A DNA stretch of 64,000 nt from an uncultured SAR86 cluster bacterium (GTDB lineage Bacteria; Pseudomonadota; Gammaproteobacteria; Magnimaribacterales; D2472): the NCBI GenBank assembly GCA_902594515.1, contig CACJML010000001.1, forward strand, positions 1 through 64,000. Direction: 5' to 3'. Of the stretch, positions 1 through 64,000 are shown piece by piece. Every line of letters begins with the position of its first letter. The first letter of the stretch is position 1. Under the pieces are notes generated by a model. That model was not told the DNA's origin. It saw nothing but the letters and a program-made list of their open reading frames with translations, and did not search any database. Both the position numbers and the translations under genes were made by a program.

Positions 1-563
1 GCAATTATTGCTGGCTTAACTAAAGGCAATATGACTTTAAATATTGTCTTAACATTTGAATTGCCTAATGACTTTGATGCTAAAAAAACACTAAAGGAAA
101 TATTGCTTAACCTAGATTTTGTAAATAAGTAGATATATGGATAAACACACAAACTAAAAATAATCGCTCCACTTAATATATTTCTAGGTGAACCTATTTC
201 TATATCAAAAGATCTTACCCATGTTGCAATACCCCCGCTGTATTCAAGACCTCCTACAAATATGAATGCATATACATAGAGCGGAAATGCAATCGGAAGA
301 ACAAGTGCGACCGATATTATTTTTTTTAGAGGAAAATCATAATATGTTGTTAGTACTGCAAAAAAAGTACCAAATAAAATTGATAAGAATGAAGTGAAAA
401 GACCTAAAGTTATCGTATTGATACTCACACTTATTATTCTCTGATATTCTAAAGTCAGACTAGATTCTGCAAAAGCAATCAGAGCGATAAAGCTAAGAAA
501 GAAAATATTTATTGCAATAACTACTGGTAATGCGATCTGAAACCATGGTTTTAAATGCTCCAT
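1..563 (-). CDS. ABC transporter permease (iron(III)/thiamine-type binding-protein-dependent), truncated by window edge
   Basis: Manual translation of the minus strand from ATG at 563 (MEHLKPWFQIALPVVIAINIFFLSF...) gives hydrophobic segments and an EAA-loop-like stretch ASKSLGNSNVKTIFKVILPLVKPAII running off the window; absent from the ORF track because it is open-ended. Confidence 0.75.
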   Translation of the reverse strand, partial: MEHLKPWFQIALPVVIAINIFFLSFIALIAFAESSLTLEYQRIISVSINTITLGLFTSFLSILFGTFFAVLTTYYDFPLKKIISVALVLPIAFPLYVYAFIFVGGLEYSGGIATWVRSFDIEIGSPRNILSGAIIFSLCVYPYIYLFTKSRLSNISFSVFLASKSLGNSNVKTIFKVILPLVKPAII

Positions 564-565
564 CT

Positions 566-1648
566 TTATTTCTTTGAAATAAGTTTCTTTGATTTTGCTC
601 CAAGAGCTTCAAGTTCTTTAATCTGATCGAAGAGGTTCCCTTTGCCGCTTGAGAGTTTGTTATCAGCAGCATCAAATGCCTTGCCTGCCAAATTTAAGTA
701 TTTACCAATATTTACTAAGTCATCATTTAAGCCTGAAAATTTATCAATGAGATGTCCAGCTCTTTTAGCAATATTAGATGCGTTTTCATTTTGTGCATCT
801 AATTTCCATAGGCTCTCAGCCATTCTTAAAATTGCTATTAGGTTTGTTGGTGTTACAAAAGCAATTTGATTTTGCATTGCTAGTCTTTGAAGGTCCCAAT
901 CACTTGTAAGAGCAAGTGATAGAGCAGACTCTAAAGGTACAAAGATTAGTATGTAATCAGGCGGATTTAACTTTTCAATATGGTTATAGCCTTTTGAATT
1001 AAGATTTTTTATGTGGTCCTTTAAAGACGTAATATGATTTTTAAGCGCTTCATCTTTCTTTATTTCATCATCCGAATCAATATATGCCTTATAGCTCTTC
1101 AAGCTAACTTTTGAGTCAATAATAATATTTCTTTCACCTGGTAAATAAATCACAGCATCAGGTATGAGAAGTTCCCCTTTTGTATTCCTAAAACTTTGTT
1201 GCAGTTGATAATCTTTTCCAAGCCTTAGACCAGACTCTTCTAAGGTTTTCTCGAGAACCATTTCTCCCCAACTGCCTTGTTTTTTGGAATCACCCTTCAA
1301 TGCAGTTGTTAAGTTTTCTGCATCAATACTAATCTTTGATGTTTGCTCAATGACTTTTGAGACCTCATTTTTAAAAGACTCCTTTGCAACAGCCTGTTCT
1401 TTTTTTAAATCGCTAATTTGATTATTGAGTTCTTTTATTTGTTCTTTGAATGGCTCAAGAACTACATTTACTCTTTCAATATTTTCTTTAGTAAGAGAGG
1501 AGTTTTTCTCTTCTAATACTTGCGAGGCAATTACCTTGAATGCATTTTCAATATTCTCTGTTTTGTTATTCTTAAAGTAAAAGATTATTAATAGCCCCAG
1601 AGATAGAACCATAAAAACCATTATTAGTACTAAAGTTATATTCTCCAT
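566..1648 (-). CDS. rmuC: DNA recombination protein RmuC family
   Basis: N-terminal TM, coiled coil, then GSWGEMVLEKTLEESGL...IIDSKVSLKSY...NLIAILRMAESLWK typical of RmuC. Confidence 0.9.
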   Translation of the reverse strand: MENITLVLIMVFMVLSLGLLIIFYFKNNKTENIENAFKVIASQVLEEKNSSLTKENIERVNVVLEPFKEQIKELNNQISDLKKEQAVAKESFKNEVSKVIEQTSKISIDAENLTTALKGDSKKQGSWGEMVLEKTLEESGLRLGKDYQLQQSFRNTKGELLIPDAVIYLPGERNIIIDSKVSLKSYKAYIDSDDEIKKDEALKNHITSLKDHIKNLNSKGYNHIEKLNPPDYILIFVPLESALSLALTSDWDLQRLAMQNQIAFVTPTNLIAILRMAESLWKLDAQNENASNIAKRAGHLIDKFSGLNDDLVNIGKYLNLAGKAFDAADNKLSSGKGNLFDQIKELEALGAKSKKLISKK

Positions 1649-1665
1649 AACAAAATTGTTTTAAT

Positions 1666-2898
1666 ATGAACGCAATTGATTTCTATCATACTATGGATGA
1701 ACATCTTCAATCTAAATTTGAATTATTAAAATCAAAATCATTGAATATTGATTTAACGAGAGGGAAACCAGGGGCCGATCAGCTCGATTTGTCCAATGAA
1801 TTACTTTCAATCAATCTTCCTTCTCATGATGACAATGGAGTAGATTTAAGAAATTACGGTGAGCCATTAGGGATTCGATCAGCAAGAAAGCTTGCCTCAG
1901 AACTACTGTCATCACCTATTGAACTGACCGCAGTAGCAGAACAATCAAGCTTGCTTGTGACTTATCAAACTTGCTTGGCACTTTACCTAAAAGGTTTAGA
2001 AAAGCCATTGAAGGATGTATCAAATCCTAAATTTATTTGCCCAGTTCCAGGTTTTGATAGGCATTTTAGGATGCTCGAAGAATTAGGAATTGAAATTATT
2101 ACTGTCCCATTAACCGGAAAGGGCATTGATCTGAATGTGCTTAGGGGAGTTTTAGATAAAACGGATAATATAATGGGAGCAATCATTGTGCCAAGACATT
2201 CAAACCCATCTGGTGATGTTTATTCTGATGAGAATCTCATCTACACCCTTGAAATGTTTAAAAATTATTCCACTGAACTGGTTTGCATCTTTGACCACGC
2301 ATATCTACTTCATGATTTTGATAAAACCACACATCAATCTGCTACTTGGAAATTAATTGAGGAGGCAGAGATGGCTAATCAAGCAATTGTTATCAGCTCA
2401 TTTTCAAAAGTAACTTTTGGGGCAGGGGGTATTTCTTTCTTTGCAGCTGGCAAAGAGCTATTTGATCTAGTCAATGATCAAAGAGGATCAATGATTGTTG
2501 CTCCTGATAAGGTTAATCAAATGCGTCATGCATTATTTTTTAAATCCGTAGAGGATGTTAAAAAGCATATGCAAGAACATGCAAAACTTGTTAAGCCAAA
2601 GTTCGATTTAGTCATTGATAAACTTAAATCTCTGGATGATGAATGCGGAAGCTTTACCATTCCTACTGGAGGATATTTTATTTCCTTTAATGCTCCAAAG
2701 GGTAAAGCAAAAAAGATAATTAGTATTTGTAAGGATTTGGGAGTATCTCTTACGCCCGCTGGCTCAACCTATCCAGGCATGCATGATCCTGATGATTCAA
2801 ATATTAGATTAGCACCAACATTTATTTCCATAGAACAATTGGAGGACGCAATTGATGTTTTTGTGGTGGCTGTGAAAATAGCCTGCTCAGAAAAATAG
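1666..2898 (+). CDS. PLP-dependent aminotransferase class I/II (aspartate aminotransferase-like)
   Basis: LTRGKPGADQLDLS, NYGEPLGIRSARKLASELL, SSFSKVTFGAGGISFFA motifs. Confidence 0.85.
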   Translation: MNAIDFYHTMDEHLQSKFELLKSKSLNIDLTRGKPGADQLDLSNELLSINLPSHDDNGVDLRNYGEPLGIRSARKLASELLSSPIELTAVAEQSSLLVTYQTCLALYLKGLEKPLKDVSNPKFICPVPGFDRHFRMLEELGIEIITVPLTGKGIDLNVLRGVLDKTDNIMGAIIVPRHSNPSGDVYSDENLIYTLEMFKNYSTELVCIFDHAYLLHDFDKTTHQSATWKLIEEAEMANQAIVISSFSKVTFGAGGISFFAAGKELFDLVNDQRGSMIVAPDKVNQMRHALFFKSVEDVKKHMQEHAKLVKPKFDLVIDKLKSLDDECGSFTIPTGGYFISFNAPKGKAKKIISICKDLGVSLTPAGSTYPGMHDPDDSNIRLAPTFISIEQLEDAIDVFVVAVKIACSEK

Positions 2899-3237
2899 CT
2901 AATTGACCCTTTGCTTGTTGAGTTGATACCTTTTTCCATCAAACTCTGCAAAATAAAAACTGATGTCAGGATGATTGACCTGTTTTGGTGATTGTTCAAC
3001 AACAAGGTTTTGCTCGGAAACGTAAGCGTTATAAAACGTGTTTCCATTATCAGCTAGTAGATGATAAAAAGGTTGATCTTTTCTTGGCCTAAAATCTTTT
3101 GGAATAGCAAGATACCATTCTTCTGTATTATTGAATGATGGATCAATATCAAAGATCACTCCTCTAAATGCTAAGAACTTGTGTTGGACAAGTTCACCAA
3201 TAGCGAACTTTGTTTCTATGTGCGTTTCATTTATCAT
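2899..3237 (-). CDS. hspQ: Heat shock protein HspQ / YccV hemimethylated DNA-binding family
   Basis: FAIGELVQHKFLAFRGVIFDIDPSF...PFYHLLADNGNTFYNAYVSEQNLV. Confidence 0.9.
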   Translation of the reverse strand: MINETHIETKFAIGELVQHKFLAFRGVIFDIDPSFNNTEEWYLAIPKDFRPRKDQPFYHLLADNGNTFYNAYVSEQNLVVEQSPKQVNHPDISFYFAEFDGKRYQLNKQRVN

Positions 3238-3258
3238 GAGTTCAAAAAATAGATCATT

Positions 3259-3576
3259 ATGTTAATTGTAAGCACACCAAATCTTGAAAATCAAAATATA
3301 AAAGAATATTTAGGTATTGTGACTGGCAGCACTGTAAGAGCTAGAAATGTTGGCAGTGATATTTTGGCAAATCTTAAGAATCTCGTTGGGGGAGAGTTAA
3401 TCAGTTATTCACGCTTGCTTGAAGGCGCTCGAGAAGAGGCTCTATCAAGAATGGTTGAGACAGCAACTTCTATGGGAGCCAATGCAGTGGTTAATTTTAG
3501 ATATCAAACCTCTACCATCACCCCAGGCGCATCAGAGGTTATTGCTTACGGAACGGCTGTTAAATTAGAAGATTGA
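3259..3576 (+). CDS. YbjQ / UPF0145 family protein
   Basis: GIVTGSTVRARNVGSDILANLKNLVGGELISYSRLLEGAREEALSRMVETATSMGANAVVNFRYQTS. Confidence 0.9.
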   Translation: MLIVSTPNLENQNIKEYLGIVTGSTVRARNVGSDILANLKNLVGGELISYSRLLEGAREEALSRMVETATSMGANAVVNFRYQTSTITPGASEVIAYGTAVKLED

Positions 3577-4199
3577 TAGTCCAAAGTTTTAAAATTTTCG
3601 GAGAAAGACATACCGGAACCAATGCCTTAAGCTCATTTATTATTGAAAACTTCAATATTAAATTTTTATATTATGATTATCTAGGTTGGAAACATCGACT
3701 TGCCCCCAATGAGACTGAAATTCAAAAATTTGCTACGCAAGAAACTATTTTCCTCTTCACATTTAGAAATCCATACAGCTGGTTAAAGGCAATGCACCGT
3801 GATCCATATTATTATCATTACCCAAAAATTACCGAACTCAACTTCTTTGAATTTGTTCAATTTCAAATTGAGGATTATGAAAACTTAATCATGCTGTGGA
3901 ATCAAAAAAACTTGAGTTACTTAGAAATGATCAATAAGGTGCCAATCAGCATGTTAGTAAAAGTAGAGGATTTTCATAATGATCAGCAAAGCTACTTCGA
4001 TAAGATATCTTCAAAAATAGAATTTAATGGTAATTTCATTCCGATGGAAAGGTATTTAAATGGTAGGGGACAAAGTAGTGATAAAAGTGTTACAGAGTCA
4101 TTAAGCATACCTAGTCTTTCGCGTGAAGAAATCGAAGTTATTAATCATTATTTAGACAAAGACTTAATGAAGGAATTAAATTACAATTTGCTTCCTTAA
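3573..4199 (+). CDS. P-loop sulfotransferase-like protein (TTG start overlapping previous stop)
   Basis: N-terminal P-loop-like motif GERHTGTNALSSFI and TFRNPYSWLKAMHRDPYYYH resemble PAPS-binding sulfotransferase-like proteins. Confidence 0.55.
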   Translation: MIVQSFKIFGERHTGTNALSSFIIENFNIKFLYYDYLGWKHRLAPNETEIQKFATQETIFLFTFRNPYSWLKAMHRDPYYYHYPKITELNFFEFVQFQIEDYENLIMLWNQKNLSYLEMINKVPISMLVKVEDFHNDQQSYFDKISSKIEFNGNFIPMERYLNGRGQSSDKSVTESLSIPSLSREEIEVINHYLDKDLMKELNYNLLP

Positions 4200-4205
4200 A
4201 AAAGC

Positions 4206-4439
4206 ATGAATCAAACAGAAAAAACTGCATTTAGAGAAAGTATTATTGTTGTTTTAATGGGGTTGGTAATTAATTTTCCCCTTCAAACATTTCTTTTGTG
4301 GCTCACCATAGATATTTGGGATTGGCGAAACACCATTATGATTTCAATTTTTACTCAGCTAATAATTACATTTGTAGCTTTAATAAGAGTTTATTCAATC
4401 AGAATGCGTTTTGTTAGAGGTACAAAAAAGAAGAGTTAG
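4206..4439 (+). CDS. Small two-TM membrane protein, unknown function
   Basis: 77 aa, two hydrophobic segments, basic C-terminus. Confidence 0.55.
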   Translation: MNQTEKTAFRESIIVVLMGLVINFPLQTFLLWLTIDIWDWRNTIMISIFTQLIITFVALIRVYSIRMRFVRGTKKKS

Positions 4440-5215
4440 GTTAGTTTAATACAATGAACTAAAGGCCCATTACCTGATCCGACTTTTGGTGATACTTCTA
4501 GTAGCTGAACCACATAATTTATTGATTCTTCAACAGCAACTTTCATTTTTTTATTTTGTGCTATTTTTGCTGCAATAGAGCTTGCAAGTGTGCAGCCTGT
4601 GCCATGATTATTTTCAGTATCAACTCTTTCGTGCTGAAAGATTTTTTCATCAGTTTTAGATATCAATACATCAGTTATTAAATTATCATTTTTATGACCA
4701 CCCTTTAATAATACGTATTTTGGACCATACTCAAGAAGCGCTCTTGCTGCACTCAATTGACTTTCTACACCATCAATTTTTGAATTGGATAATATCTCTG
4801 CTTCTGGGATATTTGGAGTGATAATTTCTGCATTAGCAAACAATGAGTTTTTTATAGAATTCATCACTTTCTCAGAAACAAGAATGTCACCTGAAGTTGA
4901 AACCATCACAGGATCTATTACTAGTTTTTTATTTACAAATGTTTTTAGGATATATTCAATTACATCAATATTATTCATCATTCCAATCTTAACGACTTCG
5001 ATATCAAGATCTGAGATCACTGAGTCAATTTGGGACGAAATAACATTTTTTGGAAGATCAAAAATATCTTGGACACCGAGTGTATTCTGAGAAGTGATTG
5101 ATGTAATGACGCTCGAGGCATAAGCACCATGTGCGGTAATTGTTTTAATATCTGCTTGTATACCTGCTCCACCGGAGGAGTCCGAGCCACCAATCACCAA
5201 AACTAATTCTTTCAT
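4436..5215 (-). CDS. thiD: Hydroxymethylpyrimidine/phosphomethylpyrimidine kinase
   Basis: VIGGSDSSGGAGIQADIKTITAHGAYASSVITSITSQNT; NNHGTGCTLASSIAA. Confidence 0.93.
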   Translation of the reverse strand: MKELVLVIGGSDSSGGAGIQADIKTITAHGAYASSVITSITSQNTLGVQDIFDLPKNVISSQIDSVISDLDIEVVKIGMMNNIDVIEYILKTFVNKKLVIDPVMVSTSGDILVSEKVMNSIKNSLFANAEIITPNIPEAEILSNSKIDGVESQLSAARALLEYGPKYVLLKGGHKNDNLITDVLISKTDEKIFQHERVDTENNHGTGCTLASSIAAKIAQNKKMKVAVEESINYVVQLLEVSPKVGSGNGPLVHCIKLT

Positions 5216-5309
5216 AAAATTATTCTAATTAATCAAACCTTTTAAATCTCAATTCTAAATAATACCCAGAGTTATTGTTCTCCAACATATCAAGGTTTAA
5301 AGTTAATGA

Positions 5310-6101
5310 ATGGACTTACCAATTTTTCAAGTTGACGCATTTACTAACACTCAGTTTAAAGGAAACCCTGCTGCAGTTGTTATTTTAGAAAAAAATATCA
5401 CAGCTAAGTTGATGCAAGAAATCGCATTTGAAAATAATTTATCTGAAACCGCATTTGTAGATATTTCTAAAACTCCATTTGAGATTAGATGGTTCACGCC
5501 AACCATTGAAGTTGATTTATGTGGGCATGCAACCCTTGCATCTGCAAAGGTGTTGTTTGAATACTATCCCCAAATTATTGATGAGGAAATTGAGTTTAAT
5601 TGTTTGGAGCACGGAGCTTTAATTGCAAAAAAAACTAATGATAAAATTTTTCTCGATTTTCCTGCAGACATTGCGACCCCAACTAATTTATCTGAAGAAA
5701 TTTCAAAGGCAATAAGAGCAGAAGTGAAAGAATGTTTGGTGGGAGAGACTAAATTAATGGTCGTGGTCGATAATGAGAAAATAGTCAAAGGGTTAAAACC
5801 GAACTTTTCTGCTGTTGCTAAGCTTGACGCGATGGGCCTGATAGTAACCGCACAATCATCAACTTATGATTTCGTTTCAAGATGTTTTTTTCCTCAGACA
5901 GGTGTCAATGAGGATCCAGTTACTGGCTCAGCTCATTGTGTTACAGCGCCTTACTGGGCAAAAAAACTTAACAAGAAAAAGCTTCTTGCTGCGCAATTAT
6001 CTAATAGAGGAGGTGAGCTAACTTGCATCATTGAAAACAAGAGGGTCTTGATTGGCGGTAGTGCAGTGCTTTATTTGAAAGGAAAGATTTTTATTGGCTA
6101 G
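5310..6101 (+). CDS. PhzF family isomerase/epimerase-like protein
   Basis: FQVDAFTNTQFKGNPAAVVIL, NNLSETAFV, DLCGHATLASA, GVNEDPVTGSAHC. Confidence 0.92.
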   Translation: MDLPIFQVDAFTNTQFKGNPAAVVILEKNITAKLMQEIAFENNLSETAFVDISKTPFEIRWFTPTIEVDLCGHATLASAKVLFEYYPQIIDEEIEFNCLEHGALIAKKTNDKIFLDFPADIATPTNLSEEISKAIRAEVKECLVGETKLMVVVDNEKIVKGLKPNFSAVAKLDAMGLIVTAQSSTYDFVSRCFFPQTGVNEDPVTGSAHCVTAPYWAKKLNKKKLLAAQLSNRGGELTCIIENKRVLIGGSAVLYLKGKIFIG

Positions 6102-7035
6102 CAAACTTATCGGTTGCATTAACTAAATGGTGAGTAATTTCTTTTTCAAATGCGCTGTGTCCAGAGTTTTCAGCAACAATAAATTCAGCTTCAGGCCATG
6201 CTTGATGAAGTTCCCAAGCGGTATTCATAGGACAAACAATGTCATACCTGCCTTGTACAATTACTGATGGGATAGACCTTATTAAATCTATATTATTGAT
6301 AAGCTGATTCTCATTTTCAAAAAAACCACCGTTAACAAAATAATGATTTTCTATAGTTGCAAATGCAATCGCAAAATCAATATTTGAAAAACCTTCTATC
6401 CTAGCTTTATTGATTATGACGCTACTGGTTGCAGCCTCCCATTGCGACCAGGCTACAGCTGCTTTTTCCTTCTTCTGTTTATCAGAACCTTTAAAGATTT
6501 GATGATAAGCGTCCATGAGGTTATGTCTTTTATTTGGTTCAATAACTTTGATAAACGCTTTCCAGCTATCTGGAAAAATCTTGCTCGCACCTTCTTGATA
6601 AAACCAATCAAGCTCCTTTTTTCTTAAGAGAAAAATCCCTCTTAATACCATTTCAGTGATCCTCTCAGGGTGGGTTTGAGCATAAGTCAGGGCTAATGTG
6701 CTTCCCCAAGAACCACCAAAAACCATCCACCTATCAATGTTTAATTTTTCACGAATGGCTTCAATATCCTCAACTAAGTGCCAAGTCGTATTTTCTTCAA
6801 GCAGTCCGTGTGGCTTACTGCGTCCGCACCCTCGTTGATCAAAGTTAACAATTCGGTAAACCTCAGGATTAAAAAAACGTCTGACATTTTTATCTCCGCC
6901 ACCTCCAGGTCCTCCATGCAGAAAAACTACGGGTTTACCATTTGGATTTCCTGATTCCTCAAAATAAATTTTATGAGAGCCCTTGATAAGGAAATCAGAA
7001 TTAAAAGGAGAAATATCTGGATAAAGTGTTTTCAT
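6091..7035 (-). CDS. pip: Proline iminopeptidase (alpha/beta hydrolase)
   Basis: VVFLHGGPGGGGDKNVRRFF, NFDQRGCGRSKPH, VFGGSWGSTLALTYAQTHPE. Confidence 0.92.
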   Translation of the reverse strand: MKTLYPDISPFNSDFLIKGSHKIYFEESGNPNGKPVVFLHGGPGGGGDKNVRRFFNPEVYRIVNFDQRGCGRSKPHGLLEENTTWHLVEDIEAIREKLNIDRWMVFGGSWGSTLALTYAQTHPERITEMVLRGIFLLRKKELDWFYQEGASKIFPDSWKAFIKVIEPNKRHNLMDAYHQIFKGSDKQKKEKAAVAWSQWEAATSSVIINKARIEGFSNIDFAIAFATIENHYFVNGGFFENENQLINNIDLIRSIPSVIVQGRYDIVCPMNTAWELHQAWPEAEFIVAENSGHSAFEKEITHHLVNATDKFASQ

Positions 7036-7050
7036 TTGGTAAATAAAAAA

Positions 7051-7950
7051 CTATATTCCTTTTTTTAAGGACTCTTTTACCAATTCACTCGCACTTTCAA
7101 TTCTTGAGTACTCATCTCTTTGATCATTAAACAGCCTTGAGGGAGAGACGGACTCAAGCTCACCCGATTCGTCTTTTGGGTCTGTATAAAAACCAAGTAC
7201 ATACCCACCTTTTGAATAACCAATAAGCTTTCTTAACTCAGGTGAAAAATCTTTGGCTATTTCTGGAGGACATGAGAGGTATTGATTTTCTTCCTGTCTT
7301 AGCCAGCTCGGAGCATAATGCAAAAATACTCCCAGTCTTGATTCTTTTGAATTATTTTCTCCCCCTCCATGTAAAACTGAACCTGTGTAAATTAGTACAG
7401 ACTTAGCTTTCATTTCGGCATAAGCAATTTCGTCAGGTTTGGGCTCCCTGTCTTTATCCCATTTATGGGAACCTGGAACAATTTGTGTGGCACCATTTTC
7501 AAAAGTAAAATCTGTAACTGCCCATATTGCACTAAACTGAGTCTCAATTTTTCTTGGGACATATCCGCCCCATACCCCTCGATCTCTATGTAAAATCTGT
7601 GGCGTTTCTCCAGGGCCAATATTAATTGCCGAAGTGAAGTGAAGCTGATAATTATCACAATGATGCTCTAGAAATTTTTCAGCCATCTCATTGATCATTG
7701 GATTAAGAGCTAAATCTCTTGAAGTTTTAGATCTAGCAATCAGGGCTCCAACCCTTTTAGTCTTAAAACCCGTAAAATTATCTTGTCCACATGAAGTTCT
7801 TTTTAGAAATGGATCAAGCTCCATTTTAATATTGAGTAATTGTTTATCACTCATAACATCATCAATAATAATGCCAGCATCATCATTTAAGGCTTCCAGC
7901 ATTGAATCAATTGAGTCATCGCACTTAAAGTGCTTAATTAGGTTCTTCAT
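7051..7950 (-). CDS. Phytanoyl-CoA dioxygenase (PhyH) family Fe(II)/2OG oxygenase
   Basis: ILHRDRGVWGG (HxD), FENGATQIVPGSHKWD, GSVLHGGGENNSKESRLGVFLHY. Confidence 0.8.
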   Translation of the reverse strand: MKNLIKHFKCDDSIDSMLEALNDDAGIIIDDVMSDKQLLNIKMELDPFLKRTSCGQDNFTGFKTKRVGALIARSKTSRDLALNPMINEMAEKFLEHHCDNYQLHFTSAINIGPGETPQILHRDRGVWGGYVPRKIETQFSAIWAVTDFTFENGATQIVPGSHKWDKDREPKPDEIAYAEMKAKSVLIYTGSVLHGGGENNSKESRLGVFLHYAPSWLRQEENQYLSCPPEIAKDFSPELRKLIGYSKGGYVLGFYTDPKDESGELESVSPSRLFNDQRDEYSRIESASELVKESLKKGI

Positions 7951-7999
7951 TCAAGATAAGATTATCAGAAAGTAATTAATACATAAAAATATTTTAAAA

Positions 8000-9304
8000 A
8001 TGAAAGCCGCACCAAATAATTTAAAACAAAGATTACTGTTTTTAGGGCCAAGTGTAATTGTCACTGGAAGTATTGTTGGCAGTGGCTCTATAGCTCTATC
8101 ACCCTTATTAGGGGCTGCCGCAGGTTTTTCATTATTGTGGTGGATTTTATTAAGCTTGTGGAGCAAACCTTTGATACAAGCGGAGATTAGTCGTTATGTT
8201 GTAGTAACGAAAAAGACCTTTCTTGAATCATTTGCCGAAATGCCTGGTCCAAAGACTAACTTGAATAATAAGCAGGCTTCATGGTTGGTATGGTTTATGT
8301 TCATTGGAGTCATTCCATCAGTAGCTGGAATGGGCGGATTAATCGGTGCGGTAGCCGAATCCGGATACTTGATGATTTCAATTATCAGTATCGAGACCTG
8401 GGTATTTATCCTGTGTCTTATAACTTGGCTGATTTTGTATATCGGAGGTTACCAGTCCCTTGAAAAAATTTTATTGGCTATGGTTTTTATTTTTTCCGTT
8501 GTCACATTAATCATTGCAATTGCCATGCAATCTACGACTTTCTCGATTCAAGCGGAGGATATCCTTAGAGGCCTAAGTTTTAAGTTTCCAACCGAGCATA
8601 CAGCATTAGCGCTTGCGGTTTTTGGATTCACAGGAATTAGTTACGGCGAAATTATGGCGTATACATACTGGTGCAAAGAAAAAGGATATTCAAACCATGA
8701 CGGTGATCCAAGACAAGTTAGAAATTGGATCAAGACTATGCAAACCGATGTTTGGATAACAGTTTTTTTGGTTACTATTGGCACCATTCCATTTTTTTTG
8801 TTGGGGGCATCGATTTTAAATTCGCAGGGCCTTTACCCACCTCCTAACGGAGATATTATCCAAACACTTTTAGTGATGTTCACTAGCATTTTAGGAGAAT
8901 GGGCAAGATGGTTCTTCATCCCACTAACATTCTTTGTTTTATTTTCAACTTTTCTTTCTGGCACTGCTGCTTTTACTAGAACCATCACAGATTACTTTAT
9001 TTCAATGGGGCTAATTATTGAGAGAGGGAATACACGGCAGGAGCTTGTTCATTTAATAGCATTTTTAATCCCAGCATTTTCTTGTATAGCATACTTCATT
9101 CTTCCCAATCCAGTTTTATTATTAATGATCGCTGGGATTTGGGCAGCATTAGGATTACCGATTGTGAATATTGGAGCACTATATCTTGTAAATAAACTTG
9201 ATAAAGAATTCCAACCAAGCAACCTCACAAAAAAAATACTCACTATTACTCTAATTCTTCAATTATCAATAGCTGGGCTTTTAGTAATTAGCCAGATAAG
9301 CTGA
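8000..9304 (+). CDS. Nramp-family divalent metal transporter
   Basis: LLFLGPSVIVTGSIVGSGSIALSPLLGAAAGFSLLW and about 11 TM segments. Confidence 0.8.
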   Translation: MKAAPNNLKQRLLFLGPSVIVTGSIVGSGSIALSPLLGAAAGFSLLWWILLSLWSKPLIQAEISRYVVVTKKTFLESFAEMPGPKTNLNNKQASWLVWFMFIGVIPSVAGMGGLIGAVAESGYLMISIISIETWVFILCLITWLILYIGGYQSLEKILLAMVFIFSVVTLIIAIAMQSTTFSIQAEDILRGLSFKFPTEHTALALAVFGFTGISYGEIMAYTYWCKEKGYSNHDGDPRQVRNWIKTMQTDVWITVFLVTIGTIPFFLLGASILNSQGLYPPPNGDIIQTLLVMFTSILGEWARWFFIPLTFFVLFSTFLSGTAAFTRTITDYFISMGLIIERGNTRQELVHLIAFLIPAFSCIAYFILPNPVLLLMIAGIWAALGLPIVNIGALYLVNKLDKEFQPSNLTKKILTITLILQLSIAGLLVISQIS

Positions 9305-9319
9305 GACTTTCTGTTTAAA

Positions 9320-10168
9320 TTAAAATTGAGTATCGGCTATTGTAGTTCTGTGCAACAAACGCTGATATCCATCATACCCACCAGTCGCTGCATGCAAAAG
9401 AGATCTATTATCCCAAATAATAAGCATTTTCTCTGACCATCGATGTGAATATATTAATTCCTCTCTTGTTTGCCATTCGTATAACTCAATGAGCAAGCTA
9501 TCACTTTCATCTTTTTCAAGACCCTCAAACCCCTGAATATAAGCAGCTGATGAGTACAGTGCTTTTTCACCTGTTTCGTGATGCGTCCTTACAAACGGAT
9601 GTGAATATTTCTTCCTTGCCTCCTCGCTTGGAATTATGTTCATTGATCTACCATTTTTTTTATCTTCATCGCCGTATGCTCCAGTTGGGGCATATCCAAG
9701 TTCGGCTGAATGAATTGCTATTAGCGATTCAACTTTGTTTCTAAGACTGGAGGGCAGACTTTCGTATGCTCTCACTTGGTTAGCAAATAAGGTGTTGCCA
9801 CCAATTGGCGGAATAGTAATTCCGTAAAGACAAGTTCCGGCAGGAGGAATATCTAAAAAACTCCAATCAGTGTGAAATACCTCAGCAAAGATAGAAGTTG
9901 TTTCATTTGGATCTCTTCGAATTGCTGCAATATTTTCATGACCTTCTATATGTCCAAAAAAAGGATCATCTCCAAATTCACCAAAAGCAAGCGTAAAATT
10001 TTCTAAATCATGATTTGATAAGTTTTGTTCAGGGAAAATTAAAACCTTATGTTTTAACCAATAATCTCGCAGCTTGCCACTTAGATCATTTGAAATTTTT
10101 TGGGTTAGGTCTATGCCTGTTACAAAAGCACCGCATGCTGAATTAGTTTCTTTAACCTGTAAACCCAT
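9320..10168 (-). CDS. TauD/TfdA family Fe(II)/2OG dioxygenase
   Basis: FHTDWSFLDIPPAGTCLYG, IPPIGGNTLFANQ, DNRSLLHAATGGYDGYQRLLHRTTI. Confidence 0.88.
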   Translation of the reverse strand: MGLQVKETNSACGAFVTGIDLTQKISNDLSGKLRDYWLKHKVLIFPEQNLSNHDLENFTLAFGEFGDDPFFGHIEGHENIAAIRRDPNETTSIFAEVFHTDWSFLDIPPAGTCLYGITIPPIGGNTLFANQVRAYESLPSSLRNKVESLIAIHSAELGYAPTGAYGDEDKKNGRSMNIIPSEEARKKYSHPFVRTHHETGEKALYSSAAYIQGFEGLEKDESDSLLIELYEWQTREELIYSHRWSEKMLIIWDNRSLLHAATGGYDGYQRLLHRTTIADTQF

Positions 10169-10262
10169 CCAACAATTATGCGATACGCCAAATTTACATT
10201 CAAACTCAAAAGCTTGTAATTATTTTTTTTGTCCATATTTATATAGAACAATCGTTGTTTTG

Positions 10263-10309
10263 CCTAAGTCTTGTTTTAAATGGGCACATTTAAACCTTAC
10301 ATACTTAGG
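10263..10309. promoter_or_regulatory. Nested inverted repeats (candidate structured leader) upstream of the Gly-rich ORF
   Basis: CCTAAGT(10263-10269)/ACTTAGG(10303-10309) enclosing TTTAAATG(10275-10282)-GGCA-CATTTAAA(10287-10294). Confidence 0.45.
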
Positions 10310-10342
10310 ACGCCCAGCAAATTTTAAATTTAGGAGATAAAT

Positions 10343-10717
10343 ATGAGATATATATTATTATTATCCATTGCCTTGATATCCCCTTTTAATTTTGCCGATT
10401 ATCACACTGGTGGAGGCGGCGGAAGCGGTGGAGGATCTAGTGATACTTCTTATGGAGGAAGCTCAGGTGGTGGTTATGGTGGTGGCAGTAGTGCTGCTGG
10501 TGGATTATTGTTACTGGGTGGAATTTATTACTTTTTCATTAGGGATAACGGTGAAGATGAGGCTGATGCCTTTAGTTCAAAGTTAACTAATGAAAGTAGG
10601 TTTGAAATAAATTTTCATGATAGTGAAATTAATTATGAAAATTCAAATTTTAGCGCTCAAAACTTTTCATTTCCTCAAAATACATTTCAACTAAATATTA
10701 AATATAAGTTAAATTAA
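10343..10717 (+). CDS. Gly/Ser-rich secreted/membrane protein, unknown function
   Basis: Signal peptide-like N-terminus, Gly/Ser-rich tract, TM segment AAGGLLLLGGIYYFFI; AGGAGATAAATATG start context. Confidence 0.65.
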   Translation: MRYILLLSIALISPFNFADYHTGGGGGSGGGSSDTSYGGSSGGGYGGGSSAAGGLLLLGGIYYFFIRDNGEDEADAFSSKLTNESRFEINFHDSEINYENSNFSAQNFSFPQNTFQLNIKYKLN

Positions 10718-10724
10718 TGTAGTC

Positions 10725-10745
10725 GGGGCTTGCTAATCAAGCCCC
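10725..10745 (+). terminator. Hairpin, terminator-like, after the Gly-rich ORF
   Basis: GGGGCTTG-CTAAT-CAAGCCCC perfect 8-bp stem followed by an AT-rich tract. Confidence 0.6.
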
Positions 10746-10772
10746 AAATTTAAAAACATTTGCACTGTATTT

Positions 10773-10789
10773 GTGTTATATTATATCAC
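10773..10789. promoter_or_regulatory. Putative Zur box
   Basis: GTGTTATATTATATCAC near-palindrome; TGTTATATTATATCA differs by one base from the gammaproteobacterial Zur-box core TGTTATANTATAACA. Confidence 0.5.
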
Positions 10790-10794
10790 TTAAT

Positions 10795-11073
10795 ATGAGT
10801 GCTAGTTTTTTCAAATCAAAGCAAGTTTTTCTTTATTCAGCGATTTTGTTTGCTGCTCTAACCTCTGCTGATCCATTTTTGCATCATGAGGTTCCTGAGG
10901 AAGGTCATGTATTAGAGTGCCAACTTTGCAGCAATGATTTTGCTGAAACTAGAATCCAAACTAGCCATCGAAAAAATTCTAAGTACGAGCTTGTTGTAAG
11001 CATCAAAACTGAAAGTTTAGTCAGCTTAATTCATTCAACAAGCTATATATCAAGAGCACCTCCAAGAATCTAA
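10795..11073 (+). CDS. Small secreted/membrane protein with His/Cys motif; ORF track start is TTG 10771 but ATG 10795 is more likely
   Basis: MSASFFKSKQVFLYSAILFAALTSADPFLHHEVPEEGHVLECQLCSNDF: signal-like N-terminus, HH...H...CxxC; directly upstream of the TonB receptor. Confidence 0.6.
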   Translation: MSASFFKSKQVFLYSAILFAALTSADPFLHHEVPEEGHVLECQLCSNDFAETRIQTSHRKNSKYELVVSIKTESLVSLIHSTSYISRAPPRI

Positions 11074-11112
11074 GATTTCTTTTTTCTTAAATTTTTCTTC
11101 AAGGAGGTACAT

Positions 11113-13374
11113 ATGAAGAACAAAATTCAAGCATTTTTGGTTATAGGTGCACTTTCAGTATTAAATATAACCGCACAGGAAACAGAAGAAATTTTGGTTA
11201 CAGCCTCATTTGTTTCTTCTGAAGTAAATGGTGCATTGCATGTGGTGGATGGTGATGAAATCGATACTGCTGCAAATTCAAGTTTAGGTGAAGCAATCGA
11301 CGATTTGCTGGGAGTTTCCTCAGCTGATTTTGGGTCTGCCATTGGCCAACCAATAATAAGGGGTATGTCAGGTACAAGGGTGAAAGTTCTTGATAATGGA
11401 GTGGTTAACAGGGATGTCTCCGCATTGGGTCCAGATCATCCAAATGACACAGATTTAAATAATATCCAACAGATAGAAGTGATCAAAGGGCCTGCATCAC
11501 TTTTATACGCTAATGGAAGCATTGGCGGGATTATCAATATTGTTGATAATACCATTTCAAAAGTAGACTTTGACAAGCCAAGCTTTCAACTTGGTCTTGA
11601 GTCTCAGTCTGTTAATGATGGTGAGTCTCAAAATTTTTCTTATACAGATAATGTTGGTGGTCTAAATATAGTCCTTTCTCATAAAAGTTCTGAATTTGGA
11701 AATTTTGACATTCCCTCAGGTGCCATCATGCATGAAGAAGAAGAGCACCATGATGAAGAAGAAGAGCATCATGATGAGGAAGAAGAGCACCATGATGATG
11801 CCGGTTTTTTAGCAAACTCAGATTATGAGTTAGAGTCAACTAGTATTGGTATTTCAAAAACTGGAGATTGGGGATACTTTGGTATTTCTGCCAAGTCATT
11901 AGAAAATATGCATGGAATTCCATTTCATGGTGATGGACACGGTCATGATGAGCATGGTGATGAGCATGGTGATGAGGAAGAGCATGGTGAAGAAGAAGAG
12001 CATGAAGGTGAAAGAATCTTTGCTGTTACTGATTCTGATAAACTTGATCTCAGGGGTTCCCTAAATATTGATGGTTCCATTTTTAGTTCAGTTGATTATT
12101 TTATTAGAGATACCGACTATGAATTAGTTGAGCAACATGCTGAAGAAGAGGAACATCATGATGAAGATGAAGAGCATGATGAGCACGGACATGAAGAAGG
12201 CCCTACAACATTTGCTAACGAAGCAACGGAATTTGGCTATACTTTCAATCTAGCTGATACCTCACTGTTTTCACAAAAGCTTGCTTTTAATTTTGCTGAA
12301 GAGGAGTCATCAGTCATTGGAAGCGAATCTTTTATGAATCCTGCAACTTCTGAGGAAGCAACTGTCGGGTACTATATTTCCGGAGATTATGGTTTATTCA
12401 AATTAGATGCTGGACTTAGGATAGATAATATAGATCGAAAAGGTTCCATTACTACTCATGAAGAGCATCATGATGAAGATGAGCATCACGATGAAGAGGA
12501 AGAGCATCACGATGAGGAAGAAGAGCATCATGATGAGGAAGAGACTGAGACAGTAAACCACAAAAAGGATTTTGATAATCGAAGTTTTGCTATTGCTTTA
12601 TCAAGGGACCTTAACGAATCTTTATCTTTAGAGATCGGAACATCTGTTGTGGAAAGAGCACCATCTGTCAGTGAGTTATTCATGAACGGACCTCACTTGG
12701 TAACGCAAAGGTTTGAGGTGGGCAACCCCAATCTCAATGTTGAAACGGCTAGAAATGTTGAATTTACACTGAGATATGCTAACGAAGGAGTTTATGCATC
12801 ATTCACTGCTTTCCAAAATGATATAGATGACTATATTTATTTGCAGGATGAATCTGAAGAAGAACATGCTGATCATGATGAGGAGCATGAAGAGGGCCAT
12901 GATGATCATGAAGGCCTGATTCTTGCTAATTTTCTTCAAGAAAGCGCAGAGTTTAGAGGCTATGAGCTAGAAATCGGCAGAGTATACGACCTTGGGTCTG
13001 GTTTGCTAGACATTAGATATGCTAGGGATGAACTCACCGCATCCTTTAATGATGGACATGATGTTCCAAGAATTACTCCTGCAAGGAATCTATATTCACT
13101 TTCTTACTCAAAAGGCAGTATGTTATTTAAACTTCTGCTGAAAGATGTTGATAAGCAAGATGAGATTGGTGAGGGGGAAACTTCTACCGATGGCTACCAG
13201 ATGCTTAATGCAAGATTAACTAAAACATTTGATTTAGGTAACTCAAATTTAAGTGTTTCTATATTTGGAAATAACTTGCTTGATGAAGTAGCCAGAAATC
13301 ATTCGTCGTATGTTAAATCTCAAGTTCCATTGCCCGGTAAAAATTATGGAGTGAAATTTAACCTTAATTTCTAA
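11113..13374 (+). CDS. TonB-dependent outer membrane receptor, ZnuD-like (probable zinc uptake) with several His/Glu/Asp-rich segments
   Basis: TonB box region EEILVTAS, plug IRGMSGTRVKVLDNGVVNRDVSALGPDHP, VIKGPASLLYANGSIGGIINIVDN, C-terminal YGVKFNLNF; repeated HHDEEEE. Confidence 0.88.
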   Translation: MKNKIQAFLVIGALSVLNITAQETEEILVTASFVSSEVNGALHVVDGDEIDTAANSSLGEAIDDLLGVSSADFGSAIGQPIIRGMSGTRVKVLDNGVVNRDVSALGPDHPNDTDLNNIQQIEVIKGPASLLYANGSIGGIINIVDNTISKVDFDKPSFQLGLESQSVNDGESQNFSYTDNVGGLNIVLSHKSSEFGNFDIPSGAIMHEEEEHHDEEEEHHDEEEEHHDDAGFLANSDYELESTSIGISKTGDWGYFGISAKSLENMHGIPFHGDGHGHDEHGDEHGDEEEHGEEEEHEGERIFAVTDSDKLDLRGSLNIDGSIFSSVDYFIRDTDYELVEQHAEEEEHHDEDEEHDEHGHEEGPTTFANEATEFGYTFNLADTSLFSQKLAFNFAEEESSVIGSESFMNPATSEEATVGYYISGDYGLFKLDAGLRIDNIDRKGSITTHEEHHDEDEHHDEEEEHHDEEEEHHDEEETETVNHKKDFDNRSFAIALSRDLNESLSLEIGTSVVERAPSVSELFMNGPHLVTQRFEVGNPNLNVETARNVEFTLRYANEGVYASFTAFQNDIDDYIYLQDESEEEHADHDEEHEEGHDDHEGLILANFLQESAEFRGYELEIGRVYDLGSGLLDIRYARDELTASFNDGHDVPRITPARNLYSLSYSKGSMLFKLLLKDVDKQDEIGEGETSTDGYQMLNARLTKTFDLGNSNLSVSIFGNNLLDEVARNHSSYVKSQVPLPGKNYGVKFNLNF

Positions 13375-13389
13375 TTAAGAACTATAGTC

Positions 13390-13425
13390 TTGTGCCTTAG
13401 CGTCCCCTTGTTAGTTAAGGCACAA
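13390..13425 (+). terminator. Hairpin after TonB receptor gene
   Basis: TTGTGCCTTA / TAAGGCACAA perfect 10-bp stem with 16-nt loop; no long U tract. Confidence 0.45.
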
Positions 13426-13526
13426 AGGGCTTCAAAAGTGACCTGATAATTTCCTCGTGTTAATAAAATAATTACTTTTTTTATTTGGAGTATTTACAAA
13501 TAATATTTTTTTTAATTTAATAGGTT

Positions 13527-13555
13527 TGTCGTGATTTGATCCTATTGCCGCGACA
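13527..13555. promoter_or_regulatory. Inverted repeat upstream of alkB-like gene
   Basis: TGTCGTG ... CGCGACA (6/7 matching arms), about 65 bp upstream of ATG 13619. Confidence 0.3.
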
Positions 13556-13618
13556 TAAAAGAAGGAGCTAAAACGGAATTTATTCCCAGGATTTAATTTA
13601 ACGAAATGGAGTTTTTCT

Positions 13619-14728
13619 ATGAAAACGCTATATGTAAATGCTCGTTATTTAATTGTTCCTGTTATGACAGTGATAACAATTATCGGGCTGTATTTTGGGG
13701 GTATTTATGCTTGGATAGGGGCTTCTCTATTTGTCATAAATACTATTATTGACACCCTTACAAAGGATATACATTTAAGAGCTGACTTTGATAATGAGGG
13801 TAATTCTTACGGAATAAAAGCATTTCAATATTCAGTAATGTATTTGATGTTACCAACGTTTGTTGTTCTTCAGGTGTTGCTTGCCTACAACCTTTATCAA
13901 TTTGTCACGCTTGGGACAATCTCATCTGTGGAGCTTATTGGAGCAACTTTATCCTGTGGATTATGGGCTGGATTAGGAATTATCTACGGTCATGAGTTGT
14001 CTCATAATAAGAAAGAAGGATTTAGAGTTTCAAGAGCAATAATGGCTCTAAGTGGTGCCGCACATTTTACTTACGCGCATGTATACAATCATCACCTTGA
14101 TCTAGCTCATGAAGATGATCCAGCTACTGCTCCCAGAGGTAGGAATGTTTACGCACATGCTTGGTTGTCTCATGTAGGACAATCAAAGTTTTCTTATGAT
14201 CTTGAAGCTGAAAAATTAAAGAAACTTGGCAAATCTTTTTTTTCATTTGATAACAAATGGTTACTAGGTTACCTTTATAGCCTTCCTTCAATTGTTCTCT
14301 TCGTTTGGGCTGGTGGGATTATTGGTATCTTTGCCCTAGTTACTGTTTGGATCATTTCTAACTTTTTATTGGAGGCCTTAAACTTTATGGGGCACTATGG
14401 GCTTATTCGGGAGCACGGAAAACCTGTAGAACATAGGCACTCTTGGGACAACGACAACTTATTTACCAGTTGGTTTTTTATTGAGATTGGAAGGCAATGC
14501 GACCATCACGTTAGAGGTGAGACTTATTTTTGGGAATTGGATGACGTTAAAGGGCCAAATTATGGCATTGGTTATTTCTCATTATTTGTTTTAACTCTAA
14601 TCCCAAGTCTTTTTAGAAGATTTGTTCAAAAACATCTTGATCATTGGGATGCACATTATGCTTCGCAGGAAGAAAAGAATATTGTTAATGCTTTGTATCC
14701 AGCCTTAGCCATCAAGGAGGCATCATGA
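13619..14728 (+). CDS. AlkB/XylM-type membrane di-iron hydroxylase (alkane 1-monooxygenase family)
   Basis: His boxes HELSH, HVYNHHLDLAHEDD, and NFMGHYGLIREHGKPVEHRHSW...RQCDHHVRG; multiple TM segments. Confidence 0.88.
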   Translation: MKTLYVNARYLIVPVMTVITIIGLYFGGIYAWIGASLFVINTIIDTLTKDIHLRADFDNEGNSYGIKAFQYSVMYLMLPTFVVLQVLLAYNLYQFVTLGTISSVELIGATLSCGLWAGLGIIYGHELSHNKKEGFRVSRAIMALSGAAHFTYAHVYNHHLDLAHEDDPATAPRGRNVYAHAWLSHVGQSKFSYDLEAEKLKKLGKSFFSFDNKWLLGYLYSLPSIVLFVWAGGIIGIFALVTVWIISNFLLEALNFMGHYGLIREHGKPVEHRHSWDNDNLFTSWFFIEIGRQCDHHVRGETYFWELDDVKGPNYGIGYFSLFVLTLIPSLFRRFVQKHLDHWDAHYASQEEKNIVNALYPALAIKEAS

Positions 14729-15048
14729 TATTTGCAGGTCTAGCAAAGAAAAAAGATTACAAAGCAAATATTTTTCCTGAGGAACAGGAAATAATAATCA
14801 ATAAAGGTGAGACTCTGTTATCTGGAGCATTACGTTCAGGTTTGGCATGGCCACATAAATGTCAGGTTGGAAGTTGCGGGACTTGTCGATGCAAAATCAT
14901 TGAGGGTTCAATTCGACCAGAAATTGATTTTAATTATGTGCTTGATCCAGTAGATGTTGCATCGGGTTACGTATTGGCATGTCAGTCAACACTTAAGACA
15001 GATATCAAGGTCTCTGTAAAACTAAATAAACAAGGAAACATATCATGA
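14725..15048 (+). CDS. Plant-type 2Fe-2S ferredoxin
   Basis: CQVGSCGTCRCKIIEG (CxxxxCxxC) and LACQSTLKTDI; overlaps alkB-like stop by 4 nt. Confidence 0.9.
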   Translation: MIFAGLAKKKDYKANIFPEEQEIIINKGETLLSGALRSGLAWPHKCQVGSCGTCRCKIIEGSIRPEIDFNYVLDPVDVASGYVLACQSTLKTDIKVSVKLNKQGNIS

Positions 15049-15254
15049 AGAATATTTTGGGATTAATAGCGATATTGTTATGGACAGCTTCAGCTGGAGC
15101 ACTTATATACTTTTCAGGAATATTAAGCTTGCACCAGCATATAGGTTGGTCACTTCTTATTGGTTTCATCCTTTTAGGGATTCACGTAATCAATCTTATT
15201 TTATATTTTAAGATTACAGGAAACGAACCCTATAAGTGGAAAACAAGAAGCTGA
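15045..15254 (+). CDS. Small two-TM membrane protein co-transcribed with hydroxylase/ferredoxin
   Basis: ATGA overlap with ferredoxin; 69 aa with two hydrophobic helices. Confidence 0.6.
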   Translation: MKNILGLIAILLWTASAGALIYFSGILSLHQHIGWSLLIGFILLGIHVINLILYFKITGNEPYKWKTRS

Positions 15255-15262
15255 TTAGTATC

Positions 15263-15289
15263 TTAGGGCACTAAGAAATTAGTGCCTAA
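15263..15289. terminator. Hairpin between convergent transcription units
   Basis: TTAG(G)GGCACTAA-GAAA-TTAGTGCCTAA stem-loop with a single bulge. Confidence 0.5.
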
Positions 15290-15352
15290 TCTCTATCCGT
15301 TAATCAGTTAAAGGAAGGCATCAGAGTAGAATTCAGTAATCAACAAAAAATT

Positions 15353-16522
15353 TTATTCTGTGTTCAAATCAGCATCTAAATATTTAGCCAAATGAAGATG
15401 AAAATTTACTATTGCCTTCTCAAAGTAACCAAAGGTTAAGTGATCGTTAGCTTTAGTGCCTAATGTTTGTTGGATAGCTCTGGCCGCTTCACGATCTTCA
15501 TCTTGCCCGGTATTCCCAACAAATTTTGCATCTCTCATGGCATCTTTCTTTGACAATTTTTCTTTCTTATTACTTTTATTGATCAAGGTATAAATAACCC
15601 ATTTTGATCGAGTGGGACTGATAGGCTCCAAAATTACAAGGTTTGTGTGCTTTGACAGCACTGAGATGCTCACATTTGGAAATAAGCTATATACTGAGGT
15701 AATGGTCCCATCAATCACTCTTTTGGATGGCTCAATATCTCTTAATTTTTCAATACGCTTAAATGGAAAGATGACACGTGAATTCTGACCATAGTTCTCT
15801 ACAACGTTAATATTGTCTAATCCATAGGGATAAAAAGTATCCTTGTGTAGAGATTTAATGTGATACCCCTCAAGCAGTGTTTCGTGAAGTATCTTCCAGT
15901 TAGCCTCATCTTCAATTGCAGATTGATTAATCAAAACTTGATCTTCAGTGAAATAGTCTAGAGTTTCATCTAGAAATTTTTTATCGATATCACTATCTTG
16001 ACATACATAGACAATTCCACCTTTCTCAACAGCATTAACTTGCTTAAGTCCATGCTCACGGGGGTCAATGCCAGGAAAACCATCAGCGCCTGGAATATGT
16101 CTATTCTCTCCCTTTAATCCATAGGTCCAACCATGATAGGGACAAACAAAAGATTTTTTACATCCGCTGCCTGAAGCTACTTGCATGCCTCGATGTCTGC
16201 AAGCATTTATAAAAGCATTTATGTTATTTTCATCATCTCTAGTTATAAGAATCGGAGTTCCAGCTGCAATTCTTGATACGTATGAACCTTTTTCTGGCAG
16301 AGCACTTGAGGGACAGAAGGGTACTGGCAGGGATCTCAGCAATTTAATTTCATTATCAAAACGCTCTTGATTTATATAATTTTTAACAGGCTCTTTCCAA
16401 ACCTCATCGCCTAAATCAGTTGTTTTGTTATCAATGTGAGAAAAAACACGCTCAATAATTTGACCATCATCCAAAAGCAATGAGGTTGGATTGGCAAGTG
16501 AGTAATGATTTGATTTGCTCAT
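15353..16522 (-). CDS. Rieske 2Fe-2S aromatic-ring-hydroxylating-type dioxygenase, alpha subunit
   Basis: CRHRGMQVASGSGCKKSFVCPYHGWTYGL Rieske motif; WKILHETLLEGYHIKSLHKDTFYPYG mononuclear iron site. Confidence 0.9.
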   Translation of the reverse strand: MSKSNHYSLANPTSLLLDDGQIIERVFSHIDNKTTDLGDEVWKEPVKNYINQERFDNEIKLLRSLPVPFCPSSALPEKGSYVSRIAAGTPILITRDDENNINAFINACRHRGMQVASGSGCKKSFVCPYHGWTYGLKGENRHIPGADGFPGIDPREHGLKQVNAVEKGGIVYVCQDSDIDKKFLDETLDYFTEDQVLINQSAIEDEANWKILHETLLEGYHIKSLHKDTFYPYGLDNINVVENYGQNSRVIFPFKRIEKLRDIEPSKRVIDGTITSVYSLFPNVSISVLSKHTNLVILEPISPTRSKWVIYTLINKSNKKEKLSKKDAMRDAKFVGNTGQDEDREAARAIQQTLGTKANDHLTFGYFEKAIVNFHLHLAKYLDADLNTE

Positions 16523-16563
16523 TTAAGATAATTATTACATATAAGATATTTGATTTTTAGAAA

Positions 16564-16613
16564 TGGTGCCCAGAGGTGGAATCGAACCACCGACACAAGG
16601 ATTTTCAGTCCTT
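16564..16613 (-). repeat. Distal att copy: partial tRNA-Phe (3' 50 nt incl. CCA)
   Basis: tggtgcccagaggtggaatcgaaccaccgacacaaggattttcagtcctt identical to 17555-17604. Confidence 0.9.
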
Positions 16614-16658
16614 GTGTCGAAGTCGTAAACCCATATAAATATTGCGCTTAAGTGCATA

Positions 16659-16678
16659 GTGTTCATAACAGTGTTCAT
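16659..16678 (+). repeat. GTGTTCAT direct repeats (left cluster)
   Basis: GTGTTCAT at 16659-16666 and 16671-16678; a related GTGAACAC at 16715-16722. Confidence 0.6.
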
Positions 16679-16725
16679 ATTTTCATATGAAAACTAATTA
16701 AAAATTTAACACCAGTGAACACAAG

Positions 16726-16941
16726 TTATGACCAATCCGATTTAAAAAAATTATAGTATTTTGGTGAAGATGCACCTGCATAACTTCTTCTTTGACTGTA
16801 TTTAAGTCTTCCTTTTTCATACCTATAAACATAAGCACCTAAAGGACCCCATGCTCTAAGACATACCTCAAAGGTTCCATCCCCATAGTCATGAACCCAA
16901 AGGTTTTCATTTACTTCAGTAGTTTTTCTATTATTTTTCAT
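16726..16941 (-). CDS. Orphan small protein inside tRNA-Phe insert
   Basis: 71 aa (MKNNRKTTEVNENLWVHDYGDGTFEVCLRAWGPLG...), AGGAGTAAT upstream of ATG. Confidence 0.5.
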   Translation of the reverse strand: MKNNRKTTEVNENLWVHDYGDGTFEVCLRAWGPLGAYVYRYEKGRLKYSQRRSYAGASSPKYYNFFKSDWS

Positions 16942-17178
16942 TATTACTCCTTTACTTGTTGATTAACCTCATCATTTTTTCCACCTTGCCGGAGTTGGCA
17001 GGTTGGAGGAGAACTTAATCCCACTCTTGATGTGCAATTATTATAACAATTTTCAGATTGAAATTTGTGAAAAAACCCCCATATAAATAAGTGTAAAGAA
17101 AGAAATATCTTCTTATTTCAAATTCCATTACTCACATTTACATACCCAATTCCGGGTGTGTTTCTTATGGAGAAAAAT

Positions 17179-17481
17179 ATGCAAGTATTTAAATGCGAAT
17201 ACGAACTTCCCCAAGGGAAGATTAATCATAATGTTCATGTTGATTGGGATGATAAAGGCAACTTACATTTTGCTGAGCAAGATCTTGGTGATGGGGTAAG
17301 GCAATTTTGGGGAACCGAAGAGTATGAATACTTTATGATGATTCATCAAAAACATGTAGCAAAATTTATTCTTTGTTGCTTTTGGAAGGGTTTTACCTTT
17401 GAAGAAAGATTTACTGTTGCTGATTTGAGGGAATTGTGTGACAAGTATGAGATTGAATATTCAACAGATAACTGGTTTTGA
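17179..17481 (+). CDS. Orphan small protein inside tRNA-Phe insert (track start 17158; ATG 17179 has better SD GGAG)
   Basis: MQVFKCEYELPQGKINHNVHVDWDDKGNLHFAEQDLGDGVRQFWGTEEYEYF... Confidence 0.6.
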   Translation: MQVFKCEYELPQGKINHNVHVDWDDKGNLHFAEQDLGDGVRQFWGTEEYEYFMMIHQKHVAKFILCCFWKGFTFEERFTVADLRELCDKYEIEYSTDNWF

Positions 17482-17490
17482 TTAGTTTTT

Positions 17491-17524
17491 ATGAACACTA
17501 AGATCAGTGTTCATAAGTGTTCAT
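17491..17524 (+). repeat. GTGTTCAT repeats (right cluster)
   Basis: ATGAACAC 17491-17498 (inverted), GTGTTCAT 17507-17514 and 17517-17524. Confidence 0.6.
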
Positions 17525-17554
17525 AAAACCAAGATTTGAGAAATGCTTTAAAAG

Positions 17555-17630
17555 TGGTGCCCAGAGGTGGAATCGAACCACCGACACAAGGATTTTCAGT
17601 CCTTTGCTCTACCGACTGAGCTATCTGGGC
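17555..17630 (-). tRNA. tRNA-Phe (anticodon GAA)
   Basis: Minus strand gcccagatagctcagtcggtagagcaaaggactgaaaatccttgtgtcggtggttcgattccacctctgggcacca folds as a cloverleaf; GAA anticodon, encoded CCA. Confidence 0.97.
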
Positions 17631-17715
17631 ATTGATTGAAGACCGAAATTATAACCGAACTGTACCAACCGTAGAATACTTCTATAAAATAATAAATTAA
17701 TTCAAAAAATCAATT

Positions 17716-18480
17716 ATGAAAAAAGTTTGTCTAGTTTTAGGAGCCGGAAGAGGAATAGGTGCAACCGTCGCAGAAAAGTTTGCCATGGAAGGACTTCATT
17801 CACATCTGTGCAGAAGGAGTGATGGTGATGCACTGCAAGAATCCTTAGATCAGATTCAAGCCAAAGGTGGTGAGGCAACAGGAGAATTAATCAATGCAAT
17901 TCATGACGGTGTAATTGAGAAAACAATTGAATCAGTTGAAAAGGATATTGGTCCCATTGAGGTTTTGATATACAACCTTGGCGCCCAATCAGGGATGAAG
18001 CTATTGGATGAGACTTCTTATAAAGAGTTTGAATGGGGTTGGAAAATGGCAAGCTTTGGTTTATTTAGAGTGGCAAAAACTTTATGTCCGCTTATGATTA
18101 AGAGAGGCAGCGGAACAATTATTGCAACCTCTGCTACAGCTGCAATGCGTGGAAATAAAACACAACATTCTCATGCCGCTGCCATGGGCAGCAGGCGGAT
18201 GCTTTGTCAGACTCTAAATGATGAGTTTGCGGAGAAGGGTATTCATGTTGCACATGTTGTTGTTGATGGCATGGTTGATGCGCCTGATACTTTGGGCAAA
18301 ATGCTAGGCGATGATTTATTTAATCAACTTCGAGAAACTCGTGGCAAAGAAGATGGCATTGTGCTTCCTGAGAAAGTTGCAGAAGCCTATTATTACCTTT
18401 ACTCTCAGCATCGATCGACTTGGACGCATGAGTTAGATTTAAGATCCTATACAGACACTTCTTGGTGGAATCACTCTTAA
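17716..18480 (+). CDS. Short-chain dehydrogenase/reductase family protein
   Basis: VCLVLGAGRGIGATVAEKFA; IYNLGAQSG; SHAAAMGSRR variant active site. Confidence 0.8.
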   Translation: MKKVCLVLGAGRGIGATVAEKFAMEGLHSHLCRRSDGDALQESLDQIQAKGGEATGELINAIHDGVIEKTIESVEKDIGPIEVLIYNLGAQSGMKLLDETSYKEFEWGWKMASFGLFRVAKTLCPLMIKRGSGTIIATSATAAMRGNKTQHSHAAAMGSRRMLCQTLNDEFAEKGIHVAHVVVDGMVDAPDTLGKMLGDDLFNQLRETRGKEDGIVLPEKVAEAYYYLYSQHRSTWTHELDLRSYTDTSWWNHS

Positions 18481-18483
18481 TAT

Positions 18484-18753
18484 TTAGTCGAGTTCTTTGA
18501 ATCCAGCAGCCTGTTCAACTTCTTCGTTATTAAAAAATTTCTCCATTTGACCAAAAAGCCATTGCCTATCTTCAGCATTAGATGAATCTAAATGTTTCTC
18601 ATTAATAAGCATTGTCTGATGAGTTTTCCATAACTCCCAAGCTTCTGATGAAATAGTTTCCATAATTTCAATCCCTTTTGGACCGGGCATAGGCGGCCGG
18701 TCAAGTGCGGGCAGTTTTTTATTTAGTTTTTTACAAAAAATTTTTTTTTCCAT
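18484..18753 (-). CDS. yggX: Fe(2+)-trafficking / oxidative damage protection protein YggX
   Basis: [26 protein letters not shown]...ISSEAWELWKTHQTMLINEKHL...WLFGQMEKFF. Confidence 0.93.
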   Translation of the reverse strand: MEKKIFCKKLNKKLPALDRPPMPGPKGIEIMETISSEAWELWKTHQTMLINEKHLDSSNAEDRQWLFGQMEKFFNNEEVEQAAGFKELD

Positions 18754-19756
18754 AATTTTTTATTATTTTTTTTATAGGTTTTGGTAAAGCAATATTTTCA
18801 ACATCATTTACTTTAACCCATTGATATTGAAAATTATTTTTAGGGATAAACTTTTTAGTAACTTTTTTTAAATTAATATCAATCTCCAAAATTCTATGAC
18901 TAAGCCTATGTTTAATTTTCTCAATATTATAGGACCTAACTTTTAAAGAAGATTCATTAGTGTGAGGAAGTGACCATAAACCCCTCCATATCTCTTGATC
19001 ATCAATTTTTCTCAAAAGCACTTCTTGATCTGCTACAAAAAAACTAAGTTCTATTTTTAGGGTCTTTAGATCAATTGTTTTTTTACTTTTTATAGCTTCT
19101 ACCTGTAAAAATGCTGAGTTGCAATTAGCATTTAAGGGGCACTGTGAACATTCTGGATTCTGAGGAGTGCATAAAGTTGCACCAATATCCATGATCCCTT
19201 GTGTGTAGAAATTTGAGTTAGTTGCATTCGAAACGCTTAAAGATAAATCCCATAACTCTTTTTCGCTTAAAATATTTTTGCCATCAGAGAAATATCTCTG
19301 AAGGATCCTTTTGACATTTCCATCTAAAATGGGAGTAGGTATTTGATGTGCAATCGACATGATTGCACCGGCTGTTGATTTACCAATTCCAGGCAGCTTA
19401 ATGATTTCTTCAAAAGTTTTTGGAAAGCGTCCCTTATGTTCTGAATGGATAATTTCTTTGGTTTGAAATATATTTCTTGCCCTTTTATAAAATCCTAAAC
19501 CTGACCATAGGGCAAGAATCTCATCTTCTGAAGCATCTTGAATAGATTTGAGGGTTGGGTATTTTTTTATAAATTTTTTAAAATAGGGTTTAACTGTAAC
19601 AACTTGAGTTTGTTGCAACATAATTTCAGAGATCCATATCCGATATGGGGTAATTGCCTTTCTCCATTGCAAATCATGACGACCGTGCAATTCATACCAC
19701 TTAATGACTTTTTCTGAAAAACTATTGGTTACCAAAAAGCTCTTCTTTGTTTTCAA
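18731..19756 (-). CDS. mutY: A/G-specific adenine glycosylase MutY
   Basis: [36 protein letters not shown]; FeS ligands [17 protein letters not shown]. Confidence 0.95.
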
Positions 19757-20351
19757 TTAACCCACCTCGAAAGGAATAAATAATTGGAGCACCTGTTGGA
19801 ATTTCCAGCTTTACAATCTCATCATCACTGAGATTATCAAGCTCCTTAATAAGAGACCGCAGCGAATTACCATGAGCCGCAATCAAAATATTTTTTCCTT
19901 CTGCTATGAGGGGTTTAATTTTATTCTCAAAGTATGGAAGTACTCTTTCCCCAGTATTCTTTAGGCTCTCACCCCCGGGTGGAGGTACATCGTATGATCT
20001 TCTCCAAATATGAACCTGATCTTCTCCCCACTTCTTTCTTGCATCATCTTTATTGAGGCCAGCAAGATCACCATAATTCCTCTCGTTTAACGATTGATCC
20101 CTTGTGGTTGGCAATGATTCAATGCCTAACTGATCTAAAATTATATTCCCAGTATTAATTGCCCTAATTAAAACTGAGGTAAAGAGTTCGTCTAAATCAA
20201 TTTTCTTCTCGAGCAGAAGCTTGCCAGCTTTTTCTGCTTCATTTCTTCCTTGATCAGTTAGATCTGGGTCTTTCCATCCAGTGAATAGGTTTTTTGCGTT
20301 CCATTCACTTTGTCCATGACGCACTAAGATTAAGTAATTCAAATCTTCCAT
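19722..20351 (-). CDS. gpmA: 2,3-bisphosphoglycerate-dependent phosphoglycerate mutase
   Basis: [54 protein letters not shown]. Confidence 0.96.
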
Positions 20352-20392
20352 TATCTCCTCACATTAAATCTATTTTAAGCGATAATACGCTA

Positions 20393-20809
20393 ATGATTGA
20401 GTTCAATTTATTTTTAATCGACCACTGGTACTATTCGTTACCCTTATTTTTGTTTTTAGTTCTTTGGTGGAGAACTGAATCTCGAAGAGGTGGTAAAAGA
20501 ATCTCTACAAGCGAACTTACAACCATGGTAAACAAAGAAAACGCAAAAATACTGGATGTAAGACCTAAGGATGAATTTGAAAAAGGAACCATTACAAACT
20601 CAATTAACATCCCTTATCAGGATATAGATTCTCGTTACGAGGAACTCCTTGCATTTAAGGAGACTCCAATTGTTTTAGTATGCGCACTTGGAAGAAATGC
20701 AGGGCTGACAGGAGAAAAGCTTTCGAAGAAAGGTTTTACGAATTTAACGGTACTGAAAGGGGGAATCTCAAGTTGGCAACAGGATAATATGCCTCTAGTA
20801 AAACCATGA
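20393..20809 (+). CDS. Membrane-anchored rhodanese-like protein (track start 20294; ATG 20393 preferred)
   Basis: ILDVRPKDEFEKGTITNSINIPYQD...LVCALGRNAGLTGEKLSKKGF. Confidence 0.88.
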   Translation: MIEFNLFLIDHWYYSLPLFLFLVLWWRTESRRGGKRISTSELTTMVNKENAKILDVRPKDEFEKGTITNSINIPYQDIDSRYEELLAFKETPIVLVCALGRNAGLTGEKLSKKGFTNLTVLKGGISSWQQDNMPLVKP

Positions 20810-21060
20810 AAAATGTAACTATTTACACTACGATGACGTGCCCATATTGCTACAGGGCTAAATCTTTACTAAAAAAATTAAGTGTTCCTTATAAAGAAAT
20901 CGGTGTTGATTTCAAGCCCTCGTTGAGAGCTGATATGGCTGAAAAAGCTGGTAAAACCTCAGTTCCTCAGATTTGGATTGATGACAAGCATATTGGAGGT
21001 TGTGATGACTTGTATGCCTTGTATGGAGAGGGCAGCCTTGAGAAGTTGCTTAGCGACTAA
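20806..21060 (+). CDS. grxC: Glutaredoxin 3
   Basis: TMTCPYCYRAKSLLKK; TSVPQIWIDDKHIGGCDDLYAL. Confidence 0.93.
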   Translation: MKNVTIYTTMTCPYCYRAKSLLKKLSVPYKEIGVDFKPSLRADMAEKAGKTSVPQIWIDDKHIGGCDDLYALYGEGSLEKLLSD

Positions 21061-22423
21061 GTTCTTTAATCTTTTTTGCTAATGTATTTCTTCCCAAGCC
21101 TAGTAATTTTGCAGCTTCTTGCTTTTTCCCACTAGTTTTATCCAGAGCGAATTCGATCAATAGCCTATCTATTTCTGGTTCAATTGATTCCAATAAGTTT
21201 TCACGAGTTGTTTCATGCAACCCATCAATCCAAGCCTTGAATCCACCGCGCCAGTCATCGCTGCTTGGATTAAGAACTTTTCCGTCCAAAATATCCTGCG
21301 GTAAATCACTTGGTTGAATATCTTTACTTGGTGCCATTAAAGCAAGCCAGTAGCATGTATTTTCTAGCTGCCTCACATTACCAGGCCATGAATACTCAGA
21401 TAATTTTTTCAAGGCTTCTTTAGACAGAACCTTAACGGGCTCAACGAGATCATCAGCATGACTCTTAAGAAAAGCAGAACTAAGATCAGCTATATCTTCA
21501 ATTCTTTTTCGCAGAGGTGGAACATCTATCCTGATAACGTTTAATCTATAAAAAAGATCTTCTCTAAAAGTTGCAGACGAAACTAGGTTCTCAAGGTCTT
21601 GATGTGTTGCAGCAAGAATTCTCACATCAACTTTGATTGGCTTGTCTCCACCAACTCTATAAAACTCTTTATTTGATAAGACTCTAAGAAGTCTGGTTTG
21701 AGTTTCCAGAGGCATATCCCCAATCTCATCAAGAAATAAAGTCCCTCCATTGGCTTGTTCAAACCTTCCAATTCTTTGTTCAACTGCGCCAGTAAATGAA
21801 CCTTTCTCATGTCCAAACAGTTCACTCTCAATAAGTTCTTTAGGGATATCAGCCATGTTAAGTGCAATGAATGGCATATCATTCCTTGGACTATTTTTAT
21901 GAAGTGATTTGGCTATTAATTCTTTTCCGGTACCTGACTCACCCTGAATAAGAACAGTTGCGGTGGTGTTTGAAAGTTTGCCGATGGATCTAAATACATT
22001 TTGCATTGAGGGAGCTGATCCAATAATTTCAGTCTTAGTAATCTTTTTAGGTTTTTCAATATCAGTTTTCTCTAATGCTCTCTTAACGATTGATGATGCT
22101 TCTTCTAAATCAAACGGTTTAGGAAGATATTCGAATGCGCCTCCACCATATGCATCTACGGCAGCTTGCATATCGGTAAACGCAGTCATGATAATAACAG
22201 GAACATCTTCGTAATTATTATTTAGATGTTTTAAAAGATCATAGCCATTGACTCCCGGCATTTTTATGTCAGAAATTACAAGATCAGGAACGTCTTTGTC
22301 TAGTTCGTTCAGTAATAACTCACCGTCGCTAAAGGAAGAAACATCTAATCCATCAGATTTTAGATGCTCATCAAGAATCATTCTGATAGCATCGTCATCA
22401 TCAGCTATCCAAACTTTAGGCAT
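21050..22423 (-). CDS. ntrC: Nitrogen regulation response regulator NtrC (sigma54 activator)
   Basis: REC domain, [21 protein letters not shown]-equivalent GSFTGA, C-terminal Fis [22 protein letters not shown]. Confidence 0.93.
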
Positions 22424-23543
22424 TTACTTGCTCTGCTAATAATTGACTTTCAATTGGCACAACTACCGAGAAAATGGTGCTGCCTTCTTTTCGTTCATGA
22501 CTTATTGTACCCCCATGCATTCTCACGATATCCTGAGCAATTGATAATCCAAGACCTGATCCTGATTCTTTCGTTGAAATCATCGGAAAAAAGATTTGAT
22601 CTCTGATCATATCATCGATTCCTGGTCCATTATCTGCAATTTTAATGGTTGCAAGTGTTGAAAAAATCTTCCCGTTAATTGGTTGGCGAAATGTTACGCC
22701 TGTAGAAATTTCTATAAAAGCATCTTTACTTTCATCAATAGCATGAATTGCGTTTTGGGTTATGTTTAGTAGTGCCTGAATAAATAAATTTTTATCGCCA
22801 TAGATTTCTGGAATGCTTGGGTCATAATTTTTTCTAATCTCAATTTTGTCAATATTGTCAGCACCTGCTAATGTCAGAACTCTTTCAACTGCTTCATGAA
22901 TATTAAAGAAATCTAAATCAGGTTTTTTTGCAGGAGTAAGAATCCTATTGACTATGTCATTCAACCTGTCAGTCTCATCAACAATAATTTTTAGGAATTT
23001 TTTGGAAAAGTCATCAGAGTATTTCTTTTCTAAAATTTGAGCGCTGCCTTTAATTCCCGAAAGAGGATTTTTGACTTCATGAGCAAGTGATCGCGCTAAA
23101 CCAGCAGCAATTTTTTGAGAAGCAAATGTTCTTGTTGAGTCAATAATTTTATTTAGGTTATCGACATTAGAAATTTCTAAAATATATACTTCAAATTCTT
23201 CCGATAAGGACACAGTCAAATCTATAGTTCTCTTCTGACCATTTTTAAATTTAATTGATAGATCTCTTTTTGTTGTGGCAGAAGAGTTTTGTTGAGTGTG
23301 TTCAAGTGCCTCTTTAAGATTTTCAAAAGATTCATCATCAATCAAAGAATCAAGAGAAGGCAATTCTGATTTATTTATTTTTGACTTACTGATTACCCTT
23401 TCAAGAGCTTTTGAGTGATTCAGACTATCTGATTTCCAGCCATTTGAAGCGGCTGATTCATTCATTGTGATGATATGAAAATCTAAATCCGTAATTATGA
23501 TTTCTGTAGATAGCTGATTGAATGCTTGAAACAGAATATTCAT
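22416..23543 (-). CDS. ntrB: Nitrogen regulation sensor histidine kinase NtrB
   Basis: PAS-like N-terminus, ARSLAHEVKNPLSGIKGSAQIL H-box, GSGLGLSIAQDIVRMHGGTI. Confidence 0.93.
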   Translation of the reverse strand: MNILFQAFNQLSTEIIITDLDFHIITMNESAASNGWKSDSLNHSKALERVISKSKINKSELPSLDSLIDDESFENLKEALEHTQQNSSATTKRDLSIKFKNGQKRTIDLTVSLSEEFEVYILEISNVDNLNKIIDSTRTFASQKIAAGLARSLAHEVKNPLSGIKGSAQILEKKYSDDFSKKFLKIIVDETDRLNDIVNRILTPAKKPDLDFFNIHEAVERVLTLAGADNIDKIEIRKNYDPSIPEIYGDKNLFIQALLNITQNAIHAIDESKDAFIEISTGVTFRQPINGKIFSTLATIKIADNGPGIDDMIRDQIFFPMISTKESGSGLGLSIAQDIVRMHGGTISHERKEGSTIFSVVVPIESQLLAEQVNA

Positions 23544-23557
23544 ATTTTAAAAAAAAA

Positions 23558-23578
23558 GCAGCCTCAAAAAGAGGCTGC
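23558..23578 (-). terminator. Rho-independent terminator after glnA (GSII)
   Basis: Minus strand GCAGCCTCTTTTTGAGGCTGC followed by a T-run. Confidence 0.85.
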
Positions 23579-23588
23579 TCTCATAACG

Positions 23589-24560
23589 TTACTTAGTTAA
23601 AGTTCCTACTATATGAGCTAATATTTTGTATGGATCGGCATTTGATGCTGGTCTTCTATCTTCAAGATAACCATTCCAATCGTGTTCCACAGTGTATACA
23701 GGGATCCTAATACTTGCCCCTCTATCACTAACACCATACGAAAATTTATCAATACTTTGAGTTTCATGTAGTCCTGTTAATCTCATATCATTATCAGAAC
23801 CATATGAGGCAATACCTTCTTCATGAACCTCGCCAAGTTTGTCACACATTCCATTGAATAAAGCTTCAGATCCACTTGATCTCATCTCTTCATTCGAAAA
23901 ATTGGTATGCATTCCTGATCCATTCCAATCACCTGTTTTTGGTTTTGGATGAATGTTTACTCCCACTCCAAATTCTTCAGCAATTTTGAAAAGCATGTAT
24001 CTGCTTACCCATAAATCATCTGCAGCCTTAATCCCTTTCCCAAAACACTGATACTCCCATTGTCCTAGGGCAACCTCAGCGTTGGTTCCTGTTAAAGTGA
24101 TTCCAAGATCAAGACAAGCATGTAAATGAGCGTCCGAAATTTCTCTACCAACAACATTACCAGCACCTACGCCACAGTAATACTCACCTTGTTCTTTGGG
24201 AGTTCCGTCTTCCCAGCCTAAAGGTTCTCCTGTATTTGGATCAGTAAAGAAAAATTCTTGTTCGAATCCAAACCACCACTCATCTGTAACCACCTCCGCA
24301 GCTGCAGCTCTGAAATTAGATGGGTGAGTAGTATGATCTGCCGCCTGAACCTGCGTCAATACTAAGTCATGCCCATTGGGGTTTTCATAAGTTTGAACAG
24401 GTAAGAGAAGACAATCTGAACTTCCTCCTTCTGCTTGTTGAGTTGACGAACCATCAAAAGACCAATCTGGAGCTGTATCCTCATCAGTAGCTTTTACTTT
24501 ACTTCGCATATTTGCTTCAGGAGTGTATCCATCTAGCCAAATATATTCATATGTTTTCAT
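23589..24560 (-). CDS. Glutamine synthetase type II (eukaryote-type GSII)
   Basis: YEYIWLDGYTPEANMRSKVK, WSFDGSSTQQAEGGSSDCLLLPV, GWEDGTPKEQGEYYCGVG, NGSGMHTNFS; 323 aa. Confidence 0.93.
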   Translation of the reverse strand: MKTYEYIWLDGYTPEANMRSKVKATDEDTAPDWSFDGSSTQQAEGGSSDCLLLPVQTYENPNGHDLVLTQVQAADHTTHPSNFRAAAAEVVTDEWWFGFEQEFFFTDPNTGEPLGWEDGTPKEQGEYYCGVGAGNVVGREISDAHLHACLDLGITLTGTNAEVALGQWEYQCFGKGIKAADDLWVSRYMLFKIAEEFGVGVNIHPKPKTGDWNGSGMHTNFSNEEMRSSGSEALFNGMCDKLGEVHEEGIASYGSDNDMRLTGLHETQSIDKFSYGVSDRGASIRIPVYTVEHDWNGYLEDRRPASNADPYKILAHIVGTLTK

Positions 24561-24603
24561 AATATTCTCCTTATAGAATTAACTAAATAACTAATAAATA
24601 TTA

Positions 24604-24619
24604 TGCAATCTATATGCCA
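24604..24619 (-). promoter_or_regulatory. Putative sigma54 (-24/-12) promoter for GSII gene
   Basis: Minus strand TGGCATATAGATTGCA: GG-N10-GC spacing, close to TGGCAC-N5-TTGCA. Confidence 0.65.
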
Positions 24620-24637
24620 TACATTTTGCACTAAAAT

Positions 24638-24696
24638 TGCACATTAAGTGCCATATATTTGTGCATTATAAATTAAATTGCACTATTTTAGTGCAA
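24638..24696 (-). promoter_or_regulatory. Putative NtrC binding sites upstream of GSII gene
   Basis: TTGCACTATTTTAGTGCAA (24678-24696) has NtrC-like GCAC-N7-GTGC spacing; a further GCACATTAAGTGC lies at 24639-24651. Confidence 0.6.
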
Positions 24697-25264
24697 AAAT
24701 AATGAATTTTAATATTAAATCTAGATAATTACTGAAACTATCTAACGAATGACTGCCACCAGAAATAATTTTAATATGTGCGCCTGAATAGAAACTAACT
24801 GCCTCTTTGTAATTAAGGACTTCATCACCTGATTCTAATAAGACCATTGTTCTATCATTAATATGGTTATTTTTTTTTATCTTCTTTTCCATAAATTTAA
24901 GGTGCTCTATTTCATCATTTTTCATTATGAATTCTTCACCCGTAGCATAGTTATTATTTTTTCCAAGATAACTTTTCATGCCTTCTGCCGGCAAAACAGC
25001 AGGATTTAAAAGAACGTCCATAGCGCCTAACTTTCTTGCATAGAAAGTTGAATAGAATCCACCCATTGAGCTACCAATAAAAGCGACAGGATTGTGCTTT
25101 TCACATAATTCCTCAATAAGGTTTGACCAGCCTATTAGATTATTTGGAAGATCTGGGGTTAGAACATTGAGATTTTTATGTGAGTTAACGAATTCTTTGA
25201 AAAGCTTAGCTTTTGTGGAATCAGACGAAGATGCAAATCCATGTAGGTATAAGATATTCTTCAT
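24683..25264 (-). CDS. YqiA-like esterase (alpha/beta hydrolase)
   Basis: ILYLHGFASSSDSTKAKLF; AFIGSSMGGFYSTFYARKLG. Confidence 0.85.
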   Translation of the reverse strand: MKNILYLHGFASSSDSTKAKLFKEFVNSHKNLNVLTPDLPNNLIGWSNLIEELCEKHNPVAFIGSSMGGFYSTFYARKLGAMDVLLNPAVLPAEGMKSYLGKNNNYATGEEFIMKNDEIEHLKFMEKKIKKNNHINDRTMVLLESGDEVLNYKEAVSFYSGAHIKIISGGSHSLDSFSNYLDLILKFIIFALK

Positions 25265-25671
25265 GGAAGAAAATCAGATTTAACTCTCCCTTTAAGCAGA
25301 ATAAATTCCAGCCACTCACATAGCATACGGTTCTGTTGATATTTCTCGTCCAATGATTGAGATCGGGGCTTGCTTACATAGAATGGAACTGGCTTTTCAT
25401 TTTGATATGAAACAACCTCTGCAAGTCTTGCATCCAAAAAGATTTGCAATCTAAATTTAAACTCCATTATTGAGTTACAGGTAGACTGAGTCGCTTCAAT
25501 TAAAAGTGTATGATTTTGCTTATCAATAATTTTAAAGCTTGCAGTCAGATCTGTTTCGTCAAGCAAAAATTTATATTCTTTTTCAGTAAAATTTGTAAGA
25601 ATTTTTTTTATTCTTCGATAGTTGGCTGAGCAAACACTTAGATGATGCGATGTTTTACTCAGTTTATTCAT
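25261..25671 (-). CDS. DUF1249 (YqiB-like) family protein
   Basis: CSANYRRIKKIL...FKFRLQIFLDARLAEVVSYQ...DEKYQQNRMLCEWLEFILLKG; adjacent to yqiA-like gene. Confidence 0.85.
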   Translation of the reverse strand: MNKLSKTSHHLSVCSANYRRIKKILTNFTEKEYKFLLDETDLTASFKIIDKQNHTLLIEATQSTCNSIMEFKFRLQIFLDARLAEVVSYQNEKPVPFYVSKPRSQSLDEKYQQNRMLCEWLEFILLKGRVKSDFLP

Positions 25672-26789
25672 TACTCAATTCTATAATCAATACTAAAAGG
25701 AGTATAGGCTTTGCAAGATTCTATATACCTATCAATTTCATTTTCTTCATCTTTGCAAAAAGAAGCTATAGCATCTTTAAAATCTTTGTTAGAAATCATA
25801 TGCATTGAAACTTTTTTTGAAACCTCAAACCCTCTTCTTAGTTTATGTTCACCTTGTATACCAGGGTCAAAGTATGAGATGCCATTATTGATGCAGTATT
25901 CAATTCCTTGATAGAAGCAGGCTTCGAAGTGTAAGTTTTTTAACAAAATATTTGAGCCCCAATGTCTTCCATACAAGGTATCGCTTCCCTCAAAGCATAA
26001 TGAAGCTCCAACAAAATCATCTTTGTACTTCGCAAAAAAAATAACTGGCTTTATTTCTTTTTTATCAGCAATCATCTTGAAAAATTTTAGATTTAAATAA
26101 GGTCTTTGACCTCTATCAAAATAAGTTTGACAGTAAAAGCTATACAGTTTTTGCCATGCATCTTCATTGATTGAGCTCCCCGACATAATCTCAAACTCAA
26201 TTTTTTCGTCTTTGATACTTTTTCTTTCTTTAAGAATATTTTTTCTTTGTCGAGATTTAAACCTCTTTAGATAATCTGAAAATGATTGATAGTCATAATT
26301 CTTCCAAATATACCGATAGCCAAATCTTTTAATAAATCCATGATTCTCTAGTTTGAGCAAGTCATCATCAGATGGAAATAAGATATGCCAAGATTGAATG
26401 CCCTCTGATGACATAAAGTTTTCTACTTCTGTAATAGCATCCTCAAGCAATTCGGTATTTCCAATTAATTTTGAGCTATGACAGGGAGTAAAAGGTACTG
26501 ATGAAACTAGTTTTGGATAGTATTCAATGCCGTATCTAGCAAAGGCATTCGCCCAGGAGTAATCAAAAATAAATTCCCCATAGCTATTAGTTTTCTTATA
26601 AATAGGAATAATTAAATTTCCATTAACAGAAGTTTGTAAGTTATGGTTTGGTTGCCATCCAGAATTCTCAGATGCGCATCCGCTGTTCTCAAGACATTGG
26701 TAATATTCATATGTTTCAAATGGGTTCTTTGGTGCGTAATCCTTTAATTCTTTTTTCAGTTGATCTGAAAATCCGTCTATAAAACTCAT
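25671..26789 (-). CDS. FemAB/GNAT-like protein (peptidoglycan biosynthesis/DUF482-like)
   Basis: NPFETYEYYQCLENSGCASENSGWQP; FKSRQRKNILKERKSI; YFDPGIQGEHKLRRGFE. Confidence 0.85.
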   Translation of the reverse strand: MSFIDGFSDQLKKELKDYAPKNPFETYEYYQCLENSGCASENSGWQPNHNLQTSVNGNLIIPIYKKTNSYGEFIFDYSWANAFARYGIEYYPKLVSSVPFTPCHSSKLIGNTELLEDAITEVENFMSSEGIQSWHILFPSDDDLLKLENHGFIKRFGYRYIWKNYDYQSFSDYLKRFKSRQRKNILKERKSIKDEKIEFEIMSGSSINEDAWQKLYSFYCQTYFDRGQRPYLNLKFFKMIADKKEIKPVIFFAKYKDDFVGASLCFEGSDTLYGRHWGSNILLKNLHFEACFYQGIEYCINNGISYFDPGIQGEHKLRRGFEVSKKVSMHMISNKDFKDAIASFCKDEENEIDRYIESCKAYTPFSIDYRIE

Positions 26790-27631
26790 TGGATGAAATA
26801 AATTTCAAATAATAAAAACAGGCATAAGATCATGCCAACTAAGTTATTGTTTTTAAATGCGGAAAGGTACTCATTATTTTTTGCAAGATGCGATTGATAA
26901 ACAAAAAATAAACTAATTACCATAAGAGCAAAGATCCAATAGCTTGAGAAGGCATAAAAATTCCCTACAAAATAAAGGGACACTACAAACAGGAATTGGA
27001 ATCCAAAAATCAAGTTTTGAGTTCTGGCTTTCCACCAAATAGGAGTGGAGTTAATACCTAATTTTTTATCATCCTCAATGTCACATAAACCATAGTAAGT
27101 ATCGTAAGCGACAACCCAACAGAAGATTGCAAAGAAGAATATAAAAGATCCCAAAGTTATTGATTCAGTTATGGCGTGCACTATAAAAATGGGATTAAAG
27201 GTAATCCCTAAGAATAATTGAGGACCAAGAAAAAAACGCTTCATCAAGGGATATAGAATAATCATGCATCCAAAAATGGAACTGACAATAACGGTTTGAA
27301 GGTTTGTTTGGATCAATAAGGCTATGATGCATATGGCTAGGATTGAAAAGATAATCCATCCTTCTAGAGTTGTTAGCTGACCAGATGCAAGGGGCCTAGA
27401 TTTTGTTCTTTCAACTTTGTTATCAATGTCTTTGTCAAAGATATCGTTTATTACACAACCAATTGACCTTACTAAAATGCTTCCAATCAAAATAATTGCC
27501 AGAACATCAAGGTTTGAAATTACGTCGGTTGAGATCACTGCTGCTGCCAGTGCAGGCCAAAAAATAAGATAAATTCCAATAGGCTTATCAAGCCTGCAAA
27601 GAGCTATTGAGCCTTTTACAAAATTAATCAA
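26786..27631 (-). CDS. ubiA: 4-hydroxybenzoate octaprenyltransferase
   Basis: RLDKPIGIYLIFWPALAA; GCVINDIFDKDIDNKVERTKSRPLASGQL; YDTYYGLCDIEDDKKLGINS. Confidence 0.93.
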   Translation of the reverse strand: MINFVKGSIALCRLDKPIGIYLIFWPALAAAVISTDVISNLDVLAIILIGSILVRSIGCVINDIFDKDIDNKVERTKSRPLASGQLTTLEGWIIFSILAICIIALLIQTNLQTVIVSSIFGCMIILYPLMKRFFLGPQLFLGITFNPIFIVHAITESITLGSFIFFFAIFCWVVAYDTYYGLCDIEDDKKLGINSTPIWWKARTQNLIFGFQFLFVVSLYFVGNFYAFSSYWIFALMVISLFFVYQSHLAKNNEYLSAFKNNNLVGMILCLFLLFEIYFIQ

Positions 27632-28112
27632 TTATAAAAATCTCCTTAATTGACATTGGATAACCATTAACCCTGAAAACAGTTATTCTTCCCCAGTATT
27701 TTTTATTATTAAATTCAAATTTTGCGAATAAGACTCGCATTCTCTTAAATTTCTTGCTGGTAAAAATTAGATCACCTAATGGTTTAGAGCCAAGGTTTTT
27801 AAGTCCAGCAAAGCCATGCTCTTTTGTTTCCTGAGGGATAATGCTCTCACCAAAAACTAATTCTTTTCCATCCCCAAAGAGTTTAACTCTTCGAACCGTC
27901 GACTCATTTTGCGCAATGCCAACAATCCTTTTATCCAGATGATCTAATTCCTCGATGTGCTCACTAACTAGCTCAAGCTTAAATGAATGATCGCGTTTGA
28001 TTCGTTCGGTTATTGAATTGGGTTCAAAGAGCCAAGCTCTTTGAATATTATTGCTACCCATAAAATAAACAAAAGGCTTAACTACCCATTTTGAGATTCG
28101 TTTAGGATGCAT
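27624..28112 (-). CDS. ubiC: Chorismate lyase UbiC
   Basis: Divergent UbiC pattern ...LGSKPLGDLIFTSKKFKRMRVLFAKFEF...WGRITVFRVNGYPMSIKEIFI next to ubiA. Confidence 0.75.
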   Translation of the reverse strand: MHPKRISKWVVKPFVYFMGSNNIQRAWLFEPNSITERIKRDHSFKLELVSEHIEELDHLDKRIVGIAQNESTVRRVKLFGDGKELVFGESIIPQETKEHGFAGLKNLGSKPLGDLIFTSKKFKRMRVLFAKFEFNNKKYWGRITVFRVNGYPMSIKEIFIID

Positions 28113-28175
28113 GAATTCATTCAGTTAAACTGATATTATAGCCTGCTTATTTTTTCAAATACTTAAGGATCGACT

Positions 28176-28346
28176 ATGGAATTTAAAAAATGGGAATGCA
28201 TTGTTTGTGGCTTAATTTATGACGAAGAGCAGGGCTGGCCAGACGATGGGATTGAACCAGGCACAAGATGGGAGGATGTTCCTTCTGATTGGCTTTGCCC
28301 AGATTGCGGTGTAGGTAAAGAAGATTTTGAAATGGTTGAAATATGA
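28176..28346 (+). CDS. Rubredoxin (56 aa; below ORF-track cutoff)
   Basis: Manual translation [56 protein letters not shown] with two CxxCG knuckles. Confidence 0.95.
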
Positions 28347-29599
28347 TTGAAACTCCAAAAAACCTAACCAGAAATATTCTTTTGGGGTTGCTGTTTGGTT
28401 TTTTGGTTGCTAGTTTTTTTTATTATTCTTCTTTTATACCCGAAGAGTTAAAGAATTTTGTTGCCCAATACATTTTTAATTTAGGCGGAGACATTTTTCT
28501 AAATCTATTAAAGCTCTTGGTAGTGCCATTGGTTTTTTTCTCACTTGTCTCTGGCATTTCATCACTCTCAGATACCAGCACACTCGGTCCAATATCTTTA
28601 AAAACTATCGGACTTTATTTGTTGACTACAGCTATAGCTGTAAGCACAGCATTAATGGTCGGAGCAATTTTTCAACCTGGTGCCGGTTATGCTGCTGCAA
28701 TGCCAACAAGCATTGAATCTCTTCCGGGAGGCCAGTCACTTTATGACACAATCGTAGGCATATTTCCAAAGAACATTTTTCAAGCCTTTGTCGAAAATCA
28801 AATGCTGGCAATAGTCTTTTTTAGTATTTTATTTGGCATAGCATTAAATAAGACCAATCATCTGACCGGCAATCTAAGCAGTGCTTTTGAAAAGCTTAAC
28901 ACCGTATTTATGCAGCTGGTCATCATGATTATGTCTTTTGCACCAATAGGCGTTTTTTGTTTGATTGGAAGATTTGTAATTACTGATGGTCTAGATATTT
29001 TTCAAGATGTATTTGTTTATGTTGCTCTTTTGATCTCATTACTAATTTTTCACGCACTATTTACTTACTCTTTATTTCTTAAGTATTTAGCAAAAATAAA
29101 TCCCATTGCTTTCTTTAAGAAAATGAAGGAGCCAATTTTGTTTGCTTTTTCCACATCATCAAGTGCTGCCACCATTCCAGTTACATTAAAAACAGTTTCA
29201 CAGGATTTGGGTGTGGATAAGAATGTAGCATCATTTGTTGTTCCTGTTGGAGCAACTATAAATATGGACGGTACTGCTATCATGCAAGGACTAGCAACGG
29301 TATTTATTGCACAAATCTCTGGGATTGACTTAACTTTATTTCAATACATTCAAATTGTCTTATTAGCTGTAGCCACTTCAATAGGTACTGCAGCTGTTCC
29401 ATCAGCTGGCATTATCACATTAGTAATCATTCTCCAGCAGTTCAATCTTCCTTTAGAAGCTATTGGAATTATTCTTGCTGTTGATAGAGTCTTGGATATG
29501 ATCAGAACGGCAGTAAATATTTCGGGTGACGCAACCGTTGCTTGTATCGTTGCAAGGTCAGAAAATAAACTTAATGAGAAAGCAATTCTCCAAAACTAA
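28343..29599 (+). CDS. Dicarboxylate/amino acid:cation symporter (DAACS family)
   Basis: [57 protein letters not shown]. Confidence 0.92.
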
Positions 29600-29655
29600 T
29601 TAACCTTTTTAAGGGATATTTTGTTAAAATTTGCCACTTTTAGGGAGAACCAATC

Positions 29656-31632
29656 ATGAATACATTAATACCTCCAGTGCTTGGAATCGTTGGTCTTATA
29701 GCAGCCTTCGTCGTATACCTTTTAGTAATGCAGTATCCGGATGGAGAGAAAAAAGTTAAAAAAATTGGAGATCAAATCCACTCAGGTGCCCTAGCATTCA
29801 TGAAGACTGAATATAAATATTTACTTATCTTCATTGTGATCCTTGTTGGCTTAGTATGGCTTGGACTTGGAATGTATTCTGCAATCGCTGTAATAGTTGG
29901 CGCCGCATGTTCTTCACTTGCTGGTTTTATAGGTATGTACGCGGCCACTAAAGCAAATGTTAGAACAGCCACAGCTGCCAAAAAAGAAGGAGCAGCTGCC
30001 GCATTATCAGTATCTTTTTATGGGGGCTCAGTGATGGGTTTATGTGTAGCATCCTTAGGCTTGATTGGTCTTGGTGCCCTTTATTACTTTTTTGTTCCCG
30101 CAAATCATGTTCACGCACTAGAAGGCTTTGGTATGGGTGCATCAGTGGTCGCATTATTTTCTCGGGTCGGCGGCGGAATCTTCACTAAGAGCGCTGATGT
30201 GGGTGCAGATTTAGTGGGTAAAATTGAAGCAGGGATACCTGAGGATGATCCAAGAAACCCTGGTGTTATTGCTGACAATGTTGGTGATAACGTGGGTGAT
30301 GTTGCCGGAATGGGATCTGATATTTTTGAATCTTATTGTGGTTCCATGATTGCCTCTATAGCAATAGCTTATACCCTTGGTTCAAAAGATATGATGATGT
30401 TGCCATTGGCTTTGGCATCATCTGGACTGATCGCTTCAATTATTGGAATTTTTATCGTTAAGCTTCAATCTGCCAAAGCACCAGCTAGTGCGCTTAGATC
30501 TGGAACCTTATTGGCTCCAGTAATTTTTGTTGCCATGGCTTATTTTTTAATAGATTCATTTCCTGGTGTAGATATGAATGTTTGGTGGTGTGTTATCGCT
30601 GGAGCCGTAGGCGGAGTATTGATCGGTTTAATTACTGAGTACTATACTGGCGGAAAGCCAGTTGAAAAGATAGCTGAATCAGGAGAGACTGGATCAGCAA
30701 CAGTCATGATTTCAGGTCTTTCAGTGGGCATGCAGTCAGTTGTAATCCCGATCGCAATTCTTGCTACTATTATATTTGTATCTACCAGTCTTGCTGATGT
30801 TTATGGTGTTGGTATTGCCGCAGTTGGCATGCTAGCAACTGTTGGTATTACCATGGCAATTGATGCTTATGGACCTGTTGCGGACAATGCCGGTGGAATC
30901 GCTGAAATGTCAGGTATGGGTAAAAAAGTAAGAGATATCACTGATTCATTGGATGAATTAGGTAATACGACTGCTGCTATTGGAAAAGGATTTGCAATTG
31001 GAGCAGCTGCGCTAGCAGCTCTTGCAATTATTTCAGCTTTTTCAGCTGTTGTAACTGTAAATAATCCTGAATTCTCACTTTCACTTTCTGATCCAATTGT
31101 CCTTGTCGGTATGTTCATTGGTGCATGCATTCCCTTCTTGGTCTCTTCAATTACCATGACTGCAGTGGGTGACGCCGCATTTGAAATGATCAATGAGATA
31201 AGAAGACAATTCAAAGAAATAAAAGGATTGATGGAAGGCAAAGCAGACCCTGATTCTGAAAAATGTGTTGAAATTGCGACCACAGCAGCTCTTAAGAAAA
31301 TGATGCTTCCAGGCGTCATTGCTGTTTCTATGCCAGCAATAGTAGGATTTGGCCTCGGAGCACAAGCCTTGGGTGGAATGTTGGCTGGAGGTTTGCTGGG
31401 TTGTGTTTCCTTGGCATTAATGATGGCTAATGCCGGAGGTGCTTGGGATAATGCGAAGAAATTTGTTGAAAAGGGAAACTTCGGTGGAAAAGGATCTGAT
31501 ACTCACGCAGCTGCAGTTGTTGGCGACACTGTAGGAGATCCTTTCAAGGATACCTCAGGTCCATCAATGAATATTCTTATTAATGTAATGGCAATTGTCA
31601 GCTTAGTTATTGCTCCATTACTAAGCATTTAG
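29656..31632 (+). CDS. hppA: Membrane-bound ion-translocating pyrophosphatase
   Basis: [70 protein letters not shown]. Confidence 0.96.
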
Positions 31633-31653
31633 AGGAAGCCAAAAAAATTTAAG

Positions 31654-31673
31654 ATCCCAGCTTTTGCTGGGAT
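31654..31673. terminator. Rho-independent terminator between convergent hppA and recG
   Basis: ATCCCAGC-TTTT-GCTGGGAT followed by T-run. Confidence 0.85.
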
Positions 31674-31676
31674 TTT

Positions 31677-33737
31677 TTATGCATCAGCATAGGCCATTGA
31701 TCCAGAAACCCATCTTTTGATTAACTTGTTTGCAAGCTGCCTATCCTCATTAAAGATTTTTTCAGCAATTAACTTTGTTTCCTCAAGATACCTGCTATCT
31801 CTGATTAGATTGGCATATTTAAAGGGAACTATTCCGGTTTGTTGTGCACCCATAATTTCACCTGGCCCCCTGATTTCAAGATCTTTTTCTGCAATCTTAA
31901 AACCATCCTGTGTTTGGCAAAGTACATCTAACCTCTCTGAGGAAACCTCATTAAGTTTATCTTTATGCAACAAAATGCAATAACTTTGCTTTGACCCTCT
32001 ACCAACTCTTCCTCTAAGCTGATGCAACTGGGCAAGACCGAACCGCTCTGCATTCTCAATGATCATTATGTCAGCATCAGGAACGTCAACCCCGACTTCA
32101 ATCACTGTTGTTGAGACAAGAATTTTTGTTTTTCCATCTCTAAATTTATCGATCTCTTCATTTTTTGAATCTTTTGAAAGCTTGCCGTGCACTAAACCAA
32201 CTTTATCCTCACCGAATTCATCGCATAAGATTTCATGGGTTTGAGTCACTGAACTTAAGTCCAATGTTTCAGATTCTTCAACCAGAGGACATATCCAATA
32301 AATCAGACTATTTTTAGAGATTGCCTCCCTCGTTCTAGATATAAGATTTTCCTTAGATTGCATTGACAACATCGAAGTAATGATTGGTTGTCTGCCTGGC
32401 GGCATTTCATCAATAACTGAAACATCCATGTTGGCATAAATGCTCATTGATAAAGTTCTTGGTATAGGGGTTGCGGTTAAGGTAAGTTGATGGGGATGGA
32501 TATTTTGATTTTCTGTTTTTTTAATCAGAGCAAGTCTCTGGTTAACACCAAAACGATGCTGCTCATCAATTATTGCCAATGCAAGATTGCAATACTCAAC
32601 ATCTGCCTGAAAAATTGCATGCGTGCCAACAATAAACTTAATTTTTCCTGCTTTAATTTTCTCAAGGATTTTTTTTCTGATGCTCTTAGTAAGACCGCTC
32701 GTCAGCAGTTCAATTTCATCGATATGATTTGGAAAAAAATTTTTTATATTTTCGAAGTGTTGTTGGGCAAGCAGAGTGGTTGGCGCCATAAATGCAGCTT
32801 GAAAATTTGAATCTAACGCTTTTGTTGCTGCAAGAACTGCAACCGCAGTTTTTCCTGAGCCAACATCACCTTGCACCAATCTCATCATGGGCTCAGATTT
32901 AATAAGATCTTTATTTATTTCGCTTTCAACCCTGGACTGAGCAGTAGTTAACTCATATGGAAACATCGAAAGAAAGTCCTCGCGCCAACTCCCATTTTCA
33001 ATGCAGGGCTCTGCTTTACTTGTTTTCATTTTTGATCTTAAAGAAACCATTCCAGTTTGAAATGCAATTAATTCTTCTTTAAGCAATTTAACTCTTGCAG
33101 GATGCGTTCCTCCTGGAATTAGATCATCGATAGGAATATCAGCACTTGGATTATGAATGATTTCTAAGGCATCCTTTATGGACAAGGCGTTATCATCACC
33201 ATAATGGTTCAAATTAATTGCTTCATCTTCAAAGTTGTAAACCTTAATTGCTTCTTGGATAAATTTTTTTATTTTATTCTGACTTATCCCTTTGCATATT
33301 CGGTATGTTGGATTGAGTGTTTTTTGAAGCGGCGGCAATTTTTGATTTATTTCATAATCGGGATGAATCATTTCTAAACCATATTTACTTAATGAGGTTT
33401 TGCCATAACATCTAATGCTTAAGCCTTTCTGAAATTGACGTGTTTGATTTGGATGAAAATAAAATAACCTTAGATTGAGATAAGAATAACCATCACTAAT
33501 TTTTGCAACCAACATTTTTCTAGGCCGATATATTGCTTGCACCGAAACAACTTCTCCTTCTATTAGTGCTTCCTCTCCAACATCTAGATTTGAAATAGGC
33601 GTAACCTTTGTCTTATTTTGATATGTGTTTGGCAAATGGAAACATAGGTCTTGAATTGTGAAAAGGCCTAAACTATTAAGCTGAGAAATCGTTGCAGCAC
33701 CAACACCATTTAGCTTTTGTAACTCTGAATTAGCCAC
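31677..33737 (-). CDS. recG: ATP-dependent DNA helicase RecG
   Basis: LVQGDVGSGKTAVAVLAA; IIDEQHRFGVNQRLAL; LTATPIPRTL; QLHQLRGRVGRG. Confidence 0.96.
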   Translation of the reverse strand: MANSELQKLNGVGAATISQLNSLGLFTIQDLCFHLPNTYQNKTKVTPISNLDVGEEALIEGEVVSVQAIYRPRKMLVAKISDGYSYLNLRLFYFHPNQTRQFQKGLSIRCYGKTSLSKYGLEMIHPDYEINQKLPPLQKTLNPTYRICKGISQNKIKKFIQEAIKVYNFEDEAINLNHYGDDNALSIKDALEIIHNPSADIPIDDLIPGGTHPARVKLLKEELIAFQTGMVSLRSKMKTSKAEPCIENGSWREDFLSMFPYELTTAQSRVESEINKDLIKSEPMMRLVQGDVGSGKTAVAVLAATKALDSNFQAAFMAPTTLLAQQHFENIKNFFPNHIDEIELLTSGLTKSIRKKILEKIKAGKIKFIVGTHAIFQADVEYCNLALAIIDEQHRFGVNQRLALIKKTENQNIHPHQLTLTATPIPRTLSMSIYANMDVSVIDEMPPGRQPIITSMLSMQSKENLISRTREAISKNSLIYWICPLVEESETLDLSSVTQTHEILCDEFGEDKVGLVHGKLSKDSKNEEIDKFRDGKTKILVSTTVIEVGVDVPDADIMIIENAERFGLAQLHQLRGRVGRGSKQSYCILLHKDKLNEVSSERLDVLCQTQDGFKIAEKDLEIRGPGEIMGAQQTGIVPFKYANLIRDSRYLEETKLIAEKIFNEDRQLANKLIKRWVSGSMAYADA

Positions 33738-33774
33738 AACTGGATAATACTTTTAATATAAGCACTTTAAAAGA

Positions 33775-34554
33775 ATGAAAAAGAATATTTTATTTATTGG
33801 GTATGGAGATCTGGGTTCTCGTCTAGCTTCGATTGGTAATGACGATCTTGTGATAACTGGGATTTCTCGATCACTTAAACCCAGAATTATCCCTGATCAA
33901 TACCACTCTTTAGATTGGTTTAAAAATTCTGCTCAAAAAGTTGACCTTCTTAAAAACTATGACTGTCTCATCATCACGTTAACCCCAACATCATTTGATG
34001 AGGCGGGCTATAAAAAAGGTTATGAGGAGGGCATGAAGCTCATCTCTAAGTTAGTAAAAAATATATCATTTAAAAAGTCATTATTAATTTCATCCACACG
34101 AGTTTACAAAGACTCAGAAGAGCCAATTAATGAGCTTAGCAATATCAATTCAGAAGATTTTAGAGCCAAAAGCCTTTTAGAGAGCGAAGCAATCTATTCA
34201 AAAGAAATCAATTCATCGCAAAAGACAATCTTTAGATTATCTGGTTTATATGATCCCGAAATGAAGGATAAAATTTTTTATAAACAAGTGGATGAGTTTC
34301 AGAACAAGCTAATTCCAATAAGTGCAAATCTTAATCGGCTGAGTAGGGATCAGGCAGGTAGGATAATTATGAATTTTTGTATCAACAAAACAGATTTATT
34401 GCTGCTTAATGTAAGCGAACCAACGGTGCTTGCTCAAGAACGATTTAAAATGCTCTTCCCTGAAAAAAACTTCGATGATTTTTTTCGTATAGATAATCCT
34501 GGCAGGCAATTAGACATATCAAATTTATTAAAGAGTAAATTGCTTGATGGATAA
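33775..34554 (+). CDS. NAD-dependent epimerase/dehydratase-like protein (Rossmann)
   Basis: ILFIGYGDLGSRLAS; KSLLISSTRVYKDSEEP; FRLSGLYDP. Confidence 0.75.
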   Translation: MKKNILFIGYGDLGSRLASIGNDDLVITGISRSLKPRIIPDQYHSLDWFKNSAQKVDLLKNYDCLIITLTPTSFDEAGYKKGYEEGMKLISKLVKNISFKKSLLISSTRVYKDSEEPINELSNINSEDFRAKSLLESEAIYSKEINSSQKTIFRLSGLYDPEMKDKIFYKQVDEFQNKLIPISANLNRLSRDQAGRIIMNFCINKTDLLLLNVSEPTVLAQERFKMLFPEKNFDDFFRIDNPGRQLDISNLLKSKLLDG

Positions 34555-34573
34555 AAATATATAATATCAATCT

Positions 34574-35422
34574 ATGATACAGAGCATGACCGGCTTCGGT
34601 TTTTCAAAACTTAGCAATAAAAATTTTGAAATATCTTGTGAGATAAAATCTGTCAACAGCAAATTTATTGATATTCATTTCAAGTCAGCTCAACAATCCT
34701 TTTCAGTAGAAGAGCATCTCAATCAAAAACTTAAATCTATTTTTAGGAGAGGACAATTTGATGTTAGGTTAAATGTGCTTGGGGGAAGTAGCCCAAAGCT
34801 TTCTATAAATAATGATGTGCTAGCGCAGCTTAACAAGGAAATTCAAAAGTCAAAGAATCTTGAGAATGTGACCCTTAAATTTAGTGATATTAAAAATTTT
34901 CCTGGCGCTGTTTCATTGTCTGAAGATTCTGCCATTAGTGACGCGCACTTAACAAAAATTATAAATAAGGCCATAGATGACTTAAAACGCTCAAGGTTGA
35001 GCGAAGGAAATAAAATATTAAAAGTTTTGAATATTAAAATTAAAAATATTCTTTCAATAGAAGCCTCACTCCGAAAAATGATTCCCTCAATAAATAAACA
35101 AAGAAAGAAAAATGTTAAAGAAAGACTTAATTATTTTTTAGATAATCCTAGTGAGGAAATTGAAAAAGAGATTGCTTTGCAGATTATGAAACAAGATGTT
35201 TCTGAGGAGTTAGACAGAATTGGTTTTCATATTAAAGAAATAAATAAGATTCTTAAATCAAATGGCCCTCATGGAAAAAAAATTGATTTTATGCTGCAAG
35301 AATTATTCAGAGAAGCAAATACCTTATCAGTTAAGCTTGATAATTCTAAAGCTAAGAAGCTTGCAATAAATCTAAAAATTCTTGTTGAGGAATTAAGAGA
35401 ACAATCACAAAACATTCAATGA
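34574..35422 (+). CDS. YicC family endoribonuclease-like protein
   Basis: MIQSMTGFGFSK...CEIKSVNSKFIDIHFK; C-terminal MLQELFREANTLSVK. Confidence 0.93.
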   Translation: MIQSMTGFGFSKLSNKNFEISCEIKSVNSKFIDIHFKSAQQSFSVEEHLNQKLKSIFRRGQFDVRLNVLGGSSPKLSINNDVLAQLNKEIQKSKNLENVTLKFSDIKNFPGAVSLSEDSAISDAHLTKIINKAIDDLKRSRLSEGNKILKVLNIKIKNILSIEASLRKMIPSINKQRKKNVKERLNYFLDNPSEEIEKEIALQIMKQDVSEELDRIGFHIKEINKILKSNGPHGKKIDFMLQELFREANTLSVKLDNSKAKKLAINLKILVEELREQSQNIQ

Positions 35423-36033
35423 AAGCCAAACTTTTTCTTATATCTGCAGCCTCGGGAACAGGGAAGTCTTCACTGATAAATGCAGTCTTGGATAATCTAA
35501 ATTCTAAAAATTTCAATGTAGAACTTTCAATCTCCCATACAACTCGAAAAAAAAGGGGCGGCAGTAAAGATTATTATATTTTTACCAGCGAAGATGATTT
35601 TAAAAATAAAGTAAGTAATGATTTCTTTTTAGAGCACGCATTAGTACATGGTAATTTTTATGGCACCTCGAAAGATTTCGTTGAAACAAAGATTGCTGAG
35701 GGGATAAATATCATCCTGGAGATAGATGTCCAAGGTGTTCAGCAAATTAAATCAACTAACTTTGCTCACGAATCTATTTTTTTGTTGCCGCCAAGTATTG
35801 ACTCGCTAACTGAAAGGCTGAATGAGAGAGGTACAAATTCTAAGGAAAGCATTGAGCTTAGACTTTCAAATGCAATGAAAGAAATACCCAGTTGCAAAGA
35901 CTATGATCATATCTTGGTCAATGATGTTTTTGAGGATTGTTGTAATGATCTTGCAAGAATAATCACTGGGGAAGACAGTTTTCCAATGAATTCAAAAAAA
36001 GAATTGTTTTTAACCAAACTATTGAATTCATAA
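35419..36033 (+). CDS. gmk: Guanylate kinase
   Basis: LFLISAASGTGKSSLINAVL; SISHTTRKKRGG; DYYIFTSEDDF; LEIDVQGVQQI. Confidence 0.95.
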   Translation: MKAKLFLISAASGTGKSSLINAVLDNLNSKNFNVELSISHTTRKKRGGSKDYYIFTSEDDFKNKVSNDFFLEHALVHGNFYGTSKDFVETKIAEGINIILEIDVQGVQQIKSTNFAHESIFLLPPSIDSLTERLNERGTNSKESIELRLSNAMKEIPSCKDYDHILVNDVFEDCCNDLARIITGEDSFPMNSKKELFLTKLLNS

Positions 36034-36069
36034 ACATAAAAACACTAAAATACGCCTCCGAGGTTAATT

Positions 36070-36342
36070 ATGGCTAGAATTACAGTTGAAGGATGTTTAG
36101 ACAAAGTACACAGTAGATTTGAATTAATTCTATTGGCTTCTGGTCGTGCAAGACAACTCTCAACAACCAGTCGAGAACCTCTGGTCGAGTGGGAAGATGA
36201 TAAACCTACTATCGTCGCTTTAAGAGAAATCGAAGAAGGGTTAATCAATAACGAAATCTTAGAAAAAACTCTTGAAGAAGATATGCTGCTTGATGAATTC
36301 TCTTTAGACAGGCAGAAACCAAAGGATGATATAGTGGGGTAA
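36070..36342 (+). CDS. rpoZ: RNA polymerase omega subunit
   Basis: [30 protein letters not shown]...[13 protein letters not shown]. Confidence 0.95.
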
Positions 36343-36365
36343 TGAAAAAACCCTCGGAGTATTAA

Positions 36366-38579
36366 TTGAGCGATCAATTAGCAGCCACCAACCTTTCAGT
36401 TCTTAATAATCCAGATCAATCAAATCTAGTAAGACTTCCGCAGGATATATTTAAAAAAGCTTCTGCATATTTTGATAAAAAAGAAGTTAAAAAAATCAAT
36501 TTAGCCTATTGTGTTGCGCTCGAGGCGCATGAAGGCCAGCTTAGAAGAGACGGATCTCCTTATATTTCTCATCCTGTTGAAGTAGCTTCTATCTTGCTCG
36601 ATCTAAAAGTTGATCTTGATTCCGTATGTGCAGGCTTCATGCATGATGTTTTAGAAGATTGCGATGTTCAAAAAACCACTCTAGAAAAAATGTTTGGCAA
36701 GGATGTAGTCAGCATTATCGACGGCGTCAGCAAACTTAATAAAATGGATTTTAAAAATATTGCTGAGAGGAATGCAGGCAGTTTTCAAAAAATGGCATTA
36801 GCTATGTCTAAAGACATACGTGTAATCTTAGTTAAGTTATGCGATCGATTGCATAACATGAGAACAATTGATTTTCTGCCAAGAGATAAGCAAATTCAAA
36901 AATGCATCGAGACGCTAGATGTTTATGGACCCATAGCCATACGAATAGGAATGCAAAATCTTAGAGAAGAGCTCGAAGATAGAGCTTTTAAATGCTTGCA
37001 TCCAATGAGAGCAAGACTCCTTAAATCAGCAATCAAAAATGCAAAAAGAGGCCGCGAAAGAATTGTTTACAAACTTAAAAAGGAAATTAAGAAAAACTTA
37101 AAAGATAATGGAGTGCAGGCAACGGTAAAAGGAAGACAAAAAAGTCTTTTTAGTCTCTACAGAAAAATTAAATATCGCAAACGACCGTTTAATGAAATTT
37201 TAGATGTTTTTGCCTTTCGAATAATTGTTAATTCTGTTGATGATGCTTACAGGAGTTTGGGCATTGTTCATAATTTTTATAAACCCATTGAAAACCGTTT
37301 TAAAGATTATGTTGCCATTCCAAAAAGTAATGGGTATCAGGCATTACATACAACTCTTATTGCCCTTGAGGGCATTCCAATTGAAGTTCAGATCCAAACA
37401 AAAAATATGGTTGAGATTGCAGAAAATGGCGTTGCTGCACATTGGGCATATAAAACAGAGAAATCCGATGCCTCAGAGGGTCTCGGAGCTCGTAAATGGC
37501 TCAAAAGCATAATTGATTATGATAAAGAAGCCAAAAACTCAAATGAGTTTTTTGAAACAATAAAATCTGATCTCTTTAATAATGAAGTATATGTATTTAC
37601 CCCAGATGGAGATATTCTTAATCTAAAAAATGGCGCAACTCCAATTGACTTTGCCTATGAGCTCCACACAGATATTGGTAATAAAACTGTTGGATGTAAA
37701 GTTAACAGAAAATATGCTCCGTTGAACATTCAATTAGAAAGCGGGCAGAGCATAGAGATTGAGGTTTCTGAAGATGCTGAGCCAAGTCCGGCATGGCTTA
37801 ACTTTGTTACCACAAGCAAAGCCAGAAGTGCCATTCGATCGAGTTTGAGGCAGCAAAAAATATCTCAAGCAAGGAAAGCCGGTAAAGTAATGCTTGAATC
37901 TGAACTTGCAAGAAGCGGACTAAGTCTTGAAGACTATCGTGGCAGCAGATTACAAGGAGTCCTTAAGCTGCTTGGCGTTGACTCATTAAATAATCTTTTA
38001 ACTGATCTTGGATTGGGAAGAAAAACAGGCGCAATAGTTGCTGAGAAATTTTTTGAAGAGGTTCAGGCTAAGGGCTCAAAAAACAAAGTTTCTGGGTCAT
38101 TAATACTTGAAGATCACAATATTGAGGGCGTTACCGTTGTTTATGCTAAGTGTTGCATGCCCGTATATGGAGATCCTATTAAAGCTCATACAGATACTGA
38201 CAGGGGAATTGTGATTCATCATTCAAGATGCAGACAGCTTTCAAAGAATCGAGATGACGCCTCAAGGTTCTTTTCAGCTATTTGGGGAGACAACCGGCAA
38301 GAGAGGTATTATCGAGCACATATCAAGATAGTTGGTGAAGATCGTCCTGGTAGCTTGGCGGATTTAGCTTCAGTCTTTGCAAAAATGAATATCAACATAT
38401 CCAATGCCAGAACTAGGGATCTCGATACTAAATTTACTGAGTTCATGTTTGAGGGTGATGTTCTCAATTTACAGCATCTTCAGGCTTTGATGAAAAAAAT
38501 TAGATCAAAGAAATTTGTTAATAGTTGTGTGAGGATCATCAACGATGCAAAGAGCAAAAATGAAAAAACAAATTATTAA
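36366..38579 (+). CDS. spoT: Bifunctional (p)ppGpp synthetase/hydrolase SpoT/Rel (TTG start)
   Basis: HD domain GFMHDVLEDCD, KLCDRLHNMRTI; synthetase domain; TGS; C-terminal ACT. Confidence 0.95.
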   Translation: MSDQLAATNLSVLNNPDQSNLVRLPQDIFKKASAYFDKKEVKKINLAYCVALEAHEGQLRRDGSPYISHPVEVASILLDLKVDLDSVCAGFMHDVLEDCDVQKTTLEKMFGKDVVSIIDGVSKLNKMDFKNIAERNAGSFQKMALAMSKDIRVILVKLCDRLHNMRTIDFLPRDKQIQKCIETLDVYGPIAIRIGMQNLREELEDRAFKCLHPMRARLLKSAIKNAKRGRERIVYKLKKEIKKNLKDNGVQATVKGRQKSLFSLYRKIKYRKRPFNEILDVFAFRIIVNSVDDAYRSLGIVHNFYKPIENRFKDYVAIPKSNGYQALHTTLIALEGIPIEVQIQTKNMVEIAENGVAAHWAYKTEKSDASEGLGARKWLKSIIDYDKEAKNSNEFFETIKSDLFNNEVYVFTPDGDILNLKNGATPIDFAYELHTDIGNKTVGCKVNRKYAPLNIQLESGQSIEIEVSEDAEPSPAWLNFVTTSKARSAIRSSLRQQKISQARKAGKVMLESELARSGLSLEDYRGSRLQGVLKLLGVDSLNNLLTDLGLGRKTGAIVAEKFFEEVQAKGSKNKVSGSLILEDHNIEGVTVVYAKCCMPVYGDPIKAHTDTDRGIVIHHSRCRQLSKNRDDASRFFSAIWGDNRQERYYRAHIKIVGEDRPGSLADLASVFAKMNINISNARTRDLDTKFTEFMFEGDVLNLQHLQALMKKIRSKKFVNSCVRIINDAKSKNEKTNY

Positions 38580-38946
38580 AACAAAAAATGCACCTACTGC
38601 AATTGGGCCATACAATCAAGCTGTAAAAGCAGGGAATACAGTTTACATCTCTGGACAAATCCCTCTTGATCATGTCTCTGGAAAATTAGTTGATTCATCA
38701 TTTCCAGATCAAGTTAATAAAGTATTCGATAACCTAACAGCAATCGCTGCGGCAGCGGATTCAGATCTCAATGACGCAGTTAAACTAACAATTTACTTAT
38801 CAGACTTATCAAAATTTGGTGAGGTAAATTCGATTATGGAAGCTAGGATGAATGCACCATATCCTGCTCGAGTAACCATTCAGGCTGCAAAACTACCTCT
38901 AGATGCAGAAATAGAAATCGATGCCATTTTAGTAATACCTAATTAA
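38560..38946 (+). CDS. ridA: RidA (YjgF/YER057c/UK114) family enamine/imine deaminase (track start 38545)
   Basis: KNAPTAIGPYNQAVKAGNTVYISGQIPLD; PYPARVTIQAAKLPLDAEIEIDAI. Confidence 0.94.
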   Translation: MKKQIIKTKNAPTAIGPYNQAVKAGNTVYISGQIPLDHVSGKLVDSSFPDQVNKVFDNLTAIAAAADSDLNDAVKLTIYLSDLSKFGEVNSIMEARMNAPYPARVTIQAAKLPLDAEIEIDAILVIPN

Positions 38947-38947
38947 T

Positions 38948-39853
38948 ATGAATTTAATCGATATTGAGTCTTTAAATATAAAAGAGATAGAAGATATTGT
39001 TTCGCTTGCTTCCCAATTTAGATCAGACATAGGTGGATTCAACCAAGAACCTATATATGGTGATAAGAAAGTAGGAATTCTTTTTTTTGAACCTAGCACA
39101 AGGACAAAATCCTCTTTTGAGATTGCATTATTAAATTTAGGCACACAATATATTGATATTCATCCAGATTCCTCTTCAATAACTAAAGGTGAATCGTTAG
39201 AGAACACCATCGAAACCCTTGCATTAATGGGTATAGAGCTTTTTATTATCAGGCATCCTGACAATGTAATTTATGACCTTGCTTCAAAGTTTCCAAATCT
39301 AAGTTTTATCAATGCTGGAGCAGGCATTACTTCGCATCCAACTCAAGCACTCTCAGATTTACTTACCGTTAAAGAATTTAAAAAAGATTTATCAAAACTA
39401 AATATTTCAATCATTGGTGACCTTGATCACTCAAGGGTTGCTCGCTCATTTATTGAGCTTACTAAAAAAATAGGTTGTGCCAGTTTAAGATTTTCAGGTT
39501 TGCCTGAACTTTGTTCTAATTTCTTAGAGACAGATTATGGCAGCTTCCATGAAGATCTAGACTCTGCAATTGAGGATGCTGATTTAATTATGGGTTTAAG
39601 GATACAAAGAGAAAGAATTCAGGAAGCCCTTAGCATTGAACATTCTGAGTATTTAAAAAGATATCAACTCACCGAATCAAGATTAGCATTAGCAGCCAAG
39701 GACTATATGGTTTTTCATCCGGGACCAGTTAATTATGGAATCGAGTTTGAAAAAGAAATTGCTGACTTGGAAAATTGCAAAGTGTCTCATCAAGTTGCAA
39801 ATGGTGTTGGTCTTAGAATGGCAGTTTTAGCTAAACTTTTTTCTGAGCAATAA
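38948..39853 (+). CDS. pyrB: Aspartate carbamoyltransferase catalytic subunit
   Basis: FFEPSTRTKSSFEIA; NAGAGITSHPTQALSDLLT; MGLRIQRER; VFHPGPVNYGIE. Confidence 0.92.
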   Translation: MNLIDIESLNIKEIEDIVSLASQFRSDIGGFNQEPIYGDKKVGILFFEPSTRTKSSFEIALLNLGTQYIDIHPDSSSITKGESLENTIETLALMGIELFIIRHPDNVIYDLASKFPNLSFINAGAGITSHPTQALSDLLTVKEFKKDLSKLNISIIGDLDHSRVARSFIELTKKIGCASLRFSGLPELCSNFLETDYGSFHEDLDSAIEDADLIMGLRIQRERIQEALSIEHSEYLKRYQLTESRLALAAKDYMVFHPGPVNYGIEFEKEIADLENCKVSHQVANGVGLRMAVLAKLFSEQ

Positions 39854-40445
39854 TTTTTTCAACGCTTTCAACCGTAATCAAAGTACTCTGCTCGATCTCA
39901 ATATTAACTTTTGATTTTTCTGATAATTCGTCTAGGTTTGTAATTTTTAATGTTTCTGGAATCAAGTGAATGAAAAATGAATTTTTATTCACTTTTCCAA
40001 TGGTTAAGCTGCATCCATTGATGCCAATGTACCCTTTGTAAAAAATATATTTCATCATCTTGGACGGAAGGGTGATTAACATGTCTTTAGTTTGATTCGA
40101 AACTTTAGTTACTTTTGATACTGTTCCCTCACAATGAATATGGCCTGACAATAAGTGGCCACCAATTTCAGTTTTTACAGTCATTGAGCGTTCTAAATTA
40201 ACCTTTGTACCCTTTTTAATCTGCTTAAGGTTTGTTAAGGACAGAGTTTCGTCAATTACATCAAACTGGAGCATCTCAGAACTACCTTTTTTTGAAGTCA
40301 GACAAACTCCATTGACCGCAACACTGGCTCCTTTCTTTAACCCTTTTAGAAATTTTTTTGAACATTTAATTGAAATTGAACTATAGCCCTTATTAGATTT
40401 AACAGACGAAACAACACCTTGTTCAGTTACGATCCCTGTGAACAT
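39831..40445 (-). CDS. ribE: Riboflavin synthase alpha subunit
   Basis: MFTGIVTEQGVV; VAVNGVCLT; LERSMTVKTEIGGHLLSGHIH; INGCSLTI. Confidence 0.93.
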   Translation of the reverse strand: MFTGIVTEQGVVSSVKSNKGYSSISIKCSKKFLKGLKKGASVAVNGVCLTSKKGSSEMLQFDVIDETLSLTNLKQIKKGTKVNLERSMTVKTEIGGHLLSGHIHCEGTVSKVTKVSNQTKDMLITLPSKMMKYIFYKGYIGINGCSLTIGKVNKNSFFIHLIPETLKITNLDELSEKSKVNIEIEQSTLITVESVEKIIAQKKV

Positions 40446-41090
40446 CTAGGCTCCCCACTCATCCCGATAGCTTTCCATGCTATTAATAAATTCTGCTTGA
40501 TCACTTTGCTTGAGAAATCTTATTAAATCATCAAGACAAATTACAGAGAGAACTTTAAGGTTGTAGGTTTGTTCTAGCTCAAAGCTTGCAGATTGAGCTG
40601 ATGCACCTTTTTCCTGTCTATTTAACCCAACCAAGATACCAGACGGTGTTGCATCATTTTCTAAAATTAAATCAATAGATTCCTTGGCGGCAGTTCCTGC
40701 TGAAAGTACATCGTCAACTATCACAACATTCCCAGAGGGACTTTGACCAATAAACATCCCACCTTCACCATGATCTTTAACTTCTTTTCTATTAAAACAA
40801 AGTGATAATGAAGGGTTGGTTTTTTTGAGATGCATACCCAACATGCTTCCAAAAATAGTGCCTTTGTAGGCAGGCCCAAACAATTGGTTGATGTCCGAAC
40901 CAAATTCTAAAAACTTATGAGCAAACCCTTCGATGATGATGTTTATATCTGCATCAAAAAGTAATTTTGATGCGTTAAAAAAATATGGACTTTGTCTGCC
41001 AGATTTTAGGGTGAAGGTTCCAAATTCTAATGCGCCTACACGCATGGCTTCATTAATAAAGTTAATTTGATAATCTTTTAATTGAGACAT
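40446..41090 (-). CDS. pyrE: Orotate phosphoribosyltransferase
   Basis: [54 protein letters not shown]. Confidence 0.94.
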
Positions 41091-41791
41091 TTTTTCTGAA
41101 GCTCAATCAAATGGCTAATGCCTTTTTTCCCAATATCCAACATCTGCTCAAGTTGCTCATTTGAAAATGGTTTTTCTTCTGCAGTGCCTTGTATTTCAAT
41201 GATGCCATTATCTTCATCCATGACTAGATTAAGATCAGTTTCAGCTGAAGAGTCCTCTGTATAGTCAAGATCTAAAATAGGCTGATCGTTAAGGAGGCCA
41301 ATGGAAATGGCAGCCACATGTTTTTTTATAGCCCTATGATCCTTTAATTTATTTTGAATTGCAGAAAATAAAGCAATACAGCCTCCGGTAATTGAGGCAG
41401 TGCGGGTTCCCCCATCAGCTTGAATCACATCACAGTCTATTGTGATGGTGTGATCTTTTAAATATTCCAAGTTCACACTTTGTCGAAGAGATCTACCGAT
41501 AAGTCTCTGAATTTCTTGTGTTCTGCCGCTTTGTTTTCCTCGGGCAGCCTCTCTTCCCATTCTCTCATGAGTTGATCTTGGAAGCATTCCATACTCAGCT
41601 GTGATCCATCCCTCATTGCTATTTTTCATCCACCTGGGTACAGAATTTTCAATTGACGCCGTGCAAATCACATGAGTATTTCCAAACCTAATTAATGCAG
41701 ATCCTTCGGCATTACTAATGATGCCTGTTTCAACATTGACGTCTCTAAGCTGGTCAAAAGCTCTGTCGTTTGATCTTTTCATGAGAAGCAT
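41078..41791 (-). CDS. rph: RNase PH
   Basis: [61 protein letters not shown]. Confidence 0.96.
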
Positions 41792-41820
41792 TATATCCTT
41801 TATAATTCTTTAATCATTCA

Positions 41821-43272
41821 TTGGAATTAATTAGTATGAAAAATCATTTATTTTTAGCCTTCTCTATGCTTCTAATTTACTCATGCTCAGAGGGCATTGA
41901 AGTATCTCAATCCAGCACGGTTGATGCTGCAGTTAAATCTACTTCATTTGATAGGGATCCGTTTGAATCTAATTACAAGCCACTTGCATCGGAGAGAACA
42001 TTAATTAAGTCTGTGAATCTTTATGATGGTCTCGGTAATGAGTTTTCAAACTTTGATGTGCTTTTTGATAATGGGATTATTGAAGAGATAGGGAAAGATA
42101 TTGTAGATGGCAATGCAACGATTATTGATGCTAAGGGCAAATGGTTAACACCAGGTATTATCGATATTCATTCTCACATGGGGGTTTATCCTGCTCCAGG
42201 CGTAAGAACAAGCTCAGATGGTAATGAGGCAACCAGCCCAATAACAGCAGAGGTATGGGCCGAGCACTCTGTTTGGACACAAGATCCTCAATTTTCTCTT
42301 GCCTTAAAAGGCGGCGTTACAGCTTTTCATGTTCTTCCAGGTTCGGCTAACCTGATGGGTGGAAGAGGAGCAACGTTTAAGAACATACCAAGAAATACAA
42401 TTCATGACATGAAATTCCCGGGTGCACCTCACTCTTTAAAAATGGCTTGTGGTGAGAATCCAAAGAGAGTTTATGGTAATCGAGGGTCAGCACCTTCAAC
42501 CAGAATGGGAAATATGGCAGGTTATAGAAAAGCTTGGATCAATGCGTCTGACTATCAAAGACGAAAAAATGAATACACCTCTAAATCAGATGAAGCTAAG
42601 GAGCTTATCGATCCGCCTAAAAGAAACTTAGAGCTGGATACTCTTGCTGGTGTACTTGATGGAGAAATATTGGTTCAAAATCATTGTTACAGAGCTGATG
42701 AGATGGCAATGATGATAGAAATGTCGAAAGAGTTTGATTATAAAATTACTGCATTTCATCATGCTGTTGAGGCATATAAGATTGCTGATCTGCTAGCAGA
42801 TGAGGGTATTTGTGGGGCTTTATGGGCTGATTGGTGGGGATTCAAACATGAGGCCTACGACATGGTTCCAGCCAATATTGCTATTGTAGATCAAGCAAGA
42901 GGTGGCAAAGGATGTGCCATCGTACATTCAGATGATGAGGTTGGTATTCAGCATCTCAATCAAGAGGCTGCAAAAGCTTTATCTGCTGGATTAAGAGCTG
43001 GCTATGAAATCAGCAAGGCTCGTGCAATTAAATGGATTACAAGCAATCCAGCAAAAGCAGCCGGAATTTTGGATCAAACAGGCACTATTGAGATTGGGAA
43101 AGATGCCGATTTAGTTATTTGGAGCAAAAATCCATTTAGTGTTTATGCGTTGGCGGAATATGTATTTATTGATGGGGCTGAAGCTTTTGTTAGAGGAGAA
43201 AAGCAAACACAGCCAGTTACTGATTTTGACTTAGGTATTATCAATCCATCTGATGAGAGGGCATCATTATGA
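41821..43272 (+). CDS. Amidohydrolase family lipoprotein (likely start ATG 41836)
   Basis: Signal with lipobox LLIYSC; TPGIIDIHSHMGVYPAPG metal site; QNHCYRADEMAMM; HSDDEVGIQHL; NPAKAAGILDQTGTIEIGKDADLVIW. Confidence 0.9.
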   Translation: MELISMKNHLFLAFSMLLIYSCSEGIEVSQSSTVDAAVKSTSFDRDPFESNYKPLASERTLIKSVNLYDGLGNEFSNFDVLFDNGIIEEIGKDIVDGNATIIDAKGKWLTPGIIDIHSHMGVYPAPGVRTSSDGNEATSPITAEVWAEHSVWTQDPQFSLALKGGVTAFHVLPGSANLMGGRGATFKNIPRNTIHDMKFPGAPHSLKMACGENPKRVYGNRGSAPSTRMGNMAGYRKAWINASDYQRRKNEYTSKSDEAKELIDPPKRNLELDTLAGVLDGEILVQNHCYRADEMAMMIEMSKEFDYKITAFHHAVEAYKIADLLADEGICGALWADWWGFKHEAYDMVPANIAIVDQARGGKGCAIVHSDDEVGIQHLNQEAAKALSAGLRAGYEISKARAIKWITSNPAKAAGILDQTGTIEIGKDADLVIWSKNPFSVYALAEYVFIDGAEAFVRGEKQTQPVTDFDLGIINPSDERASL

Positions 43273-44501
43273 AGCGATTAATCTTATTTGTAGTATTTTT
43301 ATCTTTTAATTTAACTGCTAACTCAATTTTGATTAAGTCCGGTCAAATCCATGATGGACAAGGCGATAGTTTCATAGGCGATATTTTAATTACTGATAAT
43401 AAAATAGTAGAAGTTGGTAAGTTTTTAAATTCATCATCGGCTAAAGTCATAGAAGCAAGAGGGAAGCCAGTTACTCCAGGACTTATTTCGCCCATAAGTA
43501 ACTTGGGGGTAGTAGAGATTAATGCCTTAGATGTTACTAATGATGATGAACCAGATTTTTTTGGACCAGGCTTCAGTGTCTTCAATGCCTTCAATCCTCA
43601 CTCCACACTGATTCCATGGAATAGAAGTAATGGTGTTACATCTTCGATTTCCACCCCCGGATATTCAAGCCACATTTTTAAGGGAATGGGATCTTTCTTC
43701 TTACTTGATGGGAATTTAGAAATCACAGGAGATCCGGATGTAGCAATGTATTCAAGAATTGGCGCAACAGGCGGCTCAAGAGCTGAAACTATTCAGATCA
43801 TGGAGTCAATGTTTGAATTAGCAAAAAATAAAGATGGGGTTGAGTTAGAAGATTTGCTGGAAACTACATTTGCAAGCTCTTTAGATATGCAGCTACAAGA
43901 TATTGAAGCTCTAGCAAGAGTGGTTAATAAAGAAATACCTTTGGTTCTAGAGGTGAATCGAGCATCAGACATACTTCAGGCATTGCGTCTTAAAAAAGAA
44001 TTTGATCTTGATTTAGTTTTAATGAGTGTTGAAGAAGCACCATTGGTTTTAGATCAGATTCTGGCATCAGGGGTCTCAGTAATTATTGATCCTATGGATA
44101 ATATTCCGGATTCATTTGATGAGTTAGCTTCAAATATTAAGTTGGGTGGAATTTTAAGTAATGCTGGCATCAAGGTCATGTTTAGTACCCAAAGGAGCCA
44201 CAACTATCATTTAATGAGGCAAGGAGCTGGGAATGCGGTGGCACATGGCATGACTTATCAAGCAGGTATTTCTGGAATGACTAGCATTGTTGCTGATGTT
44301 TTTAATATTCAGGATAGAGGCTCCATTAAAGAAGGTTACTTTGCAGATATAGTAATTTGGAACGAAGATCCCTTAGAGCCCTCAGCTTATCCAACAACAG
44401 TGATAATAAATGGATCTGAAATCAGTTTGGAAACACGTGCTTCAAGATTAACCGAAAGGTATACAGACAAAAGGGATATACCCTCATCCTATAAGCACTA
44501 A
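43269..44501 (+). CDS. Amidohydrolase-like protein with apparently lost metal ligands
   Basis: Amidohydrolase fold signatures (KVIEARGKPVTPGLIS, GSIKEGYFADIVIWNEDPL) but SPISNLG where the paralogue has DIHSHMG. Confidence 0.85.
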   Translation: MKRLILFVVFLSFNLTANSILIKSGQIHDGQGDSFIGDILITDNKIVEVGKFLNSSSAKVIEARGKPVTPGLISPISNLGVVEINALDVTNDDEPDFFGPGFSVFNAFNPHSTLIPWNRSNGVTSSISTPGYSSHIFKGMGSFFLLDGNLEITGDPDVAMYSRIGATGGSRAETIQIMESMFELAKNKDGVELEDLLETTFASSLDMQLQDIEALARVVNKEIPLVLEVNRASDILQALRLKKEFDLDLVLMSVEEAPLVLDQILASGVSVIIDPMDNIPDSFDELASNIKLGGILSNAGIKVMFSTQRSHNYHLMRQGAGNAVAHGMTYQAGISGMTSIVADVFNIQDRGSIKEGYFADIVIWNEDPLEPSAYPTTVIINGSEISLETRASRLTERYTDKRDIPSSYKH

Positions 44502-44944
44502 TTGGATAGGGATGATTTAACAATTTGACTTACAAGACCCATATCAGCTTTGCCTTGTAATTCAGATTTGATGGCACCCATAACTTTACCCATATCTTGC
44601 ATGGAGGATGCTTGGGTTGAGTTAACAGCAGCTTCAACAATTTCGCGAATTTTATCTTCAGAAAGCTGCTCTGGTAGGTACTGCTTGATGACCTCTAGTT
44701 GATCTTTCTCTTTAGAAGCCAAGTCATCCCGACCGCCCTTTGTAAATTGTTCTATAGAGTCTTTTCGCTGTTTGACCATCTTGTTAATAATAGTCAGGAC
44801 GACCTCATCGGTTGCTTCGGCTTTTTCATCAATTTGATAGCGCTTAATTTCAGCAAGTAGCATTCTGAGTGTATCTCTTTCAAGCGCGCGCTTTTCAAGC
44901 ATTGCACTTTTAATGTCTTGATTGATTTGATCTAGTAGGGACAA
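44498..44944 (-). CDS. GatB/YqeY domain protein
   Basis: DTLRMLLAEIKRYQID; MVKQRKDSIEQFTKGGRDDLA; MGKVMGAIKSELQGKADMGLVSQIVK. Confidence 0.93.
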   Translation of the reverse strand: MSLLDQINQDIKSAMLEKRALERDTLRMLLAEIKRYQIDEKAEATDEVVLTIINKMVKQRKDSIEQFTKGGRDDLASKEKDQLEVIKQYLPEQLSEDKIREIVEAAVNSTQASSMQDMGKVMGAIKSELQGKADMGLVSQIVKSSLSN

Positions 44945-45163
44945 TTATCTGTAGGACCTTTGACGTGAAAAAGAAAATTTTCTATTTGATTTATGGGCAC
45001 GTTTCTTTGCTGCAGCCATTTTTCTTTTTCTCATCTCAGTTGGTTTTTCATAAAATTCACGTTTACGAATTTCAGGAACAATTCCTGCTTTTTCGCAAGC
45101 ACGTTTAAATTTTCGAAGACCAACGTCAAAGTATTCTGTGTCTTTTATTTTGATTGAAGGCAT
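44945..45163 (-). CDS. rpsU: 30S ribosomal protein S21
   Basis: [44 protein letters not shown]. Confidence 0.97.
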
Positions 45164-45215
45164 AATTAAGATGCGTAGTTTATGCTTTTTGGCATACTAT
45201 TGCAAAGAAAAAATT

Positions 45216-46226
45216 ATGGTTACCTTAGGTATTGAAACTTCATGTGATGAGACGGCTATTGCTCTTTATGACAGCAATTCTTCACAAATAATTGCTGAAA
45301 AAGTTTATTCTCAAATTGATTTGCATGCAGCTTATGGAGGCGTTGTACCTGAACTTGCATCTCGTGATCACTGTGCCAAGATCATCAACGTTTTGGATCA
45401 GTGCATGGCAGAGTTTGATTTAAAAAATATCGATCAAATTGCATATACTGCTGGACCAGGACTTATTGGCGCACTTTTAATCGGTGAGAATTTGGCACAC
45501 GGTCTCTCAGTCAGTCTTAATAAACCGGTTGTGCCTATTAATCACTTAGAGGCTCATTTACATGCTCCAAAAATTGATCAAAACATTCATTTGGATTTCC
45601 CATTTATCACTCTATTGGTTTCAGGTGGTCATAGCATGATTATTAAAGTCAATCAGCTTGGTGATTATGAATTATTAGGTGACACAAGAGATGATGCAGT
45701 AGGTGAGGCGTTTGATAAGGTTGCTAAGTTGTTAAATCTTGGTTATCCAGGAGGACCAATTCTTGAGAAAATTGCTATGCAAGGAGATTGCTCATCTTTT
45801 TCTTTTCCACAACCGATGGCTCACTCTAATGATTGCGATATGAGTTTTAGTGGTTTGAAGACAGCCGTTTTATATGCCGTTGAGAAGTTATCCACCATTA
45901 CTGATCAGCATCAGGCAGACATCGCTGCATCTTTTCAAGAGTCAGCAACTGAAATTCTGGTTAAAAAGATTGACTTCGCTTTATCAAAAAATCCTGTCAA
46001 AGATATTGTCTTGGCTGGAGGGGTCGCAGCTAACAAACTACTAAGATCAAAAATGGATTCTCTTGCTGATAAAAAAAATATTAATTTGCACTATCCGCCC
46101 CTTCGACATTGCACAGATAATGCGGCAATGGTTGCTTATCTAGGCTCATTATATTCTGAGATTTCATCATATAATTTAGTCTCATCGGTTAGACCTAGAT
46201 GGCCACTGCATGAGTTAAAGCTATGA
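45216..46226 (+). CDS. tsaD: tRNA N6-adenosine threonylcarbamoyltransferase (track start 45138; ATG 45216 preferred)
   Basis: MVTLGIETSCDETAIALYD; GGVVPELASRDH; TAGPGLIGALLIG; NHLEAHLHA. Confidence 0.96.
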   Translation: MVTLGIETSCDETAIALYDSNSSQIIAEKVYSQIDLHAAYGGVVPELASRDHCAKIINVLDQCMAEFDLKNIDQIAYTAGPGLIGALLIGENLAHGLSVSLNKPVVPINHLEAHLHAPKIDQNIHLDFPFITLLVSGGHSMIIKVNQLGDYELLGDTRDDAVGEAFDKVAKLLNLGYPGGPILEKIAMQGDCSSFSFPQPMAHSNDCDMSFSGLKTAVLYAVEKLSTITDQHQADIAASFQESATEILVKKIDFALSKNPVKDIVLAGGVAANKLLRSKMDSLADKKNINLHYPPLRHCTDNAAMVAYLGSLYSEISSYNLVSSVRPRWPLHELKL

Positions 46227-46570
46227 AAGACACTATATACATTAGAGATCTAAGAGTTGAAACCATCATTGGAATCTTTGGCTGGGAAAGAGAGGTTAGG
46301 CAGCAAATCAGCATGGATCTAGATTTTGAATTTGATGTCTCAGTACCTGGTAAAAGTGATTCAATTGACGATACTTTGGATTACAAAAAAATAACCAAGT
46401 CTTTAATTGCCTTTATTGAGAGCTCCGACTATAAATTAATTGAAGCCTTGGGTGAGGGCATAGTGGATCATTTAAAATCTAAATTCGGTATTAAAAAAGT
46501 TAAGCTTAGGCTCTCGAAACCAGGAGCATTAAGGTTTTCTAAAGATGTCGGTATTATGATCGAAAGATGA
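46223..46570 (+). CDS. folB: Dihydroneopterin aldolase
   Basis: DTIYIRDLRVETIIGIFGWEREVRQQISMDLDFEFD; KKVKLRLSKPGALRFSKDVGIMIER. Confidence 0.93.
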   Translation: MKDTIYIRDLRVETIIGIFGWEREVRQQISMDLDFEFDVSVPGKSDSIDDTLDYKKITKSLIAFIESSDYKLIEALGEGIVDHLKSKFGIKKVKLRLSKPGALRFSKDVGIMIER

Positions 46571-47013
46571 AATCTTTTTTTCTTTCTTTGGGTAGCAACA
46601 TAGATCCAATTTCTAACCTGAATTCAGCAATTAATCATTTAAAAAATATTGGCATAGAAATTAGCTGTTCAAACTTTTACAAATCACCCTCTGAAGGATT
46701 TGAGGGAGAGGACTTTATTAACTGCGCTTTAGGTATGAAAAGCAAACTAGACTTCGATGATTTAAATAAAGAATTAAAAAAAATAGAAAATCTTCTTAAA
46801 CGCGACAGATCCCAGCCAAAATTTAGTTCTAGGACAATAGATATTGATATCATTTTAGTTGTTGCAGATGAAGATATTCAATTTGTTAGTGATGAGCTCG
46901 AAAAATATAATTTTGTTGGAATTCCGATTAATGAAATTATTTCACCTAATTTATCGGATAAGCTCAGCATCAATCAAGATGACTCCAACTTAGAAAAAGT
47001 AACTTCAGACTGA
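46567..47013 (+). CDS. folK: 2-amino-4-hydroxy-6-hydroxymethyldihydropteridine diphosphokinase (HPPK)
   Basis: FFLSLGSNIDPISNLNSAINHL; KRDRSQPKFSSRTIDIDIILV. Confidence 0.88.
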   Translation: MKSFFLSLGSNIDPISNLNSAINHLKNIGIEISCSNFYKSPSEGFEGEDFINCALGMKSKLDFDDLNKELKKIENLLKRDRSQPKFSSRTIDIDIILVVADEDIQFVSDELEKYNFVGIPINEIISPNLSDKLSINQDDSNLEKVTSD

Positions 47014-48057
47014 TTAACCGTACTCTTTAAGTACATTATTCCAGGCTGCCTCAGAGAGAGGGTAGACTTGCATACCTCTCTCTTCTGCATGTTTGCTTGT
47101 GGCTGTGCCATCTCTAACTCTACCTAGGATACCTTGCAGGATAGCGGCGATTTTAAATATATTAAAGATAATGTAAAACTCCCAGTGCTTATTAAGATCC
47201 TTTCCAGTTCTCATGGCATACATATCCATGTACTCCTTCTCTGATGGAATTCCAGACTCTTTACAGTAGTTTTCATCTTGGAGTTGTGGGAGGGTTCTCC
47301 AATTAAGACAATGATAATTAAAATCTGCTATGGGATGTCCAAGAGTTGATAACTCCCAATCAAGAACGCCAATCACTTCGTGATTATCATTGAAGATCAT
47401 GTTATCTAAACGGTAGTCCCCATGAACAATAGACGTTTCATCATCATCAGGAATATTTTTTGGTAACCATTCTATTAAATTGTTCATAGCCTCTATATCA
47501 TCGGTTTGTGATGCAAGATATTGCTTTGTCCAAGTCGAAACTTGACGAGCAACATAGTTGCCATGTTTGCCATAATCACTGAGACCAATGTATTCAAAAT
47601 TTACTTGATGCAATGCACTAATAACTTTATTTTTACTATCATAAATTGCTCTTCTGATTTTTGGATTAAAGTCCTCAAGCAATAAATCCCAATAAATATT
47701 TCCATCCAAAAATTCCATAACAAAGAATGATGTACCAATAATTTTTTCATCTTCACAGAGACCAAATGTCCTAGGAACTGGCACGTCAGTAGAATTTAAT
47801 GCAGTTATAACCTTATATTCTCGATCTACCGCATGGGCAGAAGGTAATAATTTTCCGGGTGGCTTTCTTCTGAGAACAAACTTTTTATTAGCAGTTGTAA
47901 TTTTGTAAGTGGGATTGGATTGGCCACCTTTAAATTGTTCAATTTTCTCAATGGAGCCAAATTCAGAAAGATTTTTAGAAAACCATTCATGCAAACCCTG
48001 CTCGTCAAATCTTAGCTTTTGATCTACAGCTTTAGTACCTGAAAATAAATCATCCAT
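47014..48057 (-). CDS. APH-family phosphotransferase (ACAD10/11-like)
   Basis: FKGGQSNPTYKITTANKKFVLRRKPPGKLLPSAHAVDREY; IVHGDYRLDNMIF; VLDWELSTLGHPIADFNY. Confidence 0.9.
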   Translation of the reverse strand: MDDLFSGTKAVDQKLRFDEQGLHEWFSKNLSEFGSIEKIEQFKGGQSNPTYKITTANKKFVLRRKPPGKLLPSAHAVDREYKVITALNSTDVPVPRTFGLCEDEKIIGTSFFVMEFLDGNIYWDLLLEDFNPKIRRAIYDSKNKVISALHQVNFEYIGLSDYGKHGNYVARQVSTWTKQYLASQTDDIEAMNNLIEWLPKNIPDDDETSIVHGDYRLDNMIFNDNHEVIGVLDWELSTLGHPIADFNYHCLNWRTLPQLQDENYCKESGIPSEKEYMDMYAMRTGKDLNKHWEFYIIFNIFKIAAILQGILGRVRDGTATSKHAEERGMQVYPLSEAAWNNVLKEYG

Positions 48058-48785
48058 CAGCCAATTGATCTCCCACCATCTACATTGATTGTTTGACCTG
48101 TAATATAAGGCGAATTAATTAAAAATAAAACCGCCTCAGCTATATCTTTTTCATTTCCCATTCTGTTAAGCGGGATTTTTCTAAGTATTTTCTTTTTTAC
48201 ATCCTCAGACCATTCAACACCTGGTGGCTCTAATATTGCGCCCGGTGCTACAGCATTTACTTTTATGGCAGGAGCAAGATCTCTTGCAAATACTTTGGTA
48301 ATAGCCTCAAGACCAGCTTTAGCAGCAATGTAAATGGCATGATTAGGCAAACCTTTTTCAATATTCATATCAGTAATATTAATAATATTGCCATGATTTT
48401 TCTTGAGCTCATCAGCCAAGCCATCAATTAAAAAAAGCGGCGCTTTTAGATTACTATTAATTAATTTTTCCCAATTGTTTTCATTTATTTCCCCAAGCGG
48501 GGTAGGGAAGAATGTTGAGGCATTATTGATAAGAGCATCAACTCTTGAATGCCATTTGATGGTCTCTACTATCAGCCTTTTTACATCTTCTGCATTATCA
48601 AGATCCGCTTGAATTAATTGAACTGAATTTTCTCTTTGCTCATTCATTTCATTTGCAAACAGTTCAGCCTCAGGCTGGGAGGAGCGATAATGGATAATTA
48701 AATCCCAATCCTCACTCCATAGGAGTTTAGCAATTTCCAAGCCAATTCTCTTGGCACCGCCAGTGATCAGCGCAACTTTATTCAT
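48057..48785 (-). CDS. SDR family, pteridine reductase/FolM-like
   Basis: ALITGGAKRIGLEIAKLLWSEDWDLIIHYRSS; NNASTFFPTPLGEI; YIAAKAGLEAITK; next to folB/folK. Confidence 0.82.
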   Translation of the reverse strand: MNKVALITGGAKRIGLEIAKLLWSEDWDLIIHYRSSQPEAELFANEMNEQRENSVQLIQADLDNAEDVKRLIVETIKWHSRVDALINNASTFFPTPLGEINENNWEKLINSNLKAPLFLIDGLADELKKNHGNIINITDMNIEKGLPNHAIYIAAKAGLEAITKVFARDLAPAIKVNAVAPGAILEPPGVEWSEDVKKKILRKIPLNRMGNEKDIAEAVLFLINSPYITGQTINVDGGRSIG

Positions 48786-49789
48786 AACTTACCCACCAAG
48801 TCCTTTATTAACTTAATTTTTTCGTTTTTTCTCTCACTCGGATCTAATTTTTCAAGCTCTGCAAAATTAATATCCTTATATAAATACACAATCTTCGTGA
48901 TTAGTTTTTGATCCATGCATTCTAGTCCTAAGGATACAATCCTCATAATATATTCTTCATTTCTTAGGATTCTAAGAGAGTCAATATTATCGATAAGAAT
49001 ATTATCGATCTTTATATTAGCAAGTTGTCTGGCTAGACTTATAAGTTTTTTAATCTTGCTCGGCAGTGGGATTTGATTAAAATCATTGAAATGATTTAGG
49101 CACGACAGCTCCACCCATCTAAGATCTGAACTCGTAGCACTAAAACTATCAATTGAGTTGATATCTTTTAGCCATGGCTTATCAAGTTTATTCTCAACCA
49201 CAAAATTAAAAAATTTTTCAGGGAAATGGTTTTGCATTGCTTTATCTATTTCAGCAAATACTCTGTCACCTGAAAGATAGTTTAATTCCCCAGAGTCTAA
49301 GATTTTCTTAACAATGGCTTTAAGTTGTGGAGTTATTGAAAAATCTGAAATGTGTTTATAACTAAGAAACCTTCCGAGTCTTATAGCTCTTAGCGGGTCT
49401 TCACAAAACGCATCGGAAACATTTCTAAGTTTTTTATTGAACAAATCGTCCTGACCATTAAAGGGATCAATAAGTTTGCCCTGACTATCTTTAGCAATAG
49501 CATTGATTGTAAGATCTCTTCTTAGCAAATCATCTTCAAGTGTTACTGAGGGATCATAGTAAAACTTAAACCCATGATAGCCCTTGCCAGATTTTCTTTC
49601 AGTTCTTGCAAGTGCGTATTCTTCTTTTGTATCCGGATGAAGAAAAACAGGAAAGTCCTTACCAATTGGTTTAAATCCAGCCTCGATCATTTCTTCTGGA
49701 GAAGAACCAACAACAACCCAATCTTTGTCATGAGGCTCCACTCCAAGTAGCTCATCTCTGACGCTTCCACCAACCTGATAAGTCTTCAT
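48782..49789 (-). CDS. cca: CCA tRNA nucleotidyltransferase
   Basis: MKTYQVGGSVRDELLGVEPHDKDWVVVGSSPEEM; LARTERKSGKGYHGF; RRDLTINAIAKD. Confidence 0.95.
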   Translation of the reverse strand: MKTYQVGGSVRDELLGVEPHDKDWVVVGSSPEEMIEAGFKPIGKDFPVFLHPDTKEEYALARTERKSGKGYHGFKFYYDPSVTLEDDLLRRDLTINAIAKDSQGKLIDPFNGQDDLFNKKLRNVSDAFCEDPLRAIRLGRFLSYKHISDFSITPQLKAIVKKILDSGELNYLSGDRVFAEIDKAMQNHFPEKFFNFVVENKLDKPWLKDINSIDSFSATSSDLRWVELSCLNHFNDFNQIPLPSKIKKLISLARQLANIKIDNILIDNIDSLRILRNEEYIMRIVSLGLECMDQKLITKIVYLYKDINFAELEKLDPSERKNEKIKLIKDLVGKL

Positions 49790-50578
49790 GTTTTTTTTAC
49801 TTGGAAGAATGTTTCATCGTCTAGCCTAAAAGCTGTTAGCTTTCCGCCCCAAACACATGCAGTATCAAGACCGATGAATTGCTTATTTAGAGTCTTGCCA
49901 TTCAATGCAGCCCAATGACCAAAGATAATTCTTTTATTTTCATCAAGATTCCAATGTTGGAACCATTTCTTGAATTTCATTTTACTAAAAAGACCATTTG
50001 ATTCTAAATCCATCCTGCCAGAGGCATTACAAAACCTCATTCTTGTGAGGTAGTTTAATGTAACTCTATCAAGCTCCTCATCATTAAGTTTGTTATTCCA
50101 AGTATTGGGTTTATTTCCCCAAGCATGTTGTACGAATTGCTCAGGATTATTTTTAAGATTTTTGCTAAGTCTTTTAGCAAAAACTTTAGTATCTTTAATT
50201 GACCAAGAAGGTGGAATTCCAGCGTGAACAATAATGAACTCTTTACCATTCAGTTTTTTTGAAATTAGAAAAGGCTTCTTAACAAGCCATTGTAAAAATT
50301 TTTTATTATTTTTATGTGCGCAAATATTCTTTAAACGTTTGGGTGATTTTTTTCCTAATAAGCTTTTTATTAAAAAAACATCATGATTTCCCAGAACAGT
50401 ATCAATTGATTTTTCCTTCATGCAAAACTCTAAAACTTCAAGAGATTGATTACCACGGTTGACCAAATCTCCAGTAAAAAATAATTGAATCTTTTGAAGG
50501 ATTAAATGAAATTTTTTTTAATAATTTTTTGAGTTCGTCAAAGCAACCATGAACGTCGCCAATCACATAAGTACTCAT
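49786..50578 (-). pseudogene. apaH: ApaH, symmetrical diadenosine tetraphosphatase, interrupted by a 1-nt frameshift in a T6 homopolymer
   Basis: Minus strand from ATG 50578 reads MSTYVIGDVHGCFDELKKLLKKISFNPSKDSIIF, then needs +1 shift to continue TGDLVNRGNQSLEVLEFC...GNHDVF (ORF 49786..50466). Confidence 0.8.
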
Positions 50579-51339
50579 TTGATCATTTTAAATAATTCTT
50601 TGTATTGATCGAGTGTTATTTCTTCAGGTCTTTTCTTGAAATGCTCCAAACCGAAGTCAGCGTCAAGCAATAGATCCTTTAAATTATTTTTTAGACTTTT
50701 TCTTTTAGATTGAAAACAAACATCAATAAATTTTGAGAAACTATGAAAATCTGCTTTCTTAACAATGGGATTCTTCAAAGGCGTCATTCTAATAAATGAA
50801 GACATAACTTTTGGCTTTATATCAAAAGCACTTGGATCAATTTCGAAAAGTGATTCATTAAAAAAAAGCACTTGTGACTTAATGGATATCTTGCTCCATG
50901 ATTTATCTCCTGGTTTTGCGCATAGCCTATCTGCAAATTCTTTTTGAACCATAAAATGTAAATCTTTGGGATTAACCTTGCTGGTTAAGATTTTGATGAT
51001 AATTTGTGATGCAATGTTATATGGGAGGTTGCCAATAACTTTTACGTTCTCTGGCAGGCTCTCGAAATCAAATCTTAATATATCTTGGGAAATCAGGTTA
51101 ATTTGTTGACTTCCATATTTCTTTAAAAGAAATTCTATATTTTCGTTATCAATTTCTACTGCACTGTAATTATTGATTGCCTCTACAAAGCCATCGGTTA
51201 TAGCGCCATGACCAGGACCAATTTCAAGATAAGGAAGCTGATGATCCAAGCCAATGCTTTTGATAATTTTATGAATGGTAACCGGATCAATTAAGTAGTT
51301 TTGACCAAATTTTTTACGTTTCTTTCTATCAATCATCAA
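50575..51339 (-). CDS. rsmA: 16S rRNA (adenine1518-N6/adenine1519-N6)-dimethyltransferase
   Basis: KKFGQNYLIDPVTIHKII; LEIGPGHGAIT; VIGNLPYNIASQIIIK. Confidence 0.95.
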   Translation of the reverse strand: MMIDRKKRKKFGQNYLIDPVTIHKIIKSIGLDHQLPYLEIGPGHGAITDGFVEAINNYSAVEIDNENIEFLLKKYGSQQINLISQDILRFDFESLPENVKVIGNLPYNIASQIIIKILTSKVNPKDLHFMVQKEFADRLCAKPGDKSWSKISIKSQVLFFNESLFEIDPSAFDIKPKVMSSFIRMTPLKNPIVKKADFHSFSKFIDVCFQSKRKSLKNNLKDLLLDADFGLEHFKKRPEEITLDQYKELFKMIK

Positions 51340-52316
51340 AGCATCTGATCGGCTTGTTGGAGAGCAACAGACAAAGATTTTGTACTAACATTATTCGTGC
51401 CAGCCAATTCCAGAGCCGTTCCATGATCAACCGAGGTTCTTATAATTGGAGTTCCAAGAGTAATGTTAACGGCATCACCAAAACTTAAGGCTTTGAGTAC
51501 GGGTAAACCTTGATCATGATACATCGACAAATATGCATCGGTTCGTTTCAGTATTTCTTTATTAAATGCAGTATCTGCAGCAAGTGGCCCATTCACGTTA
51601 ATACCTTTTTTCTTTGCTTCCTTGATTGCTGGTTGAATATATTTAATTTCTTCAGTACCCAAATGACCGCTTTCACCCGCATGCGGATTTAGGCCTAGAA
51701 CTGTGATGTATGGGTTTTTTATTTTTAATTGTGATTTTAATGAGGAATCGAGAATCATTATTTTTTTAAGCAGCCTAGATTTTTTAATTTCTTTATAAAC
51801 TTCTTTAAGTGGTAAATGTGTAGTAGCTAGTGCAACCCTTAACTTTTCAGATGCCAACATCATTAAAACGTCTGAACTGCCAGTCTTTTTTTTGATCCAT
51901 TCGGTATGTCCAGTGAAATTATAACCAGCATCAATTATGTTGCTTTTTTGTATAGGCCCAGTCACCAAAGCTGTCTTTTCATATGCTTTGCAGTATTTAA
52001 TTCCAAAATCTAAGTGATCCAAGATATATTTAGCATTTATGGGGTTGGGTTTGCATGGAGAGATGTCTTCACAACTTTTTACTTTAAAAACTTGAAGGAT
52101 GCCTTTCTTATTTTTTTTTAGTTTGTTTAAAGATTCAACCTCATGAATTTTTATTTTTTGCTCTAAAAGATTAGACCTTTTAAGAAAAAACTCACTGTCT
52201 CCTAGACATACAATCTTAGAATCAATTGATTCCCAGATTCTAGAATTAACTAATTTAATTATTAAGTCCGGACCAATACCAGCTGGCTCGCCAGGTGAAA
52301 ATAAAATTGTTTTCAA
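51336..52316 (-). CDS. pdxA: 4-hydroxythreonine-4-phosphate dehydrogenase
   Basis: FSPGEPAGIGPDLIIKL; LVTGPIQKSNI; GHTEWIKKKTG; GLNPHAGESGHLGTEE; MYHDQGLPVLKAL. Confidence 0.95.
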   Translation of the reverse strand: MKTILFSPGEPAGIGPDLIIKLVNSRIWESIDSKIVCLGDSEFFLKRSNLLEQKIKIHEVESLNKLKKNKKGILQVFKVKSCEDISPCKPNPINAKYILDHLDFGIKYCKAYEKTALVTGPIQKSNIIDAGYNFTGHTEWIKKKTGSSDVLMMLASEKLRVALATTHLPLKEVYKEIKKSRLLKKIMILDSSLKSQLKIKNPYITVLGLNPHAGESGHLGTEEIKYIQPAIKEAKKKGINVNGPLAADTAFNKEILKRTDAYLSMYHDQGLPVLKALSFGDAVNITLGTPIIRTSVDHGTALELAGTNNVSTKSLSVALQQADQML

Positions 52317-53560
52317 TCTAGATCTTTAATTTCGACAAAGGCCTCTGCTCTCATTGTACGTATTGAGTTCTCAAGCTCTTCATCAAATTTTCTTGAGAAC
52401 AATGCTCCATAAGCTCTGTCTTCAATATTTTCCTGAGTTTTATCATAGTTTCTTTTATCAAGAACTTCTAGGAAGTGGAAACCAAACTGTGATTCAAAGA
52501 CTTCTGAGACAGTACCAATTGGAGTTTTAAGCATCATCGCTTCAAATGCTGGAGCAGTTGCACCCAATGGCTGCCAATCTATTTCACCACCATTATTTGC
52601 TGAACCAGGATCTTCTGAAAACTCTTTTGCAAGAAGAGAAAAATCTTCACCATCCATGAGTCTTACCCTTACATTCTCAAGCTCTTCCCTTGTGAAATCA
52701 CTGTCTCTAAGAGCAGTAGGAGACATTAATATATGTCTGACTTTCCACTGATCTTGGAATTCAACATTGATACCTCTTTTATCAGTTAGTCTCAATACAT
52801 GATAGCCAGCTCCACTTTTAAGTGGCTCGGAAATAAAATTGATAGGTTGTGAGTTAATTGCATTAAAAAAAAGATCTGGTAAATCACCTGCTTTTCTCCA
52901 ACCCAAACTGCCTCCATTCGAAGCATTACCAGCAATAGAGTAAGATTTTGCTAAATCTTCAAAAGACTCTGCATTTAATAGCTTCTCCCTTATATCTTCA
53001 GCTTCATTAAGGTCTCGGACTAAGATTTGATGTAATTCAAATTCAGGCAGTAGCTGTGTTTTAGCCTCTTCTGTATCAATAAAAGCTGCAAGCTCTTGCT
53101 CAGTGATAACAATCTGACCACCCACCTTGCCGCGCTGTACTCTCTGGATAATGAGCTCTTTTCTTAGTTGTTCTCTAAAATCTGAATAAGATTCACCTTG
53201 CGAAGCAAGATTATTAATAAAACCATCAACTGAAAGATTATTTTGATTTGCAATATTTGCAACATACTCATTTAACTCTGAATCGCTTATTCTAACTCCC
53301 GCCCTTCTTCCTGTCTGAAGCTGCAGTTCTTCAACAATCAATCGCTCTCTAATTTGTTCTAGTAGTAAATCTTCTGGTGGGATAGCAGTATTCATCTCAG
53401 TCGCTCTTTTCTTGAATGTGTTCATCACTGAATTCACTTGTGATTCAAGGACAACTCCGTCGTCAACAATAATAGCTACTCTATCAAGCATTTGCTGCTC
53501 TGCACTTAATTCGATTGAAACAAAGAAAGCTATTAAGACTAGTAAATTAGTTTTTTTCAT
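52313..53560 (-). CDS. surA: Periplasmic peptidyl-prolyl isomerase SurA
   Basis: DRVAIIVDDGVVLESQV; two parvulin repeats AGNASNGGSLGWRKAGDLPDLF and PGSANNGGEIDWQPLG. Confidence 0.94.
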   Translation of the reverse strand: MKKTNLLVLIAFFVSIELSAEQQMLDRVAIIVDDGVVLESQVNSVMNTFKKRATEMNTAIPPEDLLLEQIRERLIVEELQLQTGRRAGVRISDSELNEYVANIANQNNLSVDGFINNLASQGESYSDFREQLRKELIIQRVQRGKVGGQIVITEQELAAFIDTEEAKTQLLPEFELHQILVRDLNEAEDIREKLLNAESFEDLAKSYSIAGNASNGGSLGWRKAGDLPDLFFNAINSQPINFISEPLKSGAGYHVLRLTDKRGINVEFQDQWKVRHILMSPTALRDSDFTREELENVRVRLMDGEDFSLLAKEFSEDPGSANNGGEIDWQPLGATAPAFEAMMLKTPIGTVSEVFESQFGFHFLEVLDKRNYDKTQENIEDRAYGALFSRKFDEELENSIRTMRAEAFVEIKDLD

Positions 53561-53577
53561 GTTTTTAATTTTAAAAA

Positions 53578-55836
53578 TTATTTTCTAAAGAAGCGAGTAA
53601 GTTTATTTTTTTTACTGCTTAATCCTTTTAATTCAAATTCAAAGGTGATTCTACTTTTGTTTTCAAGAGAAATCATTTCTTTCCATGCATAAATCTCATT
53701 TTCATTGAGTTGACTAACGTCAAATAGGGTATTTGTATCAATCAATCTTTTATCTGATACATAGAGCCTAAGACCCAAACAACAGCTCTCATAGCCAAGG
53801 CCAAAAAAAGCATCAATATTCTTTTTCATGCTTTGATCCCGCTTGAAACCAGAAATAACTTTCCAAGAACTTGTAAATTCTCTTTCAAATCCAAATTCAT
53901 AATAATTTAGGTTTTGAAGGTTAAGAGTGCTATATCCACGTAAAAACTTTTTAGCCAATAAAAGCTTTGATTTTTCATTTGCAAACTCTAATGCAAGTTC
54001 GCTTCTCTCCAATCTACTATTATCTTGATCGTAGGTTGCTCCAACATCAAAGGACAAATTATTTTTTGTGTGAAAGGAAGAATTAAACGTTGCGATGTCT
54101 CTTTCAGAATCTGAGCCATAAATTTTGTTAAGAACTTTACTTGGCTCAAGCCTTTCTTTTATTCCAAAGTTAGTTTTGATTCTATAGTTTTTAGTATCTA
54201 GAAGATGCTTGAGTCCTATGAAAAGATATTTCTCATCAACTATTCTATCAAGCCCAAGAAACCTTGAGTTTGAAAAAAGAGCATGGCTACTTCCGAAAAG
54301 AAATTGTGAATCGAAAATAGGCAAGCTGGATTGATCTCTATAATTTGTGTACCCAAATCCACTTAATAATTCAATATTGTTTTGCTTTAAGTTATCTCTC
54401 TTCGAGAAATACTTTCTGAAAGTGACCTTTGATTTGATAAAGGAATCGTCATAATTTTTTCCAATATCTTGATCATAATTTTTATAGATTAATTCATTTT
54501 CAATTTCTGCAATATAAGATCTATTGTTGAGTACTGTTTTCGTTTTTAAAGTAGCAAAATTTCTTTTTCCAGTATCAAATTTATCTAAAAGCCCATTTGC
54601 GTTAGTAAGAGCGTTATAAAATTTCAGCGGTATCTTGTCGATGGAAAATTCACTACTATCAAGATTAAGTGAGTAGCTAGTGGATCCAAAAATCCTGTCT
54701 ATTGAAAGGTTTGCTGCTGGAGATTTATTGAGTTCATAGGGGAATAGTGGATTAACGATCTGATAACTTTCTTTATGGATTTTAAATTTACCTCCAATAA
54801 ATGGAAATTCAACAGCTACCTTCTGTGGTAAAAAATGAGCTCTTCGATCGATGGTTTTATTAAAGTTTGTTTCAATATCATTTAAAACTAAAGGATCAGA
54901 AGTTTTAGACCATTCAATCTGCATATTTAATTTGCCAAGATTATATTTATGATCAATCGCAAATGCCCAACGATCTTTGTTAGAGGCTTTAGAAATTTGC
55001 TTATCATTATTTATCTTAATTACATCAATATTATTTTGATTAAATCCAGAAAGGTTTCTTAGATTTAGTTCAAATCCATTCCCTCGATCATTTATGGTTC
55101 TGGGGGCAAAGGTAAGGTCAGTTTTTTCTGAGGTAACAATATAAATTGGGAGGTAGGCATCCCATCCATCACTTGAGAATGCTATTTCCGGCTCTAAAAA
55201 ACCACTTGTTCTTTTATCTGTAGCTGTAAATGGAATAACAGGAAAACCAAAAACTGTTCTATTAAATAACTTAACCTTTAAGTTCTTTAAAATTCCTCTT
55301 CCAGATTCGTCATTCAGCTGGACTTCATCAGCTGTAACCTCCCAGCCTTTTTGTGTATCTGCGCAGGATGTGAAAGAAGTATTGATGATCTTAAATTTAT
55401 CTTGGCTACTTTCTTTTAGCTCTTTAAATCCAAATTTAATGTTTCGATTTCTAAATAAAACCTCACCAGACTCTAGAATCGCCTCGCTAGTAAGAGGATT
55501 AATTGAGCCTTTTTCAAATTTAGATACATAGTTTTGACTCGAGATAAAACCATTAAGGATCTCATTTATGGAATTCTTATTTTCATTAAAAACTGCTTCA
55601 TCTCCATTAACATGCAAATTTTCGAGTTTTATTTCGAATCCATTTTTAAGCTCAAGTGTTTCGTCATTTTGAACTTGAATAGATCCAGCATTAACAGTGG
55701 TTTGATTATTCAAAGATGGAATCTCATCCATTAGGTCATGATTGATGAGGCATTCATCATTTGCTTGTATTGGATAAACAACACAAACAGCCAGCAGATA
55801 AACTGAACACACAAAAGACCTAACCATAATCTTCAT
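53578..55836 (-). CDS. lptD: LPS-assembly protein LptD
   Basis: Signal peptide, OstA-like N-terminal domain, FPVIPFTATDKRTSGFLEPEIAFSSDGWDAYLPIYI, C-terminal barrel; downstream surA. Confidence 0.92.
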   Translation of the reverse strand: MKIMVRSFVCSVYLLAVCVVYPIQANDECLINHDLMDEIPSLNNQTTVNAGSIQVQNDETLELKNGFEIKLENLHVNGDEAVFNENKNSINEILNGFISSQNYVSKFEKGSINPLTSEAILESGEVLFRNRNIKFGFKELKESSQDKFKIINTSFTSCADTQKGWEVTADEVQLNDESGRGILKNLKVKLFNRTVFGFPVIPFTATDKRTSGFLEPEIAFSSDGWDAYLPIYIVTSEKTDLTFAPRTINDRGNGFELNLRNLSGFNQNNIDVIKINNDKQISKASNKDRWAFAIDHKYNLGKLNMQIEWSKTSDPLVLNDIETNFNKTIDRRAHFLPQKVAVEFPFIGGKFKIHKESYQIVNPLFPYELNKSPAANLSIDRIFGSTSYSLNLDSSEFSIDKIPLKFYNALTNANGLLDKFDTGKRNFATLKTKTVLNNRSYIAEIENELIYKNYDQDIGKNYDDSFIKSKVTFRKYFSKRDNLKQNNIELLSGFGYTNYRDQSSLPIFDSQFLFGSSHALFSNSRFLGLDRIVDEKYLFIGLKHLLDTKNYRIKTNFGIKERLEPSKVLNKIYGSDSERDIATFNSSFHTKNNLSFDVGATYDQDNSRLERSELALEFANEKSKLLLAKKFLRGYSTLNLQNLNYYEFGFEREFTSSWKVISGFKRDQSMKKNIDAFFGLGYESCCLGLRLYVSDKRLIDTNTLFDVSQLNENEIYAWKEMISLENKSRITFEFELKGLSSKKNKLTRFFRK

Positions 55837-55881
55837 CTATAAATAGATTAGAAAGCTTTTTATCCAAATAGTTTTATAACC

Positions 55882-56472
55882 TTATAAAAAATCTGGGATT
55901 TCTCTGAGAGCTTCTTTTCCAAAAAATACCTCTTCATTTAATATAAAAGTAGGCACTCCAAAAACACCTGCATCAACTGCTTTTTGTGTATTCTCGATAA
56001 GTTGCTGTTTGATCTGATCGTCACTTGTTAGCTCGAGAATATCTTTTCCAGGGAGATTTTTTTTAGTTAAAAACTCTTCTAAGATTTCTTTATCTCCAAG
56101 ATTGACCTCTTCTTCCCACATACCTTTAGCAACTACATCAATGTACTCTTTTTCACAATCCAGCTTTTTTGCTGCCAGAAGACCTCTTTGAATAGTCACA
56201 GTATTAATTGGGAAATGAGGATTAAGCTTAAATTCTGAAATTTTATGGAACCTCATGAACCTGTCCATCTCAATATTCATGTAACCCGATTTGTTTGTTA
56301 TTTCAGCAAATGCCATCCATGGAGGCTGATTATTAGTGAGTTTAAATATGCCGCCTAACAAGCAAGGCAGGTATTCAATTTCTACATTATGCTTTTTTTC
56401 AAACTCAGGAATAACTCTATGACACAGGTATGCATTGGGACTGGCAATATCGTAAATAAAAGTAATTTTCAT
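55882..56472 (-). CDS. DsbA-family / 2-hydroxychromene-2-carboxylate isomerase-like protein
   Basis: TFIYDIASPNAYLCHRVIPEF; LGGIFKLTNNQPPW; AGVFGVPTFILNEEVFFGKEAL. Confidence 0.88.
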   Translation of the reverse strand: MKITFIYDIASPNAYLCHRVIPEFEKKHNVEIEYLPCLLGGIFKLTNNQPPWMAFAEITNKSGYMNIEMDRFMRFHKISEFKLNPHFPINTVTIQRGLLAAKKLDCEKEYIDVVAKGMWEEEVNLGDKEILEEFLTKKNLPGKDILELTSDDQIKQQLIENTQKAVDAGVFGVPTFILNEEVFFGKEALREIPDFL

Positions 56473-56533
56473 TATGGTTACAGATTATGATTGTTATAAT
56501 CATAATCGATTTAAACATAAATGAGGAACGTAA

Positions 56534-57391
56534 ATGAGTTTAGCCAATAAAGTCATATTTATTACTGGGGGCAGCAGAGGCATCGGTCTTGAGATCGGGA
56601 AGAGAGCTGCTAGAGACGGAGCAAAGGTTGTTTTAGCTGCAAAAACAGCTGAACCTCATCCAAAACTTCCTGGAACTATATTTACGGCAGCTGAAGAAAT
56701 TATTGAAGCAGGAGGAGAAGCATTACCACTAATTCTAGATGTTCGAGACGAAGAAAATGTTCTCAAGGCAGTTGAAGAAACGGTCTCTCATTTTGGAGGG
56801 ATTGATATTTGTGTAAACAATGCTTCTGCTATTTCACTAACTAAAACGCCAGATACGGATATGAAACGATATGATTTGATGCATCAAATCAATGGAAGAG
56901 GAACCTACTTGGTTAGCAAATACTGTATTCCTCATCTGAAGAAATCCTTAAACCCCCATATTCTTAATTTAGCTCCACCTTTGGATATGAAAGCAAAATG
57001 GTTTGGACCTCACTTGGCTTACACCATGGCAAAATTTACGATGAGTATGTGTGTGCTTGGTATGGCTGAAGAATTAAAGGCTGACGGGATTGCAGTAAAT
57101 GGATTATGGCCTAGAACCGCTATTGCAACTGCCGCAGTAAAAAATGTTTTAGGCGGTGAGGAATTGATGAACATTTCAAGAAAGCCTGAGATTATGGCAG
57201 ATGCTGCTTATAAAATTTTTATCAAAGACTCGAAAGAGTTTACAGGTAACTTTTGCATTGATGACTTAGTGCTGCATGAATCAGGTGTTAAAGATTTTAC
57301 AAAGTATGCTGACGTAAGTTTTGACAAGTTAGCTCCTGATTTCTTTGTACCTGATGACACGCCTTTGCCAGAGGAAATTAAAAATAGCTGA
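56534..57391 (+). CDS. SDR family oxidoreductase (HSDL2-like)
   Basis: VIFITGGSRGIGLEIGKRAARDGAKVVLAAKTAEPHPKLPGTIFTAAEEI; YTMAKFTMSMCVLGMAEELK. Confidence 0.9.
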   Translation: MSLANKVIFITGGSRGIGLEIGKRAARDGAKVVLAAKTAEPHPKLPGTIFTAAEEIIEAGGEALPLILDVRDEENVLKAVEETVSHFGGIDICVNNASAISLTKTPDTDMKRYDLMHQINGRGTYLVSKYCIPHLKKSLNPHILNLAPPLDMKAKWFGPHLAYTMAKFTMSMCVLGMAEELKADGIAVNGLWPRTAIATAAVKNVLGGEELMNISRKPEIMADAAYKIFIKDSKEFTGNFCIDDLVLHESGVKDFTKYADVSFDKLAPDFFVPDDTPLPEEIKNS

Positions 57392-58352
57392 TAACTTAGA
57401 AAGCAGAGCTCTCAGTTTTGCAAAGTCATTTCATGAGGACATAAGATCAATACAACCTCTCACTGAGGAGGCAAGTGGCAGAAAATATTTTAGAGCCAGT
57501 CATGATCAAGGTACATTTGTAGTGTGTTTTGATCCATCTACTATTAATGGCCACCCAACATTTATTCAAAGAGCAAAAGAATTAAAGAATGCCAATGTAA
57601 GGGTTCCAGAAATTTTGAAATATGATGATGACTCAAACCTCACTGCTTTAGAGGATATAGGGGATTATAACTTGTTGGATGTCCCAGATTTTTATCAAAA
57701 AAATGAAATCGTAGAAAAAGTTCTTTTACTTCTGAATGATATGCAGTCGGCAAATCTAGTTAACTTAGATACAACATTTGAAATGGGCCTTGAGTCACAT
57801 GCAAAAAAGTTTTCAAAAATTCTTTGTAAAGAGTTTCTAAATCTTGATATGTATTCTGGGTACAAAGACTTATACAAGAGAATGATTCCCAAATTATTAG
57901 ATCAAAAGTGGGCAAACTGCCATTATGATTTTGAGAGAAGAAATTTGCACATGGGCGCAGATGGAGAAATTATTTTATTGGACTTCCAAGATTTAGGTTT
58001 TGGACCAATTGGGATTGATCTGGCGGGAATCTTGATTGATCACTATTATGAAACTAATTTAGAGTTAGTAAGTTTATATTCAAATAAATTTGCTCAATTA
58101 TCAAAGTTTGATTTATCCGGAGACGAGGTTTACGAATATGCTTTATGGGGAGCGTTGCAAAGAAATCTCAGAATAATGGGAACGCTAACTAGTTTATATA
58201 TTCATAAGAATAAAAAATTTAGAATTATCGATTTACCACGAATTATTTCTAATTCAGCAACCGTTGCTGATGAAATTGGTGAGAGTGAACTTTCTAATTT
58301 TTTATCAAACACAGTACTGCCAGAATTTAATGAAAGGATTAAAGTCTTATGA
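57345..58352 (+). CDS. amgK: N-acetylmuramate/N-acetylglucosamine kinase AmgK-like phosphotransferase (exact start uncertain)
   Basis: SGRKYFRASHDQGTFVVCFDPS; WANCHYDFERRNLHMGADGEIILLDFQDLGFGPIGIDLAGIL; followed by murU. Confidence 0.85.
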   Translation: MYLMTRLCQRKLKIADNLESRALSFAKSFHEDIRSIQPLTEEASGRKYFRASHDQGTFVVCFDPSTINGHPTFIQRAKELKNANVRVPEILKYDDDSNLTALEDIGDYNLLDVPDFYQKNEIVEKVLLLLNDMQSANLVNLDTTFEMGLESHAKKFSKILCKEFLNLDMYSGYKDLYKRMIPKLLDQKWANCHYDFERRNLHMGADGEIILLDFQDLGFGPIGIDLAGILIDHYYETNLELVSLYSNKFAQLSKFDLSGDEVYEYALWGALQRNLRIMGTLTSLYIHKNKKFRIIDLPRIISNSATVADEIGESELSNFLSNTVLPEFNERIKVL

Positions 58353-59014
58353 GGGCCATGATACTTGCTGCAGGTCAGGGCAAAAGACTACGTCCGCTGA
58401 CAAATAAAATACCAAAGCCGTTGATTGAGGTTACTAACCAACCAATTATTCTAGATGTCATTGGAAGACTAAGAGATTTTGGGATCGATGAGATATTAAT
58501 AAATGTTTCTTATTTAGGAGATCAAATTATTTCATGTGTTGAAACATCTGGCATAAAAAATGTTCACTTCATTAAGGAACCATTTCCATACGGTACCGGT
58601 GGAGCACTTATCAATGCTTTTTCAAGACTAGGCAATAATCCTTTCATATTGTGCAATGCTGACATTCATGCTGAGATTGACTTCAATTTGCTCCCAGATG
58701 TTACTGATGCAGCACACATTATTGGAGTTGAGAATCCATCACACAACATCTCAGGAGATTTTTGTCTCTCTGATGGTATTGTCACATTGAATTCGGTTAA
58801 TGAACTAACTTGGTCCGGCATCTCACTTATTCATCCACAAATCTTAGAACCTTTTTTAAATAACAAAATTCCTTTTGATATTTGGAATGTTATTTTTAAA
58901 CCATATATTAAAAAAAAATTATTAACAGGCTCGACAAGTACTGATTTATGGGTAGATATAGGAACTCCTGAAACTCTTGAGCTTGCAAGGAAGCTGGTAA
59001 AAGAAGAGAATTAA
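58349..59014 (+). CDS. murU: N-acetylmuramate alpha-1-phosphate uridylyltransferase MurU
   Basis: MRAMILAAGQGKRLRPLTNKIPKPLIEVTNQPII; FPYGTGGALINAFSRLG; LWVDIGTPETLELA. Confidence 0.88.
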   Translation: MRAMILAAGQGKRLRPLTNKIPKPLIEVTNQPIILDVIGRLRDFGIDEILINVSYLGDQIISCVETSGIKNVHFIKEPFPYGTGGALINAFSRLGNNPFILCNADIHAEIDFNLLPDVTDAAHIIGVENPSHNISGDFCLSDGIVTLNSVNELTWSGISLIHPQILEPFLNNKIPFDIWNVIFKPYIKKKLLTGSTSTDLWVDIGTPETLELARKLVKEEN

Positions 59015-59017
59015 AAT

Positions 59018-59677
59018 ATGAAAACTATAATAGCTCCTTCGATACTTTCTGCTAATTTTTCAAGGCTAGGAGAAGAAGTCCGCTCAGTAATGAGTGCGGG
59101 TGCTGATTGGATTCATTTTGATGTCATGGATAATCACTATGTGCCTAATCTAACAATTGGACCATTGGTCTGTAAATCCTTGCGTGATGATGGAATTAAA
59201 GATTTTATTGATGTGCATTTAATGATAGAGCCAGTGGACGATCTGGCAAAATCTTTTGCAAACGCTGGTGCAGACCTAATCAGTTTTCATCCCGAAGCAT
59301 CAAAGCATGTCTCAAGAACAATCAGCCTGATTAAAGATGCTGGATGTAAGGCAGGTCTAGCGCTTAATCCCGCTACACCTGTCAGTGTGCTTGAAAATAT
59401 TATTGATGAATTAGACTTGGTATTGCTTATGAGTGTAAATCCTGGCTTTGGCGGGCAAAAATTTATTTCTCATACACTTAATAAGATTAAAACCGTTCGT
59501 GACTTAATTAATGCATCAGGAAAGGATATTGATTTGGAAGTTGACGGCGGAATCAATCTTGACACAATAGCAGATGTTTATAATGCAGGGGCTAATGTTT
59601 TTGTTGCAGGCTCAGCAATATTTGGATCTGAAAACTATGAGGAAACAATCAACGATTTTAGAGATCAAATCTCTTAG
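59018..59677 (+). CDS. rpe: Ribulose-phosphate 3-epimerase
   Basis: IAPSILSANFSRLGEEV; HFDVMDNHYVPNLTIGP; MSVNPGFGGQKFI; EVDGGIN. Confidence 0.96.
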   Translation: MKTIIAPSILSANFSRLGEEVRSVMSAGADWIHFDVMDNHYVPNLTIGPLVCKSLRDDGIKDFIDVHLMIEPVDDLAKSFANAGADLISFHPEASKHVSRTISLIKDAGCKAGLALNPATPVSVLENIIDELDLVLLMSVNPGFGGQKFISHTLNKIKTVRDLINASGKDIDLEVDGGINLDTIADVYNAGANVFVAGSAIFGSENYEETINDFRDQIS

Positions 59678-60068
59678 CTTATTGATTCTGCTGTTTGGAA
59701 GCTTACCTCTTTTAGCTGTCGAAGCAGTTTTTGTTGATACCAAAATTAACTTAGACCTTGAAATTGCTAATACAGACAGTAAAAGAAAACGAGGGTTAAT
59801 GTTCCGGGATCAACTGGACCAAAATCAAGGCATGATATTCATTTGGTCTGATTCTGATACAAGATGTATGTGGATGAAAAATACCAGTATCCCACTAAGC
59901 GTTGCTTATCTCTCAAAGAGTGGGCATATCTTAGAAATTCATGACCTTAAGCCTTTTTCAGAGAAATCTGTTTGCTCAAATCAAAAGGCAAGAATGGCCC
60001 TAGAGATGAAAAAAGGATGGTTTCAAGATAATAAAATAGGTGTGGGACGGCAACTTAAAATCAACTAA
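59637..60068 (+). CDS. DUF192 family protein with signal peptide (track start 59574; ATG 59637 preferred)
   Basis: KRKRGLMFRDQLDQNQGMIFIWSDSDTRCMWMKNTSIPLSVAYLSKSG. Confidence 0.9.
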   Translation: MRKQSTILEIKSLSLLILLFGSLPLLAVEAVFVDTKINLDLEIANTDSKRKRGLMFRDQLDQNQGMIFIWSDSDTRCMWMKNTSIPLSVAYLSKSGHILEIHDLKPFSEKSVCSNQKARMALEMKKGWFQDNKIGVGRQLKIN

Positions 60069-60073
60069 CGATA

Positions 60074-61540
60074 ATGATGGATAAGGAAAAATTCAGTGAG
60101 CTAGCTGTAGAGGGTTATACAGTTGTCCCTTTGAAGCAAAAAATTCAAACTCAATACCAAGATCCTGTCAGCCTCTTTAAAAAAGTAAGAAGCATTAAGG
60201 ATAGCTTTTTGCTTGAATCCGTCGAGGGTGGAGATCAATGGGCTCAATATTCAATCATTGGGTTTGATTGCAGTGATTCCATTCAGGTTCACCATGATGA
60301 AGTTAAGATAATTGAGGGGGGCCGAACAAAAAAAGTCACCTCATCTAAACCGCTTGATGTAATTGCTGATCAGATAAAAAAACAAAAGGCGCTGAAAGAA
60401 AAAGATATGCCTAGATTTTATGGCGGCTACGTAGGATTTTTTGCTTATGAAAGTTCAAAGTATGCCGAGAAAAAGATATTTGATCTTTCAGATAAACCAT
60501 CGAAATTTGATGAACACATGCCTGAAATTTATCTGATTAAAGCTGAAAAATTAATCGTTTTTAATAATTTCAGTAAAACTGTAGAAGTCATTGTCAATGT
60601 AAATCCTCAACAAAAAAAATATGAAGATGCATTAAAGGATCTTGAGCAATTAACTGACTTGTTAAATGAAGATGATCAACAAAGTTTTAAAGAGTTAAAA
60701 GAAGTTAAAAATAACTTTGCATTCAGTTCAAATTTTACTAAGGAAGATTATTTAAGTTCTGTAGAAAAAATTAAGTCGTATATAAAGGCTGGAGATGTGA
60801 TGCAAGTTGTTTTGGCCCAAGACTTTTTTGCAGAATTTAAGCATGATCCTTTGGAATTGTATCGAGCAATTCGTAAACTTAATCCATCCCCGTATATGTA
60901 TTATCTTAATTTTGGGGACTGTAATATTGTTGGTGCCTCTCCAGAAATATTGGTTAGATTGCAAGACGAGGAGGTTACCGTTAGACCAATCGCAGGGACC
61001 ATTAAAAGGGGTAGTTCTGAGGAAGAAGATAAAATCTTGGCTGAAAAACTTATTAATGACCCCAAAGAAATAGCAGAACATTTGATGTTAATTGACTTAG
61101 GAAGGAATGATGTTGGCAAGGTAGCGCAATTTGGGTCCGTCAAAGTTACAGAAAAAATGATCATTGAGAAGTTCTCCCATGTAATGCACATAACTTCAAA
61201 TGTTGTAGGCAGATTAAAAGATGAGCTTACTTATTTGGATGCGATGAAGGCTTCGCTCCCAGCCGGAACTCTTTCTGGTGCTCCAAAGATAAGAGCCATG
61301 GAAATAATTCATGAGCTTGAACCCAGCTCGCGTGGTATTTATGGGGGGGCTGTTGGTTATATTTCTTGGGATGGCAATATGGATACAGCTATTGCTATAA
61401 GAACCGCAGTAATTAAGGATGGGCTTATTCATGTTGGTGCCGGGGCAGGTGTTGTAGCAGACTCTGTTCCAGAAAATGAGTGGCAAGAGTGTGTTCAAAA
61501 ATCAAAAGTTTTTGCTGATGCTATGGAGATGCTAGATTGA
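60074..61540 (+). CDS. trpE: Anthranilate synthase component I
   Basis: SPYMYYLNFGDCNIVGASPEILVR; RPIAGTIKRG; LIDLGRNDVGKVAQ; SLPAGTLSGAPKIRAMEII. Confidence 0.95.
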   Translation: MMDKEKFSELAVEGYTVVPLKQKIQTQYQDPVSLFKKVRSIKDSFLLESVEGGDQWAQYSIIGFDCSDSIQVHHDEVKIIEGGRTKKVTSSKPLDVIADQIKKQKALKEKDMPRFYGGYVGFFAYESSKYAEKKIFDLSDKPSKFDEHMPEIYLIKAEKLIVFNNFSKTVEVIVNVNPQQKKYEDALKDLEQLTDLLNEDDQQSFKELKEVKNNFAFSSNFTKEDYLSSVEKIKSYIKAGDVMQVVLAQDFFAEFKHDPLELYRAIRKLNPSPYMYYLNFGDCNIVGASPEILVRLQDEEVTVRPIAGTIKRGSSEEEDKILAEKLINDPKEIAEHLMLIDLGRNDVGKVAQFGSVKVTEKMIIEKFSHVMHITSNVVGRLKDELTYLDAMKASLPAGTLSGAPKIRAMEIIHELEPSSRGIYGGAVGYISWDGNMDTAIAIRTAVIKDGLIHVGAGAGVVADSVPENEWQECVQKSKVFADAMEMLD

Positions 61541-62100
61541 TTTTAGTCATTGATAATTACGACTCATTTACTTTTAACCTTGTTCACTACATTAGTAACT
61601 TTGACAAGAACATAAAGGTCATTAGGAATGATGAAATGGATGCAGGTGAAGCCCTTGATCTCAATCCCACAAAGATAGTTATCTCTCCTGGTCCATGTAC
61701 TCCAAGCGAAGCTGGTATTTCAGTAGAGGTCATAAGACAGTCTGATGTACCTTTGTTAGGTGTATGTTTAGGGCATCAATCAATTGGATCAGCTTTTGGT
61801 GGGAACATTGTAGAAGCCCCTGAAATTTTCCATGGGAAAAAGTCTTTGGTTGACCATAATGAGAGCAAATTATTTTCTGGCATTAAAAATAGTTTCGAGG
61901 TTGTGAGATACCATAGTTTGATTATTGAGCATGATACTTTGCCAAGTGAATTACAAATTACATCATGGGTTGAGGGTCATGAAGATTTAATTATGAGTGT
62001 GGAACATAAATCAAGACCAATCTTTGGCATCCAATTTCATCCTGAGTCTATTGAAACAGATCAGGGAATTGATTTGATCCAAAACTTTATGGACATTTAA
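61537..62100 (+). CDS. trpG: Anthranilate synthase component II (glutamine amidotransferase)
   Basis: ILVIDNYDSFTFNLVHYI; ISPGPCTPSEAGIS; LLGVCLGHQSIG; FGIQFHPESI. Confidence 0.94.
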   Translation: MILVIDNYDSFTFNLVHYISNFDKNIKVIRNDEMDAGEALDLNPTKIVISPGPCTPSEAGISVEVIRQSDVPLLGVCLGHQSIGSAFGGNIVEAPEIFHGKKSLVDHNESKLFSGIKNSFEVVRYHSLIIEHDTLPSELQITSWVEGHEDLIMSVEHKSRPIFGIQFHPESIETDQGIDLIQNFMDI

Positions 62101-63110
62101 TGAGAGAAATTATAAAAAAACTTGAAGAGCGCATTGATCTTGATAATCAAATTATGACTGATGCTGTAAATCAAATCATGAGTGGCGAAGTTGAGGATCC
62201 CATGATTGAGGATTTTCTAATTAAGCTTAATGCAAAGGGTATAACTGAAAACGAGATAAGTTCAGCGGCTCAAGTAATGCGAAGCAAGTCTCTTTCAATC
62301 GATTTAGGCAACGGGGCTCATGTTGATACATGCGGCACCGGAGGGACAGGCCTAAATATTTTTAATTGTTCAACTGCTGCATCTTTCGTAGCAGCTGCTG
62401 GCGGAGCTCAAATTACTAAGCACGGCAACAAAGCAGTTTCAAGCAAGTCAGGTAGCGCAGATTTATTAATGATTGCTGGAGCTAACATCAATCACGATCG
62501 TAATCATTTAAAAGAAATTCTTAATGAAGTAGGGTTTATATTTTTATTCGCTCCACTACATCATCAAGCAATGAAATTCGTTATGCCAGCCAGGCAACGT
62601 ATTGGTAAGAAAACCATCTTCAACTTATTAGGTCCTCACACCAATCCTTGCAATGCTAAAAGGCAAATACTAGGTGTTTATGATAAAGGGCTTTTAAAAA
62701 CTTTTGGCAATGTTTCAAATTTACTGAAGATGCATCACGTGTTAGTAGTCCATGGGAATGACGGTTTGGATGAAATATCCATTACCGATAAGACATTCGT
62801 AACTGAACTTAAGGACGGAAATCTTAATCAATTTGAGATTCAGCCAGAAGACTTTGGAATGAGTAGGGCAAACATAACAGCCCTTAAAGCAGAGACACCC
62901 GAGGAAAGCTTGGAATTAATTAATGCTGCTTTTGAAGGCAAAGAATCACCTGTTCAGGACATGATATCTCTAAACGCAGGAGCATCTTTGTATCTAAGTT
63001 CAGCATCAAGCTCAATAAAAGATGGTGTCAATCTTGCCAAAGAGCTATTAAATAATGGTAAGGCGAAACAAACCTTTAGTTCGTATATTGAAATGACAAA
63101 TTCGCTATGA
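62100..63110 (+). CDS. trpD: Anthranilate phosphoribosyltransferase
   Basis: VDTCGTGGTGLNIFNCSTAASFVAAAGG; KHGNKAVSSKSGSADLL; GPHTNPCNAKRQILGVY. Confidence 0.95.
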   Translation: MREIIKKLEERIDLDNQIMTDAVNQIMSGEVEDPMIEDFLIKLNAKGITENEISSAAQVMRSKSLSIDLGNGAHVDTCGTGGTGLNIFNCSTAASFVAAAGGAQITKHGNKAVSSKSGSADLLMIAGANINHDRNHLKEILNEVGFIFLFAPLHHQAMKFVMPARQRIGKKTIFNLLGPHTNPCNAKRQILGVYDKGLLKTFGNVSNLLKMHHVLVVHGNDGLDEISITDKTFVTELKDGNLNQFEIQPEDFGMSRANITALKAETPEESLELINAAFEGKESPVQDMISLNAGASLYLSSASSSIKDGVNLAKELLNNGKAKQTFSSYIEMTNSL

Positions 63111-63859
63111 ATATTTTAGATAAAATAGTAAATGCAAAAAAATTGCGCCTAGATGAATTAAAAAAGACTTTTTCCCTTGACGAAATAAAACAAAAAGCAA
63201 CCAGCCTTGAAAATAAACCTTCTTCATTCAGAGATTCATTACTGTCATCAAATCAATCGATCATAGCTGAAATTAAGCAAGCTTCACCAAGCGCAGGGAT
63301 TATAGATAATAATTTTGATCCGGAAAGACAAGCTATTCATTATGAGAATATTGGTGCCACTGCAATTTCTGTTTTAACTGAGGAAGACTTTTTCTTAGGT
63401 TCAGCAGAACATTTGCAGAAAGTTAAACAAAAATCGAGTCTGCCAATACTGAGAAAAGATTTTATTATTCATGAGTATCAAATTTATGAAGCCAGAATCC
63501 TGAATGCGGATTGTATTTTATTAATTGCTTCAATCTTAAATGATGATCAGATTGGTCATTTTGTCGATGTTGCTAGATCTCTTAACTTAGATTGCCTCAT
63601 GGAGGTTCATGATCAAGATGAGCTCAACAGGATTGAATCAATTAAGGATGTAATCATTGGAGTCAATAATAGAAACTTGAAAACATTTGAGGTAGACATC
63701 AGCTTATCAGTAAAACTTAAAAATTCTTATCGGGGCGACAATCCATTTGTTGCTGAATCAGGAATTAAGTCACAAGAAGATTTAGATTATCTTATGAACA
63801 ACGGGATAAATAATTTCTTAATCGGTGAAAGCCTTATGAGAAAAAATCTTCAAATATGA
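63107..63859 (+). CDS. trpC: Indole-3-glycerol phosphate synthase
   Basis: IIAEIKQASPSAGII; ISVLTEEDFFLGS; LPILRKDFIIHEYQIYEAR; IGVNNRNLKTFEVD. Confidence 0.94.
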   Translation: MNILDKIVNAKKLRLDELKKTFSLDEIKQKATSLENKPSSFRDSLLSSNQSIIAEIKQASPSAGIIDNNFDPERQAIHYENIGATAISVLTEEDFFLGSAEHLQKVKQKSSLPILRKDFIIHEYQIYEARILNADCILLIASILNDDQIGHFVDVARSLNLDCLMEVHDQDELNRIESIKDVIIGVNNRNLKTFEVDISLSVKLKNSYRGDNPFVAESGIKSQEDLDYLMNNGINNFLIGESLMRKNLQI

Positions 63860-64000
63860 GCGCTTGTTGAGGTCATGACCTTGGCAGTCATGCTCATGAA
63901 TTTTTTTGTATAGTCTTTAAGTTCCTCACCACCACTCTCGGAAGCCTCATTCGCATGTTGATCTTCATCAGCTCTCATTGTTTCAAGAATTTTAATAGTT
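63850..64000 (-). CDS. Demethoxyubiquinone hydroxylase Coq7-like C-terminus, truncated by window edge
   Basis: Minus translation TIKILETMRADEDQHANEASESGGEELKDYTKKFMSMTAKVMTSTSAHI*, matching the Coq7 C-terminal pattern (MRxDExxHA...KVMT). Confidence 0.8.
   Translation of the reverse strand, partial: TIKILETMRADEDQHANEASESGGEELKDYTKKFMSMTAKVMTSTSAHI

Follow-up and report, generated by a model that had tools for sequence, protein, structure and literature searches.

As a 991-bp insert (16565-17555) at a tRNA-Phe gene of a SAR86 genome carries no integrase of its own, we asked how such an element could move and what the short repeats just inside both of its ends represent. The window analysed here is a 64,000-nt stretch of this genome. 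ARAGORN placed an intact tRNA-Phe(GAA), the integration target, at 17555-17630 on the minus strand, and the 3' half of this gene forms the right att repeat (from 17555/17556). The left att repeat, on the attL side (16565-16613, plus strand), is a displaced 3' half of tRNA-Phe; it is identical to 17556-17604 and matched the tRNA at 49 of 49 positions when the tRNA was searched by blastn against the window and its relatives. In two genomes of the same genus, G006 (L040) and G004 (L041), tRNA-Phe is intact and uninterrupted, and both flanks align at ~90-93% identity with no insert between them, indicating that the left att repeat was duplicated by insertion. The same-genus genome G005 carries a different insert of 2.77 kb (L076) at the same tRNA-Phe site. 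At the left junction, a perfect 11-bp inverted repeat flanks a 7-bp overlap that coincides with the anticodon loop, giving a proposed core-type site at 16591-16619 (no strand assigned) that reads CGACACAAGGA-TTTTCAG-TCCTTGTGTCG. An inverted repeat around an anticodon-loop spacer is what a tyrosine-integrase core site looks like when crossover takes place in the anticodon loop, and the junction has the defining features of such cores, namely half-sites in inverted orientation that flank an overlap of 6-8 bp at the target. The core half borne by the element (T.CTTG.STCGA) is kept in related inserts.

The repeats are copies of one word, GTGTTCAT, which occurs as a direct pair inside each end. On the left, the two plus-strand copies (16659-16666 and 16671-16678) have a 12-bp period, and the pair begins 46 bp inside the left att repeat; on the right, the plus-strand copies at 17507-17514 and 17517-17524 have a 10-bp period, and the pair stops 31 bp short of the right att repeat. 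Related inserts carry sites at corresponding positions for both pairs, with the first left copy at an equal offset from the core. An exact inverted copy, ATGAACAC, lies on the minus strand at 17491-17498, and in several relatives the inverted copy follows the word of the right pair. A possible inverted site on the left, GTGAACAC (16715-16722, minus strand), contains a single mismatch; TGTGAA or ATGAACA takes this place in several relatives. All of these copies had been located correctly in a first-pass annotation of the window, and the spacing of about one helical turn that it had described corresponds to a period of 12 bp in the left pair and 10 bp in the right pair. These short sites are thus repeated to the left and right of the core, and their sequence differs from that of the core sites.

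To ask how unusual this arrangement is, we counted the word across the 1.36-Mb genome. Of 39 copies of GTGTTCAT, five fall within the 1-kb insert and the other 34 are spread at ~1 per 40 kb. The tandem form, GTGTTCATN{0,20}GTGTTCAT, was found only at the two insert ends, and a reversed control pattern was found nowhere. In first-order Markov simulations of the two 130-bp ends, none of 2000 runs reached even two copies of GTGTTCAT. The annotation had offered equal frequency elsewhere in the genome as grounds for abandoning its proposal; the word is not equally frequent elsewhere, and its tandem form is confined to both ends.

We consider it very likely that the GTGTTCAT repeats are arm-type sites for a heterobivalent tyrosine integrase of the lambda/P4 type that acts in trans. 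On this reading, the insert is an integrative element at tRNA-Phe that has no integrase and probably relies on an enzyme encoded elsewhere to move. Recognition of accessory arm sites by an arm-binding domain is a known property of this integrase class (PMC8138268). In the proposed mechanism, the catalytic and core-binding domains of an integrase supplied in trans would contact the inverted repeat of the core, and the N-terminal arm-binding domain would bind the paired GTGTTCAT words on both sides. Strand exchange in the 7-bp anticodon-loop overlap would then allow a circle to enter tRNA-Phe, restoring the 3' half of the tRNA, or allow the insert to be excised. We infer that an integrase recognises the words, that it is supplied in trans and that the element remains mobile.

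The arrangement agrees with a well-described attachment site. In the P4 record (NC_001609), the attP arms are annotated as pairs with a 12-bp period that flank the core on either side, together with inverted copies. Like P4 and lambda arm sites, the window repeats are paired direct repeats that flank a tRNA-derived core, with a 12-bp period and an inverted copy; as attachment sites they are of this known lambda/P4 kind. Unlike P4 attP, the window has GTGTTCAT instead of TTGGGGGCATAA, its right pair has a 10-bp period and no integrase gene lies in the insert. A literature search for the GTGTTCAT motif as an integrase arm found nothing.

We next looked at the distribution of the paired word. In 107 SAR86 genomes, the GTGTTCAT pair occurred in 13 places, 11 of which are ends of tRNA-linked inserts: nine at tRNA-Phe and two at tRNA-Ile (both left ends; L080 and L081). 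The remaining two places are low-complexity coding repeats. As pairs mark insert ends at both tRNA genes, the motif appears to travel with insert ends and not with one tRNA. A survey of SAR86 tRNA-Phe and tRNA-Ile loci yielded 39 inserts with both ends, in which we scored tandem words (a 7-mer repeated with a period of 9-13 within 110 bp of the core). Such words were present in 22 left and 20 right ends, compared with ~1.6 and ~1.8 in shuffled sequences. Their positions from the core are fixed, with the left pair near +49 (12-bp period) and the right near -49 (10-bp period), and the word varies by insert. In an aligned subset, the left pair has the consensus TA.TGTtCAtATTA.TGTtCAt in a single register from the core, and the flanking TGTTtCAG and AAAcCct.TAa are also common to this subset. 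The conservation that the annotation had proposed as a check is therefore seen at the level of position: homologous inserts from several lineages and at two different tRNA genes keep it, with other words replacing GTGTTCAT coordinately at both ends. Among 369 sampled Gammaproteobacteria, the pair was found in 12 genomes including the source genome, mostly as scattered single matches; two same-genus genomes among the 12 have many pair copies. We accordingly rejected GTGTTCAT as a general arm word.

The word itself differs between inserts on a constant layout. GTGTTCAT is used by the window insert and by L003, L082, L083 and L084; other inserts carry CTGTTCAC (L056), CTGTTCAT (L064), CTGTTCAA (L068), GTATTCAA (L075), GATGACTT (L055) and, at tRNA-Ile, GTGTGTAT (L169). 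The word is usually identical at both ends of an insert: left and right ends shared a tandem word in 13 of the 39 inserts, against 3.7 expected by permutation (sd 1.5, maximum 11), and none of 20,000 permutations reached 13. About two thirds of the 39 inserts failed this strict left-right test. As the inserts are partly related, the counts are not fully independent and give no clean probability; words common to relatives raise the permuted values, which makes the permutation test conservative. What appears to be new is that SAR86 integrase-less inserts have a common arm layout on which the words diversify in step at both ends. A few inserts have mixed ends, such as L076 (7874-10639, oriented) with GTGTTCAT on the left and CTGTGCAT on the right, and L080 (4260-5816, oriented) with GTGTTCAT on the left and GTGTGTTA on the right, which suggests recombination between elements, fused neighbours or loss of an inner att site. 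In L003 (4735, 7101, 8002), L064, L069 and L075, two inserts stand in tandem at a single tRNA-Phe, and each is bounded by an att copy of its own.

An insert that lacks an integrase could also be a dead relic, integrated once by its own integrase, which was then lost, so that the element is now immobile and the words survive by descent. Relatives in which one end is lost or the ends are mixed (L060, L071, L063, L076 and L080) would fit such decay. However, the words and the core are intact at both ends of the window insert, many integrase-less inserts likewise retain both ends intact, and in same-genus genomes the same tRNA is found empty, with the window insert or with another insert. We therefore regard the relic explanation as unlikely; it concerns present activity and is compatible with the identity of the sites as arm-type.

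If the words are arm-type sites, the same layout might be found on elements that encode their own integrase; the first-pass annotation had recommended looking for the motif near att sites of such elements in relatives. In genome G003, a 9.5-kb tRNA-Phe element (L055) encodes a 494-aa tyrosine integrase (PF00589, E 1.9e-16), with a weak, below-cut-off match to the arm-binding domain PF13356 (Arm-DNA-bind_3, E 4.9e-5). Both ends of this element have paired GATGACTT words with a period of 11, and such pairs were found nowhere else in the 107 genomes. Paired words were likewise present at both ends of two tRNA-Ser elements that carry part of an integrase, L163 (TCTACGCA) and L164 (TTACGCAC). Integrase-bearing SAR86 elements thus show the same kind of layout, as does the annotated P4 attP.

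This layout also bears on the main rival explanation, in which the words are replication iterons that a P4-alpha-like primase or a helper Rep binds after circularisation, with their proximity to att being incidental. The type I repeats of the ori in the P4 record (TGTTCACC or TGTTCACA) form pairs 9-10 bp apart in both orientations, and TGTTCACC is close to the CTGTTCAC word of L056. Ends of L056 and L073 carry CTGTTCAC(C), right ends combine 10-bp periods with an inverted copy, and GTGTTCATAAGTGTTCAT is clustered on a P4-primase-like viral contig. P4-type iterons, however, are TGTTCAC repeats on an element with a primase or Rep gene, whereas the window insert has a similar word and neither gene, and none of the inserts examined with Pfam contained a primase or Rep gene. 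Moreover, the left and right offsets from the core are constant at each of two tRNA genes, unrelated words (GATGACTT, GTATGCGA, GTGTGTTA, TTACGCAC) occupy the same place in other inserts, and the layout is the same on integrase-bearing elements. Together, these observations make iterons improbable and favour arm-type sites.

A trans-acting integrase predicts a helper, and we searched for one. No integrase with TGTTCA-type or otherwise matching arms was found in the 107 SAR86 genomes or in viral contigs, and no parent element with GTGTTCAT arms was found in the 107 genomes. Among the genomes whose PF00589 matches are listed, tRNA-Phe inserts other than L055 had none. The source genome (G000) has only two PF00589 matches, both on other contigs; they were taken as XerC and XerD because matches of such length and score recur in nearly every SAR86 genome. 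Among viral contigs, the tRNA att was found only in one unrelated tRNA-array phage contig, and the right-arm string in one P4-primase-like prophage contig and in one coding region of a phage. Searches of viral contigs with degenerate patterns for the left and the right arm, with the 107-aa protein encoded in the insert and with the L055 integrase found no match. L126, a P4-primase-like prophage contig (IMG/VR), has clustered GTGTTCATAAGTGTTCAT and CTGTTCAT repeats at 11388-11553, perhaps a P4-type origin.

The insert encodes only two ORFs, neither with a family match. One, on the minus strand (16726-16941), encodes a 71-aa small protein predicted to be all-beta, which is also present in L059 and L060 and, as a distant relative, in L083; it had no match in Pfam, NCBIfam or PADLOC and, at an AlphaFold pLDDT of 80, no significant fold match in the PDB. 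The other, on the plus strand (17158-17481), encodes a 107-aa protein that recurs in SAR86 inserts and elsewhere and was found in 31 of the 107 SAR86 genomes; its closest homologues are all from SAR86. It had no family match and no significant PDB match (AlphaFold pLDDT 74). The region upstream of its gene is conserved, and copies of the gene lie both within inserts and at sites with no tRNA close by. We considered the right-end palindrome as a terminator and rejected this, as a terminator scan found none there.

Short repeats in att arms also serve as excisionase binding sites, and the words might belong to a recombination directionality factor (RDF) of this kind and not to the integrase. The 71-aa ORF is small enough to encode one, yet neither the 71-aa nor the 107-aa protein matched a DNA-binding factor in fold or family searches, and the left and right pairs are of equal strength and matched across the ends. 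A nearly identical 109-aa protein stands beside different words in L059, L064 and L069, indicating that it does not set the word; near-identical copies with different words likewise led us to reject the 107-aa protein as an arm-binding factor. Excisionase sites are thus highly improbable. The annotation had proposed integrase-arm or excisionase sites; with equal pairs flanking the core, the integrase half of that proposal fits better and the excisionase half less well.

Arm-type sites on an integrase-less insert have parallels among known elements. Cis-mobilizable elements (CIMEs) retain attL and attR and have lost their integration genes (PMC5704250), and Dehalococcoides ssrA islands lack an integration module (PMC3146451). 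Like these, the window insert lies without an integrase between attL and attR at an RNA gene, and some genomes have tandem arrays. It is bounded by attL and attR with a precise empty site and contains no recombinase or transfer genes. These are the CIME features that we examined, and decay from an ICE or IME is a candidate origin only. Unlike in CIMEs and ssrA islands, the arm sites of the window insert are visible and diversified, and the 107 SAR86 genomes contained no integrase-bearing parent with the same word. Tycheposons, VEIMEs and PICMIs (named in PMC10803314 and PMC11389934) are likewise small integrative elements of marine bacteria, and defence-type genes are among the cargo of relatives of the window insert, as in those elements. 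PICMIs have int, alpA and primase genes and insert at fis; the window insert has none of these genes, sits at tRNA-Phe and is not a PICMI. Nor was it assigned to the tycheposons, which PMC10872708 describes as tRNA-bordered elements with a tyrosine recombinase and cargo; the lack of a recombinase sets the insert apart from that description.

Related inserts with the same ends encode C5-methylases, type I HsdM/HsdR, Eco57I-like and ResIII proteins. Restriction-modification genes are common in tRNA-Phe inserts (L056, L059, L064, L067, L068, L073, L075, L076, L082 and L083), indicating that tRNA-Phe is a defence-gene hotspot in SAR86. More speculatively, and only as a tentative proposal, the SAR86 cargo elements that lack an integrase and sit at tRNA-Phe or tRNA-Ile, many of which include restriction-modification genes, might each carry in their arm word an address for a different trans-acting integrase, and mixed ends might be recombinants between addresses. 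If so, small elements could use the arm word as a code to select a helper or change to another. The usual way to map arm sites is by footprinting, phage by phage. Here, natural variation exposes them, as many inserts at one tRNA have a common layout on which end-matched words differ. With sequence as the only input, this allows the ends of integrase-less elements to be recognised and matched to helper integrases, and it suggests how streamlined ocean bacteria such as SAR86 may trade restriction-modification genes without carrying integrases. A second SAR86 integration hotspot is tRNA-Ile(GAT) (L080, L081, L167-L172), where the left ends of inserts carry further paired words, such as AGTTCCCA and TACCCCA.
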